From: Aliikangiella sp. G2MR2-5
GTDB lineage: Bacteria; Pseudomonadota; Gammaproteobacteria; Enterobacterales; Kangiellaceae
Direction of reading: 5' to 3'
DNA: 64,000 nucleotides
NCBI RefSeq assembly: GCF_015687155.1
Contig: NZ_JADPQF010000002.1
Location: 186,001 to 250,000 of the forward strand
Below the pieces are notes generated by a model. That model worked only from the letters and a program-made list of their open reading frames with translations, did not search any database and was not told the DNA's origin. Numbering within the stretch: the stretch's first letter is position 1; each line of letters starts with the position of its first letter. The position numbers were made by a program, and so were the translations under genes. Positions 1 through 64,000 of this stretch are shown here, one piece after another.

Positions 1-890
1 ACTTCGATCCCATCGATATTAAGACCTGTAAATCGAGCTTCAAGATTCGTTTCAAAATTAATCAACTGAGAAGCAATATCTTCACAACCCTCTTCGATTG
101 CAGATGCTGGCATGTCAGAATTATCTTCCCAATTACGGTCGGCAGATTTAGCATAAGTTGCAGCAGGAGTTGCGTGTGTGATTCTTGCGGTAGAAATAAT
201 CCCGGTAGACTTTCCGGCAATTTCTGCCAACTCAAGGCCAGAGACTAGTTCGTTGCCAGAGACACTTTTACAATCGCCACGTACGACGCCTTCCGCAACA
301 CCAATAACTCCCACATCTGTTTTTACGCCACTGATCATTGCAGTCATGGTGCCAGCTGAATCAGGAGTTTGTGCATCAACATTGTAAGTTTTTGCAAGAC
401 CTGCAAATGGCATTTCCTCGAAACTCAGCCGATTTTCTTCACCAGGCAATCCTTTGTTTTGTCCATCAAGAATACGAGCCGCGGTAAGTGTCGATATTCC
501 CATACCGTCTCCAACAAAAAGAATGATGTTTTTTGCACGCCCTTTTGCTTTTACTATTGAAGCAATATCTTGTTGTGCCTGCTCCACTTCCCATTCAGAC
601 TCGACAAACCAGGGGTTGGCGGTACTTTCCAGAATATCATTTGCCTTAAGCTGCGTTATCGGCTCGTTACATAGATATTCCGTTGACTCAATTTCGCCAG
701 AGTCCAGAATGCCATTTGCATCCATATCCACGCCCGAGTCAACTTGCAGCCCTCCATTTCGGCAAAACTCGTTGCCTATTTCCAATTGGCTCTGGTTAAC
801 CAAACTGTTAAGTCCATCACTACCATCTTCCACACAACCAAGCATGAGCGAGGCAACAACAGCTACTGTAGATAGCTTAAAATAACTCAT
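1..890 (-). CDS. Alkaline phosphatase, lipoprotein form (3' end beyond window)
   Basis: Partial: 296 codons are visible from the ATG at 890 and the frame runs off the left edge. The N-terminus is a lipoprotein signal (SLMLGC, Cys19 as the lipid anchor). Residues about 27-75 resemble the short calcium-type DUF7151 repeat (EFCRNGG ... GVDMDANGILDSGE ... YLC). The PhoA fold follows, with the metal-site VGDGMG and the nucleophile motif PDSAGTMTAM. It is a paralog of the gene just upstream (904-2487), 13 bp away and behind a GGGAGAG ribosome-binding site, so both probably share one Pho-regulated transcript. It should hydrolyse phosphomonoesters while tethered to the outer membrane. The family call is firm; the C-terminal catalytic residues cannot be checked here. 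Confidence 0.9.
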   Translation of the reverse strand, partial: MSYFKLSTVAVVASLMLGCVEDGSDGLNSLVNQSQLEIGNEFCRNGGLQVDSGVDMDANGILDSGEIESTEYLCNEPITQLKANDILESTANPWFVESEWEVEQAQQDIASIVKAKGRAKNIILFVGDGMGISTLTAARILDGQNKGLPGEENRLSFEEMPFAGLAKTYNVDAQTPDSAGTMTAMISGVKTDVGVIGVAEGVVRGDCKSVSGNELVSGLELAEIAGKSTGIISTARITHATPAATYAKSADRNWEDNSDMPASAIEEGCEDIASQLINFETNLEARFTGLNIDGIE

Positions 891-903
891 TTTTCTCTCC
901 CAA

Positions 904-2487
904 TTATTTCGCGATTAGGCCAAGTGCCTGATTAATCATGTGGAAAACAACATTTTGTTCGACATTACCCTGGGCAAAATACGCACCCGGGCCAATAGCA
1001 TGAATAGAGATATCCTCACCGGAATGAGTTTCAGAACTTTTCGGTACGGTTGTTTCCTGGTGGAATCCTGAAACAGTTGTTTCGACGCCAGTCAGATCGA
1101 CTCGACCAGCAAAGGCGATATCGCCATACGAAGCATCAGCATCAGTCTCGACTCCCAGATCCCTGAAGCCCAGACCGTTGTTGTATCCAAGAGTTGTATA
1201 AGGCATGCCGTCGCTGGCAAGTGCGGGCTCCTCACTTCCAACAGGTACAACTTTGCCTAGAATAGGATTTCCTCTTTTTGGATAACCAGCGATGGTAAAT
1301 ACATGGCTATGGTCAGCAGTAACAATGATCAAAGTTTCTTCAGGATTGGTATTTTCCACGGCAGTTTCAACCGCTTTGGCAAATTCTATCGTTTCAGTCA
1401 ATGCGTTATATGCGCTTCCGGCATGGTGTCCATGATCAATTCGACCAGACTCGACAACCATAAAAAATCCTTTTTTATTGTTATCCAGGAGCTCTATCGC
1501 TTTGCCTGTCATTTCACTTAATGAAGGCTCTCCTGCCAGATCATTTTCTCGGTCAGCCTCATATTGCATATGAGACTCGTTAAATAGACCGAGAATTCTT
1601 TCGCTACTTTCTGGATCGATAGAATCGAATCCTTTTGAATCCATAACGAACTCACCGTTTTCATACTTTTCGGACCATTCAGCGATAAGGTTTCTTTGGT
1701 CAGTCCGATCTCCTTCAACAGTACTGACGGCGTCATTAGTATTAAAAGCTTCATCTTTTGGTAAGAAGTGACGGCGTCCTCCTCCCATAACAACTTCAAT
1801 ACCATCAATGTCAGTGCCTAAGAAACGGCTTTCTAAATTGTCTTCAAAGTAAATCAATTGCTCTGCAATATCTTTACAACCAGCATCAACTGCAGACTGC
1901 GGCATATCTGAAATATCTTCCCAGTTGCGATCTGCCGACTTGGCGTAGGTCGCTGCGGGTGTCGCATGCGTTATCCGGGCCGTTGTCACAATACCGGTAG
2001 ACAGGCCTTTTATCTCAGCTAATTCCAACGCACTAACCAATTCATTTCCATAGACGCTAGAACAATCGCCTCGGACAATATCTTCATCGACCCCAATAAC
2101 TCCAACATCGGTTTTTATACCTGACATCATCGCTGTCATAGTCCCGGCCGAATCAGGAGTTTGTGCGTCCACGTTATAGGTTTTGACTAAAGCCGTATAG
2201 GGAAAATTTTCGAAAAACAGTTGATTCTCTTCACCTTGTAGTCCGGCCAATTGGCCTTCCAAAATTCTGGAGGCGGTCAGGGTTGAAACTCCCATACCGT
2301 CACCAACAAATAGAATAACGTTTTTTGCTTTAAACTTTGTTTTTAGCGTTTTTCTGGAGTCAAGTTTTGCTTCGCCGTTTTGAAACCATTGGCTTTGCGA
2401 TTGATAATCAGGTAGTACCCCAGCTGATACGCAGGGTATAGTCACCAGGCCCGCGATGCTTGCTGCAATCAGGTTGTTAAACTTCAT
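904..2487 (-). CDS. phoA: Alkaline phosphatase, secreted PhoA type
   Basis: A 527-residue periplasmic or secreted phosphomonoesterase. A signal peptide ends near VSAG at residue 23. Metal and active-site motifs are all present: VGDGMG (about 61), nucleophile serine in PDSAGTMTAM, DHGHHAG, TADHSH, and the late HSGEDISIHAIG block equivalent to the His412 region of E. coli PhoA. It is the first gene of a two-phosphatase transcript; the lipoprotein paralog follows after 13 bp. A Pho box lies about 120 bp upstream, so expression under phosphate starvation by PhoB is expected. The symbol is used for family membership; E. coli PhoA is shorter (about 470 residues). Confidence 0.92.
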   Translation of the reverse strand: MKFNNLIAASIAGLVTIPCVSAGVLPDYQSQSQWFQNGEAKLDSRKTLKTKFKAKNVILFVGDGMGVSTLTASRILEGQLAGLQGEENQLFFENFPYTALVKTYNVDAQTPDSAGTMTAMMSGIKTDVGVIGVDEDIVRGDCSSVYGNELVSALELAEIKGLSTGIVTTARITHATPAATYAKSADRNWEDISDMPQSAVDAGCKDIAEQLIYFEDNLESRFLGTDIDGIEVVMGGGRRHFLPKDEAFNTNDAVSTVEGDRTDQRNLIAEWSEKYENGEFVMDSKGFDSIDPESSERILGLFNESHMQYEADRENDLAGEPSLSEMTGKAIELLDNNKKGFFMVVESGRIDHGHHAGSAYNALTETIEFAKAVETAVENTNPEETLIIVTADHSHVFTIAGYPKRGNPILGKVVPVGSEEPALASDGMPYTTLGYNNGLGFRDLGVETDADASYGDIAFAGRVDLTGVETTVSGFHQETTVPKSSETHSGEDISIHAIGPGAYFAQGNVEQNVVFHMINQALGLIAK

Positions 2488-2593
2488 AAATTAGCCTCTC
2501 GTTCATTTAAAAATGACGAACTCACGATCTCGACAAGAGATTTACATTTTTGTAAGTGAACTCATCAAATAATTCGAAGGGAATGCTAATTTA

Positions 2594-2627
2594 AGAATAT
2601 TTACCTTTGGTGACGGAAATCTGACAA
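2594..2627 (-). promoter_or_regulatory. Pho box and -10 element of the phosphatase operon
   Basis: Read on the minus strand, 2627-2610 is TTGTCAGATTTCCGTCAC: two 7-base units (TTGTCAG, CCGTCAC) separated by 4 bases, the architecture of the PhoB box (consensus CTGTCAT-N4-CTGTCAT). Ten bases further lies TATTCT (2599-2594), the correct distance for a PhoB-activated -10. No good -35 is present, as expected for this promoter class. Confidence 0.8.
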
Positions 2628-2677
2628 AAGTATTTCAATTAATTTGGTGGGTATCTGAAGGAATGCGTTAGTACTGT

Positions 2678-3154
2678 CTATTGCGGGAAGATACCTTCAT
2701 AACTTTCTTTTTTCTGGGGCTCCTTAATCTGGTTAAGCAATCTCATCTGGCGTCCAGCCTCTTCCGCGCTCTGTTCCAGAAGACGAAGTGTCTCCGGGTT
2801 AACCGCTCCCTCGGTTTCAATATCCAACTTAACAGCCTGCAATTGATTAATCGAATTGTTAACAATATGATTGACCGCTCTTAGTGTTAACTCGAATGAT
2901 ACTAGCGCTCTTTCCCTGAACTCAACTTCTTTGGTGTTTGCATAAACAAAATTCGCCCATTTTAAAGCCAGGGATACAGCAATAGTTGTAACTAATGCGG
3001 TAACCAAGATAGTAACGATATCAGGTTCCCACGGGCTCAAGGTCCCTTTAAACAACAAAGCTTTTAATGATTCGTATCCCACCATTATTACTATTGTAGA
3101 TAAAAATACTTTCAACAAGACTCTGTCAAATCTTATCTTTTCACCCATTTTCAC
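2678..3154 (-). CDS. Small membrane protein with a DHp-like helical tail
   Basis: I do not recognise a named family. The GTG at 3154 is chosen because AAAGGTGA sits five bases before it; a longer frame starts at 3181. The protein (about 158 residues) has two transmembrane helices (about 13-35 and 42-65) followed by a soluble helical part. That part contains LRAVNHIVNNSINQLQ and, after a loop, a second long helix, which resembles the dimerisation/phosphoacceptor hairpin of histidine kinases. No ATPase domain follows. The His in VNHIVNN could be a phosphoacceptor or merely coincidental. It stands alone between the phosphatase promoter and the toxin-antitoxin operon. Confidence 0.7.
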   Translation of the reverse strand: MKMGEKIRFDRVLLKVFLSTIVIMVGYESLKALLFKGTLSPWEPDIVTILVTALVTTIAVSLALKWANFVYANTKEVEFRERALVSFELTLRAVNHIVNNSINQLQAVKLDIETEGAVNPETLRLLEQSAEEAGRQMRLLNQIKEPQKKESYEGIFPQ

Positions 3155-3310
3155 GTATTCACCTTTAAGTAACAAAATCACACTTTTCGCGATCTATAAT
3201 TTCGCATTAGTTTTCGCCACAAATGATAAATTTGACTATTTGCTGAAAAGCTCCATGTCACTCTCAACTAACCGGCTTAGTGTCATTTGAGAGACCTCAG
3301 ATCAAAGAGG

Positions 3311-3341
3311 GATAGAAAAACCCAGGCCCCTAACGGGGCCT
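3311..3341 (-). terminator. Rho-independent terminator of the higBA operon
   Basis: Seven-base-pair stem AGGCCCC/GGGGCCT with a four-base loop (3324-3341). On the minus strand it is followed by GGG and five T (3320-3316). It lies about 90 bp downstream of the antitoxin stop codon. Confidence 0.7.
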
Positions 3342-3352
3342 TCAACCAGGTA

Positions 3353-3378
3353 CTGATCATGCCGTTTCCAATGATCAG
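3353..3378. repeat. Inverted repeat CTGATCAT/ATGATCAG
   Basis: Perfect 8-base arms (3353-3360, 3371-3378) around a 10-base spacer, between the antitoxin gene and its terminator. It could be a 3'-end RNA hairpin or a protein site; nothing further can be said. Confidence 0.5.
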
Positions 3379-3431
3379 ATTTTCGGGGAAATCACATAAC
3401 CGTGAATCTTTAAGCGTGGACGTTGCTATCG

Positions 3432-3839
3432 CTACGCGTCGATGAAAGTACCTGGCGAAACATTAAATCTTTTCGCTAGTTCTCTTACGTGACGGATAGT
3501 CAAAGACCTTTTGCCGTTCAAAATCTCTGAGACAACGCCCTGGCTACCAATTTCTTTTAGGTCTGCTTGCTTCACGTTGTGTAGTTTAATCAAATAACGT
3601 AAGGCTAATAGCGCATTACCCTGCTGCGGAATGATGAACTTCTTTTCATACTCCTCTGCAGCGCGTGACATTGCCTTGATCAGCCCAGACAATGGACTGT
3701 TTGAACGATTTTCAACCAACTCCATTGTAGTTTTAAGGTTGCTCAATAGCGCTTGATAATCGTCGTAACTTTTTGGAGTATCGATCACTGGAGCAACCAT
3801 GTTCCAATGATGAACCGCCTTTTCCAATGTTTCTTGCAT
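3432..3839 (-). CDS. higA: HigA-type antitoxin, helix-turn-helix
   Basis: A 135-residue protein whose C-terminal half is a Xre-like helix-turn-helix (about 75-130: LRYLIKLHNVKQADLKEIGS, then VSEILNGKRSLTIRHVRELA). This is the layout of HigA-type antitoxins with an N-terminal dimer/toxin-binding part. The gene follows the toxin by 11 bp in the toxin-first order characteristic of higBA. It should neutralise the toxin and repress the operon. Confidence in the pair is higher than in either protein alone. Confidence 0.82.
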   Translation of the reverse strand: MQETLEKAVHHWNMVAPVIDTPKSYDDYQALLSNLKTTMELVENRSNSPLSGLIKAMSRAAEEYEKKFIIPQQGNALLALRYLIKLHNVKQADLKEIGSQGVVSEILNGKRSLTIRHVRELAKRFNVSPGTFIDA

Positions 3840-3850
3840 CTTTGTGTCCT

Positions 3851-4144
3851 CTAGTGGTTGCCGGGCCGAATCTGTTCGATATAGGCCACTTGCGATTCGA
3901 AATTAATTAAGGTGTGAACCAAAAGCGTTGTTTCGGGAATAGGGAACTTGTATTGAAAATTAAAGCCCCGTATATCGCCAAAAGTAGCTCTTAGAGCATG
4001 TTCAGTTAAAAAGCTTGTTTGAGAAACAATCTGATACCAACCGTCCAAATGCATATGCGCTGCTGGGTAGCGCTGCTGAGCTTCTTTTATTTTTTCTGTA
4101 GCTACTACTCTCAAAGTAATTCTCCAATGTAACTCTTTTCTCAT
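3851..4144 (-). CDS. higB: HigB-type mRNA interferase toxin
   Basis: A 97-residue protein of the RelE/HigB fold. Residues such as AAHMHLDGWYQIV and LRATFGDIRGFNF correspond to the conserved helix and strand of the HigB_toxin family, followed by the FESQVAYIEQI strand. Members cleave mRNA at the ribosome. Promoter and operator are expected in the AT-rich region upstream (4145-4300). The start has no strong ribosome-binding site, so an internal start is possible. Confidence 0.8.
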   Translation of the reverse strand: MRKELHWRITLRVVATEKIKEAQQRYPAAHMHLDGWYQIVSQTSFLTEHALRATFGDIRGFNFQYKFPIPETTLLVHTLINFESQVAYIEQIRPGNH

Positions 4145-4471
4145 TCGAAGATAACAATCGTGTTTATCATTTGAATCTTCTTAAACCAGCCATCTCAAGA
4201 TGAGAGCAACTGAACACACTTATCAAGTTACATGCGAAATATCGCAAAAACTAATAAAACAATATAAAAACAACTAACCTATTGATTTAAAAGAACATAA
4301 ATTGAGATAAAAATATTGATTTATGGGAATAAAATTGAATAAATTGCTACTGAAGCGACAAAAATTCAAAATTTTTCAGAAATTTGACAGTTTTGAAATA
4401 CATGAGGAGAGTAACACAAAAAAACGCAGGCATTTCGGACCTGCGTTTTTAGAAAAGATAAAGTAAGGTTT
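4145..4471. other. AT-rich gene-free stretch
   Basis: 327 bases without a credible gene. It should hold the higBA promoter (right to left) and, at its right end, the terminator of the small secreted-protein gene (4420-4450). No other structure was seen. Confidence 0.6.
4420..4450 (-). terminator. Rho-independent terminator (both directions possible)
   Basis: Eleven-base stem AAAAACGCAGG/CCTGCGTTTTT with a 9-base loop. A and T tracts on either side let it work on both strands; the natural client is the small secreted-protein gene ending at 4472. Confidence 0.8.
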
Positions 4472-4735
4472 TTAGTTTAAGTCACTAGCATCTTTTGATT
4501 CATTGGTTGAGGACTGATTCATTACCTCGCTATCAGAGGCAATCGCCATTTGATCTTCTTCTGAATAGTCTATATCGCAATTGGGATATGTTGTACATTT
4601 ATAACTTAGCTGCTCAAATAGCTGCGAGTAAAGCGAAGTACTTTCATCGCTCGATTGTTCATCACCGTCAGCACTGTAAACACTGGAAGAAAATAGCGCA
4701 CCTAATAAAAGTAGAGCAGATACAGTTTTGTTCAT
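4472..4735 (-). CDS. Small secreted protein with two cysteines
   Basis: An 87-residue protein; the ATG at 4735 fits the AAAGG eight bases upstream better than the GTG and ATG just before it. A clean signal peptide (NKTVSALLLLGALFSSSVYSA) is followed by a short acidic, serine-rich chain with one Cys pair (KCTTYPNCDI) that could form a disulfide. No family is recognised. It has its own terminator and lies downstream of the CadC-like regulator gene, 174 bp from its stop. Confidence 0.65.
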   Translation of the reverse strand: MNKTVSALLLLGALFSSSVYSADGDEQSSDESTSLYSQLFEQLSYKCTTYPNCDIDYSEEDQMAIASDSEVMNQSSTNESKDASDLN

Positions 4736-4908
4736 TGTCATCACCTTTTAACATTTACTACAAGTCAGTACTGACAATAACGACTTTAACCTTTTTGATT
4801 CAAATAAAACCGTAATAAATTACAATAAACTGATATAAATATATAAACCCGAATCCAGATTTCTGTCCTTACGTTCAAATCATCTCCAATATGGATTTTT
4901 ATAACGCA

Positions 4909-6948
4909 CTAGCGTTTAAAATACAGGATATCGGTATTTCCTTGTGAGATTGTGTTGATATAAATCTGTTTGTTCTTCCTGTCTAAACTGAAGCTTTTAG
5001 CATTAGTTGTTAGCAATACTTCCCTTTCACCAGTGTATATGTTTAGCCTTACAACTTTATTCTTGCCGCTTAGGGGTTCTCTTTCGAGAAATACAATTGA
5101 CTCTAAATCATAAACATCCCATTGCTCTGACGACATAAGAGCAGCAACTTTTGTCAATTTTAGGCTAGTATTCTTTGAAGGATTATACTTGTAGATATAA
5201 GGATCCTTTTCTCTGAAATACAGCAGGCACTCTCCACTCAAACAGGGTCTTGCCGTTATTCCTTGAAATAGGACATGCTTTTCCCCTAAAGAGGCAAAAT
5301 ACCGGGATTCGATTGTCCATTGACCTGCATATTGTATGGAATAGAAGAAGCGACCATTTTCAATATCAATCACCGGGTTATTTTGAACCTGTTCAGTGTA
5401 GTCCTCTGAATTGAAAATAGTATTACCATCCAGATCAACGACATTGATTTGTCCGCTTTTACCGAAAATTACAAACTGGCCATTAGAGGATAGTGATAAC
5501 CAGCTCAACTCGTAAGATTTATCAAATGAGGTAATTTGTACAGTTTCGGAACGACCGTTTTTCATCCAAATTTGAGGATTTCCGCTACGGTTTGATACAA
5601 ATATGACGTTACCTCCAGCACCAGCACCATTGTAATCATTGAAACTCGAACTAATAATAACGTCTTTGAGTTTCTTTTCTATATCGTATCGACTGATATC
5701 GACAACAACCATATCACCTACAACAACGCCCATTTTCGAGTCATCAATTGCAAAAGGTAAATAAATACTCTGCGGAGTCTTCGCAACTATTTGCTCATTT
5801 GCTCCAAACTTATCAATCCTGGATATTTCATGGCTTCCAGACTGAAAATAAATCCAACCGTCTTGCCAATCTATTCCCGATAGAAGAAGTGGTGTAGACT
5901 TTACTCGTCGGTGATTTTTCTCTGACAAGCTATAAACCCAAATTTCTGATGAAGACCAAGCAATATCTCTAACATAGGCGAGATACTCCCGATCTTCGGA
6001 AACAGTGATAATGTAGTCACCGAACCCTTTTGTATCTGGTTTTGAGATTAGAGTTTGAACTTTCGAGCTTATTTCATATTTGTAGATATTCGCTGGAGAC
6101 TTAACGTCCTCATTTATACTCATAAACAGGTTGTCTTCATCAATCCATTCAGCACTCATTCTACTTTGAGAAGATACACAGGACTTAACCAGCCTAGAAT
6201 TTGTCAGCTCCAACGATTCAAAGTTGATATCTGCAATATAAAGCCCACATTCGCTTTCAACGCCACTCTTACTGCTTATGAAATAAGAAAGCTTGTTACC
6301 ACTGGGAGACAATGCAGGAAATAGTTCATCCATTTCTGATCCAAGAAGAACCTTATAAGACTCTTTACCTATTGGTCTTATGTATATATCCCAGCTTCCG
6401 GACTTCTTGTGATTGAAAAGCAAGTACTTTTTATCAGGTGATATTTCCGGATATAGCTCAATACCTTTTAAAGTCGTTATAGGGTGAAGTTCTTTTAAAA
6501 AATTAATACTCTCGGATTTGTCTCGATTAAAGAGAGTTATCAGCGCCAATACAAATATTACACTCAGTAAAAAAATAAGCAGCACAGACTTCTTTGTTTT
6601 ACTCTCTACAGGCGTTGCTTTATATGCCTCAGAATTTGCTATAAAGCGAAATCCTTCGCCAGTAACAGTCTCTATATAACGAGGAGAGTTGACCGAATCA
6701 CCAAGAGCATCTCTCAGCTTCTTTATATTCTGATTAACATTGGCCTCAACAACTATCTTACCTTTCCAAACATGATTAATAATTTGCTCTTTGGTAAGTA
6801 CAGTATTCTGATTATCGATAAAGAATCGTAATAGAGAGTGGAGCGTCGGTGACAACACCACTTCCTCTCTATTTTTGTGGAAAAGAACCCTACTGTCGTC
6901 ATTCAGGACAAACTCCCCAACTTTCAACAGGTGACTATCTTTGTTCAC
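4909..6948 (-). CDS. CadC/ToxR-like membrane regulator with beta-propeller sensor
   Basis: A 679-residue one-component regulator. Residues about 10-105 form an OmpR-type winged helix (SPTLHSLLRFFIDNQN, KLRDALGD, YIETVTGEGFRF). One transmembrane helix follows at about 123-142 (LLIFLLSVIFVLALITLF). The periplasmic part is made of TolB/PD40-like propeller blades (repeated PEISPDKKYLLF, PALSPSGNKLSYF, WLSLSSNGQFVIFGKSG). The family senses an envelope signal and binds DNA directly from the membrane. The GTG at 6948 has AAGGG upstream. The target is unknown; the small secreted protein next door is a candidate. Confidence 0.85.
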   Translation of the reverse strand: MNKDSHLLKVGEFVLNDDSRVLFHKNREEVVLSPTLHSLLRFFIDNQNTVLTKEQIINHVWKGKIVVEANVNQNIKKLRDALGDSVNSPRYIETVTGEGFRFIANSEAYKATPVESKTKKSVLLIFLLSVIFVLALITLFNRDKSESINFLKELHPITTLKGIELYPEISPDKKYLLFNHKKSGSWDIYIRPIGKESYKVLLGSEMDELFPALSPSGNKLSYFISSKSGVESECGLYIADINFESLELTNSRLVKSCVSSQSRMSAEWIDEDNLFMSINEDVKSPANIYKYEISSKVQTLISKPDTKGFGDYIITVSEDREYLAYVRDIAWSSSEIWVYSLSEKNHRRVKSTPLLLSGIDWQDGWIYFQSGSHEISRIDKFGANEQIVAKTPQSIYLPFAIDDSKMGVVVGDMVVVDISRYDIEKKLKDVIISSSFNDYNGAGAGGNVIFVSNRSGNPQIWMKNGRSETVQITSFDKSYELSWLSLSSNGQFVIFGKSGQINVVDLDGNTIFNSEDYTEQVQNNPVIDIENGRFFYSIQYAGQWTIESRYFASLGEKHVLFQGITARPCLSGECLLYFREKDPYIYKYNPSKNTSLKLTKVAALMSSEQWDVYDLESIVFLEREPLSGKNKVVRLNIYTGEREVLLTTNAKSFSLDRKNKQIYINTISQGNTDILYFKR

Positions 6949-7119
6949 TTCAAACCCTTACAAGAAATATTACTGCTCTTTTTTATTATTGTATTTTGTC
7001 TATTCAAGCAGCTTGATACTTATCCGGCAGTTCTTGCGTCCTGGCTGTTAAGTAAAACTATCACGGATCTATTATAAAACATATCTACATATTACCATGG
7101 ATTATATATTAATAAGCAT

Positions 7120-7833
7120 TTAACTCGGTATTACAACCGGCAATTCACAATCAATCTCAAATTTAGATGGTGACATTTTTACTGCGTAGGCCAAAATTTC
7201 GACGCCTCTTTCAGCTGCTTCCTTAAGTAATCTAGTATACTTTTCATCAATATGCTCTGCTGCAGCGACTTTCTTGATACCTTCATGCTGCACCACAAAC
7301 AGCAATGCCGCTCGGTGACCTTGCTCTACGCAACCGATCAACTCGCGCAAATGCTTCTGTCCGCGCTCGCTTACCGCATCGGGAAAATACCCGATCGAGT
7401 CGCTTTCGAGCAAAGTTACACTTTTTACTTCTATGAATATTTTTGAGCCGTTTACATCCTTCAGCAAAATATCAATTTTGCTGTTCTCTTCCCCATAGCG
7501 AACTTCCCGCCGAAGAGACTGAAAATCAGCAAATTGTTCAATTTTTCCTGCTTCGAGCGCTTCAACAGCCAGTTGATTCGCGAGATGAGTATTGATTCCG
7601 ATTTTTTGCCCTTGTTGGTTTTCAGTCATAACCCAGGTATAACGATATTTCCGCTTTGGATTCTCACTGTCTAAAATCCAGGCTTTCCAGCCTTCCCCCC
7701 AACAATTCTTCATCGAGCCAGTATTAGGACAGTGTACAGTAAATATTTCACCTTTATCACGAGATACATCCGCAAGAAAGCGTTTATAGCGCTTGATTAA
7801 AGTTACATCTTCTAAAGGCTGAGAAAATTTCAT
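7120..7833 (-). CDS. sfsA: SfsA, DNA-binding/nuclease-like protein
   Basis: A 237-residue protein matching SfsA along its whole length: N-terminal LIKRYKRFLADV, HCPNTGSMKNC, TWVMTEN, SKIDILL, IEVKSVTL, YFPDAVSERGQKHLREL and HIDEKYTRLLKEA. It was named for stimulating sugar-fermentation genes in E. coli; the fold is nuclease-like and the true role is uncertain. The ATG at 7833 (MKFSQPL) matches the family N-terminus; the GTG at 7863 would add ten residues. Confidence 0.93.
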   Translation of the reverse strand: MKFSQPLEDVTLIKRYKRFLADVSRDKGEIFTVHCPNTGSMKNCWGEGWKAWILDSENPKRKYRYTWVMTENQQGQKIGINTHLANQLAVEALEAGKIEQFADFQSLRREVRYGEENSKIDILLKDVNGSKIFIEVKSVTLLESDSIGYFPDAVSERGQKHLRELIGCVEQGHRAALLFVVQHEGIKKVAAAEHIDEKYTRLLKEAAERGVEILAYAVKMSPSKFEIDCELPVVIPS

Positions 7834-7979
7834 CGCTAAACGGGACTTTTGAAAAACGAGCACTCTATCAAAGATATGAATTAATGCACAATAACTTACA
7901 GGTGTAGTTGGTACCTATTCAGACAATTCAATATCTTTATCGACGTTTAGTAGATAGTTAGTAGACAGTGGCAGGGCAT

Positions 7980-8117
7980 TTACAAAGATTCCATATCGCT
8001 CTCATCCCAAAAGCGTTTCCCAGAATCTGGACTTCCGCCCTTCCAGTAATCCAATACAGCAATCCAATAAAGATGTCCAAAACAACCAATAGCTAGACCG
8101 CTCATACAAGCAATCAT
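7980..8117 (-). CDS. Doubtful 45-residue frame, possible gene remnant
   Basis: ATG at 8117, stop TAA at 7982. The product starts hydrophobic (MIACMSGLAIGCFGHLYWIA) and ends polar (SGKRFWDESDMESL). The composition is protein-like, but no ribosome-binding site is visible and a stop codon lies directly before the ATG. It may be the tail of a lost gene. Confidence 0.25.
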   Translation of the reverse strand: MIACMSGLAIGCFGHLYWIAVLDYWKGGSPDSGKRFWDESDMESL

Positions 8118-8230
8118 TTAAGCCATTTTACTGGCCACTTTGCGGTCTTTTCGACCAACTTCAACTAGTCGGCCTCACAACCATGGGTCTTGATGACCCT
8201 TCATCTTATTACCATGCCTCCAGCGCCAGC

Positions 8231-8285
8231 AAGCAGCAAGCAGCAAGCAGCAAGCAGCAAGCAGCAAGCAGCAAGCAGCAAGCAG
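8231..8285. repeat. Heptanucleotide tandem repeat (AAGCAGC)n
   Basis: Seven perfect copies of AAGCAGC followed by six bases of an eighth. The unit is not a multiple of three. It lies about 120 bp upstream of the metK promoter. Such arrays change length by slipped-strand mispairing. Confidence 0.95.
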
Positions 8286-8403
8286 GAGTGTCGGCTAGTA
8301 CACATAACTATATGATAATAGGTAAATTAATTAATTCATGTTGGCACCTCATTGAGTCAGAACACATCTACTCTGATGATTGATAAGCAAAGTAATTTGC
8401 GCT

Positions 8404-8431
8404 TTTACACCCAATAACTGTCCGCTATAGT
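8404..8431 (+). promoter_or_regulatory. Predicted sigma-70 promoter of metK
   Basis: TTTACA (8404-8409), 16-base spacer, TATAGT (8426-8431): each hexamer is five of six to consensus. Transcription would begin near 8438, giving a leader of about 160 bases. Confidence 0.6.
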
Positions 8432-8501
8432 GAAATATACTTAAAATCCGTGTAAATACTCGCGTTAGACGGTACAATGTGCGCTTATTTTTTGGTCACA
8501 A

Positions 8502-8574
8502 GTCGCCCGGGCTAAGATAATTTCCTAGAGCGACAATTAAACTGGCGTTACGACCTGAAAAATGGAAAGACGCC
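8502..8574 (+). promoter_or_regulatory. Folded segment of the metK leader
   Basis: Two imperfect hairpins can be drawn: GTCGC (8502-8506) with GCGAC (8530-8534), and GGCGT (8544-8548) with ACGCC (8570-8574), the second ending about 25 bases before the metK start. No known SAM-riboswitch signature is recognised. A regulatory function is inference only. Confidence 0.35.
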
Positions 8575-8598
8575 CAAATAATATGAGGTTTTTTACCG

Positions 8599-9759
8599 AT
8601 GGCAGAGTATTCTTTATTCACATCAGAGTCTGTTTCCGAGGGACATCCAGACAAAATTGCCGATCAAATATCCGATGCCGTGCTTGACGAGATTCTAAAG
8701 CAGGACAAAAACGCCCGTGTTGCGGTTGAAACTATGGTTAAAACCGGAATGGCGATTGTCGCAGGTGAAGTAACAACCAGCGCGTGGGTTGATCTTGAAG
8801 ATGTGGTTCGCTCTACGATTTGTGATATAGGTTATACCAGTTCTGAAATGGGCTTTGACGGTCAAACTTGCGCTGTTATCAACGCTATAGGCAAACAATC
8901 TCCAGATATTAACCAGGGTGTTGATCGAGAAGAGAAAGAGAAACAGGGCGCTGGCGATCAAGGGTTAATGTTTGGCTATGCGACAAATGAAACAGATGTT
9001 CTGATGCCGGCGGCAATCACCTGGTCTCATCAACTGGTTGAACGCCAGGCAATGGTTCGAAAAAATGGCACCTTGTCCTGGTTACGTCCAGATGCCAAGA
9101 GCCAGGTAACGCTTCGCTATGACAATGGCAAGCCAGTAGCAATAGACGCAGTAGTACTTTCGACACAGCATAATCCTGATGTAAGTCAGAGCGATCTTCA
9201 GGAAGCGGTCAGAGAACTTATTATAAAGCCTATTCTTCCACAAGAGCTGCTACATGCCGATACAAAATTCCACATCAATCCGACTGGCAACTTTGTTATC
9301 GGTGGTCCGGTTGGAGATTGTGGATTAACCGGTAGAAAAATAATCGTCGATACTTATGGCGGTTCAGCTCACCATGGTGGTGGAGCATTCTCAGGAAAAG
9401 ATCCATCTAAAGTTGACCGTTCTGCAGCTTATGCTGGTCGTTATGTTGCTAAAAATATAGTAGCTGCAGGCCTTGCAGATCGCTGTGAAATTCAAGTTTC
9501 CTATGCCATCGGTGTTGCAGAACCAACCAGTATCAGCCTGAACACTTTTGGTACTGCGAAAATCGAAGAAGCGAAACTTGCTGAGCTAGTAAAGCGTCAT
9601 TTCGATCTGACACCTTACGGGATTATCAAGATGCTTGACCTGATTCGTCCAATCTATAAGAAAACAGCTGCTTACGGTCACTTCGGTCGAGAAGATGCTG
9701 ACTTTAGCTGGGAAAAAACAGACAAAGCAGAAGCGCTTAGAGCTGACGCAGGCATCTAA
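8599..9759 (+). CDS. metK: S-adenosylmethionine synthetase
   Basis: A 386-residue enzyme making SAM from methionine and ATP in the cytosol. It matches MetK along its full length: N-terminal [20 protein letters not shown] (ATP/methionine site), [15 protein letters not shown], the P-loop-like [20 protein letters not shown], and the C-terminal [21 protein letters not shown] start at ATG 8599 agrees with the family. It is followed by its own terminator and by ahcY, so genes for making SAM and disposing of SAH lie side by side but have separate control. Confidence 0.98.
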
Positions 9760-9823
9760 ATTCATCAAAGAAAAGGTTCAAGAATCGAATCTTCGAATAT
9801 CAGAATTCTTTTCTACTATGCTT

Positions 9824-9852
9824 AAGCCAGCGATTAATTGCTGGCTTTTCCT
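9824..9852 (+). terminator. Rho-independent terminator after metK
   Basis: Stem AAGCCAGC/GCTGGCTT (9824-9831 with 9840-9847), 8-base loop, then TTCCTATCTT. It separates metK from the riboswitch-controlled ahcY. Confidence 0.75.
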
Positions 9853-9859
9853 ATCTTGT

Positions 9860-9930
9860 CGGTTGAGGGGCGCTGCAGCGGTTTAGGGAAAACCTGATAA
9901 AGGTTTGCTTTTACCGTCACGCTCAATTGG
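9860..9930 (+). promoter_or_regulatory. SAH riboswitch (AHCY motif) upstream of ahcY
   Basis: The 5' side contains GAGGGGCGCTGCAGCGG (9865-9881), matching the highly conserved GAGGAGCGCUGC core of the S-adenosylhomocysteine riboswitch. The 3' side has ACCGTCACGCTCA (9913-9925), the counterpart of ACGGCGCUCA. P1 pairs TTGAG (9863-9867) with CTCAA (9922-9926). An inner arm pairs CGGT with ACCG and closes a hairpin AAACCT/AGGTTT. This riboswitch turns genes on when SAH accumulates and classically precedes ahcY. It ends about 50 bases before the ahcY ATG. Confidence 0.85.
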
Positions 9931-9980
9931 CAAGCAATAAACATTTCAAGGGCGCTCTATTCAACTGGAGAGCAAGTAAA

Positions 9981-11378
9981 ATGAGTAACAACGACTTTTA
10001 CGTAAAGGATCTGTCTCAAGCAGAATGGGGCAGAAAAGAAATCGCTATTGCGGAAACCGAAATGCCTGGCCTGATAGCCATGCGCGAAGAGTTTGGCAAC
10101 AGCAAACCATTAAAAGGTGCTCGCATCGCTGGTTCATTACATATGACCATCCAGACTGCGGTACTTATCGAAACACTTGTTGAGCTTGGCGCCGAAGTAC
10201 GCTGGGCTTCTTGTAATATCTATTCCACTCAGGATCATGCTGCAGCGGCAATCGCTGACAAGGGTATTCCTGTTTTCGCTTATAAAGGCGAGACTTTAGA
10301 AGAGTACTGGGAATTCACTCACAAGATTTTGGATTGGGGGAATGGTGAAACGGCTAACATGATTCTGGATGACGGTGGTGATGCAACACTGGCAGTTATT
10401 CTCGGCCGTAAGGCAGCAAAGGACATTAGTCTTCTGGATAATCCTGGAAGCGAAGAAGAAACATTCCTGTATGCTTCTATTAAGAAAAAGTTGGCAGAAG
10501 ATCCTGAGTTTTATGATCGCGTAGGTGACTCTATTCAAGGTGTAACAGAAGAAACCACTACCGGGGTTAATCGACTCAACCAGATGGCCAAAGAAGGTAC
10601 GCTTCCGTTCCCAGCCATCAATGTTAACGACTCTGTTACTAAGTCTAAATTTGACAACCTATATGGTTGCCGAGAGTCTTTACTCGACGGAATCAAGCGG
10701 GCAACCGATGTAATGATTGCGGGCAAGATCGCAGTCGTTTGTGGTTATGGTGACGTGGGTAAAGGTTGCGCTCAATCTCTACGAGGTCAAGGCGCTACTG
10801 TTTTTGTTACCGAAATTGATCCTATTTGTGCCTTGCAAGCAGCAATGGAAGGTTATCGAGTGGTCACTGTCGAAGATGTTGTTGATCAAGCAGACATCTT
10901 TGTTACGACAACCGGTAACTATGACATCATCCGTCACGACCATATGCTGGCGATGAAGGATCAAGCCATCGTCTGTAATATCGGTCACTTTGACAATGAA
11001 ATTCAGGTTGCCGAGCTAAAGCAATATGAATGGGAGAATATTAAGCCTCAAGTCGATCACGTTATTTTCCCAGATGGTAAACGTATTATTTTGTTGGCCG
11101 AGGGCAGATTGGTAAATCTAGGTTGTGCCACAGGCCACCCTAGCTTTGTTATGTCTAACTCTTTTACCAATCAAACATTGGCGCAAATTGAGCTGTGGAA
11201 AAATGGCGATCAATATGAAAATCAGGTTTATGTTTTACCGAAGCACCTGGATGAAAAAGTCGCTCGTCTTCACCTGCAAAAAATTGGTGCAAAGCTGACT
11301 GTTCTAACGCAAGAACAAGCCGACTACATTAATGTAAGTGTTGATGGCCCTTATAAACCGGATCACTATCGCTACTAA
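9981..11378 (+). CDS. ahcY: S-adenosylhomocysteine hydrolase
   Basis: A 465-residue NAD-dependent enzyme splitting SAH into adenosine and homocysteine, which relieves inhibition of methyltransferases. Visible signatures are [16 protein letters not shown], the [10 protein letters not shown] substrate segment, DDGGDAT, the NAD Rossmann motif [18 protein letters not shown] and the C-terminal KPDHYRY. The frame opens upstream at 9927, but that start lies inside the riboswitch. The ATG at 9981, preceded by GGAG, matches known N-termini. Confidence 0.98.
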
Positions 11379-11412
11379 CAGACAAATCTGTTTGTAGTAA
11401 CAAGTAGTCACT

Positions 11413-11438
11413 CATCGAGGGCCTCCCAGCCCTCGATG
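11413..11438 (+). terminator. Strong hairpin between ahcY and rsmE
   Basis: Perfect 10-base stem CATCGAGGGC/GCCCTCGATG with a 6-base loop. The downstream tract (GATATAGGCTTCTTTTC) is only weakly T-rich, so this may attenuate rather than end transcription, or stabilise the ahcY mRNA. Confidence 0.5.
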
Positions 11439-11477
11439 GATATAGGCTTCTTTTCTGTATTCACGGATCACTCATTT

Positions 11478-12200
11478 ATGCGCAGCCACCGTTTCTTTGC
11501 TTCAATACCACTAGAAAGTAATAAAGAGCTGGAGCTTCCCAAAGAAGTAAGTCATCACTGCATTCAGGTACTGCGTTATTCAGTTGGCAACTCACTCACC
11601 CTTTTTAATGGCGATGGCTACGATTATCCAGCAACCATTTTGCGCACTGAAGGCAAGAAAGCCTGGGTTCTTACTGGCCAGAAAATTCTCGCGCAGAATG
11701 AATCATCACTCAATATTCACCTGGTTCAAGCACTTGCAAAGGGCGACAAAATGGACTGGGTTATTCAAAAATGTGTCGAGTTAGGCGTAAAAGAAATCAC
11801 TCCGGTCATTAGCGAACGAAGCAACGTTAAACTGGATCCCAAACGGCAAGCTAAAAAGCAGGAGCATTGGCAAAAGGTCATTGAAAGTGCGTGCGAACAA
11901 TCTGGTCGAGCAAGCATACCTAAATTGAACTCTATTTCTATGTTAAAAGATGTAGAACTCGAAGAAGATTCCTCCAAGCTGTTTTTGGAGCCATCAGCTA
12001 ATACCCGCTTTGGTGACAAATTGGAATGCAATAGAATAGTGCTTTTTGTCGGGCCAGAGGGCGGCTTTTCAGCTACAGACCACTCAATTATTCAGCTACT
12101 CGGTGGGCAAGGCGTAAAATTAGGCCCTAGAATTCTGAGAACGGAGACTGCTGGATTAGCAGCAATAGCCATTCTGCAATCCCACTACGGCGATTTATAA
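11478..12200 (+). CDS. rsmE: 16S rRNA (uracil1498-N3)-methyltransferase
   Basis: A 240-residue SPOUT methyltransferase. The N-terminal RNA-binding part (HRFFAS, VLRYSVGNSLTLFNGDG) precedes the trefoil-knot SAM site: ALAKGDKMDWVIQKCVELGV, SERSNVKL, ACEQSGRASIP, LFVGPEGGFS and LGPRILRTETAGLAA. It modifies U1498 of 16S rRNA using SAM. The ATG at 11478 (MRSHRFF) fits the family; the earlier in-frame start at 11436 falls in the upstream hairpin. Confidence 0.95.
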   Translation: MRSHRFFASIPLESNKELELPKEVSHHCIQVLRYSVGNSLTLFNGDGYDYPATILRTEGKKAWVLTGQKILAQNESSLNIHLVQALAKGDKMDWVIQKCVELGVKEITPVISERSNVKLDPKRQAKKQEHWQKVIESACEQSGRASIPKLNSISMLKDVELEEDSSKLFLEPSANTRFGDKLECNRIVLFVGPEGGFSATDHSIIQLLGGQGVKLGPRILRTETAGLAAIAILQSHYGDL

Positions 12201-12207
12201 TCTTTTA

Positions 12208-12229
12208 GTATTGTAAATATTTACAATAC
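12208..12229. promoter_or_regulatory. Perfect 22-base palindrome after rsmE
   Basis: GTATTGTAAATATTTACAATAC is perfectly symmetric (11+11). The lack of a loop and of a T tract argues for a protein-binding site rather than a terminator. The binding protein is unknown. Confidence 0.55.
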
Positions 12230-12250
12230 GTTAGCAGACAAAATCTGACC

Positions 12251-12276
12251 AGTGTCCAAATTTTGACACTTTTTTC
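12251..12276 (+). terminator. Rho-independent terminator after rsmE
   Basis: AGTGTC (12251-12256) pairs with GACACT (12265-12270), followed by a run of T (12270-12275). It ends the ahcY-rsmE transcript. Confidence 0.7.
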
Positions 12277-12368
12277 TATTCAGTATTTGTGATTTTCATC
12301 ACGCTCTCCTTTTTTTTACTTAAAAATCAACATGTTAAAAATTCATGTTTATTAAAGTTCTCCTTGCA

Positions 12369-12395
12369 TGACAATTTTTGTCACTTAAGGGTGAC
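12369..12395. promoter_or_regulatory. Clustered TGACA/TGTCA inverted repeats
   Basis: TGACAATTTTTGTCA (12369-12383) overlaps a second inverted repeat GTCAC-TTAAGG-GTGAC (12380-12395). It lies about 200 bp before the first fimbrial subunit gene, so an operator is possible. Confidence 0.4.
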
Positions 12396-12494
12396 ACTAT
12401 TTATCACGATTATTCCTTATTATTCAATGAGTTAAGAAAAAAAGCTATTGTAATACTTTAACTATTAAAATAGAATTACAGTGAAAATATCCCA

Positions 12495-12534
12495 CAGGGA
12501 TCGAGCGGGTGAAATAATAACAGGGGTCGAGAGG
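12495..12534. repeat. 14-base direct repeats in the fimbrial leader
   Basis: CAGGGATCGAGCGG (12495-12508) and CAGGGGTCGAGAGG (12521-12534) differ at two positions and start 26 bases apart. They lie 60-100 bases before the subunit ATG. They could be a regulator site or paired elements of a 5' untranslated region. Confidence 0.55.
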
Positions 12535-12593
12535 CGTTTTGAGAAGTAGCGTCTCATAAGAAAATAAAAAATCAGTCAACTAAGGGTTTTATT

Positions 12594-13136
12594 ATGAAAT
12601 ACTCGCGTTTGATCAAAACTTCACTTTTCGCTTTAGGTGTAACCACAACTTCAGTAATGGCTGCAACACAAGGCTCACTGGGAACTACCTCGGAAGGAGA
12701 CTTACTGATCTCTTTATCCGTTGGCGATCTTATCCAAATCAACAACCTGAATGATATTGCTCTGGGTACCTTTAACGGCGGTACTGCAGACTTGAATGGC
12801 TCTGACAGCTTCTGTATTTATCGCAATGGCGGTACCGGCTATAACGTCACCATGAGCGGTAGTGGTACCGGCGGTGCATTTGAACTTGCCGGCGGCGGTA
12901 ATACGCTGAATTACTCTGTTTCATTTGAAAACCTTGATGCAGGTAGCGCCGCTGTTGCTATGACAGCAGGTTCTACACTTAACGGAGTGACCGGCGCAAA
13001 CAATACCGATAATACCTGCGGTAGCGCGGCAGCAGACAACGCACAAGTTAACGTTAACGTTGCCAACGCAGATCTCGCAGCAGTGCCTCCAGGTTCTTAT
13101 ACCGGTACATTGACCATTCTGGTAGCTCCTGAATAA
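12594..13136 (+). CDS. Spore coat U domain fimbrial subunit, likely major pilin
   Basis: A 180-residue secreted subunit: signal peptide to about residue 23 (ALGVTTTSVMAA), then one spore-coat-protein-U (SCPU) beta-sandwich. Typical features are ALGTF, the Cys pair FCIYRNG ... NTCGSAA, YNVTMSGSG, and the closing YTGTLTILVAPE. SCPU proteins are the pilins of Csu-type archaic chaperone-usher fimbriae. It is first of three tandem subunit genes with a strong hairpin behind it, which fits a highly expressed major subunit. The matching usher and chaperone are on the opposite strand 2.4 kb away. Confidence 0.85.
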   Translation: MKYSRLIKTSLFALGVTTTSVMAATQGSLGTTSEGDLLISLSVGDLIQINNLNDIALGTFNGGTADLNGSDSFCIYRNGGTGYNVTMSGSGTGGAFELAGGGNTLNYSVSFENLDAGSAAVAMTAGSTLNGVTGANNTDNTCGSAAADNAQVNVNVANADLAAVPPGSYTGTLTILVAPE

Positions 13137-13147
13137 AACCAATCAGC

Positions 13148-13181
13148 AACTGCCCGGCATTTTCCCCTTTGTCGGGCGGTT
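13148..13181 (+). terminator. Hairpin between first and second pilin genes
   Basis: AACTGCCCG (13148-13156) pairs with CGGGCGGTT (13173-13181), one G-T pair, 16-base loop. There is no T run, so partial termination or 3' protection of the first subunit mRNA is likelier than full termination. Confidence 0.45.
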
Positions 13182-13215
13182 CGCTTATTCGGTGTTTTCC
13201 GGGGAGCATCGTAAA

Positions 13216-13776
13216 ATGGCTAACATCATGGAATGGCTCAGATACTCTAGCTCTATCCTGCTGGTATTCATCCTACTGGCCAAGGCTTCTTTTTGCCACG
13301 GAGCGACGCAAGGGGAATTTGGCAGTAATTCTCAAGGCGATGTCGAGATCACGCTAACACTTGGTTTACTCACCAGAATTACCGGTCTTGCCGATATTAA
13401 CTTTGGCAACTGGACAGGCGGCTCTCTGACCTCAGATCAAAATATCTGTATCGGCCTTTACGGCACCAATAATTATCGAATAACAGCAACAGGTAGTGGC
13501 GATAATTCCAATGTCAATTCTTTTGCACTATCCAACGGCGTCGACTATCTGCCTTATCGCGTTTTTTATAACGACACCTCATCAACTTCCGGTAGAGTTG
13601 AACTCGTCAGCGCCCAACCTTTAACCGGGCAGACCGCATCCAATGCTTTCTGGAATATTTTCGGTTGCCTGACGACCAATGCCAATCTCAGCATGTTAAT
13701 TGAAGAACCGGCTTTACTCTCGGTTCCGCCGGCCAGTTATACCGGTACCTTAACCCTGACAATCATTCCCGAGTAG
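13216..13776 (+). CDS. Spore coat U domain fimbrial subunit 2
   Basis: About 186 residues from ATG 13216, chosen for the GGGGAG ahead of it; the frame opens at 13192. Signal peptide to about residue 33 (ILLVFILLAKASFCHGA), then a SCPU domain with ICIGLYG, YRITATGSGDN, a second Cys (FGCLTTNANL) and C-terminal YTGTLTLTIIPE. Likely a minor or adaptor subunit of the same fimbria. It is spaced 79 bp from the first subunit and 9 bp from the third. Confidence 0.82.
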   Translation: MANIMEWLRYSSSILLVFILLAKASFCHGATQGEFGSNSQGDVEITLTLGLLTRITGLADINFGNWTGGSLTSDQNICIGLYGTNNYRITATGSGDNSNVNSFALSNGVDYLPYRVFYNDTSSTSGRVELVSAQPLTGQTASNAFWNIFGCLTTNANLSMLIEEPALLSVPPASYTGTLTLTIIPE

Positions 13777-13785
13777 GCACGAAGA

Positions 13786-14262
13786 ATGATTGCTAAAAAA
13801 CTCACAAAACTTTTCAAACTGTTACTCGGCTTCGCTTTGTTCTTTGGACAAAACCTGGTTATTGCCGAGGTCAAAGTGTCTAATCTGGATGATTTTGTTT
13901 TTGGTCGCTATTCCGGTTTTGGGAACTTACAAAGCAACGATAACATTTGTATCAATGTGATCCCGCGAGGACGATATAATGTGACTTTCTGGGGAAGCGG
14001 TCCGGCAGGCGCATTCGAAGTGACCAATGGCGTTGATAGCCTGGCTTATGAACTGAAGTTTAACAATCGACCAAGAACTACTGGTGGAAAAAAAGTTTCT
14101 CCGGGAATACCTTTAGCAAATCAGCGCAGAGCGAGTCAGAGTCTGGATTGTCCTTCGCAATTGAACGCCAATATATCAGTGAGCTTTCTGGCACAAACCT
14201 TACAGGCCGCTAATCCGGGATACTATCAGGGGACGCTGACTTTGGTATTGGCGCCGGAATAA
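13786..14262 (+). CDS. Spore coat U domain fimbrial subunit 3
   Basis: A 158-residue secreted protein: signal peptide to about residue 27 (LLLGFALFFGQNLVIA), then a short SCPU domain with VFGRYSG, ICINVIPRGRYNVTFWGSG, a second Cys (QSLDCPSQ) and C-terminal YYQGTLTLVLAPE. It starts 9 bp after subunit 2 and is co-transcribed. The position suggests a minor subunit. No separate two-domain CsuE-like tip adhesin is seen on this strand. Confidence 0.8.
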   Translation: MIAKKLTKLFKLLLGFALFFGQNLVIAEVKVSNLDDFVFGRYSGFGNLQSNDNICINVIPRGRYNVTFWGSGPAGAFEVTNGVDSLAYELKFNNRPRTTGGKKVSPGIPLANQRRASQSLDCPSQLNANISVSFLAQTLQAANPGYYQGTLTLVLAPE

Positions 14263-14379
14263 ATTGACGTCGGAGTAGATTGACGGGTGCTTAGCGCCCT
14301 AATGAAAATATTTTAATCAATTGACCTAAATGCAAGCGGAAGCTGCAAAACAATTACTAAGTCCCGCTTAATTGGCTTG

Positions 14380-14667
14380 CTAGGCTACAATATTTGAGTA
14401 ATCTTTAGAAGCCATAACAGGTACAAACTCAGTAATAGAATAACTTGCCACACCACTTTTGATAAATGGATCTGACTTCAAAACTTGAACTAGCTCTTGC
14501 TCACTTGAATGCATGGATATAAGAATTCCTCCAGTTCTTGGCACTTTCCTGCCACCAAACATCAATTTGTTAGATTTGTATTCTTCCTCCAGGTAACTCT
14601 TGTGCTGAGTTGTTAATTCAGGCGTGATCTTTTCCACATCCGTAAAAATCATATCGACTAAAAACAT
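14380..14667 (-). CDS. YciI-family protein
   Basis: A 95-residue ferredoxin-like alpha/beta protein of the YCII-related family (TTQHKSYLEEEYKSNKLMFGG, GGILISMHSSEQELVQVLKSDPF, YSITEF). Family members are small enzymes or binding proteins of mostly unknown role. It is transcribed divergently from an HxlR regulator with two operators between them, so it is the probable target. The pair looks like a self-contained insertion between the two halves of the fimbrial locus. Confidence 0.8.
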   Translation of the reverse strand: MFLVDMIFTDVEKITPELTTQHKSYLEEEYKSNKLMFGGRKVPRTGGILISMHSSEQELVQVLKSDPFIKSGVASYSITEFVPVMASKDYSNIVA

Positions 14668-14703
14668 AATTATCTCGCTTTTTTGATGGATTAATATAAA
14701 ATC

Positions 14704-14747
14704 GCTACTTATTTAGTAGCATATCGTACCGCTACTTTTTTAGAAGC
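14704..14747. promoter_or_regulatory. Two operator sites between yciI-like and hxlR-like genes
   Basis: GCTACTTATTTAGTAGC (14704-14720) and GCTACTTTTTTAGAAGC (14731-14747) are near-identical 17-base palindromes whose centres are 27 bp apart. Position and symmetry suggest binding of the dimeric HxlR regulator encoded ten bases downstream. Confidence 0.7.
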
Positions 14748-14756
14748 GCAAGAGTT

Positions 14757-15086
14757 ATGACGACACCATTACCAAATAAACCCGTTAGAGGTTCAAATTC
14801 AGGTATAGCTATCATGGCGGTTTTTGATCTTCTTGGTCGAAAATGGAACATGAGAGTTATGTGGGAACTTAATACGAAAGCTCTTAGTTTTAGGGAGTTG
14901 CAGGCACAGTGTGACGGTATGTCTCCATCCGTTCTAAACGCAAGAATTAAACAGCTTACAGAAGCGAAGTTAGTTTGTAGATCACAAGAAGGTTATAAAT
15001 TAACTGAATTGGGATGTTCGTTAATGGATACACTTAACCCTTTAAGAAACTGGGCGGTAGAATGGGAAAAGAAATTAAGGAAGTAG
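14757..15086 (+). CDS. HxlR-family transcriptional regulator
   Basis: A 109-residue winged-helix protein. The HxlR signature is clear: VFDLLGRKWNMRVMWEL, FRELQAQCDGMSPSVLNARIKQLTEA, YKLTELGCSLMDTLNPLRNWA. Such proteins sense small electrophiles, redox state or metabolites and usually control an adjacent divergent gene, here the YciI-like gene. The classical N-terminal sensor Cys is absent; the Cys residues are at QAQCDGM, LVCRS and LGCSL. A terminator follows directly. Confidence 0.9.
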   Translation: MTTPLPNKPVRGSNSGIAIMAVFDLLGRKWNMRVMWELNTKALSFRELQAQCDGMSPSVLNARIKQLTEAKLVCRSQEGYKLTELGCSLMDTLNPLRNWAVEWEKKLRK

Positions 15087-15098
15087 CTTTAACATAAT

Positions 15099-15120
15099 GA
15101 CTCCCTTTGGAGTCTTTATT
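15099..15120 (+). terminator. Rho-independent terminator after the HxlR gene
   Basis: GACTCC (15099-15104) pairs with GGAGTC (15109-15114), loop CTTT, then TTTATT. Confidence 0.6.
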
Positions 15121-15210
15121 AAACTCAGTGCTAGCTCCCTATCGTGGGTTAGCTTTTCAGCCAGTGCCATAATATATGAGTCATCAAACACCATTTAAGC
15201 TGAGGCTAGC

Positions 15211-15441
15211 ATGAACAGCGATACCATAGTTTTTATTGGAATCGATACTCATAAAGAGTTCACCGAAATTGCGTATTCAGGTTACTCAAGAAAATCAGCT
15301 ATTGAACACTTTGGACGAATCAAAACCACTAAACCAGCGATTGTAAAATTCGTGAAGCAGATGCAATCGAAATACCCTAAAGCAACCACGGGTTCAATTA
15401 ACAAGTGCATCACAATCTTTTTACCTGAAGTGCTCAGTTGA
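15211..15441 (+). pseudogene. IS110-family recombinase, N-terminal remnant
   Basis: Only about the first 60 residues are IS110-like: FIGIDTHKEFTEIAY carries the first catalytic Asp of the DEDD RuvC-like domain, followed by KPAIVKFVKQMQSKYPKATT. Homology then stops and the frame ends in unrelated sequence. The rest of the DEDD domain and the serine-containing transposase_20 domain are missing. It is a dead fragment marking a past insertion or rearrangement between the two halves of the fimbrial locus. Confidence 0.75.
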
Positions 15442-15481
15442 ATTTATTATCTGACACTTCTCCCGACCAAGAGATAAAGTG

Positions 15482-15529
15482 ATGAAAGGATACAAACAAC
15501 TGAGCTACAAGCTTGATCCATGTGACTAG
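15482..15529 (+). other. Possible trace of a second transposase
   Basis: A 15-codon frame beginning MKGYKQLSYK recalls the N-terminus of IS30-type transposases and then stops. It is too short to be sure. Confidence 0.2.
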
Positions 15530-15567
15530 TCAAAGAAATGATTAAGAATCTAATGGACTACTTTTGG

Positions 15568-18099
15568 TCAATCGTTACAACCCCTTTGCCCTAAAAAGTT
15601 AACTCCTTCAGTCAAATCATCCGGCGATATAACAACCCGGCACACACTTCCCTCAATATTGGTAAAGCTCATTTCCAGCCCACTAACCGGCACTTCCTGC
15701 TGCACCCAGCCTTGATCATCCGAACGTCCATACTCGCCGTTTTCCTGATAAAAAGCATTGGCAAAAGGTTTCTGTTCAGGGTCGATTAATTGAAAAATTG
15801 CAACCTTGATTGGTTGAATTTTCCACTGCAAACTTTTGACATTACCCGGGTATAAAGTGAACTCTCTTGGTGTCGAATCAAAGTGAACCAGCGTTTGACC
15901 TTTTGGTGTTAAGCTGAGTCGATAAGTATGATAAGGCTGCAGCGCGATAAAGCTACTGGCACCCGACTGGATTCTCGCCTTTTCAGCGCCATTAACGGTA
16001 ACGATAAAGCTTAGATTTTTGTCGCTGAAATCACGTAGATCGAGCATAACGCCAGAACGCTCGACACGATCGCCTCCGAGCGCAACCTCTCCTCCACCGG
16101 AAACCAGATTAACCTGGGTTGCGATAGAATAGTTGGACTGGTTTTCACTATTGCTAATTTGAGAATCAGCGCTTGCTTCAGGCTGAATTCGATCCAGTAT
16201 CAGTCGACCGTAGCCAAAATCACTATTGATGGTTGACTGAAGCTCGGCACTCGACTGGAATTCACTTCGGTTAACTCCTAAAGATGAATGCAGCCGCCCT
16301 AGAGCAAGTTCAGGATTTGAATAACTGATTCGAGCGCTGTTATTCCAGTGAGAAAAGTCTTCGTTCTGAGTTCTTCTATTTTCAAAATTCATGCGAGAAT
16401 CAAAGCCGACCCTGCCCTGAATAAATCTGATAGAAATACCCGCAGCGATCCGACGTTCGTCATTTTCCTTGCTCGCATCCAAAGTCCAGTCTACAAATAG
16501 GCCACCTGTACGCATCAAATTTTTACGAAAGCTTACGCCGATAGCACGATACTTATCGGAGAAGAGACTCTCACTGCTTCGAGAAAAAATATTCAGATTG
16601 GCATCGTTTAACGGAACACCAATATTCAAACTGGTTTGTTTCGCTCTGGGTCCTAAAATCGCGTAATCCAGATCGATATCTTGCACAGATTTGATATGGT
16701 TTCGACGATAGCTGGCTGAAACATAAAAGTTTGGCATCCTCAAATTCACCAAATAGGCATGAGCATAGTCCTGATCAGAATTTCGAGCATGATTGGTTTG
16801 CAATTCAACCCCGTCACCAAACCAGTAGCTACCCACCTCTAAACCTTGCTGAATACGACTGGAAGTTAAGCTCGTACTGAGCCCGAGAAATTCTTTAGGT
16901 TTAAACAATGCTCCTGCTCGAAACATATTTTCCTGTTTTTTGGTTGGATAACTCAGCCGCAAGTCGTCTTCCGGGTAGCCTAGCTCAACAAAATAGAGCC
17001 ACTCGCCCTGCGGCGGTAATTGTAGCGACTTGGAGTAGAAATGTGTTTCGGTTCTCTCCTGACCGCTATCACCGATAATTTTTAATTCCAGATTATAGGC
17101 ACCTTCAGGGAAGGTTCTCGTATCCAGTTCGATATTTCCTGCCGGATAACTTTGCGCGTCGATTAACTCACCATCCACGTAAATTTCAACTCGGGAGCGT
17201 TCGTTCAAAAACACAAATAATTGAGTTCCGGATACCTGCTCCAGGTCGGTGCGGCTGGCCAGGGTTGAGGCTACCCTGAGTCCCATGAAATCATTTTGTG
17301 AATAAAAACTATTTCCGTAGGTAGTCGTTCTAAACGTTCCTATCTGATAACTTAAGTCACGTTGCTCAAACGTGAGAGATAGCTGATCAAGACGCTCTCC
17401 ACTCTCACTATCTGATTCAAAATCTGCTATCAAACGATGGTTACCAAAACCAAAAGTATTGTTAAGGCGTGCAGTGTGAACATCTTCTCTTTGATCGCCA
17501 CCACTGGCTACCAAAGAAAAGCTACTGATGAGCGACGGCCCTGCATCAGACGGTGGCAAGTATTTCTCTAGCGCAAGTGCTTGTTCAGACTGAAGCTCGG
17601 GGTTAATAAATAGGGTTACCCTCAATTGACTTTCGTCAAAAATGACGCCAACAGTTTGAGGATAGAGAACACCACAACTAGCCTGTCCCTGATAAAAACA
17701 GATCTGTGCGGTGTTCGTAGCAAGAGGTAGTGATAGCGCGCTTAACAATCTATCCGGCGACTTGACATTTTCAAGTAAGCTCAGCAGCTTTGTAGGCTCT
17801 TCAAAGCGAATATAATCGATAGTATAAACAACCATTACCGACCCGAGCATTCTTCCTTGATAAACCACATCAACCAAAGCACTTTGCTCAGCCATTAAAT
17901 CTTCAAATCCAGCCGGAGCTTCAGTTGTAATTACCGGCTCAGCTTGCGCATTCTTGAAAGTTTCTGCATCTACAAAAATAACAGGATCTGCCTCCGCAGC
18001 TGTTAACAGAGGCGCATTCCAAAGTAGCATCATGCAAACGTAAATGATGCCAAGTTTAGTTGGCGGAAATAAAGCTTTCAAATCCCAAAGAGTCCTCAT
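15568..18099 (-). CDS. Fimbrial outer-membrane usher
   Basis: An 843-residue usher that threads pilin subunits through the outer membrane. A long signal region (KLGIIYVCMMLLWNAPLLTAA) ends near residue 35; an N-terminal domain precedes a beta-barrel of about 500 residues with many aromatic-ended strands (FGFGNHRLIADFES, SYQIGTFRTTTYGN). A plug-like insert (RVEIYVDGELIDAQSYPAGN) and C-terminal beta domains with a Cys pair follow. The style resembles the archaic/alpha (CsuD/TcfC) ushers rather than PapC, which fits SCPU subunits. The chaperone gene is 26 bp upstream. Confidence 0.85.
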   Translation of the reverse strand: MRTLWDLKALFPPTKLGIIYVCMMLLWNAPLLTAAEADPVIFVDAETFKNAQAEPVITTEAPAGFEDLMAEQSALVDVVYQGRMLGSVMVVYTIDYIRFEEPTKLLSLLENVKSPDRLLSALSLPLATNTAQICFYQGQASCGVLYPQTVGVIFDESQLRVTLFINPELQSEQALALEKYLPPSDAGPSLISSFSLVASGGDQREDVHTARLNNTFGFGNHRLIADFESDSESGERLDQLSLTFEQRDLSYQIGTFRTTTYGNSFYSQNDFMGLRVASTLASRTDLEQVSGTQLFVFLNERSRVEIYVDGELIDAQSYPAGNIELDTRTFPEGAYNLELKIIGDSGQERTETHFYSKSLQLPPQGEWLYFVELGYPEDDLRLSYPTKKQENMFRAGALFKPKEFLGLSTSLTSSRIQQGLEVGSYWFGDGVELQTNHARNSDQDYAHAYLVNLRMPNFYVSASYRRNHIKSVQDIDLDYAILGPRAKQTSLNIGVPLNDANLNIFSRSSESLFSDKYRAIGVSFRKNLMRTGGLFVDWTLDASKENDERRIAAGISIRFIQGRVGFDSRMNFENRRTQNEDFSHWNNSARISYSNPELALGRLHSSLGVNRSEFQSSAELQSTINSDFGYGRLILDRIQPEASADSQISNSENQSNYSIATQVNLVSGGGEVALGGDRVERSGVMLDLRDFSDKNLSFIVTVNGAEKARIQSGASSFIALQPYHTYRLSLTPKGQTLVHFDSTPREFTLYPGNVKSLQWKIQPIKVAIFQLIDPEQKPFANAFYQENGEYGRSDDQGWVQQEVPVSGLEMSFTNIEGSVCRVVISPDDLTEGVNFLGQRGCND

Positions 18100-18125
18100 T
18101 TTTTATTTTATTTTTGGCGCGAGGA

Positions 18126-18866
18126 TTAGTTTTTCGCTGTTTTTTTATTTGTCTGATCTTGCCGTGGAAAATCGATAACCAACTCGCGATTATCCAGCCC
18201 TATCGAATAGTGAATGGTAACATTGGTTTTTAACGGCAGCTCACTTTCCCATCGAGTGTCGGCATAAAGTCGCTTTCCGCTGAGCTCCTTGCACTGGTGT
18301 TGCTCATCGCGAAAAGACTGCCCCGGCGGACACTGGTAAACATTCTGGATGAGTATATTGGTATTGCCGGCGTTATATAGATACAATTTTCCATTGTCTA
18401 TTTTATGTTGAAGATCCGGTTTGATTTTTCCAGGTTGTGACAACACGAGAACTTCGTAAGCAATAATGACTTTGACTGCTGTTTCTCGAGATGAGACCTT
18501 ACCGACTTCAGGCTTTATAAGTACACGAAAGACTCTGTCCTCTTTCGCTTCAGCAGCATCATCCAGCCTGACGAATCGCACCCGCTTTCTTGCTCCAGGA
18601 GCAATCACCATTCTTTGCGGCGTGACCAGAAGTCCAGCGTCTTTCGGATTACGATAGGAAACTCGTTGCGCTTGCTCACTACCAGGATTTTTAATTATGC
18701 TAGGTTCAATTCTGATATAGAGCGTTTCATCACCCTGGTTAAAGACTTCGACATCTTCGCTAACCTGTCCACCTGCTTCGAAATGAACAATCGCTTTGCT
18801 GATAGATATTCCCGCCAAAGCAGACAAAGAAGAGAATAACCCTAAAATCAAAATAAGTATTCGCAC
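18126..18866 (-). CDS. Periplasmic pilus chaperone
   Basis: A 246-residue PapD-like chaperone with a short signal peptide (ILILGLFSSLSALA) and two Ig-like domains: SKAIVHFEAGGQVSEDVEVFNQG, then the G1-strand region around RMVIAPGARKRVRFVRL and FRVLIKPEV. It donates a strand to each SCPU subunit in the periplasm and hands it to the usher encoded next. An extra Cys pair near the C-terminus (CPPGQSFRDEQHQC) is a local peculiarity. Confidence 0.82.
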   Translation of the reverse strand: MRILILILGLFSSLSALAGISISKAIVHFEAGGQVSEDVEVFNQGDETLYIRIEPSIIKNPGSEQAQRVSYRNPKDAGLLVTPQRMVIAPGARKRVRFVRLDDAAEAKEDRVFRVLIKPEVGKVSSRETAVKVIIAYEVLVLSQPGKIKPDLQHKIDNGKLYLYNAGNTNILIQNVYQCPPGQSFRDEQHQCKELSGKRLYADTRWESELPLKTNVTIHYSIGLDNRELVIDFPRQDQTNKKTAKN

Positions 18867-19025
18867 AGAACCGCCCTAAATATTAATTTTCGAAACGTTT
18901 CCTTCGCATATACCAGCAGTATTTATTATTTTTATACCGGTGTTTTTAATCCTTTTAGCTACACAGAAATTATACAGGACTAGGAGACAGGAGACTACTC
19001 CGGAAAGTATATTGGCAGGGGTATG

Positions 19026-19730
19026 TTATTCAGCAGCGATAGTAACGGTCAAGGTTCCAGAATAGCCATTTTTCTGGTTGATTTTCCGCCCGTTTTCTAA
19101 AGAGATTTTTAATCGACTGTTTTCAGTATTACTACAATAAGGATCGTGACTAAAACTATTCTTATATAAAGCAGATGATTTTAAAGGCGAAAGCGATTTG
19201 AAGGCGCTACCTTCATGCTGATACTCCACCTGATACGATAGCTGGTTATTTTCAGTATCACTGAGAACAAGTTTTCCCTCACTCCCCGAGCCTGCCACGT
19301 TGAGTTGAAAAAATGCCATTCCCAGGTTGCTAGTACAAAGCGAGTCTGTTACTTGAGCCTTATTCTCGGAAAGCTTCAGATTACTTTTTCCATTAAGCAA
19401 AGTCTTCGGCAAAATGGTCACCGAGATCTCACTGGAGGCAGCTGACACTTTACCTGAGTTACCCTGATTGGAGGCAAAGGCAGGACTAAATGGGGCTATG
19501 ATTAAGGTAATAAATGTTATGACCGCACGCAGCCACCTTTGCTTTCGCAAAGCTTTAGTAAGAGTATCCTGATCGATATAACCCAATGCCAACAGCGCTT
19601 CTCCCAAGCGAACTCCCTGACTGGTCTGCATTGCCAAGGCTATTTCCAGTTGTCCCTTACTAATAACTCGGCGTTTGAGTAATAAATCACCTAAACGTGA
19701 TCTTTGTTCTAGTTGTTTTCTGATATACAT
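19026..19730 (-). CDS. MshEN (c-di-GMP-binding) domain fused to a secreted SCPU pilin
   Basis: A 234-residue chimera. Residues 12-64 hold two tandem 24-residue MshEN motifs: RLGDLLLKRRVISKGQL and RLGEALLALGYIDQDTL, each ending AL-x-x-Q; the first has Arg where the motif has Gly. In MSHA/T2SS ATPases this domain binds c-di-GMP. Next comes a typical signal peptide in the middle of the protein: KQRWLR, hydrophobic core 69-80, AFA|S at 86. After it lies a SCPU-like domain with the Cys pair and the family ending YSGTLTVTIAAE. An in-frame TTG at 19550 (residue 61) preceded by no clear ribosome-binding site could start a plain secreted pilin. It precedes chaperone and usher on the same strand (159 bp gap). 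Confidence 0.75.
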   Translation of the reverse strand: MYIRKQLEQRSRLGDLLLKRRVISKGQLEIALAMQTSQGVRLGEALLALGYIDQDTLTKALRKQRWLRAVITFITLIIAPFSPAFASNQGNSGKVSAASSEISVTILPKTLLNGKSNLKLSENKAQVTDSLCTSNLGMAFFQLNVAGSGSEGKLVLSDTENNQLSYQVEYQHEGSAFKSLSPLKSSALYKNSFSHDPYCSNTENSRLKISLENGRKINQKNGYSGTLTVTIAAE

Positions 19731-19938
19731 CTACTTGAAACACTGATTTTTGTTATTTGGCTCTAAGGCCATTCGACTGACCAAGCTATTCTTGGTAAAG
19801 AATAGATAGCATCAGGAATTACCTGTCTGCTTCTTTATCGGCCAGAAATGGGGAGTCTTGAGTAGATTTTAAGTAAATCGACTCGAATGATGATGCTACT
19901 TTGTGTGAGTAGTCGTACTATAACCAGGAAAATGAAGT

Positions 19939-21429
19939 TCAATTAATCAGATTTCTAATATCTACCTCTACTGACTCAACTAATTGAACAGAGGGTTCGC
20001 TATGCTGCGTGTCAATCTTTACTCCGAGAGACTCGAATACCGACTCATAGTCTGGAAAGCTTTCGCTCCGCGAAAAGGCTTCAAAGCGAGAACTGAACAA
20101 ATTAGATGAAGATAACCTGTCCAGTTGAGAAACCAGTTCTCTACCGGTCCATAGTTTTCCACTATCTGTACAACAGCGGTTAAACTCTGCAAGCACTTCT
20201 CTAAGTCCGCTTTTACCCCCAGAAGCCTTGTAGAGCTCTCGGTCTATTGATAGAAAATAGGCGGCTCCAGTCCAGTAAATACGCATTGTTCTATCTCTTT
20301 GCTTGCCACGCTCTCTTTTTCGCTGCAAAGTTTCTGTAAGTTTTTCCCGACGTAGCTTACTTGTACCGTTTTCTCCCCTTTTTAGACCTTGATAGAGCTT
20401 TTGCCAGGCAACTTCTTTGGTTAAAACACCAGCTTTACTCATTAGCAGGTATTGCAAATAGGAGGCTAAACCTTCAGCCAGCCAACTCGACTTATACTCT
20501 ATTTTTGGAAGTAACAAATGCGAGAATTCATGGAACACAGTCCAATCCTGATAGTAAGCACTAATTGAATATTCAGGAGAAATCACAAGTTTGATAGCAT
20601 TACCTCCCCCCCGATTGACTTCTCCCCAAGGAACAGGACTTCCCGAATATTTGTCACTAGAAATAACTATCACTTGTAATTGTTTTTCAGGAAAATATCC
20701 AAGGTAGTCCGTTAAAGTTTTTGCACTATCAACAATCCACTGCCTTATCGCAAAACGATCTTTAAAGTTACCTAACAACGCAAGATTGACTTTTCTTTCA
20801 TCACCCAGAGAAATTTGCTCAGCACCTATATCGCCGAAAACCATTGTGCTTCCCCAGTGATGAGGTGCTCGGAACAGCTTAAACTTGCGATTTGACTGAG
20901 CATCGGCTTGCCAGGGAACGGAAATAAAAAACCGCGGTTTCAAATCAAACTCAACACGTATTACTTCATCTTTTGCCAAACTTTCAGGAAGCCAAAGCCA
21001 GCCATTTTCAGCCTGATAGTTCACTTTCTCCATCTTTTCGCCATCGACTCGCTCAATAAGGTGTTCGCTAATATCGGATGCATACTCGATACAGGCGTTA
21101 CTCGGTAGCTTCTCTGTTTTCCAGTAGCGTCCCTGGAATTCGATAAACCCTTGAGCCGTCTTCGGAAACTCTATTAGCTTGTCTAAAGCACTATGGGAAT
21201 CTACAACAAGGTACTCAGGGACTTTTCCTCTGAAACAGATTTCTACATCAACGCGCGTCAGTTCGTCATTTATTTTCACGCGATACAAGTGTTCACGTTG
21301 CTGCTTTTCGGAAAAGAGTTGTTGTGCCTCTCCTTCGCGAAAAGGTCTATCATCTTTCGCCCCAGCTCCTGAAGAGAGCAACAACAATGGCAAAATGCAA
21401 TAAAAGCAGACTCTGAAACTCGTTCTCAA
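19939..21429 (-). CDS. Secreted M61/M1-like zinc aminopeptidase
   Basis: A 496-residue exported protein; the start is TTG 21429, followed by a signal peptide (CFYCILPLLLLSSGAGA). The zinc motif HEFSH (about 299) and the downstream Glu in WLAEGLASYLQYLL (about 317) give the HExxH-x(18)-E arrangement of gluzincin peptidases, and the N-terminal beta domain fits the M61 group. It is likely a periplasmic or surface peptidase of unknown substrate. It lies 135 bp after the GTPase gene, on the same strand. Confidence 0.75.
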   Translation of the reverse strand: MRTSFRVCFYCILPLLLLSSGAGAKDDRPFREGEAQQLFSEKQQREHLYRVKINDELTRVDVEICFRGKVPEYLVVDSHSALDKLIEFPKTAQGFIEFQGRYWKTEKLPSNACIEYASDISEHLIERVDGEKMEKVNYQAENGWLWLPESLAKDEVIRVEFDLKPRFFISVPWQADAQSNRKFKLFRAPHHWGSTMVFGDIGAEQISLGDERKVNLALLGNFKDRFAIRQWIVDSAKTLTDYLGYFPEKQLQVIVISSDKYSGSPVPWGEVNRGGGNAIKLVISPEYSISAYYQDWTVFHEFSHLLLPKIEYKSSWLAEGLASYLQYLLMSKAGVLTKEVAWQKLYQGLKRGENGTSKLRREKLTETLQRKRERGKQRDRTMRIYWTGAAYFLSIDRELYKASGGKSGLREVLAEFNRCCTDSGKLWTGRELVSQLDRLSSSNLFSSRFEAFSRSESFPDYESVFESLGVKIDTQHSEPSVQLVESVEVDIRNLIN

Positions 21430-21564
21430 GATATATCACTCTCTCGTGTGAAGATAAGAAATAGCCTAGAAAAAAACTTCTTGAGGGTCGAGTTGGAAAT
21501 TGTAAGCGAATATATGGAATTTCAATTAAAAAGCTTGAAGAATTATAAATTCAGAATGTCACCG

Positions 21565-22941
21565 TCAATTTTCACTATCAGCGGTTAAAATTGGAAATAG
21601 AATTTCGGATAACCCTTCTACAAATTTTTGCTTTGCCAGTGCCTGACATGCTCGATGGAGAGCTTTTTGCCTATCTTTGTTCATTTTGTCTAATGATAGT
21701 TTGAAATCTCCGGATTCAAATTTAGCTGAATGACGGTCAGCATGGTTTCGTTGGCTTACCTGTTGATGAAAATACTTGAAACGGCCGATAATTACGTAGG
21801 GAAAGTTGGGATTAGTTATCGGTCCATAGCATGCCTGATAACCGCCAAGAGGAATACCTTGAACTTTTAAGTCGACTAATTTATCGGCACCAAACCAGGC
21901 GCTACCAAAGCCGGCAAGTCCACCACCAATTGCACCCAGCATAAAACTATGGCCTGCGACTGCAAGATCAATTGCAGCACCAGCGGTAGCTCCGGCCATA
22001 GTCGCAGCAGAGGCCAGCCTTTTTTTGTCTAGTCCCCAGGCATACCATTTTCTCTGGTCGAATAAGTCGGGCGGCAAGTCCAGTTTGTTCATATCAAATT
22101 CTACTTGATGATGTTGATAAACCAGAAAAAGATCTCTTACTGCCTTCAGCTCTCTATCTTGCATCCAGCTTTGATATTTTTTTTGTAAAACAGGTTTAAT
22201 TGCTTTGGCCTGCTCAGGTGAAAGAACTTTTTGTTTTTCACTATGACTAGTTAGATCGTTTAACAACCTGGCAAGAACCTCGGCGCTATCTTTCGCTTTG
22301 TTTGCGCGATCTTTTTTCAGGTCATCAACAACCAAGGATAAATTTTCCAACCAATCAGGCTGTAAGTGGGCAAAGGTCTCCAATAAAGAAATCTGTTTGT
22401 CGAAGTCCGCGGTCATCGGATTAAAAACTCGCACTGTTTTAAAGTACTGTGCTAGTGCTTTTTGCCACTCCTCGACATGCGACTCATTTTCAATCGGGTT
22501 TATTAACGCCATGCTGGGCTGGCCTGTCCAACGTAGTATCTCCATTTCAGGTTCATATTCGATGCCAAAAGGTCTGGAACCATCAACCACATAAAGAATC
22601 CCAGCCCCGTTCACAATCGGTTTTAGCAACTCAACTTCGTCTGGAAATTGGCTATAACACTCGCTTGATTCGACAAAAGCTTTCACCGCTTCAGCCCTTT
22701 GCGCAGCACTCTCTGCATGCGCCGTCAACCAGGCCAATACTTTTTTGGCACGCTGAAAACCGGGCGTATCAATTAGTTCATACCCAGCGGATTGTGTTTC
22801 AACACGATAGCTACTTGAGTGGGTTGTCGTTCCACTTCGACTGGATACAACAATTGAGTCGTTATGACACAAGGTAGATACAATTGACGACTTTCCTTTG
22901 TTGGGATGACCAACTACCGCAAAGCAGGCGCGCTTAATCAT
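21565..22941 (-). CDS. GTPase with DUF3482 domain
   Basis: About 458 residues. The N-terminal Era/MnmE-like G domain has a G1 motif GHPNKGKSS (about 11-19), a threonine-rich switch I (SGTTTHSS) and G3 DTPGF. The C-terminal DUF3482 part includes a glycine-rich hydrophobic stretch (GAIGGGLAGFGSAWFGADKL) that may insert in or touch the membrane. ATG 22941 is preferred because AGG lies six bases upstream. It overlaps the end of the DUF2868 membrane protein by 8 bp; the two are usual partners. Function is unknown. Confidence 0.85.
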   Translation of the reverse strand: MIKRACFAVVGHPNKGKSSIVSTLCHNDSIVVSSRSGTTTHSSSYRVETQSAGYELIDTPGFQRAKKVLAWLTAHAESAAQRAEAVKAFVESSECYSQFPDEVELLKPIVNGAGILYVVDGSRPFGIEYEPEMEILRWTGQPSMALINPIENESHVEEWQKALAQYFKTVRVFNPMTADFDKQISLLETFAHLQPDWLENLSLVVDDLKKDRANKAKDSAEVLARLLNDLTSHSEKQKVLSPEQAKAIKPVLQKKYQSWMQDRELKAVRDLFLVYQHHQVEFDMNKLDLPPDLFDQRKWYAWGLDKKRLASAATMAGATAGAAIDLAVAGHSFMLGAIGGGLAGFGSAWFGADKLVDLKVQGIPLGGYQACYGPITNPNFPYVIIGRFKYFHQQVSQRNHADRHSAKFESGDFKLSLDKMNKDRQKALHRACQALAKQKFVEGLSEILFPILTADSEN

Positions 22942-24091
22942 CACTTACCTCATCCTTTTCTTCTTCATGCAAGGCCAACGGACAAAATACTTGCCAGCGA
23001 GACAAGTGAGAAACAAAGCGTAACCATTCGTCAAAGTGTTTCGGCTGAAGTACCTTAACTTTTTCTGCTTCCCAGTCCACTGGAAATATATATCCTTGTC
23101 CGCTTTCCATATAATCTTTAAGTTCACCCAGAGGAGGTTCCCAGGACTTAACTACTATGAGTTGCCTACCTTGCCAACGTTCGGCAATTTTTTGCTCCGA
23201 CTCACTAGCCAGAGGTCCTGCTTTTAACTGTTTTTCTTCATTTGTAATATCGAACCAGTCAGGTAAAAACTCTCTGATTAATTGTAAATCGATCCCGGCC
23301 CAATTGGTTAATACGAAATCTCCTTCCAAATTCTGAACAGTTTTAATATTACGTATACTATTACTGTTCTTTTTAATTACCTTATCTTTTTCCTTTTCAA
23401 GTCGAGACTCCAAATCATTGTTGAGCGTTCGAATGAATAGAAAGCGAGCGTAGAGATAACACAAAAGTCTTGGAAAGAAACAATAAAAAAGCTGAATTGC
23501 CAAAATAAACTGCCACCAGCTTCCATATATCTGGGCATTGGACGTTGTGGTAGCTAATCTTGAATCTCGAGTTTGCAACAACATATTCAAATTTGGTTGA
23601 GCCTGTTCCCAAAAGCCCCAGGGAATTGATAACCCTGTTAAAACCTCATTGAGCGACTCAGCACTTAAGATTGTGCTTCGCCAAACAAAATTAATATCTG
23701 TCGCAATCAGCAATACAGCAAAAACTAAAAGACTTCCTATAGAATAAGCGACTGCCGCAAGCTGGCTTTGCATAAATAACCATTGCTTATTCAACTTCAA
23801 CTGTTGAAGGTTACGTTGATGTGAAATAAATTCATCAGAGCGAAATGGTAACCAGCTCATAAATCTGGCAATGTTTACTTCTTTGCCTGACACATGCGCT
23901 AACAATGAAACAATAGTACTTGCCAGTGGAATGACTAAATAGATTATCAGCAAATAGAGTAGATTGACTCTTCCGTGTGAGTCACCTGAGAGAACTGAAT
24001 AGGCGAGCACAAGCCCCAGACAACCGCCAAGTACAATTGTCGGCCAGTGGAACTTAATGAGGTTTAAAGAGGGAGGAGAATTATGCGGCAC
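22934..24091 (-). CDS. DUF2868 membrane protein
   Basis: A 385-residue protein with about four transmembrane helices (about 17-34, 42-66, 112-135, 192-220) and a soluble C-terminal half. It belongs to the DUF2868 group that is habitually encoded just before a DUF3482 GTPase. The GTG at 24091 lies inside the last codons of the upstream CheW gene (11-base overlap), so translation is coupled to the Chp operon. The likely role is a membrane anchor or effector for the GTPase; the process is unknown. Confidence 0.8.
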   Translation of the reverse strand: MPHNSPPSLNLIKFHWPTIVLGGCLGLVLAYSVLSGDSHGRVNLLYLLIIYLVIPLASTIVSLLAHVSGKEVNIARFMSWLPFRSDEFISHQRNLQQLKLNKQWLFMQSQLAAVAYSIGSLLVFAVLLIATDINFVWRSTILSAESLNEVLTGLSIPWGFWEQAQPNLNMLLQTRDSRLATTTSNAQIYGSWWQFILAIQLFYCFFPRLLCYLYARFLFIRTLNNDLESRLEKEKDKVIKKNSNSIRNIKTVQNLEGDFVLTNWAGIDLQLIREFLPDWFDITNEEKQLKAGPLASESEQKIAERWQGRQLIVVKSWEPPLGELKDYMESGQGYIFPVDWEAEKVKVLQPKHFDEWLRFVSHLSRWQVFCPLALHEEEKDEVSDD

Positions 24092-24551
24092 TCTCAGTAG
24101 CCAATATCATTTCTTCAAGTTTATCCAGATCAGGAATAGCAGCTTCAACTCCGTCAACAGTTACTTTCATTTTTTCAGCGCCAGATGTTACATCAGCGTC
24201 AATACACTTGATATTTTCAGGAGTTACGTGAGAAAGTCGCGGAATCCCTTGTACGACAATGGCAATATAAGGAAGCTCAGTATTTGCATTGAGCGTGTGT
24301 GTAATAGCGACACGTGAACGCTTGTTTGCTTGAGGATCTTCTGATCCACTAATTACATCGACAGAGATAAGAGGAATATCTTTACCTCGCCATAACAAAT
24401 GTCCCAAAAACCATTTAGGTCTGTCTCCCTGTTCAAAGAGATCAACGTTACTGAACGGAACAATTTCCGCAACATTCGTATTAGGCAAGAGAATGTTTCC
24501 CTGAACGGTCGGGATCATCAAGCTGTACACTTCTTCACTATGTGTTGCCAT
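24081..24551 (-). CDS. chpC: CheW-like adaptor ChpC
   Basis: A 156-residue single CheW domain (YSLMIPTVQGNILLPNTNVAEIVPF, WFLGHLLWRGKDIPLISVDVI). It is the second CheW-type adaptor of the type IV pilus chemosensory system after PilI and would link receptors to ChpA. Its position after the CheB gene matches Pseudomonas chpC. Its stop overlaps the start of the DUF2868 gene. Confidence 0.85.
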   Translation of the reverse strand: MATHSEEVYSLMIPTVQGNILLPNTNVAEIVPFSNVDLFEQGDRPKWFLGHLLWRGKDIPLISVDVISGSEDPQANKRSRVAITHTLNANTELPYIAIVVQGIPRLSHVTPENIKCIDADVTSGAEKMKVTVDGVEAAIPDLDKLEEMILATESAA

Positions 24552-24607
24552 AAAACTTTAACCTCTTTCTGTCGCACCTGAAGCTTACCACTATTTTACA
24601 AGCAGTC

Positions 24608-27223
24608 CTAAGCGTGGGCGCTTAAATATGTTACCAAATTTTGCGCTAAATCTTCCGGTGTTCCAATAAAATCAACTTCACCACTGTCAATAATCGCACT
24701 AGGCATCGTCGGATTAGCACAAGTATCAAGCGATTGAGCCCACACTTGCCCACCTTTTTCGCGCAGTCGACGAGCACCGTTTACTCCGTCCTGTCCCATT
24801 CCACTGAATATAATAGCTCCCGCTGATTCTCCATATGCATGGCTGACTGACTCAATGACATCATCTATACAAGGAGAGTATGGACCACTCCACTTCTGCG
24901 AATGGTCAACTAGCATAGATCCATCTTTGAGAAATACTGTTTTCCCTTTTAAAGGGGCAATATAAAATTTGCCGCGGGACATTTCATTACTTCCGTTAGC
25001 CACTGTCACTTCAAAGTCACTACTGTTGGTCAAAATTTCAGCCAAAACAGGTAAGAAGTTTTCGTCGATGTGCTGAGCGATAATAAAGCTGGCTTTAATA
25101 TCCGAGGGCAATGATTGCATAAATCGCTTAACCGCAGCCGGACCGCCCAAGGACGCACCGATGACCCAGCACGGGATTTTTTCATGGACAACAATTGGAG
25201 TTTTTTCTACTTCAAACTCAATTCCAGAGGCAGTTTCATCCAGCATTGGAATCTCAAATACTTCTTCACTTTGCTGCGATTCTTCAGATAGGACAGTTCC
25301 ATCTACAGGACTAAAACATTGTTCTTCTTCAAGCAAATTATCAGAAGTGTTTTCCTCTTCAGCCTCAACCACTACACCATCTAACTCAAATGAATCTAGC
25401 GCCAGAGCATCCTCACTAGAATCATCTGAAGTCAACAATTCAGGCTCACAATAGCTCTCAGCATCATCTAAAGACTGCTCAAAAGCATGCGGAGGGTGTT
25501 CATCCTCAGCTTTTTGCTTTGAAGAAACAGATTCAACAGCTTGCTTTGCAAAATTGCTTACAGCTTCCGGAGATAATTCAGTTTCACTTTCGGTTTGTAG
25601 AAGCTCAAGGTCATCTGGAACTTCATCAAGATTTACCCTATCTTCTTCAAGCTCGAGAGAAGATAAATCAGAGGCTGGAGAAGGCACAGCTGTATTGACA
25701 TCACGACTTGCGTCATCTTTGAGTGTATCGAAGTCATTTTCACCTAAGCTACTCTCATCTAAGCTACTCTCATCTAAGCTACTCTCATCTAAGCTACTCT
25801 CATCTAAGCTACTATCATCAAAGTTATCATCACCAAAGCTATCATCAAGAAAATTTGCCTTCCCGGAACTTTTCAGCTCCCCTTCCATAGGTTCCAATGA
25901 AAGATTAGTTTCAGGCATACTAACCGTGGAGGTTTCAACATGAGCTTGCTCAGAAAGTTTTTCTTCTGGCTGAGGTGCACTGTCATTTTCGACATCTTCT
26001 TCTAGACTATTATCGTCAGACAAAAAATTAGCTTTTCCTGGTGAATGAGTTTCTTCAGCCAAAGGCTCTAAAGATAGATGCTCAGTACTGATTGACTCAC
26101 TTTCACTATTTTCTATTCCAGTATCTGCAGCCGGCCTTTGTTCCGGTTCATCTTCCAGTTCTTCTTCCTCAAAAGAAACACTACTTTCCCAATCAGGTTC
26201 AAGACTCATATCCAGATCATCGTCGTCTAGCTCCAGATCAAGGGAACCTTGAAGATCATCATTCAATGCTTGTCTGTTTTGCTCCTGGGTCTGCTTCGAT
26301 TTTTCCGCAATAGCCGACTCCAGATTATTATCGAACTGGTCGAACTCCAGCTCAAGCTCTTCATCATCATTTTCAGACGACTCTTCTGCAAGTTGATCAA
26401 GTTGTAGCTCGAACTCATCTAACGAATCAGACGACTCATTCTCGCCCACCAACTCTTCTTGCTGTAATTCTTGCTCAATTACGACCTCTTCAACTAGAGG
26501 TTCGTGCTCAGTCTCAGCATCTGCGTCTGCCTTTTGCTGGATATCCTGGGTCGTTTCTACTTGCTCCAACCCCATCACATCTTCGCTTAACACAGGTGAA
26601 ATATCTTCAAGCTCAGAGACAAGTTCAGCGGCGATATCTTTTGGCAGCCCGACAGAAGTAATTTCCAGCTCATTCAACGACTCGTCGAGGCTTCTTTCCA
26701 TTTCTTCTATATCTAACGACGCCCCTTCAGCAAGAGTCAGCGAATTCAACTCATTTGCAGACGCTACTTCGTCTGACGCTTGCATACCAGATACCTCTTC
26801 CCCAGACTCTCCTTCAATTTCAGGGCCTGCTTGGGAAAGAGCTTCGGGCTCAGACTCAAGTTCGGGCTCAGACTCAACTTCCGACTTTTCTAATCCGGTA
26901 ATTTCATAGAGACGTTCAATTAGGTTGGCACACCAATACTCAGGATGAGACTGTTTAGTCAAAGTACCTGGTTCACTGAAATAAACGGGGATCTCAGATT
27001 CATCCAGCAAGTGATCGACTGCATCATGCCAGGAATCATCGTCAACATTTAGCAACCATACATGAATGGATTGATCACCGATGTGCTCGTCTTGGATTTC
27101 TGCAGGCGAAATATTATAAACTATCTGCGCAGCCTGACTTTCCAATAAACTAACTAGTTGTGCACTCTCTTCGTCAACCGAAGTAACCAGTCCGATTTTT
27201 AAACCGCTCACTTTCTTCCTCAA
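24608..27223 (-). CDS. chpB: CheB-type methylesterase ChpB with giant acidic linker
   Basis: At 871 residues it is far longer than ordinary CheB (about 340). The C-terminal 190 residues are a complete methylesterase: GASLGG (nucleophile Ser about 690), AQHIDENF (His about 717) and GMGQDGVNG (Asp about 810). It would demethylate the PilJ receptor. The first 115 residues look like a degenerate receiver without a clear phosphoacceptor context. Between them lie some 550 residues of Asp/Glu/Ser/Leu-rich low complexity, including a DNA-level 15-base tandem repeat. The start overlaps the chpA stop by 4 bases. Confidence 0.88.
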   Translation of the reverse strand: MRKKVSGLKIGLVTSVDEESAQLVSLLESQAAQIVYNISPAEIQDEHIGDQSIHVWLLNVDDDSWHDAVDHLLDESEIPVYFSEPGTLTKQSHPEYWCANLIERLYEITGLEKSEVESEPELESEPEALSQAGPEIEGESGEEVSGMQASDEVASANELNSLTLAEGASLDIEEMERSLDESLNELEITSVGLPKDIAAELVSELEDISPVLSEDVMGLEQVETTQDIQQKADADAETEHEPLVEEVVIEQELQQEELVGENESSDSLDEFELQLDQLAEESSENDDEELELEFDQFDNNLESAIAEKSKQTQEQNRQALNDDLQGSLDLELDDDDLDMSLEPDWESSVSFEEEELEDEPEQRPAADTGIENSESESISTEHLSLEPLAEETHSPGKANFLSDDNSLEEDVENDSAPQPEEKLSEQAHVETSTVSMPETNLSLEPMEGELKSSGKANFLDDSFGDDNFDDSSLDESSLDESSLDESSLDESSLGENDFDTLKDDASRDVNTAVPSPASDLSSLELEEDRVNLDEVPDDLELLQTESETELSPEAVSNFAKQAVESVSSKQKAEDEHPPHAFEQSLDDAESYCEPELLTSDDSSEDALALDSFELDGVVVEAEEENTSDNLLEEEQCFSPVDGTVLSEESQQSEEVFEIPMLDETASGIEFEVEKTPIVVHEKIPCWVIGASLGGPAAVKRFMQSLPSDIKASFIIAQHIDENFLPVLAEILTNSSDFEVTVANGSNEMSRGKFYIAPLKGKTVFLKDGSMLVDHSQKWSGPYSPCIDDVIESVSHAYGESAGAIIFSGMGQDGVNGARRLREKGGQVWAQSLDTCANPTMPSAIIDSGEVDFIGTPEDLAQNLVTYLSAHA
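25746..25850. repeat. 15-base minisatellite inside chpB
   Basis: Four perfect copies of AAGCTACTCTCATCT (25746-25805) followed by three degenerate copies to 25850, encoding repeated SLDES units. In frame, so length changes would add or remove five residues without disrupting the gene. Confidence 0.9.
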
Positions 27224-30200
27224 GCTTTATTCGGCAACAATGATGATATTGCATCTAACAAATCAACTTCGTTATATGGTTTACCCATGTATTGGTTGAC
27301 ACCGATCTGCTCAGCTCGCTCACGATGCTTCTCTCCTGTTCGAGAAGTGATCATGATAATCGGTAAATCTTTGAGCGCTTCGTCATGACGGATAATCGTT
27401 GCTAACTCAAAACCATCCATTCGAGGCATTTCAATATCAAGAAGCATAACATCAGGTTTTTGCTCGCCTAATACGTTCAATGCATCAACACCATCCTTTG
27501 CGGTTATAACATCGAAGTCATGACGCTGCAGTAAACGAGTAGTAACTTTACGCACAGTAATCGAGTCATCAACCACCATAACTGTCGGAACTTTATCCTC
27601 TTCCACAACTTGCGCAACATCCATACCTTCGATGATCTTAGCATCCATTCGACGAATCAATGCCGGCATATCCAGAATAAGTACAACTCGGCCATCACCA
27701 AGAATGGTTGCGCCAGACAGACCGCTGATAGTGCTCAACTGGCTTCCTAACGCCTTCACAACTATCTCACGACTTCCCAGTAGCTCATCAACCTGCAGTG
27801 CTGTAGGATGATCCGCTCCATGAAGCAGAAGCACCGGTAAGGGTTGAGTAACACCAGCAAAGTTGGCCGACTTATTATGGTCGAGCAATTGCCCGAGATA
27901 CTTCATTGAATAATCAATACCTGCGTATTCAAAGTTTGCATCATCATTGCTGTAATATTCTTCCAACTCAAATGGGCTTACTCGAACAATACCCTCAATA
28001 TTTGACAGTGGAATAGCGAAAACTTCATCTCCAAGTTGAACCATCAATGCATGATTAACCGATACTGTAAATGGCAGCTTCACCGTGAATATTGTTCCGA
28101 CTCCTGAAGTCGAATCAATTTCTATCAAACCACCCATCTGCTTTATTTCACTATTTACGACGTCCATACCAACACCGCGTCCAGAAATCTGGGTAATCTG
28201 TTCTGCGGTACTGAATCCTGCTTCCAAAATTAATTGTTGCAACTCGTGATCGGTGAGATCTGAGCTTTCATTGATCAGTCCTTTCTCGGTCGCTTTTTTA
28301 CGAATAGCCTCTAGATTAAGGCCTCGCCCGTCGTCCTGTATCTTGATAAATACTTCACCACCTTCTCGGAATAGTGAAATTTTAACGCTACCAGTTTCAG
28401 GCTTATTATTTGCCCGTCTTTCTTCCGGAGGCTCAATACCATGGTCCATCGCATTTCTAAGCATGTGCTCAAGTGGTGCAATCATCCGCTCGAGAACAGT
28501 TCTATCCATCTCACCTTCAGCGCTGATAGTTAACTCAATCGTTTTACCAAGCTCAGTGCTAATCTGCCTAACCATCCTTCTGAGTCGTGGAACCAGACTT
28601 TCAAATGGCGTCATCCTGGTACGCATCAAGCTTTCCTGCATTTCGGTATTCACTCGACCTTGCTGTAATAGCAAGGTTTCCGAATCGGAAGTTAATGCAT
28701 CGAGAGTTTCCTTTAAACTCACCAAGTCAACAGCACTCTCACCAAGACCTCGAGTCAATTCCTGTTGACGGGTATATCGGTCCATTTCCAGCGGATCAAA
28801 GTCGTCATATTCCATTCCTCCTGAAATTTCCCGGCGATATAAAATTTGAGCCTCTGTTTCTATATCCAGATTTCTTAATTGATCTTTCAAGCGTTCAATC
28901 GTTGAGCTCATTTCCTCAAGATTGTACTTAAGCACCGACATTTGCTGCTCGAGACGCGCTCGGAAAATACTGGTTTCACCTGCAAGATTTACCAATGACT
29001 CCAGCTGTTCAGCCGGTACACGAATAATTTCTGTAGGCTGCGTTGCCTTTGCTTTTTCCAGCTTCTTTTCTTCAAACGAAACAACTTCTGCGGACTTAGC
29101 TTCTGTTTCTTTAGGCGAATCAGCAGTAGCCTCTTCAGCCGCTTCAGGCTCAACAGTTGGTTCAACTTTATCTGTTGCCACCGCCTGCTCAGCGCTGCTG
29201 ATTGGCTTACCCGCAATCAAGGCTTCTAATGAAGCCATGTAAGCAGCAGGGACAGTCATTTGACGTTTTTCTGTAACCTCATTTACAAGACCGGCGATAA
29301 CATCATAGCCCTCAAGCAGGAAGTTAACGTCTTCAGGCTTGGCTTCCAGGTCTCCACGGTTAACTTTTTCGAAATAGGTTTCCATTTCATGAGTCAAGTC
29401 ACCCAGAACAACAAGATCAGAGAGACGCGCACCACCTTTAAAGGTATGCAAGGTTCTCTGCAACAGATCAATAGCTGCCTTATTGTCTAAAGATTCCGAC
29501 CAGTCGTGTAATGCTTCATCAAGAGATACAAGTAGTTCGTCCGCTTCTTCCAGATAGATCTCAAGGACTTCCTCGCCATCTTCATCAAGCTCAACTTTCT
29601 GTATATCTCCGGTAACCACCACTGGAGTAGCCGGTGCAATAGTATCTTCTACGACAAGAGCTTCTTCCTGAGGCTTCTCGATTTGAATATCATCTTCAAT
29701 TGCCTGAGGTTCAGCAGATTCAATCAACTCATCTTCGGTCGTTTCTACTTCAGCTGTAAAAGGCTCATCAAGCTCTGCTAGCTCTTCAGAATCATCTTCC
29801 TCTGCTTGAACAGTCTCTTCGAGTGTAGTTTCAAATTCCATAGAACCAAGATCATCGAGTTCAGACTCTTCACTGGGTTGAGACTCTTCACTGGGTTGAG
29901 ACTCGCCACTGGGTTGAGACTCGTCACTCGGCTGAGACTCTGCGGAAAGCTCAACCGACTCTGACTCAAGGACATCGAAGGTTTCTAACTGTTCGTCAGT
30001 ATCCATTGACTCATAAGTATCAAGCACATCACCTGCATCCTCGGTTGCTTCAATTTGCAACTCATTTAATTCGAGCTCTGCGGTTGCCTCTTGCTCGGAC
30101 TCCAGCACTTCACTCTCAGCTTCCGTCAATTCATGATCGACCGGAAGCTCTTCAAGTTCTAATAGTTCTTCTGGTTGCTCGCCACTTACTTCAAGGATGA

Positions 30201-33200
30201 GCTCACTTTCGTCTGGCTCCATTTCCAGAGTTGGGATTTCAATATCGTCAACTACCTCAACAGACTCTAATGAGGACTCTGTGATTTCTTCTGTTTCAAA
30301 AGCACCTTCCGACTCAAGCATTTCATCTAGAGTTGGAATTTCGTCAGTTTCACTTTCTTCAACACCCAAAGATAAAGACAGTTCCTCTTCGGGCTCCAAC
30401 AGTTCGTCAGAAGGCTCCAACGGCTCTGCTGTAACTTCAAGCTCCTCTGCAGGTATTTCTGTGTCCGCCAACTCTATAGTTTCGCTCTCAGGTGCTACTA
30501 CTTTAGTCGGAGCTTCAATAGACGGACTTTCACTAATTGATACCGGCTCGCCAGCCAGACGCTTCCTTAATAACTCAACTTCACGAGTTGCTTCTGCAGG
30601 CCAGCTTAAACGCTTAAGCTCGGCAATCATCACTTCCAGCTTGTTGGTCGCCAACTCAACCAGTTCATAGTCAATTGGAGCTAGCTCTCGACCAAACTCT
30701 AATACCGTGTTGAACATATCTTCGGCAGCGTATCCAAGTTCTCCGACCGACATAGCACCTGCCATTCGGGAACTACCTTTAACCGTATGGTAAATCCGTC
30801 TCAACTCCTGATGTAACTCTTTGCTGGAAAGGTTATCCTTCCAACGAACCAATAGCTCTCTGGCAGACTCTATCAGCTCTTCTCCTTCTTCTACAAAAAG
30901 CTCAACCAGCTCAACGTCCATATCCTCTGGAGGTGTGCCCGCCTCTAGCACCGGACCTTCTATCCAGTTTTCAATTTTTGTGACTAGTTCATCCGGAACA
31001 AATAGATCTTCTTCGGATGCCAGTCTATTTAGCATTCCATCTAAAGAGTCGACGCTTTCATTCAATAGATTACAGAAAGTCATATCGACTTCACCGCGAC
31101 TCGCAGCGATAGATGCCATTTTTTCAGATACCGAAGCAAGCCGCTGCAACTCATCGATTGTCAGCATTTCTGCGCCGCGCAGGAATGTATGAAGTTCAAC
31201 TCGAATATTGTCGATTAACTCTCTATGCCCAAGAGAACTACTCAGTTTTTCATTTAGCTGAGACACCTCTTGTAGAATATCCTGACCTTCGGTTAGGAAA
31301 ATGGAGACCAGCTGTTGATCACGATGTTGTGCTGAAACTTCCCCTGAAACAGGTGACTCAAGCTCCATATTTTCTATTTCAGACTGGACAACTTTAAGCG
31401 CATCTTCGGCAATTGGCGCGCCGGTCTTCAGCTTCTGCAAATATTCGCTTAAAGCGGCATGGGTTTTTCTCAAAGTTTCAAGGTTTATCTGGCTGAACCG
31501 TTGATTGCTTCCTTTAGCCAGACGAGCAAAACTTTCCAGAGGTCCAGCAATAACAGCTATTTTGCCTACATTAGCCATGTTGGCACTACCCTTAAGGGTA
31601 TGTAACGCACGAATGAGTTCGTCAGTTATGGCAACACTTCCCTGACTTGGAGATTGATCTATAAATTGTTTCACCGCTTCCAGGTGAGTCTCTGCTTCTG
31701 TAGAGAAAATCTCCAATAATACCGGGTCGATTGACTCTGCAATACCCGCTTGCTTGGAAGCTTGCTCACCAGCTGCAACAGTTTCAACTGCTTTTTCAAC
31801 TACAGGTTTTGGGGATTCATAACTGAATTCAGCGATTGGTTTACCAGCAGCTATATGCTCAGCACGAGCAACTATTTGTAAATAGTCATCACCACATGAT
31901 TTTTGTTGAGCGAAACACTCTACCAAACGAGGTAAAATAGTATGCGCTTTGTTTAGCGTTTCGATAACAGGAGTTTCTGCCGGTACTGACTCTTCAATTA
32001 CCTTATTCAACAGGTTCTCTATCGCCCAGCTAAACTCACCAATAACCTTTGCACCAACCAGTCGACCACTACCTTTTAGCGTATGGAACGAACGACGCAT
32101 AGTGGTGAGCGCCTCTTCATCCTGGGTATTATTAACCCAACGCGGCAACATGTCGTTAATAGCCTCAATTTCTTCTTCTGCTTCTTCAAGGAAGATTTCC
32201 AGTACTTCATCATCGATCAAGGTTTCATCAACTTCTTTATCAGCAGAACTGGTTGCTAAAGGAATAACATCGGCAACAGGTGCAGGTTTTGACTCTTGCT
32301 GGGTCGTCGGAGTACTGGCGACAGCACTTTGTTCTTTGGCGGGCTCGGTAGAAGAAAGCTCTTCAACTGACGCCGAAGCTGCAGGTGTCGATGGTGCTTC
32401 AGGTGGTGTAGCAAGCTCCACTTCCAGTTTGGCCAGGCTATTTTTCGCACCTGCCAATATTGAAGCAATACCTCTATGTTTTCCTTCTTCAGAAGCTTCT
32501 AGATAATACTCAACACTTGTAATTACATCCGCTAATGCGTCAAGACTAGACTCATCTGGTTGATAATTAAGATTAATAATGCGTTCTTCAATGAACCGTT
32601 TCGCTACTTTCAATATGCCAGCGGCTTCATCAAATTGAATAATTTTTACCGCGCCCAAGACTTCTTCCAGTTGCTTCGGTACTTCAGCAATTGCCTCTCG
32701 ATTAAATCCTGAAGCAATATAATTAATCATGTGGTCTTTAGCAGAAAGCATACTTTTGCGAGCAACTTTAATAAGAGCTTCTGTCGCTTCATCGACTTCA
32801 GACTCTTTCGCTTTAGCTTCACCTTTTTCGGTAAGGTCGGCACCAGGTTCAGCTTCGTCATGAGCCTCAAGATCTACATTCTTAAGATTAGCTTCAACAA
32901 ATAATAAGGCTCCAGCAACATCCATTACCATGGAGTCATCAGGTATTTTATTCAGGTCTATCTGTTTTTGGATGCTCGAGATTTGTTGACGAACGACATC
33001 TCTAGGGATCGCTAACTCAAGTAGAGTCAAAGTATCAGAAATTCGAGTTAATGAATCGACCAAAATTTGTAATTGTGAAATATCTTTTGACGGTGCGCGG
33101 ACAAACAGATCAAGCTGATCTTTTACCGAAGCCAATTCTTCATTGATTGCCCCAACAACATTGGTAACCGCACTAGAATCCGGCTTGGATAATTTAGCCT

Positions 33201-34125
33201 GCCTTTTCTCCAACTGCTCATCGGAAGGTAGGTACTTATCCAGGTCAAACTCTCGCTTGAGTGCAATAATACGTTCATTTTTCGAGTTTGATCTTGCGAC
33301 AAAATACAATAATTGAGAAAGAAGTTTTTCAGGAATAACATCATTCAAAGCTTCGGCACCAACGTCCGCCAAACGCTTTATTTGCTTATCGACCTGCGCC
33401 AGTAATTGATGAGCCTCTTTTTTCTTATAGTGACCGCCTTCAGAAATAGAGAAAATGAAACCGTCAGCAACCCACCAAAGTCGACTTACCGAAGCGCCTT
33501 CAGTTAAGCCTTCGAGTCTAAGCAGAACCTTATGAATTCTGGCAAGACCCTCTTTTATCTTTTGGCCTCGGATAATTCCTGTTAGCCCTTTTTGAAAATG
33601 CGCTCGAAGCTTTTTGGCATTATCTTGAAAAGCCGTTGTTTTATCAGTTTCACTAACCTGTTCTGTTGCTCTTGGAGGTAATACACTTCTTGTATCAGCA
33701 CTAAATACATCCTGAGCGTCTACTGGTGCTTCGTTAGCCGCAGCTCGAATTTCATTGATAAGAGGCAGTAGCACAACAGGTATATCTTTTTGCCCTTCCT
33801 CTACTCTCTCGAGGTAACCGGGTAATTGAAGTAAGGCGCGCATTAATATTTCGAATGAAGACTCAACCGCTAAAGATGAGTCATTAGACATTTTATCGGC
33901 AAGCTTCTCCATTTCCTCGGCAAGACGTGCTGCCCCGGAAAAGTCAAGCATCTGCAGAGTACCGTGCACTTGATGCAAACAGTTGATGCAAAATTGAATC
34001 TGGGTTTGATCCTGCGTATCTTCGGCAAAATTTTCTAAGCCCTGCCGAGCCTGATCCAGCGTATTATTGATTTCTTTTCTAACCCAGCTTAATGCTAACT
34101 GGTCGTAGTTGTCACTCATGACCAC
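27220..34125 (-). CDS. chpA: ChpA, hybrid chemosensory kinase with multiple Hpt domains
   Basis: A 2301-residue CheA-type kinase of the twitching system. Hpt-like histidines are at about 50 (HQVHGTLQML), 680 (FHTLKGSGR), 841 (LHTLKGSAN), 978 (LHTFLRGAE, degenerate), 1112 (YHTVKGSSR) and 1560 (LHTFKGGAR). An acidic linker spans about 1180-1500. The kinase core has an N-box at about 1890 (LRNAMDHGIE), DDGRGL and GRGVGMDVV, then a CheW domain (about 2010-2155) and a receiver (VVDDS, MLLDIEMPRMDG, TSRTG, KPY). It receives signals through PilJ-PilI and phosphorylates PilG/PilH. It lies 13 bp after pilK. Confidence 0.95.
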   Translation of the reverse strand: MVMSDNYDQLALSWVRKEINNTLDQARQGLENFAEDTQDQTQIQFCINCLHQVHGTLQMLDFSGAARLAEEMEKLADKMSNDSSLAVESSFEILMRALLQLPGYLERVEEGQKDIPVVLLPLINEIRAAANEAPVDAQDVFSADTRSVLPPRATEQVSETDKTTAFQDNAKKLRAHFQKGLTGIIRGQKIKEGLARIHKVLLRLEGLTEGASVSRLWWVADGFIFSISEGGHYKKKEAHQLLAQVDKQIKRLADVGAEALNDVIPEKLLSQLLYFVARSNSKNERIIALKREFDLDKYLPSDEQLEKRQAKLSKPDSSAVTNVVGAINEELASVKDQLDLFVRAPSKDISQLQILVDSLTRISDTLTLLELAIPRDVVRQQISSIQKQIDLNKIPDDSMVMDVAGALLFVEANLKNVDLEAHDEAEPGADLTEKGEAKAKESEVDEATEALIKVARKSMLSAKDHMINYIASGFNREAIAEVPKQLEEVLGAVKIIQFDEAAGILKVAKRFIEERIINLNYQPDESSLDALADVITSVEYYLEASEEGKHRGIASILAGAKNSLAKLEVELATPPEAPSTPAASASVEELSSTEPAKEQSAVASTPTTQQESKPAPVADVIPLATSSADKEVDETLIDDEVLEIFLEEAEEEIEAINDMLPRWVNNTQDEEALTTMRRSFHTLKGSGRLVGAKVIGEFSWAIENLLNKVIEESVPAETPVIETLNKAHTILPRLVECFAQQKSCGDDYLQIVARAEHIAAGKPIAEFSYESPKPVVEKAVETVAAGEQASKQAGIAESIDPVLLEIFSTEAETHLEAVKQFIDQSPSQGSVAITDELIRALHTLKGSANMANVGKIAVIAGPLESFARLAKGSNQRFSQINLETLRKTHAALSEYLQKLKTGAPIAEDALKVVQSEIENMELESPVSGEVSAQHRDQQLVSIFLTEGQDILQEVSQLNEKLSSSLGHRELIDNIRVELHTFLRGAEMLTIDELQRLASVSEKMASIAASRGEVDMTFCNLLNESVDSLDGMLNRLASEEDLFVPDELVTKIENWIEGPVLEAGTPPEDMDVELVELFVEEGEELIESARELLVRWKDNLSSKELHQELRRIYHTVKGSSRMAGAMSVGELGYAAEDMFNTVLEFGRELAPIDYELVELATNKLEVMIAELKRLSWPAEATREVELLRKRLAGEPVSISESPSIEAPTKVVAPESETIELADTEIPAEELEVTAEPLEPSDELLEPEEELSLSLGVEESETDEIPTLDEMLESEGAFETEEITESSLESVEVVDDIEIPTLEMEPDESELILEVSGEQPEELLELEELPVDHELTEAESEVLESEQEATAELELNELQIEATEDAGDVLDTYESMDTDEQLETFDVLESESVELSAESQPSDESQPSGESQPSEESQPSEESELDDLGSMEFETTLEETVQAEEDDSEELAELDEPFTAEVETTEDELIESAEPQAIEDDIQIEKPQEEALVVEDTIAPATPVVVTGDIQKVELDEDGEEVLEIYLEEADELLVSLDEALHDWSESLDNKAAIDLLQRTLHTFKGGARLSDLVVLGDLTHEMETYFEKVNRGDLEAKPEDVNFLLEGYDVIAGLVNEVTEKRQMTVPAAYMASLEALIAGKPISSAEQAVATDKVEPTVEPEAAEEATADSPKETEAKSAEVVSFEEKKLEKAKATQPTEIIRVPAEQLESLVNLAGETSIFRARLEQQMSVLKYNLEEMSSTIERLKDQLRNLDIETEAQILYRREISGGMEYDDFDPLEMDRYTRQQELTRGLGESAVDLVSLKETLDALTSDSETLLLQQGRVNTEMQESLMRTRMTPFESLVPRLRRMVRQISTELGKTIELTISAEGEMDRTVLERMIAPLEHMLRNAMDHGIEPPEERRANNKPETGSVKISLFREGGEVFIKIQDDGRGLNLEAIRKKATEKGLINESSDLTDHELQQLILEAGFSTAEQITQISGRGVGMDVVNSEIKQMGGLIEIDSTSGVGTIFTVKLPFTVSVNHALMVQLGDEVFAIPLSNIEGIVRVSPFELEEYYSNDDANFEYAGIDYSMKYLGQLLDHNKSANFAGVTQPLPVLLLHGADHPTALQVDELLGSREIVVKALGSQLSTISGLSGATILGDGRVVLILDMPALIRRMDAKIIEGMDVAQVVEEDKVPTVMVVDDSITVRKVTTRLLQRHDFDVITAKDGVDALNVLGEQKPDVMLLDIEMPRMDGFELATIIRHDEALKDLPIIMITSRTGEKHRERAEQIGVNQYMGKPYNEVDLLDAISSLLPNKA
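29865..29936. repeat. 18-base minisatellite inside chpA
   Basis: Four copies of an 18-base unit (ACTCTTCACTGGGTTGAG, two identical and two diverged) coding for ESQPSx repeats in the acidic linker. Confidence 0.85.
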
Positions 34126-34138
34126 TCCGTCATTGTTG

Positions 34139-35023
34139 TTAACAGTTATCGTTCGACTTTTTTAAATAAGCCAAACAATCTTTGTTATCTAATCTTGTTA
34201 GTTCACCGTTCTCAAACAAGGTAACCTCCCCATGACCCAAGACTAGCAAGCCACCAGGCTTCAGTCTTTTTGTCAGTTGATTGACCACCATTTTTTTTCG
34301 CTCACTACGAAAATAGATGAGAACGTTCTGACAGTAGATGACATCAAATAATTGCTTATTTCTTTCTCCCAGTTCCAGCACATTACCTTGTATAAAACAA
34401 GTTCGCTGCCGGATGGGCTCTTTAACCTGATAGTAGTCATCAGCTAACAGATCAAAGTATAAGTTTTTCGCAGCCTGTGGCACAAAATCCAACTGACGCG
34501 CAGCATAAATACCTTCTCTTGCTACCGCCAATGACGGGTAGCTGATATCTATCGCTGTTACACCGTAATAAATATCCTTTCCCTGCGATTCACGTAATCC
34601 ATGATTCACTTTGTCCAGCTCAATGGCCAAAGTATAGGCTTCTTCACCGGTTGAACAACCAACACTCCACAGCTGAATATGCTGTGGCTTATTCGGCTCG
34701 CTTTGAAAGCCTTCAATTGCTCGATTTCGACAATAATTTGCGACCAAATTGAGTGACGCGGAATCTCGGTAATAACAGGTTTCATGAACCGTTAACGAAT
34801 CAACCAAGGTTGCCCAATCTAAAACCGTAATTGCTCCAGCATCCAGCTTGCTATACAGCTCAGAAAAATTTTTTAGACCTTTATCTTTAAGGTGTCGGGT
34901 CAACGCGGCAATCAAAAAAACCTTACGACTTTCCGGCAACCAGAGCCCTGTTCGTTTTTCTAAAAGAGTTTGCCAAAGGGCAAACTCTTCAGATTCCATT
35001 TCAGGAAGTTCGTAAGCTGCCAT
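34139..35023 (-). CDS. pilK: CheR-type chemoreceptor methyltransferase PilK
   Basis: A 294-residue SAM-dependent methyltransferase. The N-terminal helical CheR domain (LLEKRTGLWLPESRK) precedes the catalytic domain with VGCSTGEEAYTLAIEL, AIDIS, FDVIYCQNVLIYF and LKPGGLLVLGHGE. It methylates glutamates of the PilJ receptor and is opposed by ChpB. It sits between pilJ (45 bp) and chpA (13 bp), as in other Pil-Chp operons. Confidence 0.93.
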   Translation of the reverse strand: MAAYELPEMESEEFALWQTLLEKRTGLWLPESRKVFLIAALTRHLKDKGLKNFSELYSKLDAGAITVLDWATLVDSLTVHETCYYRDSASLNLVANYCRNRAIEGFQSEPNKPQHIQLWSVGCSTGEEAYTLAIELDKVNHGLRESQGKDIYYGVTAIDISYPSLAVAREGIYAARQLDFVPQAAKNLYFDLLADDYYQVKEPIRQRTCFIQGNVLELGERNKQLFDVIYCQNVLIYFRSERKKMVVNQLTKRLKPGGLLVLGHGEVTLFENGELTRLDNKDCLAYLKKSNDNC

Positions 35024-35068
35024 GCTTTTCCTTAACTTCTAAAAAAGCCAATATCGTTTGGTGCCAGT

Positions 35069-37129
35069 TTATGCTTCTTCGGGTAGCTTGAAACCTGCGA
35101 TTGAGTTATTCAACTCATCCGCCAGTTCAGCCAGTTTACCGATCGAGCTTGCGGTATTCTGTGTACCTTCAGATGTTTGGTTAGTAATTTCCTGGATTAC
35201 ATTCATCGTGTTAGATACGTGACCTGCTGATGCAGCTTGTTGTCTTGCCGCATTAGATATGTTCTGGATCAAGTCCGCCAAACTTTTCGATACGCGCTCG
35301 ATTTCTTCCAGCGCAACACCCGCATCTTGTGCCAATCGAGCTCCATGAACCACCTCTGCAGTCGATGCTTCCATCGAAATTACCGCTTCGTTTGTATCTG
35401 TCTGGATGGTTTTTACTAGCGCCTCAATCTGTTTAGTCGCGTTACCGGAACGTTCCGCCAGTCGCTGTACCTCATCCGCAACAACCGCGAAACCACGACC
35501 GGCCTCACCCGCCATCGATGCCTGGATTGCAGCGTTAAGTGCCAGAATGTTTGTTTGGTCGGAAATGTCGTTGATCAGAGATACGATATCCCCGATTTCC
35601 TGGGAAGATTCACCCAGACGTTTTATACGCTTGGATGTTTCTTGTATTTGCTCACGGATAGTATCCATACCTTGAATTGTATTTCGTACAACCTCACCAC
35701 CTTTTTTCGCTATTTCTACCGATTTTTCCGCTACCGTTGATGATTCGGATGCGTTAGCAGATACCTGTTCAATGGATACCGCCATTTCGTTGATCGCGGC
35801 CGAGGCTCCGGTAATTTCCTGTGCCTGATTGCGCGATGCTTGTGCCAACTCCATCGAGATGTTCTGCGTAGCATCGGTTGCATTTGCCAGTTTCACAACC
35901 GAGTCTTTGATGGTCGATACCAGGCTTCTAAGTTGGTCGATTGTAAAGTTCATCGCATCGGCAATCGCTCCAGTGAAATCCTCGGTTACCGTTGCGTTTG
36001 TTGTCAGATCACCGTCTGCCAGTCCTTCCATTTCATCCAGTAGTCGGATGATCGCCTGTTGGTTTCTTTCATTTTGCAACTTTTCGTTGTCTGCGGTTTC
36101 ACGAGCACGCTCAGTACGAACTTTGTCATCCTTACGTTGGCGACCGTAAAGTAATATCAGGAATATCAATACAAATCCACCTGCACCGGCTGACCAGTAT
36201 GGGTGTCCCGGCTTGGTGAAATCGTCACCGGTATTTTCATAAGCTGCTTGAAGTTTTTCGGTTAGAGCTAGCATGTCGCTCGCTTGAATAAAGATTTGGT
36301 CCGATGCCGTATGAACACCGAAAAGTTCTTCCGTTGACTGGATAACATAATCCACATTTTGTTTTACGCTTTCGTAATGGGTCGCGATACTTTCAAGAGA
36401 CTGACGCGCTTCAGCGTTAGTCACACGATCGATTCCTAACATGGCATCGCCTTCAAGCATTCCTGTTAAGACCTCACCAAATACATCCACGTCATGTCCG
36501 AAGTTTTCCGCCGACATTGAAGCATCTTCACCACCCTGGAGTACTTTTTGGAAAGAGCGCAGTATTCTTTCCGCGTAAAGAGACTGACGGGTCGCAAACA
36601 TTACCTGTTCAGGCGTTGAATTTGAGTCGAGCAAAATATCCTGAACATTTTGATAAAGGAACTGCATCTGAGGAATAGTTGCGGAAAGTTCAGCCGCGAT
36701 ATCATGCAGACCAATTACCGTTTCTTGTCCGTTAGAAACGATCTCAACATTTTTGTCCAGTTCACTCCATAAGTCACCAACAGGACGAACCTGATTTCTA
36801 AGGATATCTTCCGGCGAAGGTGGCAAACCTTTTGAATCATCTCCGCGACTAATGTGGTTAAACTGAGCCTGGAATCCTTTACGGGAAATTTTCAATTGCT
36901 CAAAAGCCTCGGCGTTACCTTGCGAAGCCTCGGATGCGTTTTTTGCAACCTGCTGTGACAATACGCGAAGGTTACCCGCTTTGGTCAACCTCGTCTGGTT
37001 GAATTGACTTTCTCTCAACCCCCACCAAAGGTTGACAGCTCCAACCAATATGAAAAATAGCAGTGACCAGATGAATACGCCGGTATTCGATCCCGCCTCT
37101 ATTTGACTTTTTTTATCGTCTGCGCTCAT
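35069..37129 (-). CDS. pilJ: PilJ, methyl-accepting chemoreceptor of type IV pili
   Basis: A 686-residue inner-membrane receptor with two transmembrane helices (about 19-38 and 310-330) flanking a helical periplasmic region with PilJ-N modules ([35 protein letters not shown]). A linker and the cytoplasmic signalling hairpin follow, with the conserved tip [18 protein letters not shown] and [18 protein letters not shown]. In Pseudomonas PilJ monitors pilus/pilin state and surface contact. No C-terminal pentapeptide tether for CheR is visible. Confidence 0.94.
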
Positions 37130-37182
37130 AGTTTAATTCCTGAAATACGAAATTGATTCAAAAAGATTGTAAGCCCGTCTTC

Positions 37183-37728
37183 TTATACTAGTGCGACCTG
37201 GCGAAACGACGGTGTTTCTGCCAAGGTATGTAAACTGAAAACATTCCTCAAGTTTTCACCTACATAAAACCCACCTTTCAGATAAGGCTTCATCGCCTCA
37301 TCATCTACGGGCACATCCTTTACCCACTCTTCGTTTTCAAAGTGATTCAACCCTAATACTTCGTCAACGATTACACCACAATGTATTCCATCGTGATTAA
37401 CAACTAAAAGTCTCTGTCTGCGCAGAGCATGTGGTGCTTTTCTTCCTAAAAATCCATGAAGATCCATTATGGGTAACAAAGTACCCCGTATATTTGCAAG
37501 ACCTCTGACCCAAGTTTTCGCGCCCGGAACTTTGGTATAACGTGGAATGGCAATAATTTCCGCCACTTCTTTAAGCTGCACCACATATTCGTTGCCTGAA
37601 ACACGAAAGCCGATTCCAGTCCAGAATCGGCTTAAGTCTTCTTCACGAGTAACAACTTCAGCGCTTTCAAAGCTACGCTTTTCTATTTGTTTTAGCGTTT
37701 CGAATGCTTGTAAATCTGTCTCGCTCAT
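37183..37728 (-). CDS. pilI: PilI, CheW-type adaptor
   Basis: A 181-residue protein with an N-terminal helix and one CheW domain (GFRVSGNEYVVQLKEVAEII, VRGLANIRGTLLPIMDLHGFLG, GVIVDEVLGL). It couples PilJ to ChpA. It lies 8 bp after pilH and 53 bp before pilJ. Confidence 0.93.
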   Translation of the reverse strand: MSETDLQAFETLKQIEKRSFESAEVVTREEDLSRFWTGIGFRVSGNEYVVQLKEVAEIIAIPRYTKVPGAKTWVRGLANIRGTLLPIMDLHGFLGRKAPHALRRQRLLVVNHDGIHCGVIVDEVLGLNHFENEEWVKDVPVDDEAMKPYLKGGFYVGENLRNVFSLHTLAETPSFRQVALV

Positions 37729-37736
37729 AAAATGGT

Positions 37737-38102
37737 CTATCTTCCTAAGATGGCTTGGATCGTATTAATTAGGTTTCCTTCTTCCACCGGCTTGGTGAGA
37801 TAGTCCTTAGCACCCTGACGCATACCCCAGATTTTGTCAGTTTCCTGATCTTTGGTTGTTACTATAACAACCGGAATATGCGCAGTTGCAGGATCTTTCT
37901 TTAACTGGCGTGTTGCCTGGAACCCATTTAACCCAGGCATAACAACATCCATCAATACCAAGTCAGGTAACTCTTCCTTGGCCACAGCAACACCAGACTC
38001 ACCACTCTCAGCAGTTACAACCTGGTATCCGTTTGACTCTAGAATTGTTGATAAAACGTGAATTTCTGTAGGTGAATCATCTACGATTAGAATCTTAGAC
38101 AT
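37737..38102 (-). CDS. pilH: PilH response regulator
   Basis: A 121-residue stand-alone receiver: acidic pocket VDDS, phosphoacceptor in LVLMDVVMPGLNG (Asp about 52), switch Thr in VIVTTKD and Lys in YLTKPV. In Pseudomonas PilH promotes pilus retraction or acts as a phosphate sink. It is the second gene of the operon, 65 bp after pilG. Confidence 0.92.
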   Translation of the reverse strand: MSKILIVDDSPTEIHVLSTILESNGYQVVTAESGESGVAVAKEELPDLVLMDVVMPGLNGFQATRQLKKDPATAHIPVVIVTTKDQETDKIWGMRQGAKDYLTKPVEEGNLINTIQAILGR

Positions 38103-38167
38103 TTAATTATTTCCCCCGCTTGACTTTGTTCTTTTTAAGTCAGGCTAATGCTTTAACACAAAAGACG

Positions 38168-38554
38168 CTACGCGAGACTGACATGATCAGTAATAGCGCT
38201 TAGAAGTTCGTCTCGACTAAAAGGCTTGGTTAAATATTGATCTGAACCGACAATACGACCCTTTGCACGATCAAACAGGCCATCTTTACTCGATAGCATG
38301 ATCACCGGCGTGTCCTGAAATTCTTTATTATTTTTTATTAGTGCACAGGTTTGGTATCCATCCAATCGGGGCATCATAATATCGACAAAGATGATATTAG
38401 GTTTGTGATCCGCGATCTTGGCTAGTGCATCAAAGCCGTCGACTGCAGTAACGACTTCACAGCCTACTTTTTTAAGCAAAGTCTCGGCAGTACGACGAAT
38501 TGTCTTACTGTCGTCGATAACCATTGCTTTGAGACCTTGAAAACTATTTTCCAT
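38168..38554 (-). CDS. pilG: PilG response regulator
   Basis: A 128-residue receiver with VIDDSKTIR, phosphoacceptor in IIFVDIMMPRLDG, MLSSKDG and YLTKPF. PilG is the output regulator that promotes pilus extension and feeds cAMP/c-di-GMP signalling in Pseudomonas. It is the first gene of the Pil-Chp operon, divergent from gshB across a 352-base spacer. Confidence 0.93.
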   Translation of the reverse strand: MENSFQGLKAMVIDDSKTIRRTAETLLKKVGCEVVTAVDGFDALAKIADHKPNIIFVDIMMPRLDGYQTCALIKNNKEFQDTPVIMLSSKDGLFDRAKGRIVGSDQYLTKPFSRDELLSAITDHVSLA

Positions 38555-38906
38555 CGATCATTCCTCATCAGGGAGATTCGTATATCGCCCATCATTCAAT
38601 ATTAAAGCCTTACACCCCCCTCAAAAGATGGAGAGTGCCTAGGTAACTTGTAACATAAATGCGGTGGCTAATCCACATTGATTTTAGGATATTGAGAGTA
38701 AGTCACAAAGACTTGTATATCCTGCTAGCTTAAAAAAGAAAACTTTAAGAATCAAGCTTTTAAGATACATGACAGCTATTTGACTTTAAATAGGCCTCAT
38801 AACCTATTGATATTTAAGCTCAAACTATTGTTTTCGATTTTCAACTATCTATAATAGAATGGTCCGTGTAACCTTCGTCTCAATATTAGTATAGTCGAGA
38901 GAAAGA
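38555..38906. other. Divergent promoter region pilG/gshB
   Basis: 352 bases without a gene. It should contain the Pil-Chp promoter reading left and the gshB promoter reading right (38828-38855). No palindromic operator of note was seen. Confidence 0.6.
38828..38855 (+). promoter_or_regulatory. Predicted gshB promoter
   Basis: TATAAT (38850-38855), a perfect -10, sits 16 bases after a weak -35 TTGTTT (38828-38833), about 50 bases before the start codon. Confidence 0.5.
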
Positions 38907-39869
38907 ATGTCTTTAAAAATAGCTATCCTGATGGATCCGATTGAACAAATAAACATCAAAAAAGACAGTAGTTTTGCCATGCTACTGGAAGCTCAATCAA
39001 GAGGTCATCAACTCTTCTATCTGGAGCAACAGGATCTCTACTTGAAAGACGGTAAAGTCAAAGCACATACTCATCGACTGACTGTTGAGGACAATCCTTC
39101 TGTCTGGTTTACAAAAGAGCCGATCGGACAGCTTAATGCAAATGAATTTGATGTACTTTTGATGCGTAAAGACCCGCCATTTGATATGGAGTTTGTCTAT
39201 TCGACCTATTTACTGCAACTAGCCCAGGAACAGGGATTACTTGTGGTAAACAATCCACAGAGCATACGCGATGCTAACGAAAAACTATTTACCGCCTGGT
39301 TTCCTCAATGCTGCCCAACGACGCTTGTTAGTCGCAACGAAAAAGATTTCCGTGCTTTTCTTAAAGAACACGAAGACATCATTCTAAAGCCCCTGGACGG
39401 AATGGGCGGAAGTTCAATTTTCAGAGTTCGAGCTGGAGACCCTAATATAGGCGTAATAATCGAAACATTAACTAACCTCGGTCGAACCACTGCAATGGCG
39501 CAGGCTTTTATTCCAGAAATAAAGCTGGGAGACAAGCGAATACTTATGGTTGATGGCGAGCCTATCCCCTACTGCCTGGCTCGCATTCCAGCCCAGGGAG
39601 AAACACGTGGAAATCTGGCCGCCGGTGGCCGAGGAGAAGCCAGACCACTGAGCGATCGAGATTTGTGGATAGCAAGACAGGTTGGTCCGACCTTAAAAGA
39701 GAAAGGCTTGATGTTTGTTGGCCTCGATGTGATTGGGGACTACCTCACAGAAATTAACGTCACCAGCCCTACCTGTATAAAAGAGATTGACGCAGCTTTT
39801 GATACTCAGATAGCCTCTCAACTATTTGACTCAATCGAGCTAAAATTAAGAGAGAAGGCAGCCAGTTAG
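38907..39869 (+). CDS. gshB: Glutathione synthetase
   Basis: A 320-residue ATP-grasp enzyme joining gamma-glutamylcysteine and glycine. Signatures are ILMDPIEQINIKKDSSFAML at the N-terminus, LLMRKDPPFDMEFVYSTY, ILKPLDGMGGSSIFRV, GDKRILMVDGEPIPYCLARIP, the glycine-rich NLAAGGRGEARPL and EINVTSPTCIKEI. The start at 38907 has GAGAG upstream. Adjacency to pilG and tonB/yqgE/ruvX is conserved in Pseudomonas. Confidence 0.97.
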   Translation: MSLKIAILMDPIEQINIKKDSSFAMLLEAQSRGHQLFYLEQQDLYLKDGKVKAHTHRLTVEDNPSVWFTKEPIGQLNANEFDVLLMRKDPPFDMEFVYSTYLLQLAQEQGLLVVNNPQSIRDANEKLFTAWFPQCCPTTLVSRNEKDFRAFLKEHEDIILKPLDGMGGSSIFRVRAGDPNIGVIIETLTNLGRTTAMAQAFIPEIKLGDKRILMVDGEPIPYCLARIPAQGETRGNLAAGGRGEARPLSDRDLWIARQVGPTLKEKGLMFVGLDVIGDYLTEINVTSPTCIKEIDAAFDTQIASQLFDSIELKLREKAAS

Positions 39870-39901
39870 GCGGAAAGTAGAAAAAGGTATTAGCTAAAAT
39901 C

Positions 39902-40795
39902 ATGCAAAATCATCACGGCACCATCGATAATCAGGTACAAGCCAAAGTATCGCAAGTGGACAAAATGATGTTTTGTGCGTTTTTGGCGCTCGCTTTTCAC
40001 GCATTACTCTTATTCGGAGTGGTCTTTACCTTACCAGACCTGAAACCAAGCAAGTATGAAAAATCCTTCAATGTGGTTCTCGCTCAGTTCGCAGCAGAAA
40101 AGAAACCCGAGAAGGCAGACTTCATTGGACAGTCTAACCAAGAAGGTGGAGGTGATAGTGAAGACTTACTTATGCCTAGCACTAAAGAGATGGCACAATT
40201 TAATGACCCCAATGCGTTGGCCTCGGAGCCTATGCAGCAACCCGCGGCTTCACAAACCCAAAATTCTTCAAACGAGTTCATTGCTTCCCGCGGAAATGAG
40301 CAGCTAAACAAGCGACCACTCGAACAAACTGAAAATAGCCAGCAGGTTCCTGATACCGCATCCTTGATTAACAAGAGTTACCAGCTTTCAGGCCTCATTG
40401 CGAATCTTGATTCGCAGAATGTCAATCAGGCGCGCAAAGCCAGGGTAAGACATATTTCAGCATCGATCCACCGCTCATCTGACGCACTTTACCTGGATAG
40501 CTGGCGTCGAAAAATTGAGAATGTCGGCAATCTCAACTATCCAGAAAAGGCGAAAAAGGAAAAGATTTATGGAAATCTGACGCTTAAGGTAGCCCTCAAC
40601 AAGGATGGAACAATTCACAATCTTAAAATTGTAAAAAGTTCAGGCAAAAAGCTTCTGGATGATGCGGCACTCCGCATTGTCAGAATGTCAGCTCCATTTC
40701 CTCCTCTTACCCCGGAAATGACCAAAGATACCGATATACTTGAAATTATCCGGGTCTGGCGCTTCCAACCTGATTATTCATTAAAAACTAACTAA
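39902..40795 (+). CDS. TonB-family energy transducer
   Basis: A 297-residue inner-membrane protein: cytoplasmic N-terminus, one helix (about 22-43, MMFCAFLALAFHALLLFGVV), a long polar periplasmic spacer rich in Gln/Ser/Asn, and a C-terminal TonB domain (YPEKAKKEKIYGNLTLKVALNKDGTI, VKSSGKKLLDDAALRIVRMSAPFPPL, WRF). The gene sits where Pseudomonas carries tonB3, which is needed for twitching motility there. A role in pilus function rather than iron uptake is therefore an inference from context. Confidence 0.88.
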   Translation: MQNHHGTIDNQVQAKVSQVDKMMFCAFLALAFHALLLFGVVFTLPDLKPSKYEKSFNVVLAQFAAEKKPEKADFIGQSNQEGGGDSEDLLMPSTKEMAQFNDPNALASEPMQQPAASQTQNSSNEFIASRGNEQLNKRPLEQTENSQQVPDTASLINKSYQLSGLIANLDSQNVNQARKARVRHISASIHRSSDALYLDSWRRKIENVGNLNYPEKAKKEKIYGNLTLKVALNKDGTIHNLKIVKSSGKKLLDDAALRIVRMSAPFPPLTPEMTKDTDILEIIRVWRFQPDYSLKTN

Positions 40796-40886
40796 ACACT
40801 CTTTTTTGCCTGTTAAATAGCGAAAATAAAGGTTATTTAGTGCAAATTCCCTTGTTTTTTCCTACTTGCGGACCAACAATAATAGT

Positions 40887-41447
40887 ATGAGCAAGTTTCC
40901 CAGTTTAAAAAATCATTTGCTGATCGCAATGCCTTCGCTGAAAGATGCCAATTTCAGTCGAAGCGTTACTCTTTTATGTGAACATAATGCAGATGGCGCA
41001 ATGGGGCTGGTAATTAATCACCCGTTAGATTTCTCTACTTCCGACCTTCTGGAACACATGGAAATTCCTTGTAGCCATAACCACAACATTAATCCGGTTT
41101 TTGCCGGAGGTCCGGTTCAGGTCGATCGCGGTTTCGTGATCCACCGTGCAGATAAATTGTGGAAATCAAGTATTTCTCTGGAAAACAACATTTCAGTCAC
41201 CACCTCCTCAGATATACTGCATGCGATTGGTCGTCATGAAGTCGATGATGACGCGATTATTGCCTTGGGATATGCAGGTTGGGAAGCAGGTCAATTAGAA
41301 TACGAAATCATGGAAAACTCCTGGTTAACAGTGCCTCTTAATCCTGAAATCATTTTTTCTACAGATATCGATAAGCGCTGGGAAAAAGCAGCTGAATTAC
41401 TCGGCGTCGATATCACAACACTTACCCATACTTCCGGACACGCATGA
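40887..41447 (+). CDS. yqgE: YqgE/AlgH family protein
   Basis: A 186-residue protein of the UPF0301 family: [71 protein letters not shown] and [14 protein letters not shown]. Its biochemical role is unsettled; the Pseudomonas homolog AlgH affects alginate regulation. The ATG at 40887 matches the family; a TTG at 40866 would add seven residues. The stop overlaps the ruvX start by 4 bases. Confidence 0.93.
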
Positions 41448-41854
41448 GTCAAATTATCGCTTTCGACTTCGGTTTAGCCCGAATAGGTGTCGCTGTCGGC
41501 CAGTCGATCACCCAAACCGCCAATCCGCTGGATACGCTCAAAGCCAAAGATGGTAAACCCAGTTGGGAGCTGGTCGAAAAGCTCCTCAAACAATGGCAAC
41601 CGGACAAAGTTGTAGTCGGTGAACCCTTTAATATGGATGGCAGTGATCAGGAGATTACCAAGCGCGCACGAAAATTTGCCAACCAGCTACATGGCCGCTT
41701 CGGTGTGCAGGTTGAAATGCTCGATGAGCGATTGACCAGTGCTGCGGCCAGAGAAGAGTTGTTTGAATTCGGGGGTTATCAGAAGCTTAAAAAATCACAA
41801 ATTGACAGTATTGCAGCGGCTTTGATCCTGGAATCTTGGTTTGCCAGTAAATAA
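41444..41854 (+). CDS. ruvX: RuvX/YqgF Holliday-junction resolvase-like nuclease
   Basis: A 136-residue RNase H-fold protein: [14 protein letters not shown] with the first catalytic Asp, [22 protein letters not shown] and [13 protein letters not shown] with the last Asp. It is implicated in 5' end processing of pre-16S rRNA and in Holliday-junction cleavage. It is translationally coupled to yqgE (ATGA overlap). Confidence 0.95.
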
Positions 41855-41866
41855 ATTTAATACATT

Positions 41867-42307
41867 CTATGCATGGGCAAACTGTTGCACCAAATCATTC
41901 TCAAAATGCTCTACAGATCCTCGTGCGATATCAAACCCAGTGTGCTTATCGCCAGGCTCCACAAGGCTTTCAAACTCGTCAATTTTTTGCGTAATTAAAT
42001 GAAGCTCTGTTATTTCACTATTAGAAAAATCACTCAAATCTAAAGCTATTTTATATATCCGATTTGTCTTTCTTCCAACATAAAACGTAAGGTTTGAATC
42101 TACCTTTTTAGCTTTGGTTTTTTCAAATTCATTAAGATATTTGAACTCAATAATACCTAAACACTCTTCATCATCCCTATAAGCACGAATAGCATGAGGC
42201 TTTTCAAAAGGGGATAATGTAAGCTTTACCTTAACTCCATTTATTACATCATCTTTTGGCTGATCGAGCTTCAGATCGTCCAGCGTAACCCATTCTGAAA
42301 GGTTCAT
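41867..42307 (-). CDS. Unknown protein coupled to membrane-GAF gene
   Basis: A 146-residue soluble protein that I do not recognise. It has no signal peptide or transmembrane segment, is rich in Lys/Asp/Glu, and shows predicted beta strands (NGVKVKLTLS, ECLGIIEFKYL, LTFYVGRKT) followed by a helical C-terminal part. The start codon overlaps the stop of the GAF gene (TAATG), so the two products are made together and may interact. Confidence 0.7.
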   Translation of the reverse strand: MNLSEWVTLDDLKLDQPKDDVINGVKVKLTLSPFEKPHAIRAYRDDEECLGIIEFKYLNEFEKTKAKKVDSNLTFYVGRKTNRIYKIALDLSDFSNSEITELHLITQKIDEFESLVEPGDKHTGFDIARGSVEHFENDLVQQFAHA

Positions 42308-43164
42308 TAAGTTCTCTCCAAAATCTGTCCTATCAATGAAATCAAAATGGAGTAATCATCTATAGAAGAAGTATCGACTCCGGTTTCTGAAGTACTATCT
42401 AGAACTAAAACTCCCCATAATTTACCATTTTTTTCAATTGGAAATCCACCAATTGTTGCTGGTGGAGGCTGCCCATTCCTGAACATTTGATAGTATCTAT
42501 CTATAGTTATAGATGACTCTGTACAATATTTCTTTATTTCTTTTTTTCCTGCAGATTGACTTGGAACAGGTAATGGTTGAGTAACTGTGGTGCCAGAGCG
42601 AATGAAAATCATGCCAGCAATACCTTCTGCAACAGCATGATCTTTATTACAAAGAAATACTGAAGATGCTTTTTGTGTCGTATGACCAGATCGCAATACA
42701 GGAACAAGCCAGCCAGATAAAGGATGACTTTCTTTTTTATATGGCCAAATTTTATGAAAAAGTTTATTTTCAAACCTACCAGGTCTAGTTCCAAGCCTCC
42801 AACGAAACTTTTGATATTGAAACAATGTTACTCTATGAAAATGGCGAGGGTCATCAGAAAACTTTTTGAAAACTTTTTCTTGATATGCATCAATAAGGAA
42901 CTGAAGCCTATTCCAAGCCCATTCGTCACCAGCGAGCTTTTTAATAAAAAAACCAAGCACAACTAATGTAATTATTAATAGAAAAAAGTACCACTGATAT
43001 TTATGTACGAAACCAACAAAATATCGGCCAAACTCCGGCCACGATTCATTGTCAGTAGGATTCATATCCAGGAGAATTCCGTAAAGAACAAAAATTATTG
43101 AAGAGCCCCAGTAGCAGCTATTTCCAAACTTAAAAAAGAATGCTCTAATATTTGAGTTGCGCAT
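42307..43164 (-). CDS. Two-helix membrane protein with C-terminal GAF-like domain
   Basis: A 285-residue protein. Two transmembrane helices (about 15-35 and 55-73) are followed by a basic linker (residues 100-150) and a cytoplasmic GAF-like domain (about 160-283). The GAF fold is suggested by VAEGIAGMIFIRSG, ATIGGFPIEKNGKLWGVLVLDS and DYSILISLIGQIL. No kinase, GGDEF or nuclease domain is attached, so it may be a ligand-sensing membrane effector. It shares an operon with the gene at 41867 and its composition is AT-richer than its neighbours. Confidence 0.7.
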   Translation of the reverse strand: MRNSNIRAFFFKFGNSCYWGSSIIFVLYGILLDMNPTDNESWPEFGRYFVGFVHKYQWYFFLLIITLVVLGFFIKKLAGDEWAWNRLQFLIDAYQEKVFKKFSDDPRHFHRVTLFQYQKFRWRLGTRPGRFENKLFHKIWPYKKESHPLSGWLVPVLRSGHTTQKASSVFLCNKDHAVAEGIAGMIFIRSGTTVTQPLPVPSQSAGKKEIKKYCTESSITIDRYYQMFRNGQPPPATIGGFPIEKNGKLWGVLVLDSTSETGVDTSSIDDYSILISLIGQILERT

Positions 43165-43258
43165 ATTTATTATTGTTTAACGCGAATTTTTACAAATCTA
43201 TCAAAGCAAATTGAGATATTCAACTCAGAACTTATTTACTTACCATAAGCAAACGTCC

Positions 43259-43855
43259 TTATTCATTTATCAACGTAGCTTTTTTAACCACAAACTGCTT
43301 TACCGGTACTTCATCCCAGCCCAGTTCAGTATGATAATGAGTTTCCGCTCTTCCGATTGTGTCTAAAACCTCTTCCCCTTCCAGAACCAATCCAAAAACG
43401 CTATATCCCCAGCTCTTTCCCGGGTCCAGGTTGTCGTTATCGGCAAGATTAAAATAAAACTGATTGGTCGCAGAATGCGGATCTTCTTCACGTGCCATGG
43501 CAATCGTATAAGCCGTATTTTTTAGTCCGTTACCCGACTCGTTGAATATCGGTTTGTCCTGCTTTTTAGGATGATACAAAATATCATAGCCGCCACCCTG
43601 CACCACAAATTCAGGGACAACTCGGTGAATCACCGTACCGTCGTAACGTCCGCTAACAACATAGGTCAAAAAATTATTGCTGGTAATCGGCGCGCGATGT
43701 CGATTGAGTTCAACCACAATATTACCGACGTTAGTTTCCAGTAAAACTTTAGGAAATAAATTATCCGGCTGGACTTTTTCACCTTCATTTTCAGCCATCG
43801 TCGACAAACTGAAGACTGTTATTAAAAGTATCGTTAAACTTGAAATGTATCGCAT
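43259..43855 (-). CDS. Periplasmic cyclophilin-type peptidyl-prolyl isomerase
   Basis: A 198-residue protein with a signal peptide (SSLTILLITVFSLSTMA) and a cyclophilin domain: VLLETNVGNIVVELNRHRAPITSNNFLTYV, YDGTVIHRVVPEFVVQGGG (catalytic Arg region), IAMAREEDPHSATNQFYFNL and YSVFGLVLEG. It resembles PpiA and would assist folding of envelope proteins. It lies 24 bp from the CDF gene, same strand. Confidence 0.93.
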   Translation of the reverse strand: MRYISSLTILLITVFSLSTMAENEGEKVQPDNLFPKVLLETNVGNIVVELNRHRAPITSNNFLTYVVSGRYDGTVIHRVVPEFVVQGGGYDILYHPKKQDKPIFNESGNGLKNTAYTIAMAREEDPHSATNQFYFNLADNDNLDPGKSWGYSVFGLVLEGEEVLDTIGRAETHYHTELGWDEVPVKQFVVKKATLINE

Positions 43856-43879
43856 AAAACAGATTCACTCGCGTGGTCA

Positions 43880-44821
43880 TTAATCTTTATAAGGTTCAAC
43901 ATGAATGGAAATATCAGAAATATTAAATGCCGCTTCGATCGCATCTTCCAGCTCATCACAAATTTGATGTGACTCTTCTGTAGTCAAATCCGGCGCGACA
44001 TGGATAATCATATCCAGAGTGGCATGGTTGCCGATCCAGCGCGAGCGAATTCGGGAAACTTTCTCCACCGGCTCGTATTTTAAAACCAGTTTACTCACCT
44101 GATCGGGATCGACCGCATATTCGTCAACCAGTATCGGCGCCGCTTTTTTAAACAGCTCGTAAGCCAGATATAAAATTAGTCCTGAAACTCCTAGCGCACA
44201 GATTTTGTCGAGAATTGGAAAACCGTTAACCGCCAGTTGCCAGCCACCGATGACTACTATAGTGGTCAATACATCGGCAAATGTATGATGGGCATCCGCT
44301 TTGAGAATACTCGAATCCAGTTTATTCGCCCAAAAACGCTGCCAGCTAGCCAGCCCAATATTCACCATCAAAACTCCTACCATTACCGCGAGTTCAAAAT
44401 TGGAGGTAACCGGAACTTCATTACTACCACGAATAGCATTAATGGCCAGTTCGAATGCCAGCACGACCAGCAACACCGCCAAGCCTAAAACAGCGAGAGT
44501 CTCAAACTTGTGATGACCGTAAGGGTGTTCCTTATCGGCAGGCTTCTCGGAATGTTTAACGACCGCCCAGGCAACAATATTGTTGGCTACATCAGTTAAC
44601 GAGTGTAATGCATCGCCAATAATCGCCATGGAACCTGTGGTAAAACCGATTGCTGACTTTGCCAGTAAAACAACAAGATTGGCCATACCTTCAATTAGAA
44701 TAATACGGCGAACCTTTTGTTGTCTGTCCATTGAAGAAATTGAAGCGGACTTTTGAGGAAGCTGAATGCTGGCTTCCTCAGAATTTGAACACTGATTATC
44801 GGCGGATTGGCTAGTCGACAT
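43880..44821 (-). CDS. Cation diffusion facilitator (metal exporter)
   Basis: A 313-residue inner-membrane CDF protein with about six helices. Metal-site motifs are GDALHSLTDVANN and DAHHTFADVLTT (the paired D/H positions of helices II and V), and YGHHKFETLAVLG follows. The cytoplasmic ferredoxin-like tail (VDPDQVSKLVLKYEPVEKV ... HVEPY) is present. It exports divalent metals (Zn, Fe, Cd or Mn) in exchange for protons; the exact metal cannot be read. It is the leading gene of a pair with the cyclophilin. Confidence 0.93.
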   Translation of the reverse strand: MSTSQSADNQCSNSEEASIQLPQKSASISSMDRQQKVRRIILIEGMANLVVLLAKSAIGFTTGSMAIIGDALHSLTDVANNIVAWAVVKHSEKPADKEHPYGHHKFETLAVLGLAVLLVVLAFELAINAIRGSNEVPVTSNFELAVMVGVLMVNIGLASWQRFWANKLDSSILKADAHHTFADVLTTIVVIGGWQLAVNGFPILDKICALGVSGLILYLAYELFKKAAPILVDEYAVDPDQVSKLVLKYEPVEKVSRIRSRWIGNHATLDMIIHVAPDLTTEESHQICDELEDAIEAAFNISDISIHVEPYKD

Positions 44822-44906
44822 AATCGGATTAATGCTTTCAAGAATTTGTCGCCATCATATCACCCCTGAGTGACTGACGCTTGATTCTCGGCATTAAATT
44901 TAAATC

Positions 44907-45965
44907 TTATCGCAATAAAAATCCCTGGTTAAGCGGATCGGCCGGGTCCAGAATCAAGCGGTTAACGCCGCAAATATATGCCTGCCCCTCAACATAGGGA
45001 ACCACCGCATCTATTTCACCAAGCGTTAATGTACGGGCAACTTTCGCTTTAAAGCGGGTTCCGATTAAACTCTCTATCACCATCCCTTCACCCACATCCA
45101 GCTCGCCTCGGGCATGATGGATTGCCATGCGGCCGGAGACACCGGAGCCAGTCGGCGAGCGATCCACCTCACCGTCGGCAAATACGCAAACATTACGACT
45201 ATCAGCGCTTTCGCTTAAGGGATTACTGATAAAAATCGTGCCGTAGAGGAAACTTAATTCAGAATTTTGTGGGTGAATAATTTTGTTGCTACTGGTGACC
45301 ACTACATTTTTGATTTCCGTGCCCAGTTGAATAATTTTGGCGTAATTACCTTCGGTTAAACTGAGGTTTAGCTGCGCGGCGTCGACATACGCATAAAAAG
45401 CACCGCCAAAGGCGAGATCGTAGCGAACCTCCTTATCCAGACTTGGCAGATACACTTGCTCGTCTAAAGCGCCGACAAAAGACGGAACGCACTCAAAAGA
45501 AGCGATAACCTCCTCTCCCGTCACTTTAGCCTGTACCAGAATCAGCCCGCAAGGTGCTTCGATTTTAAGTTTGGCCAGTCCCTCTCGAGCCTCCACCCAG
45601 CCCATTTTTACCGCCAATGTCATAATACCGATGACCGCGTGCCCGCACATGGTGCTGTAACCCTCGTTATGCATAAAAATAACGCTGCAGTCGGCTTCCT
45701 TATTAAATGGCGGGAGTAAAAGGCAACCATACATATCAGCATGCCCCCTCGGCTCGAACATGATGGCTTTTCTTAAGTCGTCAAATTCATCTTTTAAAAT
45801 TCGCCGGTACTCAAGTAGTGACCCTGCGTTAATTTGTGGATACCCCGCAGTAATGACACGCAGCGGCTCACCTGCAGTATGCATATCGATAGTTTCAATT
45901 TCCCTGGCCCGCGCTGGAATCTGATAGATGCGGGACTGGTTAAACTTTTGAATAAAATCACTCAC
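44907..45965 (-). CDS. Proline-racemase-family enzyme, probable trans-3-hydroxy-L-proline dehydratase
   Basis: A 352-residue proline racemase fold protein: IDMHTAGEPLRVI, FEPRGHADMYG, HNEGYSTMCGHAVIG (first catalytic Cys about 105) and VDRSPTGSGVSGR. In racemases and epimerases the second site is Cys (DRSPCGTG); here it is Thr (about 271), the substitution found in trans-L-3-hydroxyproline dehydratases such as the human enzyme. The product would be pyrroline-2-carboxylate, which the ornithine-cyclodeaminase-like gene upstream could reduce to L-proline. The pathway call is inference from this substitution plus neighbourhood. Confidence 0.85.
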   Translation of the reverse strand: MSDFIQKFNQSRIYQIPARAREIETIDMHTAGEPLRVITAGYPQINAGSLLEYRRILKDEFDDLRKAIMFEPRGHADMYGCLLLPPFNKEADCSVIFMHNEGYSTMCGHAVIGIMTLAVKMGWVEAREGLAKLKIEAPCGLILVQAKVTGEEVIASFECVPSFVGALDEQVYLPSLDKEVRYDLAFGGAFYAYVDAAQLNLSLTEGNYAKIIQLGTEIKNVVVTSSNKIIHPQNSELSFLYGTIFISNPLSESADSRNVCVFADGEVDRSPTGSGVSGRMAIHHARGELDVGEGMVIESLIGTRFKAKVARTLTLGEIDAVVPYVEGQAYICGVNRLILDPADPLNQGFLLR

Positions 45966-46065
45966 GTCTATTTCCTGACTGCTTTATTGTTAATAACGGG
46001 AATATAGATTTAAACCCGTAATTTTAAAATTCGAATAGCTTTTTTCAAACGAATATTCAAACACA

Positions 46066-47013
46066 CTACAAAACTTTATCGGCGACCAAAGTTGCCGCAA
46101 CCAGATCTTCCAGCGCATGACCGACAGATTTGAAAAAGGTGATTTCCGCGGCTGAACCTCTCCCTGTTTTGGTCCCGGCACACAGCTCAAACAATTCAGC
46201 TTTAAGATCTGTTTTATCAATAACCCCCTCACTCATAGGGATTACAATATCACCTGTCTCCTTGGTAGCCCCAGCGTAATGATCGACAAAAATTTCACTC
46301 CTTTTTAGACAATCATCGTCCGCTTCACGCATGTCGGGGCGATAAGCGCCGACCATATCCAGATGTTGACCTTGTCGCAACCATTTTCCTTTAATCAATG
46401 GCAACTTGCTTAACGTGGCGCAACTTAATATATCAGCCCGGGCAACCCCCTGCTCAATGGTGTCCACGACTTCAATCTCTAAGTCCTCCGTACTTAATTG
46501 TTGCCTGAGGTTCAAGGCTTTTTGCTTGTCACGGCCCCAAATGAGAACCCGGTTGATGGGTCTGACGGTCGCATGAGCCTTTATCAATTTGGACGAGAGT
46601 GCGCCAGTCCCAATCATCAACAATGTTCGACTATCAGGGCGCGATAGCAGTGACGATGCAAGCGCTGAGGTAGCGGCAGTACGCAAAGCGGTCAACGACT
46701 TGGCATCGAGCAAGGCCCGACATCCCCCTTTGTGGGCATCGAATAACAGATAAATCCCTTGAATGGAAGGAAGGTTATATCTTCCGTTATTAGGTGAAAC
46801 GGTTACCATTTTTACGCCAAGATCTTTACCTGGATCCCACGCCGGCATTAGCAACAAAGTTGACTCTTCACCCTCTACGGGGTTCGGAAAATCATGATGA
46901 TGACGCATAGGAACGTTGATAGTGGCAGAGGCAAATGCCCGCTTGAGAGCCGGAATTAAAGTGTCAAACTGGCACACTTTTTCAATTGTATTTTGATCAA
47001 TAAATGTGAGCAT
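46066..47013 (-). CDS. Ornithine cyclodeaminase/mu-crystallin family, probable pyrroline-2-carboxylate reductase
   Basis: A 315-residue NAD(P)-dependent protein with LLMPAWDPGKDLGVKMVTVSPNN, SLTALRTAATSALASSLL, the nucleotide motif LLMIGTGALSSKLIKAH, ILSCATLSKLPLIKG and DMVGAYRPDMREADD. Family members are ornithine cyclodeaminases, alanine dehydrogenases or ketimine/pyrroline-2-carboxylate reductases. Next to a Thr-type proline-racemase homolog the last is most likely. The two genes are 100 bp apart and co-directional. Confidence 0.85.
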   Translation of the reverse strand: MLTFIDQNTIEKVCQFDTLIPALKRAFASATINVPMRHHHDFPNPVEGEESTLLLMPAWDPGKDLGVKMVTVSPNNGRYNLPSIQGIYLLFDAHKGGCRALLDAKSLTALRTAATSALASSLLSRPDSRTLLMIGTGALSSKLIKAHATVRPINRVLIWGRDKQKALNLRQQLSTEDLEIEVVDTIEQGVARADILSCATLSKLPLIKGKWLRQGQHLDMVGAYRPDMREADDDCLKRSEIFVDHYAGATKETGDIVIPMSEGVIDKTDLKAELFELCAGTKTGRGSAAEITFFKSVGHALEDLVAATLVADKVL

Positions 47014-47272
47014 AAGGTCAATAAGTAGCTAGTAGGTTCCAAACCAGCCAACCATTTTAATATTGCACACAATAAAAAACAATCCTTATTCAGCTTCCAA
47101 AAAGGTGAAGATAAACTTTCAGTAATACCCTGAGCGAATATTCGCGACTCATCTCAAGCTAATCTGCTATATAAGGGCAGGCTTTATGGTTCTATCCCAA
47201 GGAAATAGCTATCTTTTAAAGTAGGGTTCAATATAAATTAATCCATCGGATTTATTAATAGGGAGGCTCATA

Positions 47273-47809
47273 ATGAAACGACTTTATTATTTAACCGATA
47301 CTATGGAAAGTACTGAGAGCATTGCCGATGACCTACATAAGGCCGGAGTAGTAGACTGGAACTTTCATGTGCTTAGCAAGCAAAGAGAAAGCGGGCTTTA
47401 TCGCCGCCATATTCATTCAGCAAACTGGTTTCATAAATCAGATATCATTCATAGCCTGGAGCGAGGGATTATTTTTGGGTTAGGGACAGGAGCCCTCCTT
47501 GCCTGGGTACTTTCAATAGTCCCCGTCTTCGGTGACACAATTAGCGGCGCAGCAGTCGGCTTTGTTATGCTGTTTAGCGTGTTTCTCGGAGGGTGGCTTG
47601 GCGGCTTCATCGGAATTCAGACGGAAAACTACAAAATCCGGCGGTTCCACGACAAGCTAGAACAGGGCTACTTTCTGATTATGGTGGATGTTGAAGTCGG
47701 CCAGGAGGATATCGTTCGCGAGGTAATGAGTCAAAAACATCAAGAAGCAAACTTCGCTACCGATGGCTCTTCAGTTGTCACTCCGTTTCATCAACCAAAA
47801 TCAATTTAA
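47273..47809 (+). CDS. Membrane protein with glycine-rich helical hairpin
   Basis: A 178-residue protein with two adjacent transmembrane helices (about 66-87 and 92-114; FGLGTGALLAWVLSIVPVFG, GAAVGFVMLFSVFLGGWLGG) rich in small residues. They are flanked by soluble N- and C-terminal parts with a ferredoxin-like feel (LYYLTDTMESTESIADDL, FLIMVDVEVGQEDIVREV). This layout is like general-stress/DUF1269-type proteins, but the family is not certain. GGGAGG lies at a good distance before ATG 47273. Monocistronic. Confidence 0.75.
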   Translation: MKRLYYLTDTMESTESIADDLHKAGVVDWNFHVLSKQRESGLYRRHIHSANWFHKSDIIHSLERGIIFGLGTGALLAWVLSIVPVFGDTISGAAVGFVMLFSVFLGGWLGGFIGIQTENYKIRRFHDKLEQGYFLIMVDVEVGQEDIVREVMSQKHQEANFATDGSSVVTPFHQPKSI

Positions 47810-47863
47810 CGTCCAGCTTGGCTTGTTAAGAGGGAATACACCGCCAATACAGAACAAATAATT

Positions 47864-47891
47864 CCCTCCGGAATCTAATGGATCTGGAGGG
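47864..47891. terminator. Possible bidirectional terminator
   Basis: CCCTCC (47864-47869) pairs with GGAGGG (47886-47891) between two convergent genes; T tracts are weak on both strands. Confidence 0.4.
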
Positions 47892-49091
47892 TTATAATTT
47901 ATCTATAGCCGTTTTAATCTGATTGAGCGCTTTATCTAGTAAGCTTCTTGAACAAGCAAAGTTTAATCTGAAAAATCCTTCTCCTCCACGGCCAAAGTCT
48001 AATCCATCATAAAGTCCGACTTTAGCCTGATGGATAAAAATATCCTGTAACTGAGCATTAGGCAGTCCGAGCGCACGACAGTCCAGCCATGCCAGATAAG
48101 TGCCTTGCGCGGGCAACAATCTTATTTTCGGAATATTATCTTTCAGAAATGATTCAAGATAAGTTCGATTTTCATATAAATATTCACGTAAGCAATCTAA
48201 CCACTCCTCTCCTTGTGAATAGGCCGCTTCGGTAGCAATAGCAACAAATAGACTGTCAAGATTAACCTGTGAGTTGTCGACTTGCTGCTGTATCTTTTTC
48301 CTTAAATTTTGGTCATCACAAATCAGGGTTGATTGAGGAAGTCCGGCAAGATTGAAAGACTTACAAGTAGAAATGATGGTAACTGACGAAGGCCTCTCAG
48401 ATTGCGGCAAAGCATTAAAGTGACAATGTTTTATCCCTGGCCTGGTCAGGTCCGCATGGATTTCGTCGCTTACGACCTTTATGTTATGTCTCAAGCATAT
48501 CCTGGCAAGCTCAGCTAAGGTTTCTTTCGACCAAACTCTTCCTGTTGGATTATGTGGACTGCACAGGATCAGTAATTTGGTTTTATCGCTGACTTGACTC
48601 TCCAATAGCTCAAGATCCATTTTGTAGCCATTATCGGTCAGGACAAGCGGGTTTTCGATCAGACGTCGATTATTATTTCTGACGATGTTCATCAAGGGAG
48701 GATAAGATGGAACCTGTACGATGACTTCATCTTCGGGCTGAGTAAGCAGGTTCACCAGCATATTTACCGCGGCAACAGTTCCGGGAGGATAAAAAATCAA
48801 GTCTCTTACCGAAACCTTCCATTGGTAACGACGGCTGAGCCAGTTAACAACCGACTCTATATAACCGCGCGTTCGAAAAGTATATCCGTATATTCCATGA
48901 GAAAGGCGATGCTGGAGAGCTTCCCTAACTGCTGCTGGAGCTGCAAAATCCATGTCGGCAACCCACAGGGGGATGATATCCTCTCGACCAAACTTGTGGA
49001 GTCTTTTGTCCCACTTTACACAATCAGTTTTGATTCTGCTTGGTGGCTCGTCAAAGCTTCTCAGCAACGAGTCTCTGAATTCCTTATTCAT
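47892..49091 (-). CDS. PatB/MalY-type C-S beta-lyase (PLP enzyme)
   Basis: A 399-residue fold-type I PLP enzyme: PLWVADMDFAAPAAVREAL and HGIYGYTF at the N-terminus, FYPPGTVAAVNMLV, CSPHNPTGRVWSKETL, SDEIHADLTRPG, and the PLP lysine in STCKSFNLAGL (about 240). This pattern is that of MalY/PatB cystathionine beta-lyase-like enzymes rather than of transaminases. It probably cleaves cystathionine or cysteine conjugates to pyruvate, ammonia and a thiol. It stands alone on its strand. Confidence 0.9.
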   Translation of the reverse strand: MNKEFRDSLLRSFDEPPSRIKTDCVKWDKRLHKFGREDIIPLWVADMDFAAPAAVREALQHRLSHGIYGYTFRTRGYIESVVNWLSRRYQWKVSVRDLIFYPPGTVAAVNMLVNLLTQPEDEVIVQVPSYPPLMNIVRNNNRRLIENPLVLTDNGYKMDLELLESQVSDKTKLLILCSPHNPTGRVWSKETLAELARICLRHNIKVVSDEIHADLTRPGIKHCHFNALPQSERPSSVTIISTCKSFNLAGLPQSTLICDDQNLRKKIQQQVDNSQVNLDSLFVAIATEAAYSQGEEWLDCLREYLYENRTYLESFLKDNIPKIRLLPAQGTYLAWLDCRALGLPNAQLQDIFIHQAKVGLYDGLDFGRGGEGFFRLNFACSRSLLDKALNQIKTAIDKL

Positions 49092-49173
49092 AATTTGATG
49101 TGGACATGATGAAAGTATAACTTCAGTATAAAATGACCGAAGCTAGTGCAGCAAATATCTATCGAATATTGAA

Positions 49174-49518
49174 CTAGGCTTTATCAATGTAAAAAGTCTT
49201 AACAAATTTCTGCTGCTTTTGATGAATACGCTTAAAGATACTCTCTTTTAGGTGGGTATCATCTATGGAGCCTAATGATTTAACTATTTTCTCCACTTTC
49301 TTGAATTCCATTGTATCCAGCTCGTGATCATCTCCGCACGGCTCGCAAAAAATAAAATATTCCTTTTTTAGTGGCAGAGTTTTGATTCGGAACAACCTTG
49401 CCCATTCCGTTAGCTTTCCAAACTTCCAGGTTGTTTTACATTGGCACTGATAGCAGTAGCTATGACAGACATTCCCCAGATTTTGCGCAAACTTCTCAAA
49501 ATTAAAAATACTGCTCAT
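49174..49518 (-). CDS. Small zinc-ribbon-like protein, unknown function
   Basis: About 114 residues from ATG 49518 (GGAAG upstream); the frame opens at 49563. It has a cysteine-rich N-terminal part (NVCHSYCYQCQCKTTWKFG) and, 35 residues later, CEPCGDDHEL, consistent with a zinc ribbon. A basic helical tail follows. The function cannot be inferred. Confidence 0.6.
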   Translation of the reverse strand: MSSIFNFEKFAQNLGNVCHSYCYQCQCKTTWKFGKLTEWARLFRIKTLPLKKEYFIFCEPCGDDHELDTMEFKKVEKIVKSLGSIDDTHLKESIFKRIHQKQQKFVKTFYIDKA

Positions 49519-49835
49519 ACTACTTCCGCTGGTAAGTTTATTTTTTAATTCTACGTATCTCATTTTAAGATATTGTCAATTTATGGATTATTGGAGGCGA
49601 GTGCAAGGGAAAATCAATTTAATAACACATTAAATAATAAATAAGCGAAATGAGAAGCGATAAACATTTTAAAAAAACGAATATCTTAAAACTAAATATC
49701 ATATCTCTCTCCATAAAGAATATCGCGAAATAGCTGAGTCATACCTGACAAAGCTTTTCAAGCTTTCGATGCATAGAAATTAGTGTAAACTCTCATTTCG
49801 ATTATACTTTTCCATAACCCTGACACTTACCATCA
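49519..49835. other. AT-rich intergenic stretch
   Basis: 317 bases between divergent genes; only promoters for the zinc-ribbon gene and trmO are expected. No distinct element was recognised. Confidence 0.5.
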
Positions 49836-50555
49836 ATGAGTCAATTTACTTTTGAGCCCATTGGCATAATTAAAAGCCCTTTTAAACAGAAGTTTGCTAT
49901 TCCCAGGCAGCCAGGGCTAGCACCTCATGCAATTGGAGAGCTTGTTTTTAGCCCACCCTTTGACCAGATTGAAATGCTTGCAGGATTGGAAGACTTTAGC
50001 CACCTGTGGATAAGCTTTGTCTTCCATCAAACACTCGAACAAGGATGGTCTCCCAGGGTTCGCCCCCCCCGATTAGGAGGGAACAAAAAGGTTGGTGTTT
50101 TTGCAACCCGTTCTACTTTCAGACCGAATCCAATAGGGTTATCGGTAGTTAAACTATTAAAAATCGAGCAGACTAAAAATCAGCTTTTACTCAAACTCGG
50201 GGGAATTGATCTTCTTGATGGAACACCAGTGCTTGATATCAAACCTTATATTCCCTATGCAGACAGCCTTAGTGGTGCATCAGCAGGGTTCGCAAATGAT
50301 AAACCTCCAGCATTGATGACAGTGAAATTTAGCGCCCAGGCTCAATCCTTTTGTGAACAGAGCAAATCAGAGCATCCTTTCCTGATGGAGTTAATCGACG
50401 AAGTGCTCGCACAGGATCCCAGGCCCGCCTACCGCAAAAATAAAAAGGACGAAAAAGAATATGCGGTACAACTTTATTCTCTGGATATACACTGGCTCGT
50501 CACAGATAACACCCAAATACTGGTAACTTCCATTAAATCTCTAAAGAAAAAATAA
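49836..50555 (+). CDS. trmO: tRNA (adenine37-N6)-methyltransferase TrmO
   Basis: A 239-residue protein of the TsaA/YaeB family, which adds the N6-methyl to t6A37 of threonine tRNA with SAM. Signatures are FEPIGIIKSPFKQKFAIPRQPGL, FSHLWISFVFHQ, VRPPRLGGNKKVGVFATRSTFRPNPIGLSVVKL, GGIDLLDGTPVLDIKPYIPY, and a C-terminal domain containing DPRPAYR. Length and motifs are normal. Confidence 0.96.
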   Translation: MSQFTFEPIGIIKSPFKQKFAIPRQPGLAPHAIGELVFSPPFDQIEMLAGLEDFSHLWISFVFHQTLEQGWSPRVRPPRLGGNKKVGVFATRSTFRPNPIGLSVVKLLKIEQTKNQLLLKLGGIDLLDGTPVLDIKPYIPYADSLSGASAGFANDKPPALMTVKFSAQAQSFCEQSKSEHPFLMELIDEVLAQDPRPAYRKNKKDEKEYAVQLYSLDIHWLVTDNTQILVTSIKSLKKK

Positions 50556-50703
50556 TTCTTTTTTGTCAGTTAGTTAACTAAGAACCAGACACTCTAAAGA
50601 AGATATTTAAGCGCAAAGTTTGTCCTTTCACGCAAATACTACTTGCCTAAATAGTACTAATAGGTATAGTATTTGTTCTACAGTAACAACTTAAGGATGG
50701 GCA

Positions 50704-51810
50704 ATGGACAATCAGCCGTTAAATGATCAGCTTACTATTAGCCTGGTTAATAATGAGCAGTCTTGCCAGAGCCAAATTGAATTATTTAGTGTAGATAAAA
50801 CAGAAGCGATTTCTTGTTATCAACAACAACTGATAGATAAGATAGAGCTTACGAATTTGCTTTCAGAAGAGCAAAAGCGCCTTTGCTTACTCTGGACACT
50901 ACGCCTGTTTCAATTTCATCCAACTTGTAAACCTGAAAAGATAAACAGCAAAATCCTGGAATGTTTTCTTTCTCATCTCGCCCATGACCAAGGGATGAGT
51001 CTTCCTCAGCAGCGTATTGCAGAGAAAACAATAAGGTTTTGCTTTAAAAATTTCCTGAAGGTTGAATTTGGGAATCTCCACTTTGCGCGGCGTACCCCAC
51101 GCCGCGAATTTTTTTCTCGAATCAGCTCAAAAGAAACCAGTGAAGTAATCAAATTGATGAAAGGAACTACTCAATTGATAGTGAAGCTCGCGTATGAAAG
51201 TGAGTTACTACTTCAGGAAGTGGTTAACTTGCGAATAGGCGATCTTGATTTAAAAAAGGGCCTGATAACAGTGCGAGAAAGCAATGGAAAAGCTACTCGA
51301 GTAGTACCGCTCCCCTTACATCTTAGTATGGATCTGAGAATTCAGTCGTTACGAGTTCGTAGTTTACTTAGAAGGCAGTACGAAAGTGACTATAAAGAAA
51401 GCTCAGTCGACTCTTCTTCCACGGAGTCAAAAAGAACTCCTGACCATGAACATATTTCGAATGCTCATAATTTGCTCAGTCAAGAGAAGCTAAAAGCAGA
51501 TAGCTGCTGGCAGTTTTTATTCACTATAGGCTCAATCACTAGAGCAGGAAACCGTAATATTATAGATCCGCTTTCTCGTATTTCGACGGAAGTTGTTAAA
51601 AATGATTTTTCGCTGGCACACCGTCAATTAAAACGTTTTTCATCTTCGCCTGAAAAACGCCCAATAGACATGAATCTCAAGACAAACAGACTTACTACAC
51701 ACAAGCCCAAAGTTGATCAGATTGTAAATAAGCCAAAATCCACAGTAGCTCAACTAGCAAAGTCAGTGAAGCAACCGCTCAAATCAAATAATTATTCTTT
51801 GGCTATTTAG
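50704..51810 (+). CDS. Degenerate integron-integrase-like tyrosine recombinase
   Basis: A 368-residue protein. Residues about 60-125 look like the SAM-like core-binding domain and 135-215 like the start of the catalytic domain of integron integrases (EVVNLRIGDLDLKKGLITV, RVVPLP). Farther on, WQFLFTIGSITRAGNRNIIDP parallels the IntI region WQYVFPS...DPRSG. The catalytic set is lost: the first Arg position is Leu (YESELLLQE), there is no HxLRH box and no terminal Tyr; a Ser/Lys-rich tail replaces them. It cannot be an active recombinase. Its stop overlaps the open frame of the downstream helicase by 19 bases. Confidence 0.65.
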   Translation: MDNQPLNDQLTISLVNNEQSCQSQIELFSVDKTEAISCYQQQLIDKIELTNLLSEEQKRLCLLWTLRLFQFHPTCKPEKINSKILECFLSHLAHDQGMSLPQQRIAEKTIRFCFKNFLKVEFGNLHFARRTPRREFFSRISSKETSEVIKLMKGTTQLIVKLAYESELLLQEVVNLRIGDLDLKKGLITVRESNGKATRVVPLPLHLSMDLRIQSLRVRSLLRRQYESDYKESSVDSSSTESKRTPDHEHISNAHNLLSQEKLKADSCWQFLFTIGSITRAGNRNIIDPLSRISTEVVKNDFSLAHRQLKRFSSSPEKRPIDMNLKTNRLTTHKPKVDQIVNKPKSTVAQLAKSVKQPLKSNNYSLAI

Positions 51811-51812
51811 AA

Positions 51813-53879
51813 ATACTCTGTAATATCCAACTTAATTCAGAACAAAAAAAGGCAGTCCAATTTGGAGAGTTCAACTCAAAAAACAAATTTGAATCTCCTC
51901 CTTTATTAATTATCGCCGGAGCTGGTACAGGAAAAACCAATACCTTGGCTCATAGAGCAGCACATTTGATTGTATCTGGAGTCGACCCAGAAAGAATTCT
52001 TCTAATGACTTTTTCAAGGCGCGCGGCAAAAGAACTGGTAGAAAGAACCAGACAAATAGTTGCCAAGCAACTAAAAGAGAAGAACAAAAAAATAAATTCG
52101 CTTCATATCCCCTGGATGGGCACCTTTCACTCTATTGCCAATCGTCTACTAAGATTTTATGCCAAAGCAATCGGTATCGAATCTAACTTTACAATTATTG
52201 ATCGAAGTGATGCAGAGGATTTAATCGATGTGCTTCGTTATGATTTAGGTTTTTCTTCACTCAGCAAGAGATTCCCTAAAAAAGCAACCTGCATAAACAT
52301 ATACTCTCGCTGTGTGAATTCACAAGGAGAACTGGAGAAAATATTAAAAGAAGAATTTCCCTGGTGCACGGATTGGAAAGAAGAGTTAAGTAGCCTTTTC
52401 TCCGAATACACTGAAAAAAAATTTCAGCAGTCGCTGCTAGATTATGATGATTTATTACTGTACTGGTTTCATCTACTTGAGGATTCAAAAATTGCACAAA
52501 TGGTTGCTAGTCAATTTGATCATCTATTAATCGACGAATATCAGGATACCAATATTTTACAATCAGGAATAATTACTCGACTGTTTCCTAATGGTCACGG
52601 TGTTACAGTGGTTGGTGATGATGCTCAGTCAATCTATAAATTTCGAAGTGCAGAAATAGAAAACATATTAAATTTTCCGTCTCAGTTTAACTCTCCTGCA
52701 AAAGTAATTACGCTAAAACAAAATTATCGTTCGACACAGCCGATTCTAGACCTCGCAAATCAATTACTTAAGGAAAGTAGCATTGGATATAAAAAATGTT
52801 TAACTAGTACAAAGTTAGGAGGAGAAAGGCCTTTATTGATTACCGTTGAAGATGATATTCATCAGGCTAGATATATAGTAGAGAAAATTTTGCTCGAGCG
52901 CGAGAATGGTGTTGAATTGCGTCAACAGGCAATTTTATTTCGCAGTAGTCATCATAGTGATCGCCTGGAAGTTGAATTAATGCGTCATGATATTCCATTT
53001 GTAAAATACGGCGGACTAAAATTTCTTGAAGCAGCTCATGTAAAAGACCTGCTATCAATTATTCGTTGGATCGATAATCCCAAACATCGGCTTTCTGGTT
53101 TTAGAGTTCTCAAGTTATTTCCAGGAATAGGACCAGGCATTGCAAATAAAGTACTCGACTATTTTGAGTTAATTCAATTTAATTCCTCCAGTTTATTTCA
53201 ATATACTCCACCGCCTGCAGCCGAGGACTATTGGCAAAAATTTGTCTCGCTATTAGATAAATTTCAAGATCCAAATATCACCTGGCCATCTCAAATGGAA
53301 CAAATAAAAAACTTTTATATTGAGCTACTAGAAGAAAATTATGAAGATGCGTATATCCGGGAGAATGATATAAACCAGTTAGCGTTAGTAAGTCAGCAAT
53401 ATCAGAGTCGAGAAAGGTTTATCAGCGAATTAACACTCGATCCTCCGGTTGCGAGCGGTGATCTTTCAGACAAACCACATAAAGATGATGACTTTCTTAT
53501 CTTATCAACCGTACATAGCGCTAAAGGACAAGAATGGAAAAACGTTTTCATTATGAATGTAGCAGAGGGAAATTTTCCCAACGAATATGCTACTGGCGAT
53601 AAAAAAGCGATCGAAGAAGAGCGAAGACTCCTTAATGTGGCTATAACTCGCGCTAAGCAAAAGCTCCATCTGATTCAACCGTTAAAATATTGGATACCTG
53701 AACAAACCAAATATGGCGATAGGCATGTCTACGGCGGAAAAAGTCGTTTTTTAACTCAAAGCGTGTCTGCCTATTTAAATGCCATTCATTGGCCTGCTTC
53801 TTTAACTCAAGTTGCAGAGAAAAAGGCTGACTATAATGTAATCAATGATGTTCAGAAAAGAATTCAAAATTTATGGTAA
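51813..53879 (+). CDS. UvrD/Rep-family DNA helicase without a normal start codon
   Basis: A superfamily 1A helicase: LNSEQKKAV (Q-motif region), Walker A AGAGTGKT (51918-51938), motif II LLIDEYQDTN, motif III VGDDAQSIYKFRSAE, motif IV QNYRST, motif V LSTVHSAKGQEWKNVF, motif VI LLNVAITRAKQKL. The frame is open from 51792 but has no ATG, GTG, TTG or CTG until TTG 51945, which lies after Walker A and would give a dead 644-residue product. The start given here is the ATA at 51813, next to the first family-like residues, and is provisional. A non-AUG start, a -1 frameshift from the upstream gene, or a lost start are the options. Confidence 0.75.
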   Translation: MLCNIQLNSEQKKAVQFGEFNSKNKFESPPLLIIAGAGTGKTNTLAHRAAHLIVSGVDPERILLMTFSRRAAKELVERTRQIVAKQLKEKNKKINSLHIPWMGTFHSIANRLLRFYAKAIGIESNFTIIDRSDAEDLIDVLRYDLGFSSLSKRFPKKATCINIYSRCVNSQGELEKILKEEFPWCTDWKEELSSLFSEYTEKKFQQSLLDYDDLLLYWFHLLEDSKIAQMVASQFDHLLIDEYQDTNILQSGIITRLFPNGHGVTVVGDDAQSIYKFRSAEIENILNFPSQFNSPAKVITLKQNYRSTQPILDLANQLLKESSIGYKKCLTSTKLGGERPLLITVEDDIHQARYIVEKILLERENGVELRQQAILFRSSHHSDRLEVELMRHDIPFVKYGGLKFLEAAHVKDLLSIIRWIDNPKHRLSGFRVLKLFPGIGPGIANKVLDYFELIQFNSSSLFQYTPPPAAEDYWQKFVSLLDKFQDPNITWPSQMEQIKNFYIELLEENYEDAYIRENDINQLALVSQQYQSRERFISELTLDPPVASGDLSDKPHKDDDFLILSTVHSAKGQEWKNVFIMNVAEGNFPNEYATGDKKAIEEERRLLNVAITRAKQKLHLIQPLKYWIPEQTKYGDRHVYGGKSRFLTQSVSAYLNAIHWPASLTQVAEKKADYNVINDVQKRIQNLW

Positions 53880-53955
53880 AAGTAAAGCGTAGCCAATCAC
53901 TTTCAACACTAGAAAATTTACCTGATCGATTTATACAAATTTAGAAAGCCGATGG

Positions 53956-55185
53956 CTAACTCCTGGCTAACTCTAAAACAGTATCCAATAGCAGGTTACA
54001 CCCGCACTCAACATCGTCCCAATGTGACCACTCATCCGGAGCATGACTAATACCACCGACACTCGGAATAAAAATCAGGCCTGTGGGAGCGATATCTGCA
54101 AAAAACTGACAATCATGCCCTGCCCCGCTGGGCATCAGCATATAGTCTAAATTTTTGTTTTTGGCTATCGACTCTATCTCTGTATAAACCTCACTGGAAA
54201 AGTGCCTCGGTTCGAGCCAGCTCATCTGTTCGTACTCGAACATCAGATGGTGTTTCCGAGCTATAGCAGATAACACTTTACGGCAAGCATTCGCCAAATT
54301 CTCCATTGTACCGGGATCCAGATCTCGTCCCACCAGCGTAAAGTCAGCTTCTCCCGGTATTGTGTGAGCATATCCAGGCTTAAGTTCCACACTGCCAATT
54401 GTCAGGCGCGACAGCTCGCTTCCTTCTTCATCAATAATTCGAGAAATTTCATGAGCGAAATCTGCTACTCCCATAAATGCATCGCTACGCATATTCATGG
54501 GTGCCGTACCTGCATGATCGGCTTTTCCGATAAGCTTGACTAGCCACTTATAGACTCCTGAAATTCCGGTAACTATTCCAATTTGCTTGTTCTCGGCCTC
54601 TAATACTGGTCCCTGTTCGATGTGCAATTCCAGAAAAGCTTTAATTGATTTAGGGTCGCGCCTTGCATGCATCGCTTCATAAGGCTCTAGACCTGCTTTT
54701 TTAAGCGCATCAACCAACCTTTCTCCATTAGGATCTTTAGCTGACTCTAACCATTCAATGGTAAGCTGGCCTGTCAATGCTTGTGCTCCCAACATGCCGC
54801 CAAAACGTCCTTCCTCCTCGCTAGTGCCAATAACTTCTATTGGATGTTCAAGTTCAATATTATTTTCTTTTAATACCCTGACAATCTCCAGGCCAGCAAT
54901 AACGCCAAGAGTTCCATCAAAAATTCCACCAGCAGGTACCGAGTCTATATGAGATCCAATAATGACTGCCGGCTTGGATGAGTTACCAAACCGTCCACAC
55001 ACATTTCCTACACCATCAATATGAGACTCCATTCCAACTTGATTAAACTTTTCCAATAACCAGCGACGAGCTTCCATATCAACATCAGTTAAACCTTGTC
55101 GATATACGCCTTTGTCTGCTTCATTAAAACCAAACTTGGAAAGTTGGAATAAATCAGACTCCACTCGCTTGATATCGATTTTCAA
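53956..55185 (-). CDS. M20-family N-carbamoyl-amino-acid / allantoate-type amidohydrolase
   Basis: A 409-residue two-domain zinc hydrolase: metal ligands in GSHIDSVPAGGIFDGTLGV, EEEGRFGG and LELHIEQGPVLE, the dimerisation lid KADHAGTAPMNMRSDAF, and a final metal His in GGISHAPDEWS. The family cleaves N-carbamoyl amino acids or allantoate, releasing CO2 and ammonia. It begins with TTG 55185 behind AGGAGA and is the last gene of a cluster with a transcarbamylase and an AsnB homolog. Removal of a carbamoyl group from the cluster product is the natural inference. Confidence 0.9.
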   Translation of the reverse strand: MKIDIKRVESDLFQLSKFGFNEADKGVYRQGLTDVDMEARRWLLEKFNQVGMESHIDGVGNVCGRFGNSSKPAVIIGSHIDSVPAGGIFDGTLGVIAGLEIVRVLKENNIELEHPIEVIGTSEEEGRFGGMLGAQALTGQLTIEWLESAKDPNGERLVDALKKAGLEPYEAMHARRDPKSIKAFLELHIEQGPVLEAENKQIGIVTGISGVYKWLVKLIGKADHAGTAPMNMRSDAFMGVADFAHEISRIIDEEGSELSRLTIGSVELKPGYAHTIPGEADFTLVGRDLDPGTMENLANACRKVLSAIARKHHLMFEYEQMSWLEPRHFSSEVYTEIESIAKNKNLDYMLMPSGAGHDCQFFADIAPTGLIFIPSVGGISHAPDEWSHWDDVECGCNLLLDTVLELARS

Positions 55186-55215
55186 TGATTTCTCCTCTGA
55201 ATTTTTAGCACTTGA

Positions 55216-57228
55216 CTAAGCATGCCAACCAAACTGTTTTGCTTTTTTCGCGGCCAGCTTCGGAATATCTTGCTCTATAAAATGATGATGCATTAACTGA
55301 ACGCCGATAACATGGTTGATCACAGCGTCAAGTTGAACTTTTACATCTCGCTGCATAGCAGGATCGTCGTGACTGGTTAACATATTTTGAATCGCCTGAA
55401 AATCCAATAACCCTGCAGCCTTTACTTTTTCTTCATTGGCAAATTCATTAATTAGCGTCATCATAGATTGCCACTTTTTCTGATCAGTATGTGCAGGAGG
55501 GGCCATAAAGGCAAATTTCTGACGTTTATACAGTGACTCAGGGAGTAATCCTTTCATTGCTTCCCTTAGAACATATTTTTCAGTTGCACCTTTTATGCGC
55601 ATCTGCGGTGGAACCTGAGTAGCAAATTTTGCAAGATGATGATCCAGAAAAGCAGGACGAGCTTCCATTGAATTTGCCATGTCAACTCTGTCGCCTCCCC
55701 AGGTAAGGATCTGACCTTCAAGCATCGTTTTTATCCACACATACTGTGCTTTATCCAATGGATGACGTCCATCCAGTTGACTCTCATCAAATGTATTAGC
55801 TATTGCCGCGCCTGCATCGTAATTCACTAACTCCTCTCTCCATTGAGGATTAATAAGCTGCATCGCAGACTCATGGCAATGTAACCAGTTTTGCAGACAC
55901 GTTGGAGTAAAGCCAACGACATTATTCATAGCTTGTGAAGAATAAGCTTCCCGAGGAAGCATCGCGCCTTTAAACAAGGCATTGTTTGCTTGTAAGCTTG
56001 CCTGATATTCGCTTTTCAAACTTGCCGGTAAATCCTCCAGACCGTATAAAAACATATCTTGGCGGAAGGCGGGATAGCCAGCAAAAAGTTCATCCGAACC
56101 TTCCCCGGTAAGTACAACTTTATAGTGGTTCTCGCGAACTTTTTCGCTCATTAATAATTTTGCAACGGCCAGAGTGTTGTAAATTGTTCGCTCTGTATGC
56201 CATATCGTTCTTTCGAAATTTTGATAGAGTTGCTCAGCAGAAAGAGAAAGTACAACTTGATCGGCTCCGGTTTTATCGGCCATTTCTCGGGCGATAGGAG
56301 TCTCATCATAATCATTACTATCAAACCCAATAGTAAAAGCCTTTACCGGGTCCTGCCTGACGGCTGCAGACAATCCCAGGATTGAGCAAGAATCAATTCC
56401 TCCCGATAAGTAACAACCAACCGGAACATCCGCTTGTAAACGATGGTCAACAGCTTCAAGTAAACTTTCTCTTAAACCGTCGATATAGTAGTTTTCATCC
56501 TTATGATTAACATATTCACCGGCGACAGGAAAATCAATATCCCAGTATTTTTGTTCATGAACTGTTAAACGTCCATTCTTTCTTTGAATTTTGATTAAGT
56601 GTCCTGGAGGAACCTGATGTATATCTTTAAATGCTGTACTTCCGGGTACCATGACCTGGATAAGTTGATGATAGGTTCCTTCTGCGCTCATCTCTCTCTT
56701 AACTTTTGGATGGGCAAACAAAACTTTTAACTCGGAACCAAAAACAATCCCCTCATCCATTTGAGTCCAATAGAGAGGCTTTATACCAAAACGATCTCGA
56801 ACTAAATACAAACAGTCTTCGTCCTTATCAAAGAGTGCAAAAGCGAACTCTCCTCTTAACTGTTCAATCGTTTTTTCAATACCGTAGCGGGGATAAAGAT
56901 GTAAAATGATTTCAGAATCACTTTTGGTGTTAAATTCAGCTCCCTGGCTAGTAAGACTAGCTCTAATCTTTTGAAAATCATAAAACTCGCCATTGTGAAC
57001 AAGAAAGTATTTATTGTTTTCACTACAATGCGGCTGCCTTCCTCGCTCTTTATTCAAATCGTTAATTGAAAGTCGGGCGTGACTCATACCCAGGCCAAGT
57101 CCTTCTGGATTGACGTAACCGAAATCATCCGGACCTCGGTGATGTTGAATCGCAGCCATATTGACCAATAGTTGCGAATCTATTGGTTGATTGTTTGCTT
57201 GGTGAAAAACACCAGCAATTCCACACAT
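55216..57228 (-). CDS. AsnB-type glutamine-dependent amidotransferase
   Basis: A 670-residue protein with a class II glutaminase domain (Cys2 in MCGIAGVF, RGPDDFG, VHNGEFYDF, SDSEIILHLY, GEFAFALFD) and an ATP-pyrophosphatase synthetase domain (PP-loop SGGIDS about 272-277, LTGEGSDELFAGYPAFR, GDRVDMANSMEARPAFLDH). Such enzymes adenylate a carboxylate and convert it to an amide. Besides asparagine, relatives amidate N-acetylglutaminylglutamine and other solutes. Placement between a transcarbamylase and a carbamoyl hydrolase suggests the substrate is a carbamoylated amino acid. AsnB for asparagine is the simple alternative. Confidence 0.9.
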   Translation of the reverse strand: MCGIAGVFHQANNQPIDSQLLVNMAAIQHHRGPDDFGYVNPEGLGLGMSHARLSINDLNKERGRQPHCSENNKYFLVHNGEFYDFQKIRASLTSQGAEFNTKSDSEIILHLYPRYGIEKTIEQLRGEFAFALFDKDEDCLYLVRDRFGIKPLYWTQMDEGIVFGSELKVLFAHPKVKREMSAEGTYHQLIQVMVPGSTAFKDIHQVPPGHLIKIQRKNGRLTVHEQKYWDIDFPVAGEYVNHKDENYYIDGLRESLLEAVDHRLQADVPVGCYLSGGIDSCSILGLSAAVRQDPVKAFTIGFDSNDYDETPIAREMADKTGADQVVLSLSAEQLYQNFERTIWHTERTIYNTLAVAKLLMSEKVRENHYKVVLTGEGSDELFAGYPAFRQDMFLYGLEDLPASLKSEYQASLQANNALFKGAMLPREAYSSQAMNNVVGFTPTCLQNWLHCHESAMQLINPQWREELVNYDAGAAIANTFDESQLDGRHPLDKAQYVWIKTMLEGQILTWGGDRVDMANSMEARPAFLDHHLAKFATQVPPQMRIKGATEKYVLREAMKGLLPESLYKRQKFAFMAPPAHTDQKKWQSMMTLINEFANEEKVKAAGLLDFQAIQNMLTSHDDPAMQRDVKVQLDAVINHVIGVQLMHHHFIEQDIPKLAAKKAKQFGWHA

Positions 57229-57323
57229 AATCTACTCCAATAAAATATGTTTCTTAGATACAACAGACTCAGCCAAAGACTAAATCGTTTATAAAAAATT
57301 CCTACAAGTAAACCGCGCAGACT

Positions 57324-58403
57324 CTAGATAACATCCATCACTCTTTCCATTCGCTGACACATACAGGTCAACAATGCCATTCTCAAAAAAACCGCGCCTC
57401 GCGCCTGAGCGAAATACCAATTATGGGATGTTTCATCCAGTTCCGTTGCTAACTCTTCTCCTCGGGCTAAAGGATGCAAGATAATTGCATCTTCTTTAAT
57501 CGGTGAATTAGCATCGAGAATAAAGCTCTCTCCAAATGATTGATAATCATTTCCAACCCATGCAATTGCGTTAATATAGATCACATCCAGTTCAGGAAGA
57601 GAACTATTAAACTGAGTAGAAACTCGAACGTTCAATCCTCTATCCTCTAATTGCTCTAACTGATGTTCATCAAATATTGAATCACTGCTGCCATCATGAA
57701 TAATGACAACTTCTTCGAATATTTCAGGAAAAAAACTAAATAGTTTTAGCAAGCTTCGAACGGTTCTCATTTTGTTTGGTACACCTACGATACCAACCCT
57801 GATCCTGTCACTCTCATCCAGTTCACTTTTTAAAAGCTCAGGTTTCCATTTGAAAATTGTGTAGAGATCAGCTAATGCCTGTGTTGGATGCTCGTCAATT
57901 CCATTTCCCGCGTTGATAATTGGAATCCGCAAGCTACCCATCATTTCCTGAACAGATGACTCGCTTGAATCTCTTAAAACTACACAGTCGCCATAATTGT
58001 TAAACATTTCAGCAACATCAGCGAGAGATTCTCCTTTAGCAATTCCTGTCGTTGCCCGGTCGGTGATCGACATAATATCTCCGCCCAAACGATGCCAGGC
58101 ACTTTCAAAAGAAAGTCGAGTTCTGGTGCTGGGCTCATAAAAAGCACTGATTAAAATTTTTCCCTTTAAAGGTGTCGAATACCTTTCTGGATTACTCTCG
58201 TATTTCGCCGCCAATCGAAATAACTGCAACAGGGTATTTTTTTCAAATTGATCACTGGAGACTATGTGCTGCGACTCAAGTAGCTTAAGATAGTCTCCTT
58301 CTTCCTGAATATTCTTTAATAAAGCTTTGGGATGTGCATCACCGTATACGTCGAGGCTTTCTCTAGAGAATGAAACCTCTTCTTTTAGTTGCGAATCTAC
58401 CAT
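57324..58403 (-). CDS. ATCase-like transcarbamylase with altered amino-acid site
   Basis: About 359 residues from ATG 58403 (AAGGA six bases upstream). Carbamoyl-phosphate motifs are intact: FYEPSTRTRLSFES (about 88), KGESLADV (80s-loop type), HPTQALADLYT (about 173), HPLARGEELATELDE (about 314) and WYFAQARGAVFLRMALL as in PyrB. The aspartate loop YMTRVQ of E. coli PyrB reads YINAIAW here, so Arg229 and Gln231 are missing and aspartate is an unlikely acceptor. A 50-residue N-terminal extension is also unusual. No regulatory pyrI is nearby. It probably carbamoylates another amino acid, perhaps glutamine. Confidence 0.85.
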   Translation of the reverse strand: MVDSQLKEEVSFSRESLDVYGDAHPKALLKNIQEEGDYLKLLESQHIVSSDQFEKNTLLQLFRLAAKYESNPERYSTPLKGKILISAFYEPSTRTRLSFESAWHRLGGDIMSITDRATTGIAKGESLADVAEMFNNYGDCVVLRDSSESSVQEMMGSLRIPIINAGNGIDEHPTQALADLYTIFKWKPELLKSELDESDRIRVGIVGVPNKMRTVRSLLKLFSFFPEIFEEVVIIHDGSSDSIFDEHQLEQLEDRGLNVRVSTQFNSSLPELDVIYINAIAWVGNDYQSFGESFILDANSPIKEDAIILHPLARGEELATELDETSHNWYFAQARGAVFLRMALLTCMCQRMERVMDVI

Positions 58404-58516
58404 AACTGATCCTTTTTCCAATCTATAAATACCAGTAACAAAAGTACAAATGGCGACACCAGGGTCACCCCCAAAGCTGCATAAACCAGCAACTCAAATG
58501 AGCTGAACTCAATCAT
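58397..58516 (-). CDS. 39-residue single-helix membrane peptide
   Basis: A short frame begins at ATG 58516, overlapping the last codons of the symporter gene by 8 bases. It ends in TAG at 58397, overlapping the transcarbamylase ATG. The product is MIEFSSFELLVYAALG, then a hydrophobic helix (VSPFVLLLLVFI), and a charged end DWKKDQLW. Tight interlocking on both sides argues for real, coupled translation. It may be a small subunit of the symporter; such partners are known for other SSS carriers. Confidence 0.6.
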   Translation of the reverse strand: MIEFSSFELLVYAALGVTLVSPFVLLLLVFIDWKKDQLW

Positions 58517-59942
58517 TATTTTTCACCTCTTCGGCGCTTAGTAGCTGCCAGTCAAAGTTCTCATTCCTTAATGCAATACCTGATAGGCAAATCACTAAGG
58601 ATACTAAACATGACAGCAATGCAGCGACATAAAAACCAATTTTAAAATAGCCGACCAGGCCAATAGCTGATGCAATCGCCATTGCAAGAGCAGCAGTAAT
58701 CCCCCCAAGACGACGGTAGTAAAGTCCAAATACGATTGGCCAGATGGTACTTGCCACAAAAGCACCGGTGAAATTTAACAACGCACCAAGCGTTGCAACT
58801 TTTGGTAAACATAAAAGCCAGGTAAATCCACCAAGCCCCACAATCATATATTTGCTCGTTTTGAGAAGTTGCTTTTTAGTGGCATCTTTCCTGAATAAGC
58901 CTTTATATATATCTTTAGTTAGCAGGTCACTTGTAGCAGCCAACAAAGAATCAAGACTTGATGCTAATGCCGAAAAAACCACAACAAAAACGAAAATCGC
59001 ACCGATATCACCAAGCAACCTTGCGGCAATCATAGGACCAATCATATCAGCGCTTGGAGGATAAATATTAAGCGCCATTGCAGAAAGTGCAACGAATCCG
59101 GTGACAATAGGAATTGGCAACCATAACAATCCAGATAGGAGAAAAGCACGCTGCCCCAAATTTTGTTTAAAGGCAAAAGCCCGAGACCACCACACGTTCG
59201 AGTGAAATATTTCGCCGATGCCAAAAAATATATTATTGAATAAAAACATGATCGCAGCGGGAAAGAGCAGATTTAATAGTTCAGGACTTTCTCGGCTTAC
59301 AGCAGTATGAATATTTTCCAAACCCACATCACGTACACAAATGTAGCCAATTAGTAAAACACCAAAAAGAATAATAATTGTTTGAATAAAATCAGTAGCA
59401 ATAACTGCTCTGAGTCCACCAAGCAGGGTATATAAAACACAGATAATAAGAATGGCGCTCATTCCAATGTGATAGTCAATTCCACTCAGTGCAGATAACA
59501 AAATCCCGCCTGCCATGCCAAGGCTAACTAACCAGCCAAGTGCGTAAAAAAGAGAAACTATCAAAAATACAAACCAGGCCACTTTGCCATATCGCAAGCG
59601 TATAAAATCACCGCAAGTATAGCCTTGAGGCATGAGTAACTTTATTCGTTTGGCCAAAGGCGCAAATAAAATCAATCCCAGCGCCGCCATCGAATAGCCA
59701 ACCATTCCCCATATTCCAAACTGATAAGTTAGTTGAGGAGCAACTAAAGTCGTATTGGATGTTATCCAGGTCGCCATCGCTGTGGCCGACGCAAAAGCAA
59801 ACCCCACGTTCCTTCCTGCGAGCATGAAATCGTCCAGGGACTCATTCTTTTTGCCTAACCACCAACCGAAGCCAACCCAAAAGATTCCGAAAACGCCTAA
59901 TATCAAGAATGCCCAGTGACTGGGAATAGTAACTAGTTCCAT
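58509..59942 (-). CDS. Sodium:solute symporter (SSS family)
   Basis: A 477-residue protein with about thirteen transmembrane helices and the SSS/LeuT-fold features: DDFMLAGRNVGFAFASATAMATWI near the N-terminus, the YTLLGGLRAVIATDFIQTIIIL signature, and FVFVVVFSALASSLDSLLAATSDLL carrying the second sodium-site serines. The early ATWITSNTTLVAPQLTYQFG segment is reminiscent of the urea/DUR3 side of the family. It probably imports or retrieves the small ureido/amide compound handled by the neighbouring enzymes. Confidence 0.92.
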   Translation of the reverse strand: MELVTIPSHWAFLILGVFGIFWVGFGWWLGKKNESLDDFMLAGRNVGFAFASATAMATWITSNTTLVAPQLTYQFGIWGMVGYSMAALGLILFAPLAKRIKLLMPQGYTCGDFIRLRYGKVAWFVFLIVSLFYALGWLVSLGMAGGILLSALSGIDYHIGMSAILIICVLYTLLGGLRAVIATDFIQTIIILFGVLLIGYICVRDVGLENIHTAVSRESPELLNLLFPAAIMFLFNNIFFGIGEIFHSNVWWSRAFAFKQNLGQRAFLLSGLLWLPIPIVTGFVALSAMALNIYPPSADMIGPMIAARLLGDIGAIFVFVVVFSALASSLDSLLAATSDLLTKDIYKGLFRKDATKKQLLKTSKYMIVGLGGFTWLLCLPKVATLGALLNFTGAFVASTIWPIVFGLYYRRLGGITAALAMAIASAIGLVGYFKIGFYVAALLSCLVSLVICLSGIALRNENFDWQLLSAEEVKNND

Positions 59943-59955
59943 AGGGGGTTACCGT

Positions 59956-60414
59956 CTACTCAGGTTGCTTTTCGCCCGCCTTGTAAACGCGAGCTAGTTG
60001 TGGAAAGAAAATTAGGACAATCAGAAAAATAAACAGGCCCGCACCAAGTGCAAACAGTTTGAAAGCCATCGACAATTCGCGATGATGAACGGTAATAGTC
60101 ACAGGATTGCTTTGTGAAGCTCCGCCAGAATCAACAATTCGAGCAAAAAACACCCCATCAGAATAACCACTTAGCGCTATTTCACCAGCCAAATTAAGCG
60201 GATAAGTCTTTACTAACCGGTTAAACTCGGGAGTATCAGCAACTTGAAGCAGCCACTTATCATTTGAGATCTTTTTATTCCATCTCAAACTATAATACCC
60301 TTCTTTAACCAGTTGAGATTCCGGGCTCAACTTAAGCCCTTCGGCATCAACGAATGGCGAAACCAAAGTTAAAATCATTAAAAGCAGCAATTTTTCAACG
60401 TATGAAAAGCTCAT
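59956..60414 (-). CDS. Periplasmic domain protein with C-terminal membrane anchor
   Basis: About 152 residues from ATG 60414; the frame opens at 60444. It has a signal peptide (EKLLLLMILTLVSPFVDA), a single Ig/fibronectin-type beta domain (EGYYSLRWNKK, WLLQVADTPEFNRLV, DGVFFARIVDSGG, NPVTITVHH) and a C-terminal transmembrane helix (FKLFALGAGLFIFLIVLIFF). No named family is recognised. It is 13 bp ahead of the symporter gene and probably co-expressed; a solute-capturing or complex-assembly role is speculative. Confidence 0.7.
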   Translation of the reverse strand: MSFSYVEKLLLLMILTLVSPFVDAEGLKLSPESQLVKEGYYSLRWNKKISNDKWLLQVADTPEFNRLVKTYPLNLAGEIALSGYSDGVFFARIVDSGGASQSNPVTITVHHRELSMAFKLFALGAGLFIFLIVLIFFPQLARVYKAGEKQPE

Positions 60415-60607
60415 GACAGACACAAATGCTGTAAATGGTCGCACTAATACTACAACAATTATACTTTGTACTCAAATCATCTTAATATTAAAATTAGTAA
60501 ATAAAAGCGAATATTAGGCTAACACAAAGCATTCGTTTGCATTTGCACAGGCATAGCGAAAGCAGATCGATCGAATCAACCTATTAAATATAGCTTTAGT
60601 GACAGAA

Positions 60608-61144
60608 CTAGTGTTCTTCTGGTGATTTTGCCACAATTGGGCCAATTTCAAGCAAGGGGGCAGCGTCCAGATCGGCAGCATCCATCATTGTGGCAACACG
60701 ACTGAAGCTCGACAAAAGTAAATTTTGCTCCCAATCTTCGAGTGCTTGAAAACGCTCAATGAAGTGATCCTGAAGTGGTTTAGGTGATTTTTCGAGCAGC
60801 GACTCGCCCTTACCAGTTAGATGTATTGAAACCTTGCGCCTGTCAAACTCGCTACGCGTCCGCTCTATTGTCTGACGAGACTCCAGCCTGTCCAAAATAG
60901 TCGTAATAGTTCCCTGGCTTAGGTTAACTTTGGTCGCTATGTCTTTGGCAGAGACCCCCTTATTTGACTGAATTTCCTGCAGGACCAATAACTGGGGGCC
61001 CGTTAGTCCTGAGTCCTTATTGAGCTTTTTAGAGTGTAGATCGATTGAACGAATAATTTTTCGGAGTGATACTAAAAGCTCTTCGTATTTTTGCATAGGC
61101 TGACTATATTCTTTCACTTTCTTCGATTTACTCTGGTCCCCCAA
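60608..61144 (-). CDS. MarR-family regulator, EctR-like
   Basis: About 178 residues from TTG 61144 (ATG 61096 is an alternative). Winged helix: SLRKIIRSIDLHSKKLNKDSGLTGPQLLVLQEI, VSAKDIATKVNLSQGTITTILDRLE, SEFDRRKVSIHLTGKGESLL. The FVERF-like FIERF segment and ending MDAADLDAAPLLEIGPI are typical, as I recall, of the MarR subgroup that includes EctR, the regulator of ectoine synthesis. It heads the cluster, so salt-responsive control of the downstream genes is a reasonable inference. Confidence 0.85.
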   Translation of the reverse strand: MGDQSKSKKVKEYSQPMQKYEELLVSLRKIIRSIDLHSKKLNKDSGLTGPQLLVLQEIQSNKGVSAKDIATKVNLSQGTITTILDRLESRQTIERTRSEFDRRKVSIHLTGKGESLLEKSPKPLQDHFIERFQALEDWEQNLLLSSFSRVATMMDAADLDAAPLLEIGPIVAKSPEEH

Positions 61145-61275
61145 CTTTCAAACAAACCGCTCATTTGCTATTTGGAAGGGATATTCGGCAATTATTAAAT
61201 CGAATAAAGTCGTGTGGATCAACTAAAGATGGAAAATCCGATACAGATTTTTCAATCTCATAAGCCCTGACACTT

Positions 61276-61683
61276 TCAAGAAAGGCTACTTTCCCGACTC
61301 AAATCTTCCGAGTTTGGTAGACGATAAACGAAAAACAATGGATAAAGCATAATGACATAAATTGCTAACAGCAATTCAGTTGATTCAATAATCAGCCAAC
61401 TGTAAATACACGCCACTAACATGGAGCCAATGGCAAGAAATTTGGCTTTTCTGGGGATGCTACGGTTTTCTTGCCAGTTTTTAATGATCGGGCCAAAAAT
61501 AGAATGAGATACTAGCCAGGAATGAAGACAGGGAGAAGACTTTGCAAAACATACAGCAGCGCCTAAAAGAAAAATTGTTGTCGGTAAACCAGGTACGACA
61601 ATTCCTACACCACCAATTGCAACTAGCAACAATCCTGCGCAGATGAACAGGTACTTAACTATGCCTTTTTGCTGCTGCATCAT
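61276..61683 (-). CDS. YbaN/DUF454 inner-membrane protein
   Basis: About 135 residues from ATG 61683 (TTG 61710 is the frame opening). Three to four hydrophobic segments and the DUF454 signature GLPTTIFLLGAAVCFAKSSPCLHSWLVSHSIFGPIIKNW, which matches E. coli YbaN closely. Function is unknown. It stands between the MarR and diguanylate cyclase genes on the same strand. Confidence 0.88.
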   Translation of the reverse strand: MMQQQKGIVKYLFICAGLLLVAIGGVGIVVPGLPTTIFLLGAAVCFAKSSPCLHSWLVSHSIFGPIIKNWQENRSIPRKAKFLAIGSMLVACIYSWLIIESTELLLAIYVIMLYPLFFVYRLPNSEDLSRESSLS

Positions 61684-61788
61684 AGCAAAAACACCGTTAC
61701 CTAAGAACAATATATTTATCTAATACTAAACCAAAACTACCATAATTCAATATTTTCTAAAGAATTAAAGTGTAGTCATGGAAACCAA

Positions 61789-61807
61789 TGTCGGAGCCCC
61801 TCCGACA
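61789..61807 (-). terminator. Hairpin after the diguanylate cyclase gene
   Basis: Perfect 8-base stem TGTCGGAG/CTCCGACA with a 3-base loop, about 30 bases beyond the stop at 61840. The minus-strand tail (TTGGTTTCC) is only moderately T-rich. Confidence 0.5.
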
Positions 61808-61839
61808 ATTAATAGACCTGAGAAATTATTACTTCCTAT

Positions 61840-63087
61840 CTATAATTTCTTTGAGCAATACATTTGCTGGTCCGCGTAATTAAGCAGTTCCGACGCGTCA
61901 GAGCCGTGCTTTGGAAAGGTAGCGATGCCTAAACTGTACTTAAATTCCATCAGTTGCGACTCTTGATGGTAGGGCTCACTCATAATTCGCTTCAAACGTG
62001 ACAAAAAGCTGTCTATAGAGTCGATCAGCGTGTTCTCATCCAGTAGAATCAGAAATTCATCACCTCCGATTCGCGCAACAATATCAGACTCACGAAAACT
62101 TTTGATTAATCGCTTGGCAAACTCTACCAGGTAATTATCTCCGGCAATATGACCAAACTGATCATTAACCTGCTTAAAGTCATCCAGATCAAGATAAACA
62201 ATAGAGACCTGGTTATGCTTACGTTTGGCACGACTTAAGGCTGTTTCCAAGTGCTCATGCAAGCCAAAACGATTCATCAACCCGGTAAGCTGGTCGCGGA
62301 CAGCCATTTCGCGAAGTTCTGCTTCCAGATTTTTACGGTCAGTAATATTCCTCGATATCCCCTCGACTCCGTCGAAACAGCCATCTTTATCGTAACGAGC
62401 GAAAGCACTGGTGGCGACCCAAATGGTTGAGCCATCTCTCTTTCTGAGCATAGACTCAACTTCGACCGGCTTGCCGCCTCCTTGCATGATTTTGGTCAGT
62501 GCCTCAGCACGTTGATGTGGCTCAGAATAAAATTGTGATAAAGGCTGGCCAATTACTTCCTTTTCATCGTAGCCTAAAATATCTGCCGAATATGGAGAAG
62601 CCATAGTGATTAACCCATTGGCATCAGTTCGATAAAAGATACCGGGCATATTCTCGATAATTTTACGAAACTCACTTTCCGATTGCTTCAGTCGGTTAAG
62701 TAGCATCTGTTGAAGGGTGATATCGCGTAAACTGCAAACAACACACTCATCACCATCGGTTGCAGTAAAAACATTAACTTTTAACTGGACAACCAGGCGC
62801 TCCCCCTTTGCGTTAAGGATTTCTATCTCATATTCATTCGGAGGATTTTCGCCTCTGAGCCGCGCTCGATATCTTTCTTGAACTAACTCGACATACTCAC
62901 TCGCCACATAGTCCTGAAATTGGCTCCCCATAACTTCAGAGCGCCGTCTTCCCAGAATGTTGAGAAAAGCCTGATTTACCAGTACAAATTTATCTCGCTT
63001 TACGACAAAGACACCATCCTGGATAGTCTCGATAGTCGTGGCGTAAAACTCTTCGTCAAAGTAATTCCCTGAGTAACTGTTGTCCAT
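61840..63087 (-). CDS. PAS-PAS-GGDEF diguanylate cyclase
   Basis: A 415-residue cytosolic protein. Two PAS domains (about 15-125 and 135-255; VFVVKRDKFVLVNQAFLNILG, MPGIFYRTDANGLITMASPYSADILGY, then a PAC-like VEGISRNITDRKNLEAEL) precede a GGDEF domain. The active-site RIGGDEFLIL is intact and RESD, the usual RxxD inhibitory site, lies five residues before it, so it should make c-di-GMP with product inhibition. No membrane segment; input is probably a PAS-bound ligand or partner. A gene for a possible c-di-GMP receptor lies at 19026-19730. Confidence 0.95.
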   Translation of the reverse strand: MDNSYSGNYFDEEFYATTIETIQDGVFVVKRDKFVLVNQAFLNILGRRRSEVMGSQFQDYVASEYVELVQERYRARLRGENPPNEYEIEILNAKGERLVVQLKVNVFTATDGDECVVCSLRDITLQQMLLNRLKQSESEFRKIIENMPGIFYRTDANGLITMASPYSADILGYDEKEVIGQPLSQFYSEPHQRAEALTKIMQGGGKPVEVESMLRKRDGSTIWVATSAFARYDKDGCFDGVEGISRNITDRKNLEAELREMAVRDQLTGLMNRFGLHEHLETALSRAKRKHNQVSIVYLDLDDFKQVNDQFGHIAGDNYLVEFAKRLIKSFRESDIVARIGGDEFLILLDENTLIDSIDSFLSRLKRIMSEPYHQESQLMEFKYSLGIATFPKHGSDASELLNYADQQMYCSKKL

Positions 63088-63187
63088 TGATTACCATAGT
63101 ATGTCTTATTCTTTTTTATAGAGGGAATAATCTCATGACTAGATGGGAAGGTCCAGCGACACGGTTAAATTTTGTACCAGAGAGCTG

Positions 63188-63739
63188 TTAAATCTGGCAG
63201 TGTTTATTTTCATAGTCACCGAATTCAGCCAGCGCGGCATTGTACTTCTCAAACAAGAGCTCTCTTTCCATTCGCGCGTCTACTTCTTGCATTGCCTGTA
63301 GAACCTTTTCCTGAGCCACTTCGTCAAGACTCCTTTCAGCCATAGGATAAAGAATATTGTCTTCTTTAAAAATATGTTGTTCCAATAGTGCGCCGTACTC
63401 TTCCAGTCCGGAACATATTCCTTCAATACATCTTTCTTTAAGTCCTGACTTGATATTGTTAACCGCCTTTCTTGCTGACTCATGCTCATAAAGCATTTGT
63501 CCCACAGGATTGCAATGGGTTAGCACTCCAGGCTTATTAAGGGCTGAGAACAACAGCTCTTCTTCTTTGTAATGATGGTATGAATCGGTAAAATTTTCGA
63601 TAAACTCGATAACAAATTCCACCTGATGAGAAAATGTCTTCCACTCCATTAATCGAGCCTGTGATACAAGCTTTTTTGAATGCTGAATTACTGAAAGAAT
63701 TAAACAGTGTTCTTTTTTTAAATAATCACAAAGCTGCAT
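63188..63739 (-). CDS. Hemerythrin-like protein
   Basis: A 183-residue four-helix hemerythrin: iron ligands in KKEHCLILSVI, YHHYKEEELLFSAL, LYEHESARKAV and LLEQHIFKEDNILYPMAE. It binds oxygen or nitric oxide through a di-iron centre, or serves in iron-sulfur repair as YtfE/Ric does. It lies between a PilJ-N-type sensor gene and a diguanylate cyclase, so it may be an oxygen/NO-sensing input of a signalling group. Confidence 0.93.
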   Translation of the reverse strand: MQLCDYLKKEHCLILSVIQHSKKLVSQARLMEWKTFSHQVEFVIEFIENFTDSYHHYKEEELLFSALNKPGVLTHCNPVGQMLYEHESARKAVNNIKSGLKERCIEGICSGLEEYGALLEQHIFKEDNILYPMAERSLDEVAQEKVLQAMQEVDARMERELLFEKYNAALAEFGDYENKHCQI

Positions 63740-63790
63740 CTACACGACCTCTACTGTCTATTATTTCTGCATTGGAACGGAAAAAGCCTT

Positions 63791-64000
63791 TCACGCCCCT
63801 AAAGTTTCTTGGTACAAACTGGTGACTCGATCCATGTCTCTAAGAAATCCTTCGGTAATGACTCTAATCACCCTTGGAACATATCGCTCAGTTCCAATAC
63901 CAACAAATTTGCCCTTGTAGAACTTCCATTGCTTTTCCACTTCCAGCAATGAAGACTTGATCTGATTAGAGTTTTCGTTAGAAGCAACCAGATAACGCAA
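63791..64000 (-). CDS. End of a PilJ-N-type sensor protein (5' part beyond window)
   Basis: Only the last 69 or so residues are inside the window; the frame is open to the right edge. The segment VEKQWKFYKGKFVG ... GFLRDMDRVTSLYQETL resembles the end of the helical PilJ-N/NarX-type sensory module that binds small anions or senses surface signals in chemoreceptors and kinases. The protein ends straight after it, so if no other domain lies upstream this is a free sensory domain. Confidence 0.55.
   Translation of the reverse strand: MRYLVASNENSNQIKSSLLEVEKQWKFYKGKFVGIGTERYVPRVIRVITEGFLRDMDRVTSLYQETLGA

Follow-up and report, generated by a model that had tools for sequence, protein, structure and literature searches.

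Gene content of the locus

The window, that is, the whole 64,000-nucleotide stretch of the Aliikangiella sp. G2MR2-5 genome analyzed here, carries a run of seven ORFs on the minus strand at 53956-61144, which was reread from the sequence (Table 1). The original prediction had placed the same seven genes in this run, and its families were recovered with Pfam and NCBIfam profiles used with their curated cut-offs, namely MarR (Pfam MarR, E 5.2e-15), SSS (Pfam SSF, E 2.1e-28), AsnB-like (TIGR01536), M20 (NF006771) and ATCase-like transcarbamylase (Pfam OTCace_N and OTCace). The candidate roles refer to the synthesis, uptake and recycling of carbamoyl-glutamine amide (CGA) or of an N-carbamoyl amino-acid amide that closely resembles it.

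Table 1. Genes of the minus-strand run and their candidate roles
Feature	Position	Strand	Length	Candidate role or character
M20-family N-carbamoyl-amino-acid hydrolase	53956..55185	-	409 aa	Candidate carbamoyl removal in recycling
AsnB-type glutamine-dependent amidotransferase	55216..57228	-	670 aa	Candidate 1-carboxylate amidation of N-carbamoyl amino acid
ATCase-fold transcarbamylase	57324..58403	-	~359 aa	Candidate glutamine N-alpha-carbamoyltransferase
Hydrophobic peptide	58397..58516	-	39 aa	Probably single-span membrane peptide
SSS (solute:sodium symporter) family transporter	58509..59942	-	477 aa	Candidate solute uptake
Anchored periplasmic protein	59956..60444	-	162 aa	Candidate symporter partner
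MarR-family regulator	60608..61144	-		Candidate cluster controller

The transcarbamylase ORF opens at 58421, and its likely ATG start at 58403 overlaps the stop codon of the 39-aa peptide, whose gene overlaps the symporter gene as well. The start codons of the MarR and periplasmic ORFs are uncertain. The symporter does not pass NCBI's TIGR00813 (137 vs 184). Neither the periplasmic protein nor the 39-aa peptide matches a Pfam or NCBIfam model at E 0.01. The structure model of the former (pLDDT 85.8) displays an N-terminal helix, an Ig/FN3-like β-sandwich and a C-terminal membrane helix, as befits the anchored periplasmic protein that had been predicted, and Foldseek returned weak matches to Ig-like and FN3-like domains.

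Conservation and linkage

Linkage was scored in the 80 best matches of a genome scan, a sample that favors close relatives and takes in multiple species per genus, and a gene was called present at BLAST bits > 45. Loci cut by contig ends are included in counts of 80 and left out of counts of the 64 full-flank loci. Class loci partly duplicate named ones (e.g. L047 and L071 are one genome), and the pyrB control loci span ~11 kb, the named loci up to 17 kb.

An AsnB-type gene is present in 78 of the best 80 transcarbamylase loci, in 73 of them at most 500 bases from the transcarbamylase ORF, versus none of 20 ordinary pyrB loci (flanks of ~5 kb per side, in some cases truncated by contig ends); the gene arrangement is therefore not due to chance. 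Across the class, the genomes with the transcarbamylase are exactly those with the cluster AsnB, 23 of 369 with the window genome included, and the conserved linkage expected in the original prediction is thus confirmed. Among 61 relatives, the transcarbamylase was detected in 19 and the cluster AsnB in 18, with a lone mismatch (G393) where the transcarbamylase lies at a contig edge. Thiorhodospira sibirica has both genes, though not in one 17-kb locus. Within the order of Ect. marismortui, 41/47 genomes encode the transcarbamylase, including all 38 near-complete ones, and T. versutus AL 2 (L092) has the cluster.

The other genes are less constant. The symporter is found in 54 of the 64 full-flank loci (of the best 80) and unseen in ten, eight of them from Ectothiorhodospira, so it is an optional module. 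A similar small ORF occupies the place of the peptide in 68 of the 69 symporter-bearing loci among the best 80 (three counted from a later Met), and the periplasmic protein was undetected in all ten symporter-less full-flank loci and in 3/54 symporter-bearing ones. A MarR-type gene lies within 45 of the best 80 loci, in two subtypes and in some cases several kb off. No EctR-named family is among the profile matches of the seven window proteins. EctC (PF06339) has no match in the window genome; among the cluster genomes it has matches in 2/23 and none in 21/23, and ectoine regulation was rejected on this count within the cluster genomes. In the flanks of the best 80 loci we identified sucrose synthase (9 loci), a fructokinase-like gene (15), betaine methyltransferases (3) and MscS (2), each absent (0/20) from the shorter pyrB control loci; these neighbors count in favor of CGA. 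Most of the best 80 loci are without any osmolyte neighbor sought (65/80 without a fructokinase match), which counts against CGA as the product.

A transcarbamylase distinct from PyrB

With 197.6 bits, the transcarbamylase stays below the curated ATCase cut-off of 236.95 (TIGR00670), and the structural matches of its model (pLDDT 81.8) are ATCases. It shares with PyrB (ATCase) the fold and the carbamoyl-phosphate residues, which we take to be S52-T55, K84, R105, H134 and Q137 of the E. coli enzyme; in the alignment this site is kept in all of the best 80 relatives, with Q137 in 79/80. The two differ in score, in tree position and at R229 and Q231, presumably the contacts for the aspartate side chain. 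The window protein is without this Arg229/Gln231 pair, and both positions are altered in all of the best 80 relatives (to A/S/T/K and A/S/V/L, respectively). In the pyrB controls (n=20), R is found at 18 and Q at 15, as read from raw pairwise alignments of which some are visibly misaligned. Loss of the pair fits an acceptor with a neutral side chain; the Lys at the R229 position in 1/80 best relatives counts against CGA.

Elsewhere, the window genome encodes ArgF-type and PyrB-type genes, and the cluster transcarbamylase is thus a paralogue. The original prediction would have failed with this enzyme as the only active ATCase, against which these genes and the absent R229/Q231 pair argue. Three OTCase-family genes were found in genome G322, in which genes sit at the same positions as in DSM 4180. 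In a quick tree, which gave long-branch warnings, the cluster transcarbamylases fall apart from the pyrB rows, with a support of 44 for the 28 cluster rows alone and 100 for the cluster together with a degenerate group; Kangiella and Idiomarina are split from the other cluster branches.

The AsnB-type amidotransferase

The AsnB-type protein (MCGI start, SGGIDS motif) matches Pfam GATase_6/7 and Asn_synthase and shares the glutaminase and synthetase architecture of asparagine synthase B and XrtA-type amidotransferases. It passes TIGR01536 with 444 bits (cut-off 267.1), a model that would name it asparagine synthase; this activity is predicted only, and the match counts against CGA. Its 405.5 bits lie below the 816.9 cut-off of TIGR03108, and its 295.6 bits below the 570.1 cut-off of the NAGGN model TIGR03104, for which reason NAGGN synthesis was rejected. 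The cluster orthologues, found in transcarbamylase-bearing genomes, are 58-81% identical, whereas other long matches reach at most 39%, which sets the family apart from asparagine synthase B and the XrtA type. The window genome harbors two further AsnB-type genes (643 and 576 aa), so the cluster AsnB need not make asparagine, and the production of plain asparagine, named beforehand as a case against the original prediction, is not called for by the gene content.

A possible breakdown branch

The M20 protein passes NF006771 (515.8 bits, cut-off 399), a broader model likewise named allantoate amidohydrolase, and stays below the AllC model TIGR03176 (272.1 bits vs 597.75). Its best solved relative is the N-carbamoyl-L-amino acid hydrolase 3n5f (E 1.3e-71). 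It has the M20 family in common with this enzyme and with ErtE, but scores 376.5 against the ErtE cut-off of 520, and its own substrate is a predicted one. The window M20 is ~70-73% identical to the M20s of Kangiella and 43-50% to those of most class relatives. This modest identity to most class relatives and its place at the opposite cluster end from the relatives' M20 count against CGA, and the gene may thus be a separate recruit.

An M20 gene is present in 43 of the 64 full-flank loci (of the best 80) and an isochorismatase-type amidase in 37, never without M20; in those 37 loci, the amidase possibly completes a breakdown branch. It belongs to the cysteine hydrolase superfamily of biuret hydrolase, RutB and N-carbamoylsarcosine amidohydrolase and resembles the first two, but scores far under the cut-offs of the named families (87.3 bits vs 370 for BiuH). 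The window genome yielded no such amidase, which counts against CGA. The gene that many relatives have was invisible to the original prediction, which had the window DNA alone.

Predicted product and pathway

The structure of CGA has been on record since 1991. The compound was reported from Ect. marismortui (PMC1224877, PMC3857566); one review describes it as a minor solute of one organism so far (PMC3857566), another as found in other purple sulfur bacteria too (PMC7824335). A search in halophiles known to hold CGA had been proposed, and it was positive, as the cluster is present in Ect. marismortui DSM 4180, type strain of the documented producer species, filed as E. mobilis DSM 4180 (L071, contig NZ_FOUO01000006.1) and listed under accession FOUO00000000 (PMC8877833). 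The cluster is far commoner than the single-organism record of CGA, which counts against this product. Two papers on Thioalkalivibrio name glycine betaine as solute, and the word 'carbamoyl' is absent from their main texts (PMC9062515, PMC8092127), which counts against CGA, although T. versutus AL 2 has the cluster; the finding in one of them that high salt raises glnA and nitrogen genes (PMC9062515) fits CGA, albeit unspecifically. A gene assignment for CGA was not found in the open-access papers searched.

Based on the gene content, the linkage and shared distribution of the genes, the altered active-site positions, the occurrence in a strain of the known CGA producer and the osmolyte genes that flank some loci, we consider it likely that the cluster makes CGA, or an N-carbamoyl amino-acid amide much like it, by carbamoylation and subsequent amidation, and that uptake and recycling are optional modules. 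We also favor, with somewhat less confidence, the more specific proposal that it is the first CGA gene set, with a new ATCase-fold glutamine N-alpha-carbamoyltransferase, and that CGA production, often with uptake and turnover, extends across the Ectothiorhodospiraceae (Thioalkalivibrio included), Kangiellaceae, Idiomarinaceae, other sulfur-oxidizing gammaproteobacteria and some spirochaetes.

In the putative pathway, the transcarbamylase would move the carbamoyl group from carbamoyl phosphate onto the alpha-amino group of glutamine, with the kept ATCase Arg167 gripping the alpha-carboxylate. The AsnB-type enzyme would then activate the 1-carboxylate with ATP and amidate it with glutamine-derived ammonia. 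For recycling in many relatives, the isochorismatase-type hydrolase may hydrolyze the 1-amide and the M20 enzyme may strip off the carbamoyl group. The SSS symporter, the 39-aa membrane peptide and the periplasmic protein with its Ig-like fold would form a separable uptake module. Carbamoylation of glutamine, 1-amidation, reversal by M20 and retrieval by the symporter had all been put forward in the original prediction, which our findings support, the product being inferred from sequence. As far as sequence can tell, none of the refuting cases named beforehand was borne out.

The MarR protein is probably a repressor of the operon under low osmolarity, by analogy with the MarR regulator PA3458, which represses the NAGGN operon asnO-ngg-peptidase (PMC8070244). 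That operon likewise combines an AsnB-type amidotransferase with a hydrolase, a MarR regulator and an enzyme for N-acylation, and is described as yielding an amide osmolyte based on glutamine (PMC8070244). N-acylation falls to a GNAT there and to a transcarbamylase here; no GNAT/Ngg is among the seven window proteins scanned with family profiles.

Alternative explanations

Outside Ectothiorhodospira at least, the same chemistry could act on a different neutral amino acid, such as asparagine, alanine or a beta/gamma amino acid, to give its N-carbamoyl amide; we deem this unlikely. Side-chain specificity cannot be told from the sequence, and the variation at the two altered positions and the Kangiella/Idiomarina split allow differing substrates. 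However, CGA is the sole such compound met in the literature consulted and comes from a species whose type strain has the cluster, and the residues that correspond to N284, I286 and W288 of the window protein show no variation in any of the best 80 relatives, which suggests a single substrate.

A role in the breakdown of ureides, pyrimidines or hydantoin-type compounds, in which the symporter imports, the M20 and isochorismatase-type enzymes degrade and the transcarbamylase runs in reverse, is very improbable. Allantoate and ureidoglycolate hydrolases are among the M20 relatives, and the amidase is akin to biuret hydrolase and RutB, but the part kept in 63 of the 64 full-flank loci (of the best 80) is the pair of transcarbamylase and presumably ATP-dependent amidotransferase. 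This pair occurs in Idiomarinaceae loci where M20 and amidase are both missing within 8 kb, an absence that counts against CGA as well, and in Ectothiorhodospira loci without the symporter.

Slightly less probable still is an amidotransferase that makes an amidated peptide beside unrelated neighbors. AsnB-type enzymes amidate carboxylates, and glutathione amide of purple sulfur bacteria is thought to be present in most Chromatiaceae and Ectothiorhodospiraceae (PMC8877833), yet the same source reports that the proxy glutathione reductase was not found in DSM 237 and DSM 4180, both of which have the cluster, and glutathione amide synthesis was rejected on this basis. Moreover, the amidotransferase accompanies the transcarbamylase in 23/23 class genomes, and glutathione amide needs no transcarbamylase.

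Adjacent duplicates of pyrimidine and asparagine enzymes with no shared product, for which the family names alone speak (the TIGR01536 match included), are just as improbable, and a plain ATCase with an asparagine synthase was rejected, given the sub-cut-off score, the R229/Q231 positions altered in all of the best 80, the tree position, the one distribution that both genes share and the pyrB loci without AsnB.

Implications

If the cluster indeed makes CGA, genes would be assigned to a compatible solute of known structure since 1991, and its physiology would be open to testing by deletion and heterologous expression. Transcarbamylases would gain a new substrate class, and a pair that is likely annotated as aspartate carbamoyltransferase beside asparagine synthase would be accounted for. 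This would also suggest that the solute of a purple sulfur bacterium is widespread among marine and soda-lake gammaproteobacteria and has its own transporter and breakdown route, so that CGA might circulate as dissolved organic nitrogen.

Gene content of the cluster

Reading of the open reading frames (ORFs) bore out the run of seven minus-strand genes of the original prediction, which had tentatively assigned them to the synthesis, transport and recycling of an N-carbamoyl amino-acid amide, possibly the osmolyte carbamoyl-glutamine amide (CGA). Three of them encode enzymes: an M20 hydrolase, an AsnB-type amidotransferase and an ATCase-like transcarbamylase. The other four encode a 39-aa peptide, a symporter of the SSS family, an anchored periplasmic protein and a regulator of the MarR family. 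Profile searches with Pfam and NCBIfam back the family calls for the enzymes, the symporter and MarR, and neither collection had a model matching the periplasmic protein or the peptide at E 0.01. The model of the periplasmic protein begins with a helix at the N-terminus, which is followed by a sandwich of Ig/FN3-like type and then by a membrane helix. The peptide, symporter and transcarbamylase genes overlap, which suggests that they may be translationally coupled.

Positions of the cluster, its paralogues and selected genes of relatives (L, loci in relatives; G, genomes; C, contigs of the genome named)
Feature	Genome or locus	Position	Remark
Seven-gene cluster	window	53956-61144	minus strand
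Membrane peptide	window	58397-58516	equivalents in L073-L144
AsnB-type gene	window genome	cluster	
AsnB-type gene	window genome	C12:370206	35% identical
AsnB-type gene	window genome	C23	576 aa
OTCase-family gene	window genome	C1	ArgF-type
OTCase-family gene	window genome	C12:38757	PyrB-type
OTCase-family gene	window genome	cluster	
Betaine-forming methyltransferase genes	L104	11050-12727	directly downstream of AsnB-type gene
Betaine-forming methyltransferase genes	L060	5476-7124	directly downstream of AsnB-type gene
Transcarbamylase match	G437 (Ectothiorhodospira genus)	C1:1194650-1195402	spans residues 102-352 only

Linkage and co-distribution

Locus counts were made on the best 80 loci of a scan of named genomes, 64 of which are not cut by contig ends (full-flank loci). 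Genera represented are Ectothiorhodospira, Thiorhodospira, Thioalkalivibrio, Thiohalobacter, Kangiella, Idiomarina, Aliidiomarina and Pseudidiomarina; further loci come from assorted gammaproteobacterial bins and from a small number of spirochaete bins. The expected conserved linkage was found: an AsnB-type gene accompanies the transcarbamylase in 78 of these 80 loci, at 500 bases or less in 73, and none of 20 ordinary pyrB control loci gave an AsnB-type protein match (one, L182, gave a symporter-family hit). One miss is a locus whose sequence ends shortly past the transcarbamylase (L075); the other is Thiorhodospira sibirica (L070), where the gene lies elsewhere in the genome (61% identity). 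M20 and an amidase gene are placed between the two genes in L105, L106 and L121, and L071 and L072 exceed 500 bases only through overlapping long ORFs.

In an evenly drawn class sample of 369 genomes, the window genome included, the transcarbamylase family (at least 57% identity) and the cluster-type AsnB (at least 58% identity, E 1e-100 or better) occur in the same 23 genomes and AsnB in no other. Among 61 relatives, the transcarbamylase (at least 70%) was found in 19 and the cluster AsnB (at least 69%) in 18; in G393, where this search did not find AsnB, the transcarbamylase lies less than 650 bases from a contig end. Bins labelled Leptospiraceae or Spirochaetia also carry the cluster (L105, L106 and L111; gene order rearranged in the first two), which suggests that it has moved between phyla or that the contigs were misbinned.

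Probable acceptor of the transcarbamylase

The window genome (5.0 Mb, 36 contigs) encodes three OTCase-family proteins, one of them a separate PyrB-type, so the cluster enzyme is not the sole ATCase candidate. Substantial AsnB-type genes likewise number three, the cluster's among them. The cluster transcarbamylase scores below the NCBI ATCase cut-off, and its structure model (pLDDT 81.8) resembles solved ATCases. Equivalents of ATCase S52-T55, K84, R105, H134, R167, P266 and L267 are kept in all of the best 80 relatives and that of Q137 in 79. At the positions of R229 and Q231, which in ATCase bind the aspartate side chain, all 80 are changed: A (63), S (12), T (4) or K (1) at the former and A (64), S (14), V (1) or L (1) at the latter. 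The amino acid that serves as acceptor therefore probably carries a neutral side chain. In raw pairwise alignments of the 20 pyrB control genes, R229 was read in 18 and Q231 in 15.

A quick tree splits 28 cluster sequences, together with four degenerate paralogues, from 22 pyrB rows with support 100; support for the cluster rows by themselves is 44, and the tree carries a long-branch warning. The nearest named row to the window protein is Kangiella (76% to K. aquimarina), and there are closer relatives, such as that of G382 (84%). A sister group of transcarbamylase-like proteins (L027-L030 and L035-L040; 34-41% identical) shows altered active-site motifs, and the sequence retrieved around their genes, in some cases truncated by a contig end, gave no match to the remaining cluster genes; these proteins are possibly no longer transcarbamylases. 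Both forms are present in one genome, G247. The partial match in G437 may reflect an incomplete gene.

The known producer and osmolyte neighbours

CGA has been reported from Ectothiorhodospira marismortui (PMC1224877; PMC3857566), in the latter as a minor solute of one organism so far, citing Galinski and Oren 1991; PMC7824335 places CGA and related solutes in other purple sulfur bacteria. The type strain is listed as DSM 4180, genome accession FOUO00000000 (PMC8877833). The cluster was expected in such a halophile, and L071 (contig NZ_FOUO01000006.1, filed as E. mobilis DSM 4180) indeed carries consecutive genes for MarR, M20, the amidase, the transcarbamylase and AsnB. The 1991 CGA work reportedly used the type strain. 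Across the producer's order, the transcarbamylase occurs in 41 of 47 genomes and in all 38 near-complete ones.

Sucrose synthase lies within the flanks of nine of the best 80 loci, eight being Ectothiorhodospira, DSM 4180 included, where it adjoins the cluster in 8/8 (L065-L069, L071, L072, L096). A fructokinase-like gene was found in 15 of the 80 (7/8 Ectothiorhodospira loci), glycine/sarcosine and sarcosine/dimethylglycine methyltransferases of the betaine route in three, and an MscS-type channel in two; in L104 the first methyltransferase gene and the AsnB-type gene have four bases in common. Corresponding counts in 24 class loci, partly from the same genomes, were 2, 2, 1 and 3, and all were 0 in the 20 pyrB control loci, which are shorter; query proteins were drawn from cluster loci, which biases these comparisons toward the cluster side. 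Most cluster loci have none of the searched neighbours within their flanks. Since EctC had no match in 21 of the 23 cluster genomes of the class sample, cluster genomes appear mostly not to be ectoine makers.

Proposed breakdown and uptake, and overall reading

In many relatives, M20 is followed by the gene of an isochorismatase-superfamily cysteine hydrolase (amidase), nearest to biuret hydrolase and RutB yet far under both cut-offs. It is present in 37 of the 64 full-flank loci, never without M20, which occurs without it in six. By family chemistry, an amidase and an N-carbamoylase would form the set needed to break down an N-carbamoyl amino-acid amide. A protein search, run with no internal positive control, did not find the amidase in the window genome, and in five longer Kangiella loci it is absent and M20 is divergently transcribed. 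The window M20 lies at the opposite cluster end from that of most relatives, to which it is 43-50% identical (about 70-73% to Kangiella), and it may thus have been recruited separately.

Among known systems, the operon for N-acetylglutaminylglutamine amide (NAGGN) comes closest in design. PMC8070244 describes it as an osmolyte operon under a MarR repressor, in which an AsnB-type amidotransferase is joined by an N-acylating enzyme and a hydrolase; in the cluster, carbamoylation would replace acetylation and peptide formation. An NAGGN operon proper was rejected, as the NAGGN amidotransferase model was missed by a wide margin. Our search of open-access literature, with subscription papers mostly outside it, found no gene assignment for CGA.

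In the proposed route, an amino acid, putatively glutamine, would be carbamoylated first and amidated second, as the kept R167, the alpha-carboxylate ligand in ATCase, would suggest; import of the solute and control by MarR are likewise predicted. Several points count against CGA as the product: the evidence for it is genomic, the window AsnB-type protein passes TIGR01536, a model for asparagine synthase, few organisms are documented to contain CGA while the cluster is common, and the search of the window genome detected no amidase.

The symporter is lacking in ten of the 64 full-flank loci (eight Ectothiorhodospira, L070 and L098); the periplasmic protein was undetected in all ten and in three symporter-bearing ones. 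Of the 69 symporter-bearing loci among the best 80, all but L118 (68 loci, spirochaete bins included) have a small ORF between the symporter and transcarbamylase genes; it encodes 39-40 aa in most, and ends in L, I or V, then W. Idiomarinaceae loci hold symporter, transcarbamylase and AsnB, with the hydrolases not within reach. Because symporter and hydrolase genes come and go, the cluster seems to consist of three separable parts: synthesis, nearly always present, and optional uptake and breakdown. Within the window's family, where 19 of the 37 genomes searched have the transcarbamylase, the cluster is a patchy, optional trait.
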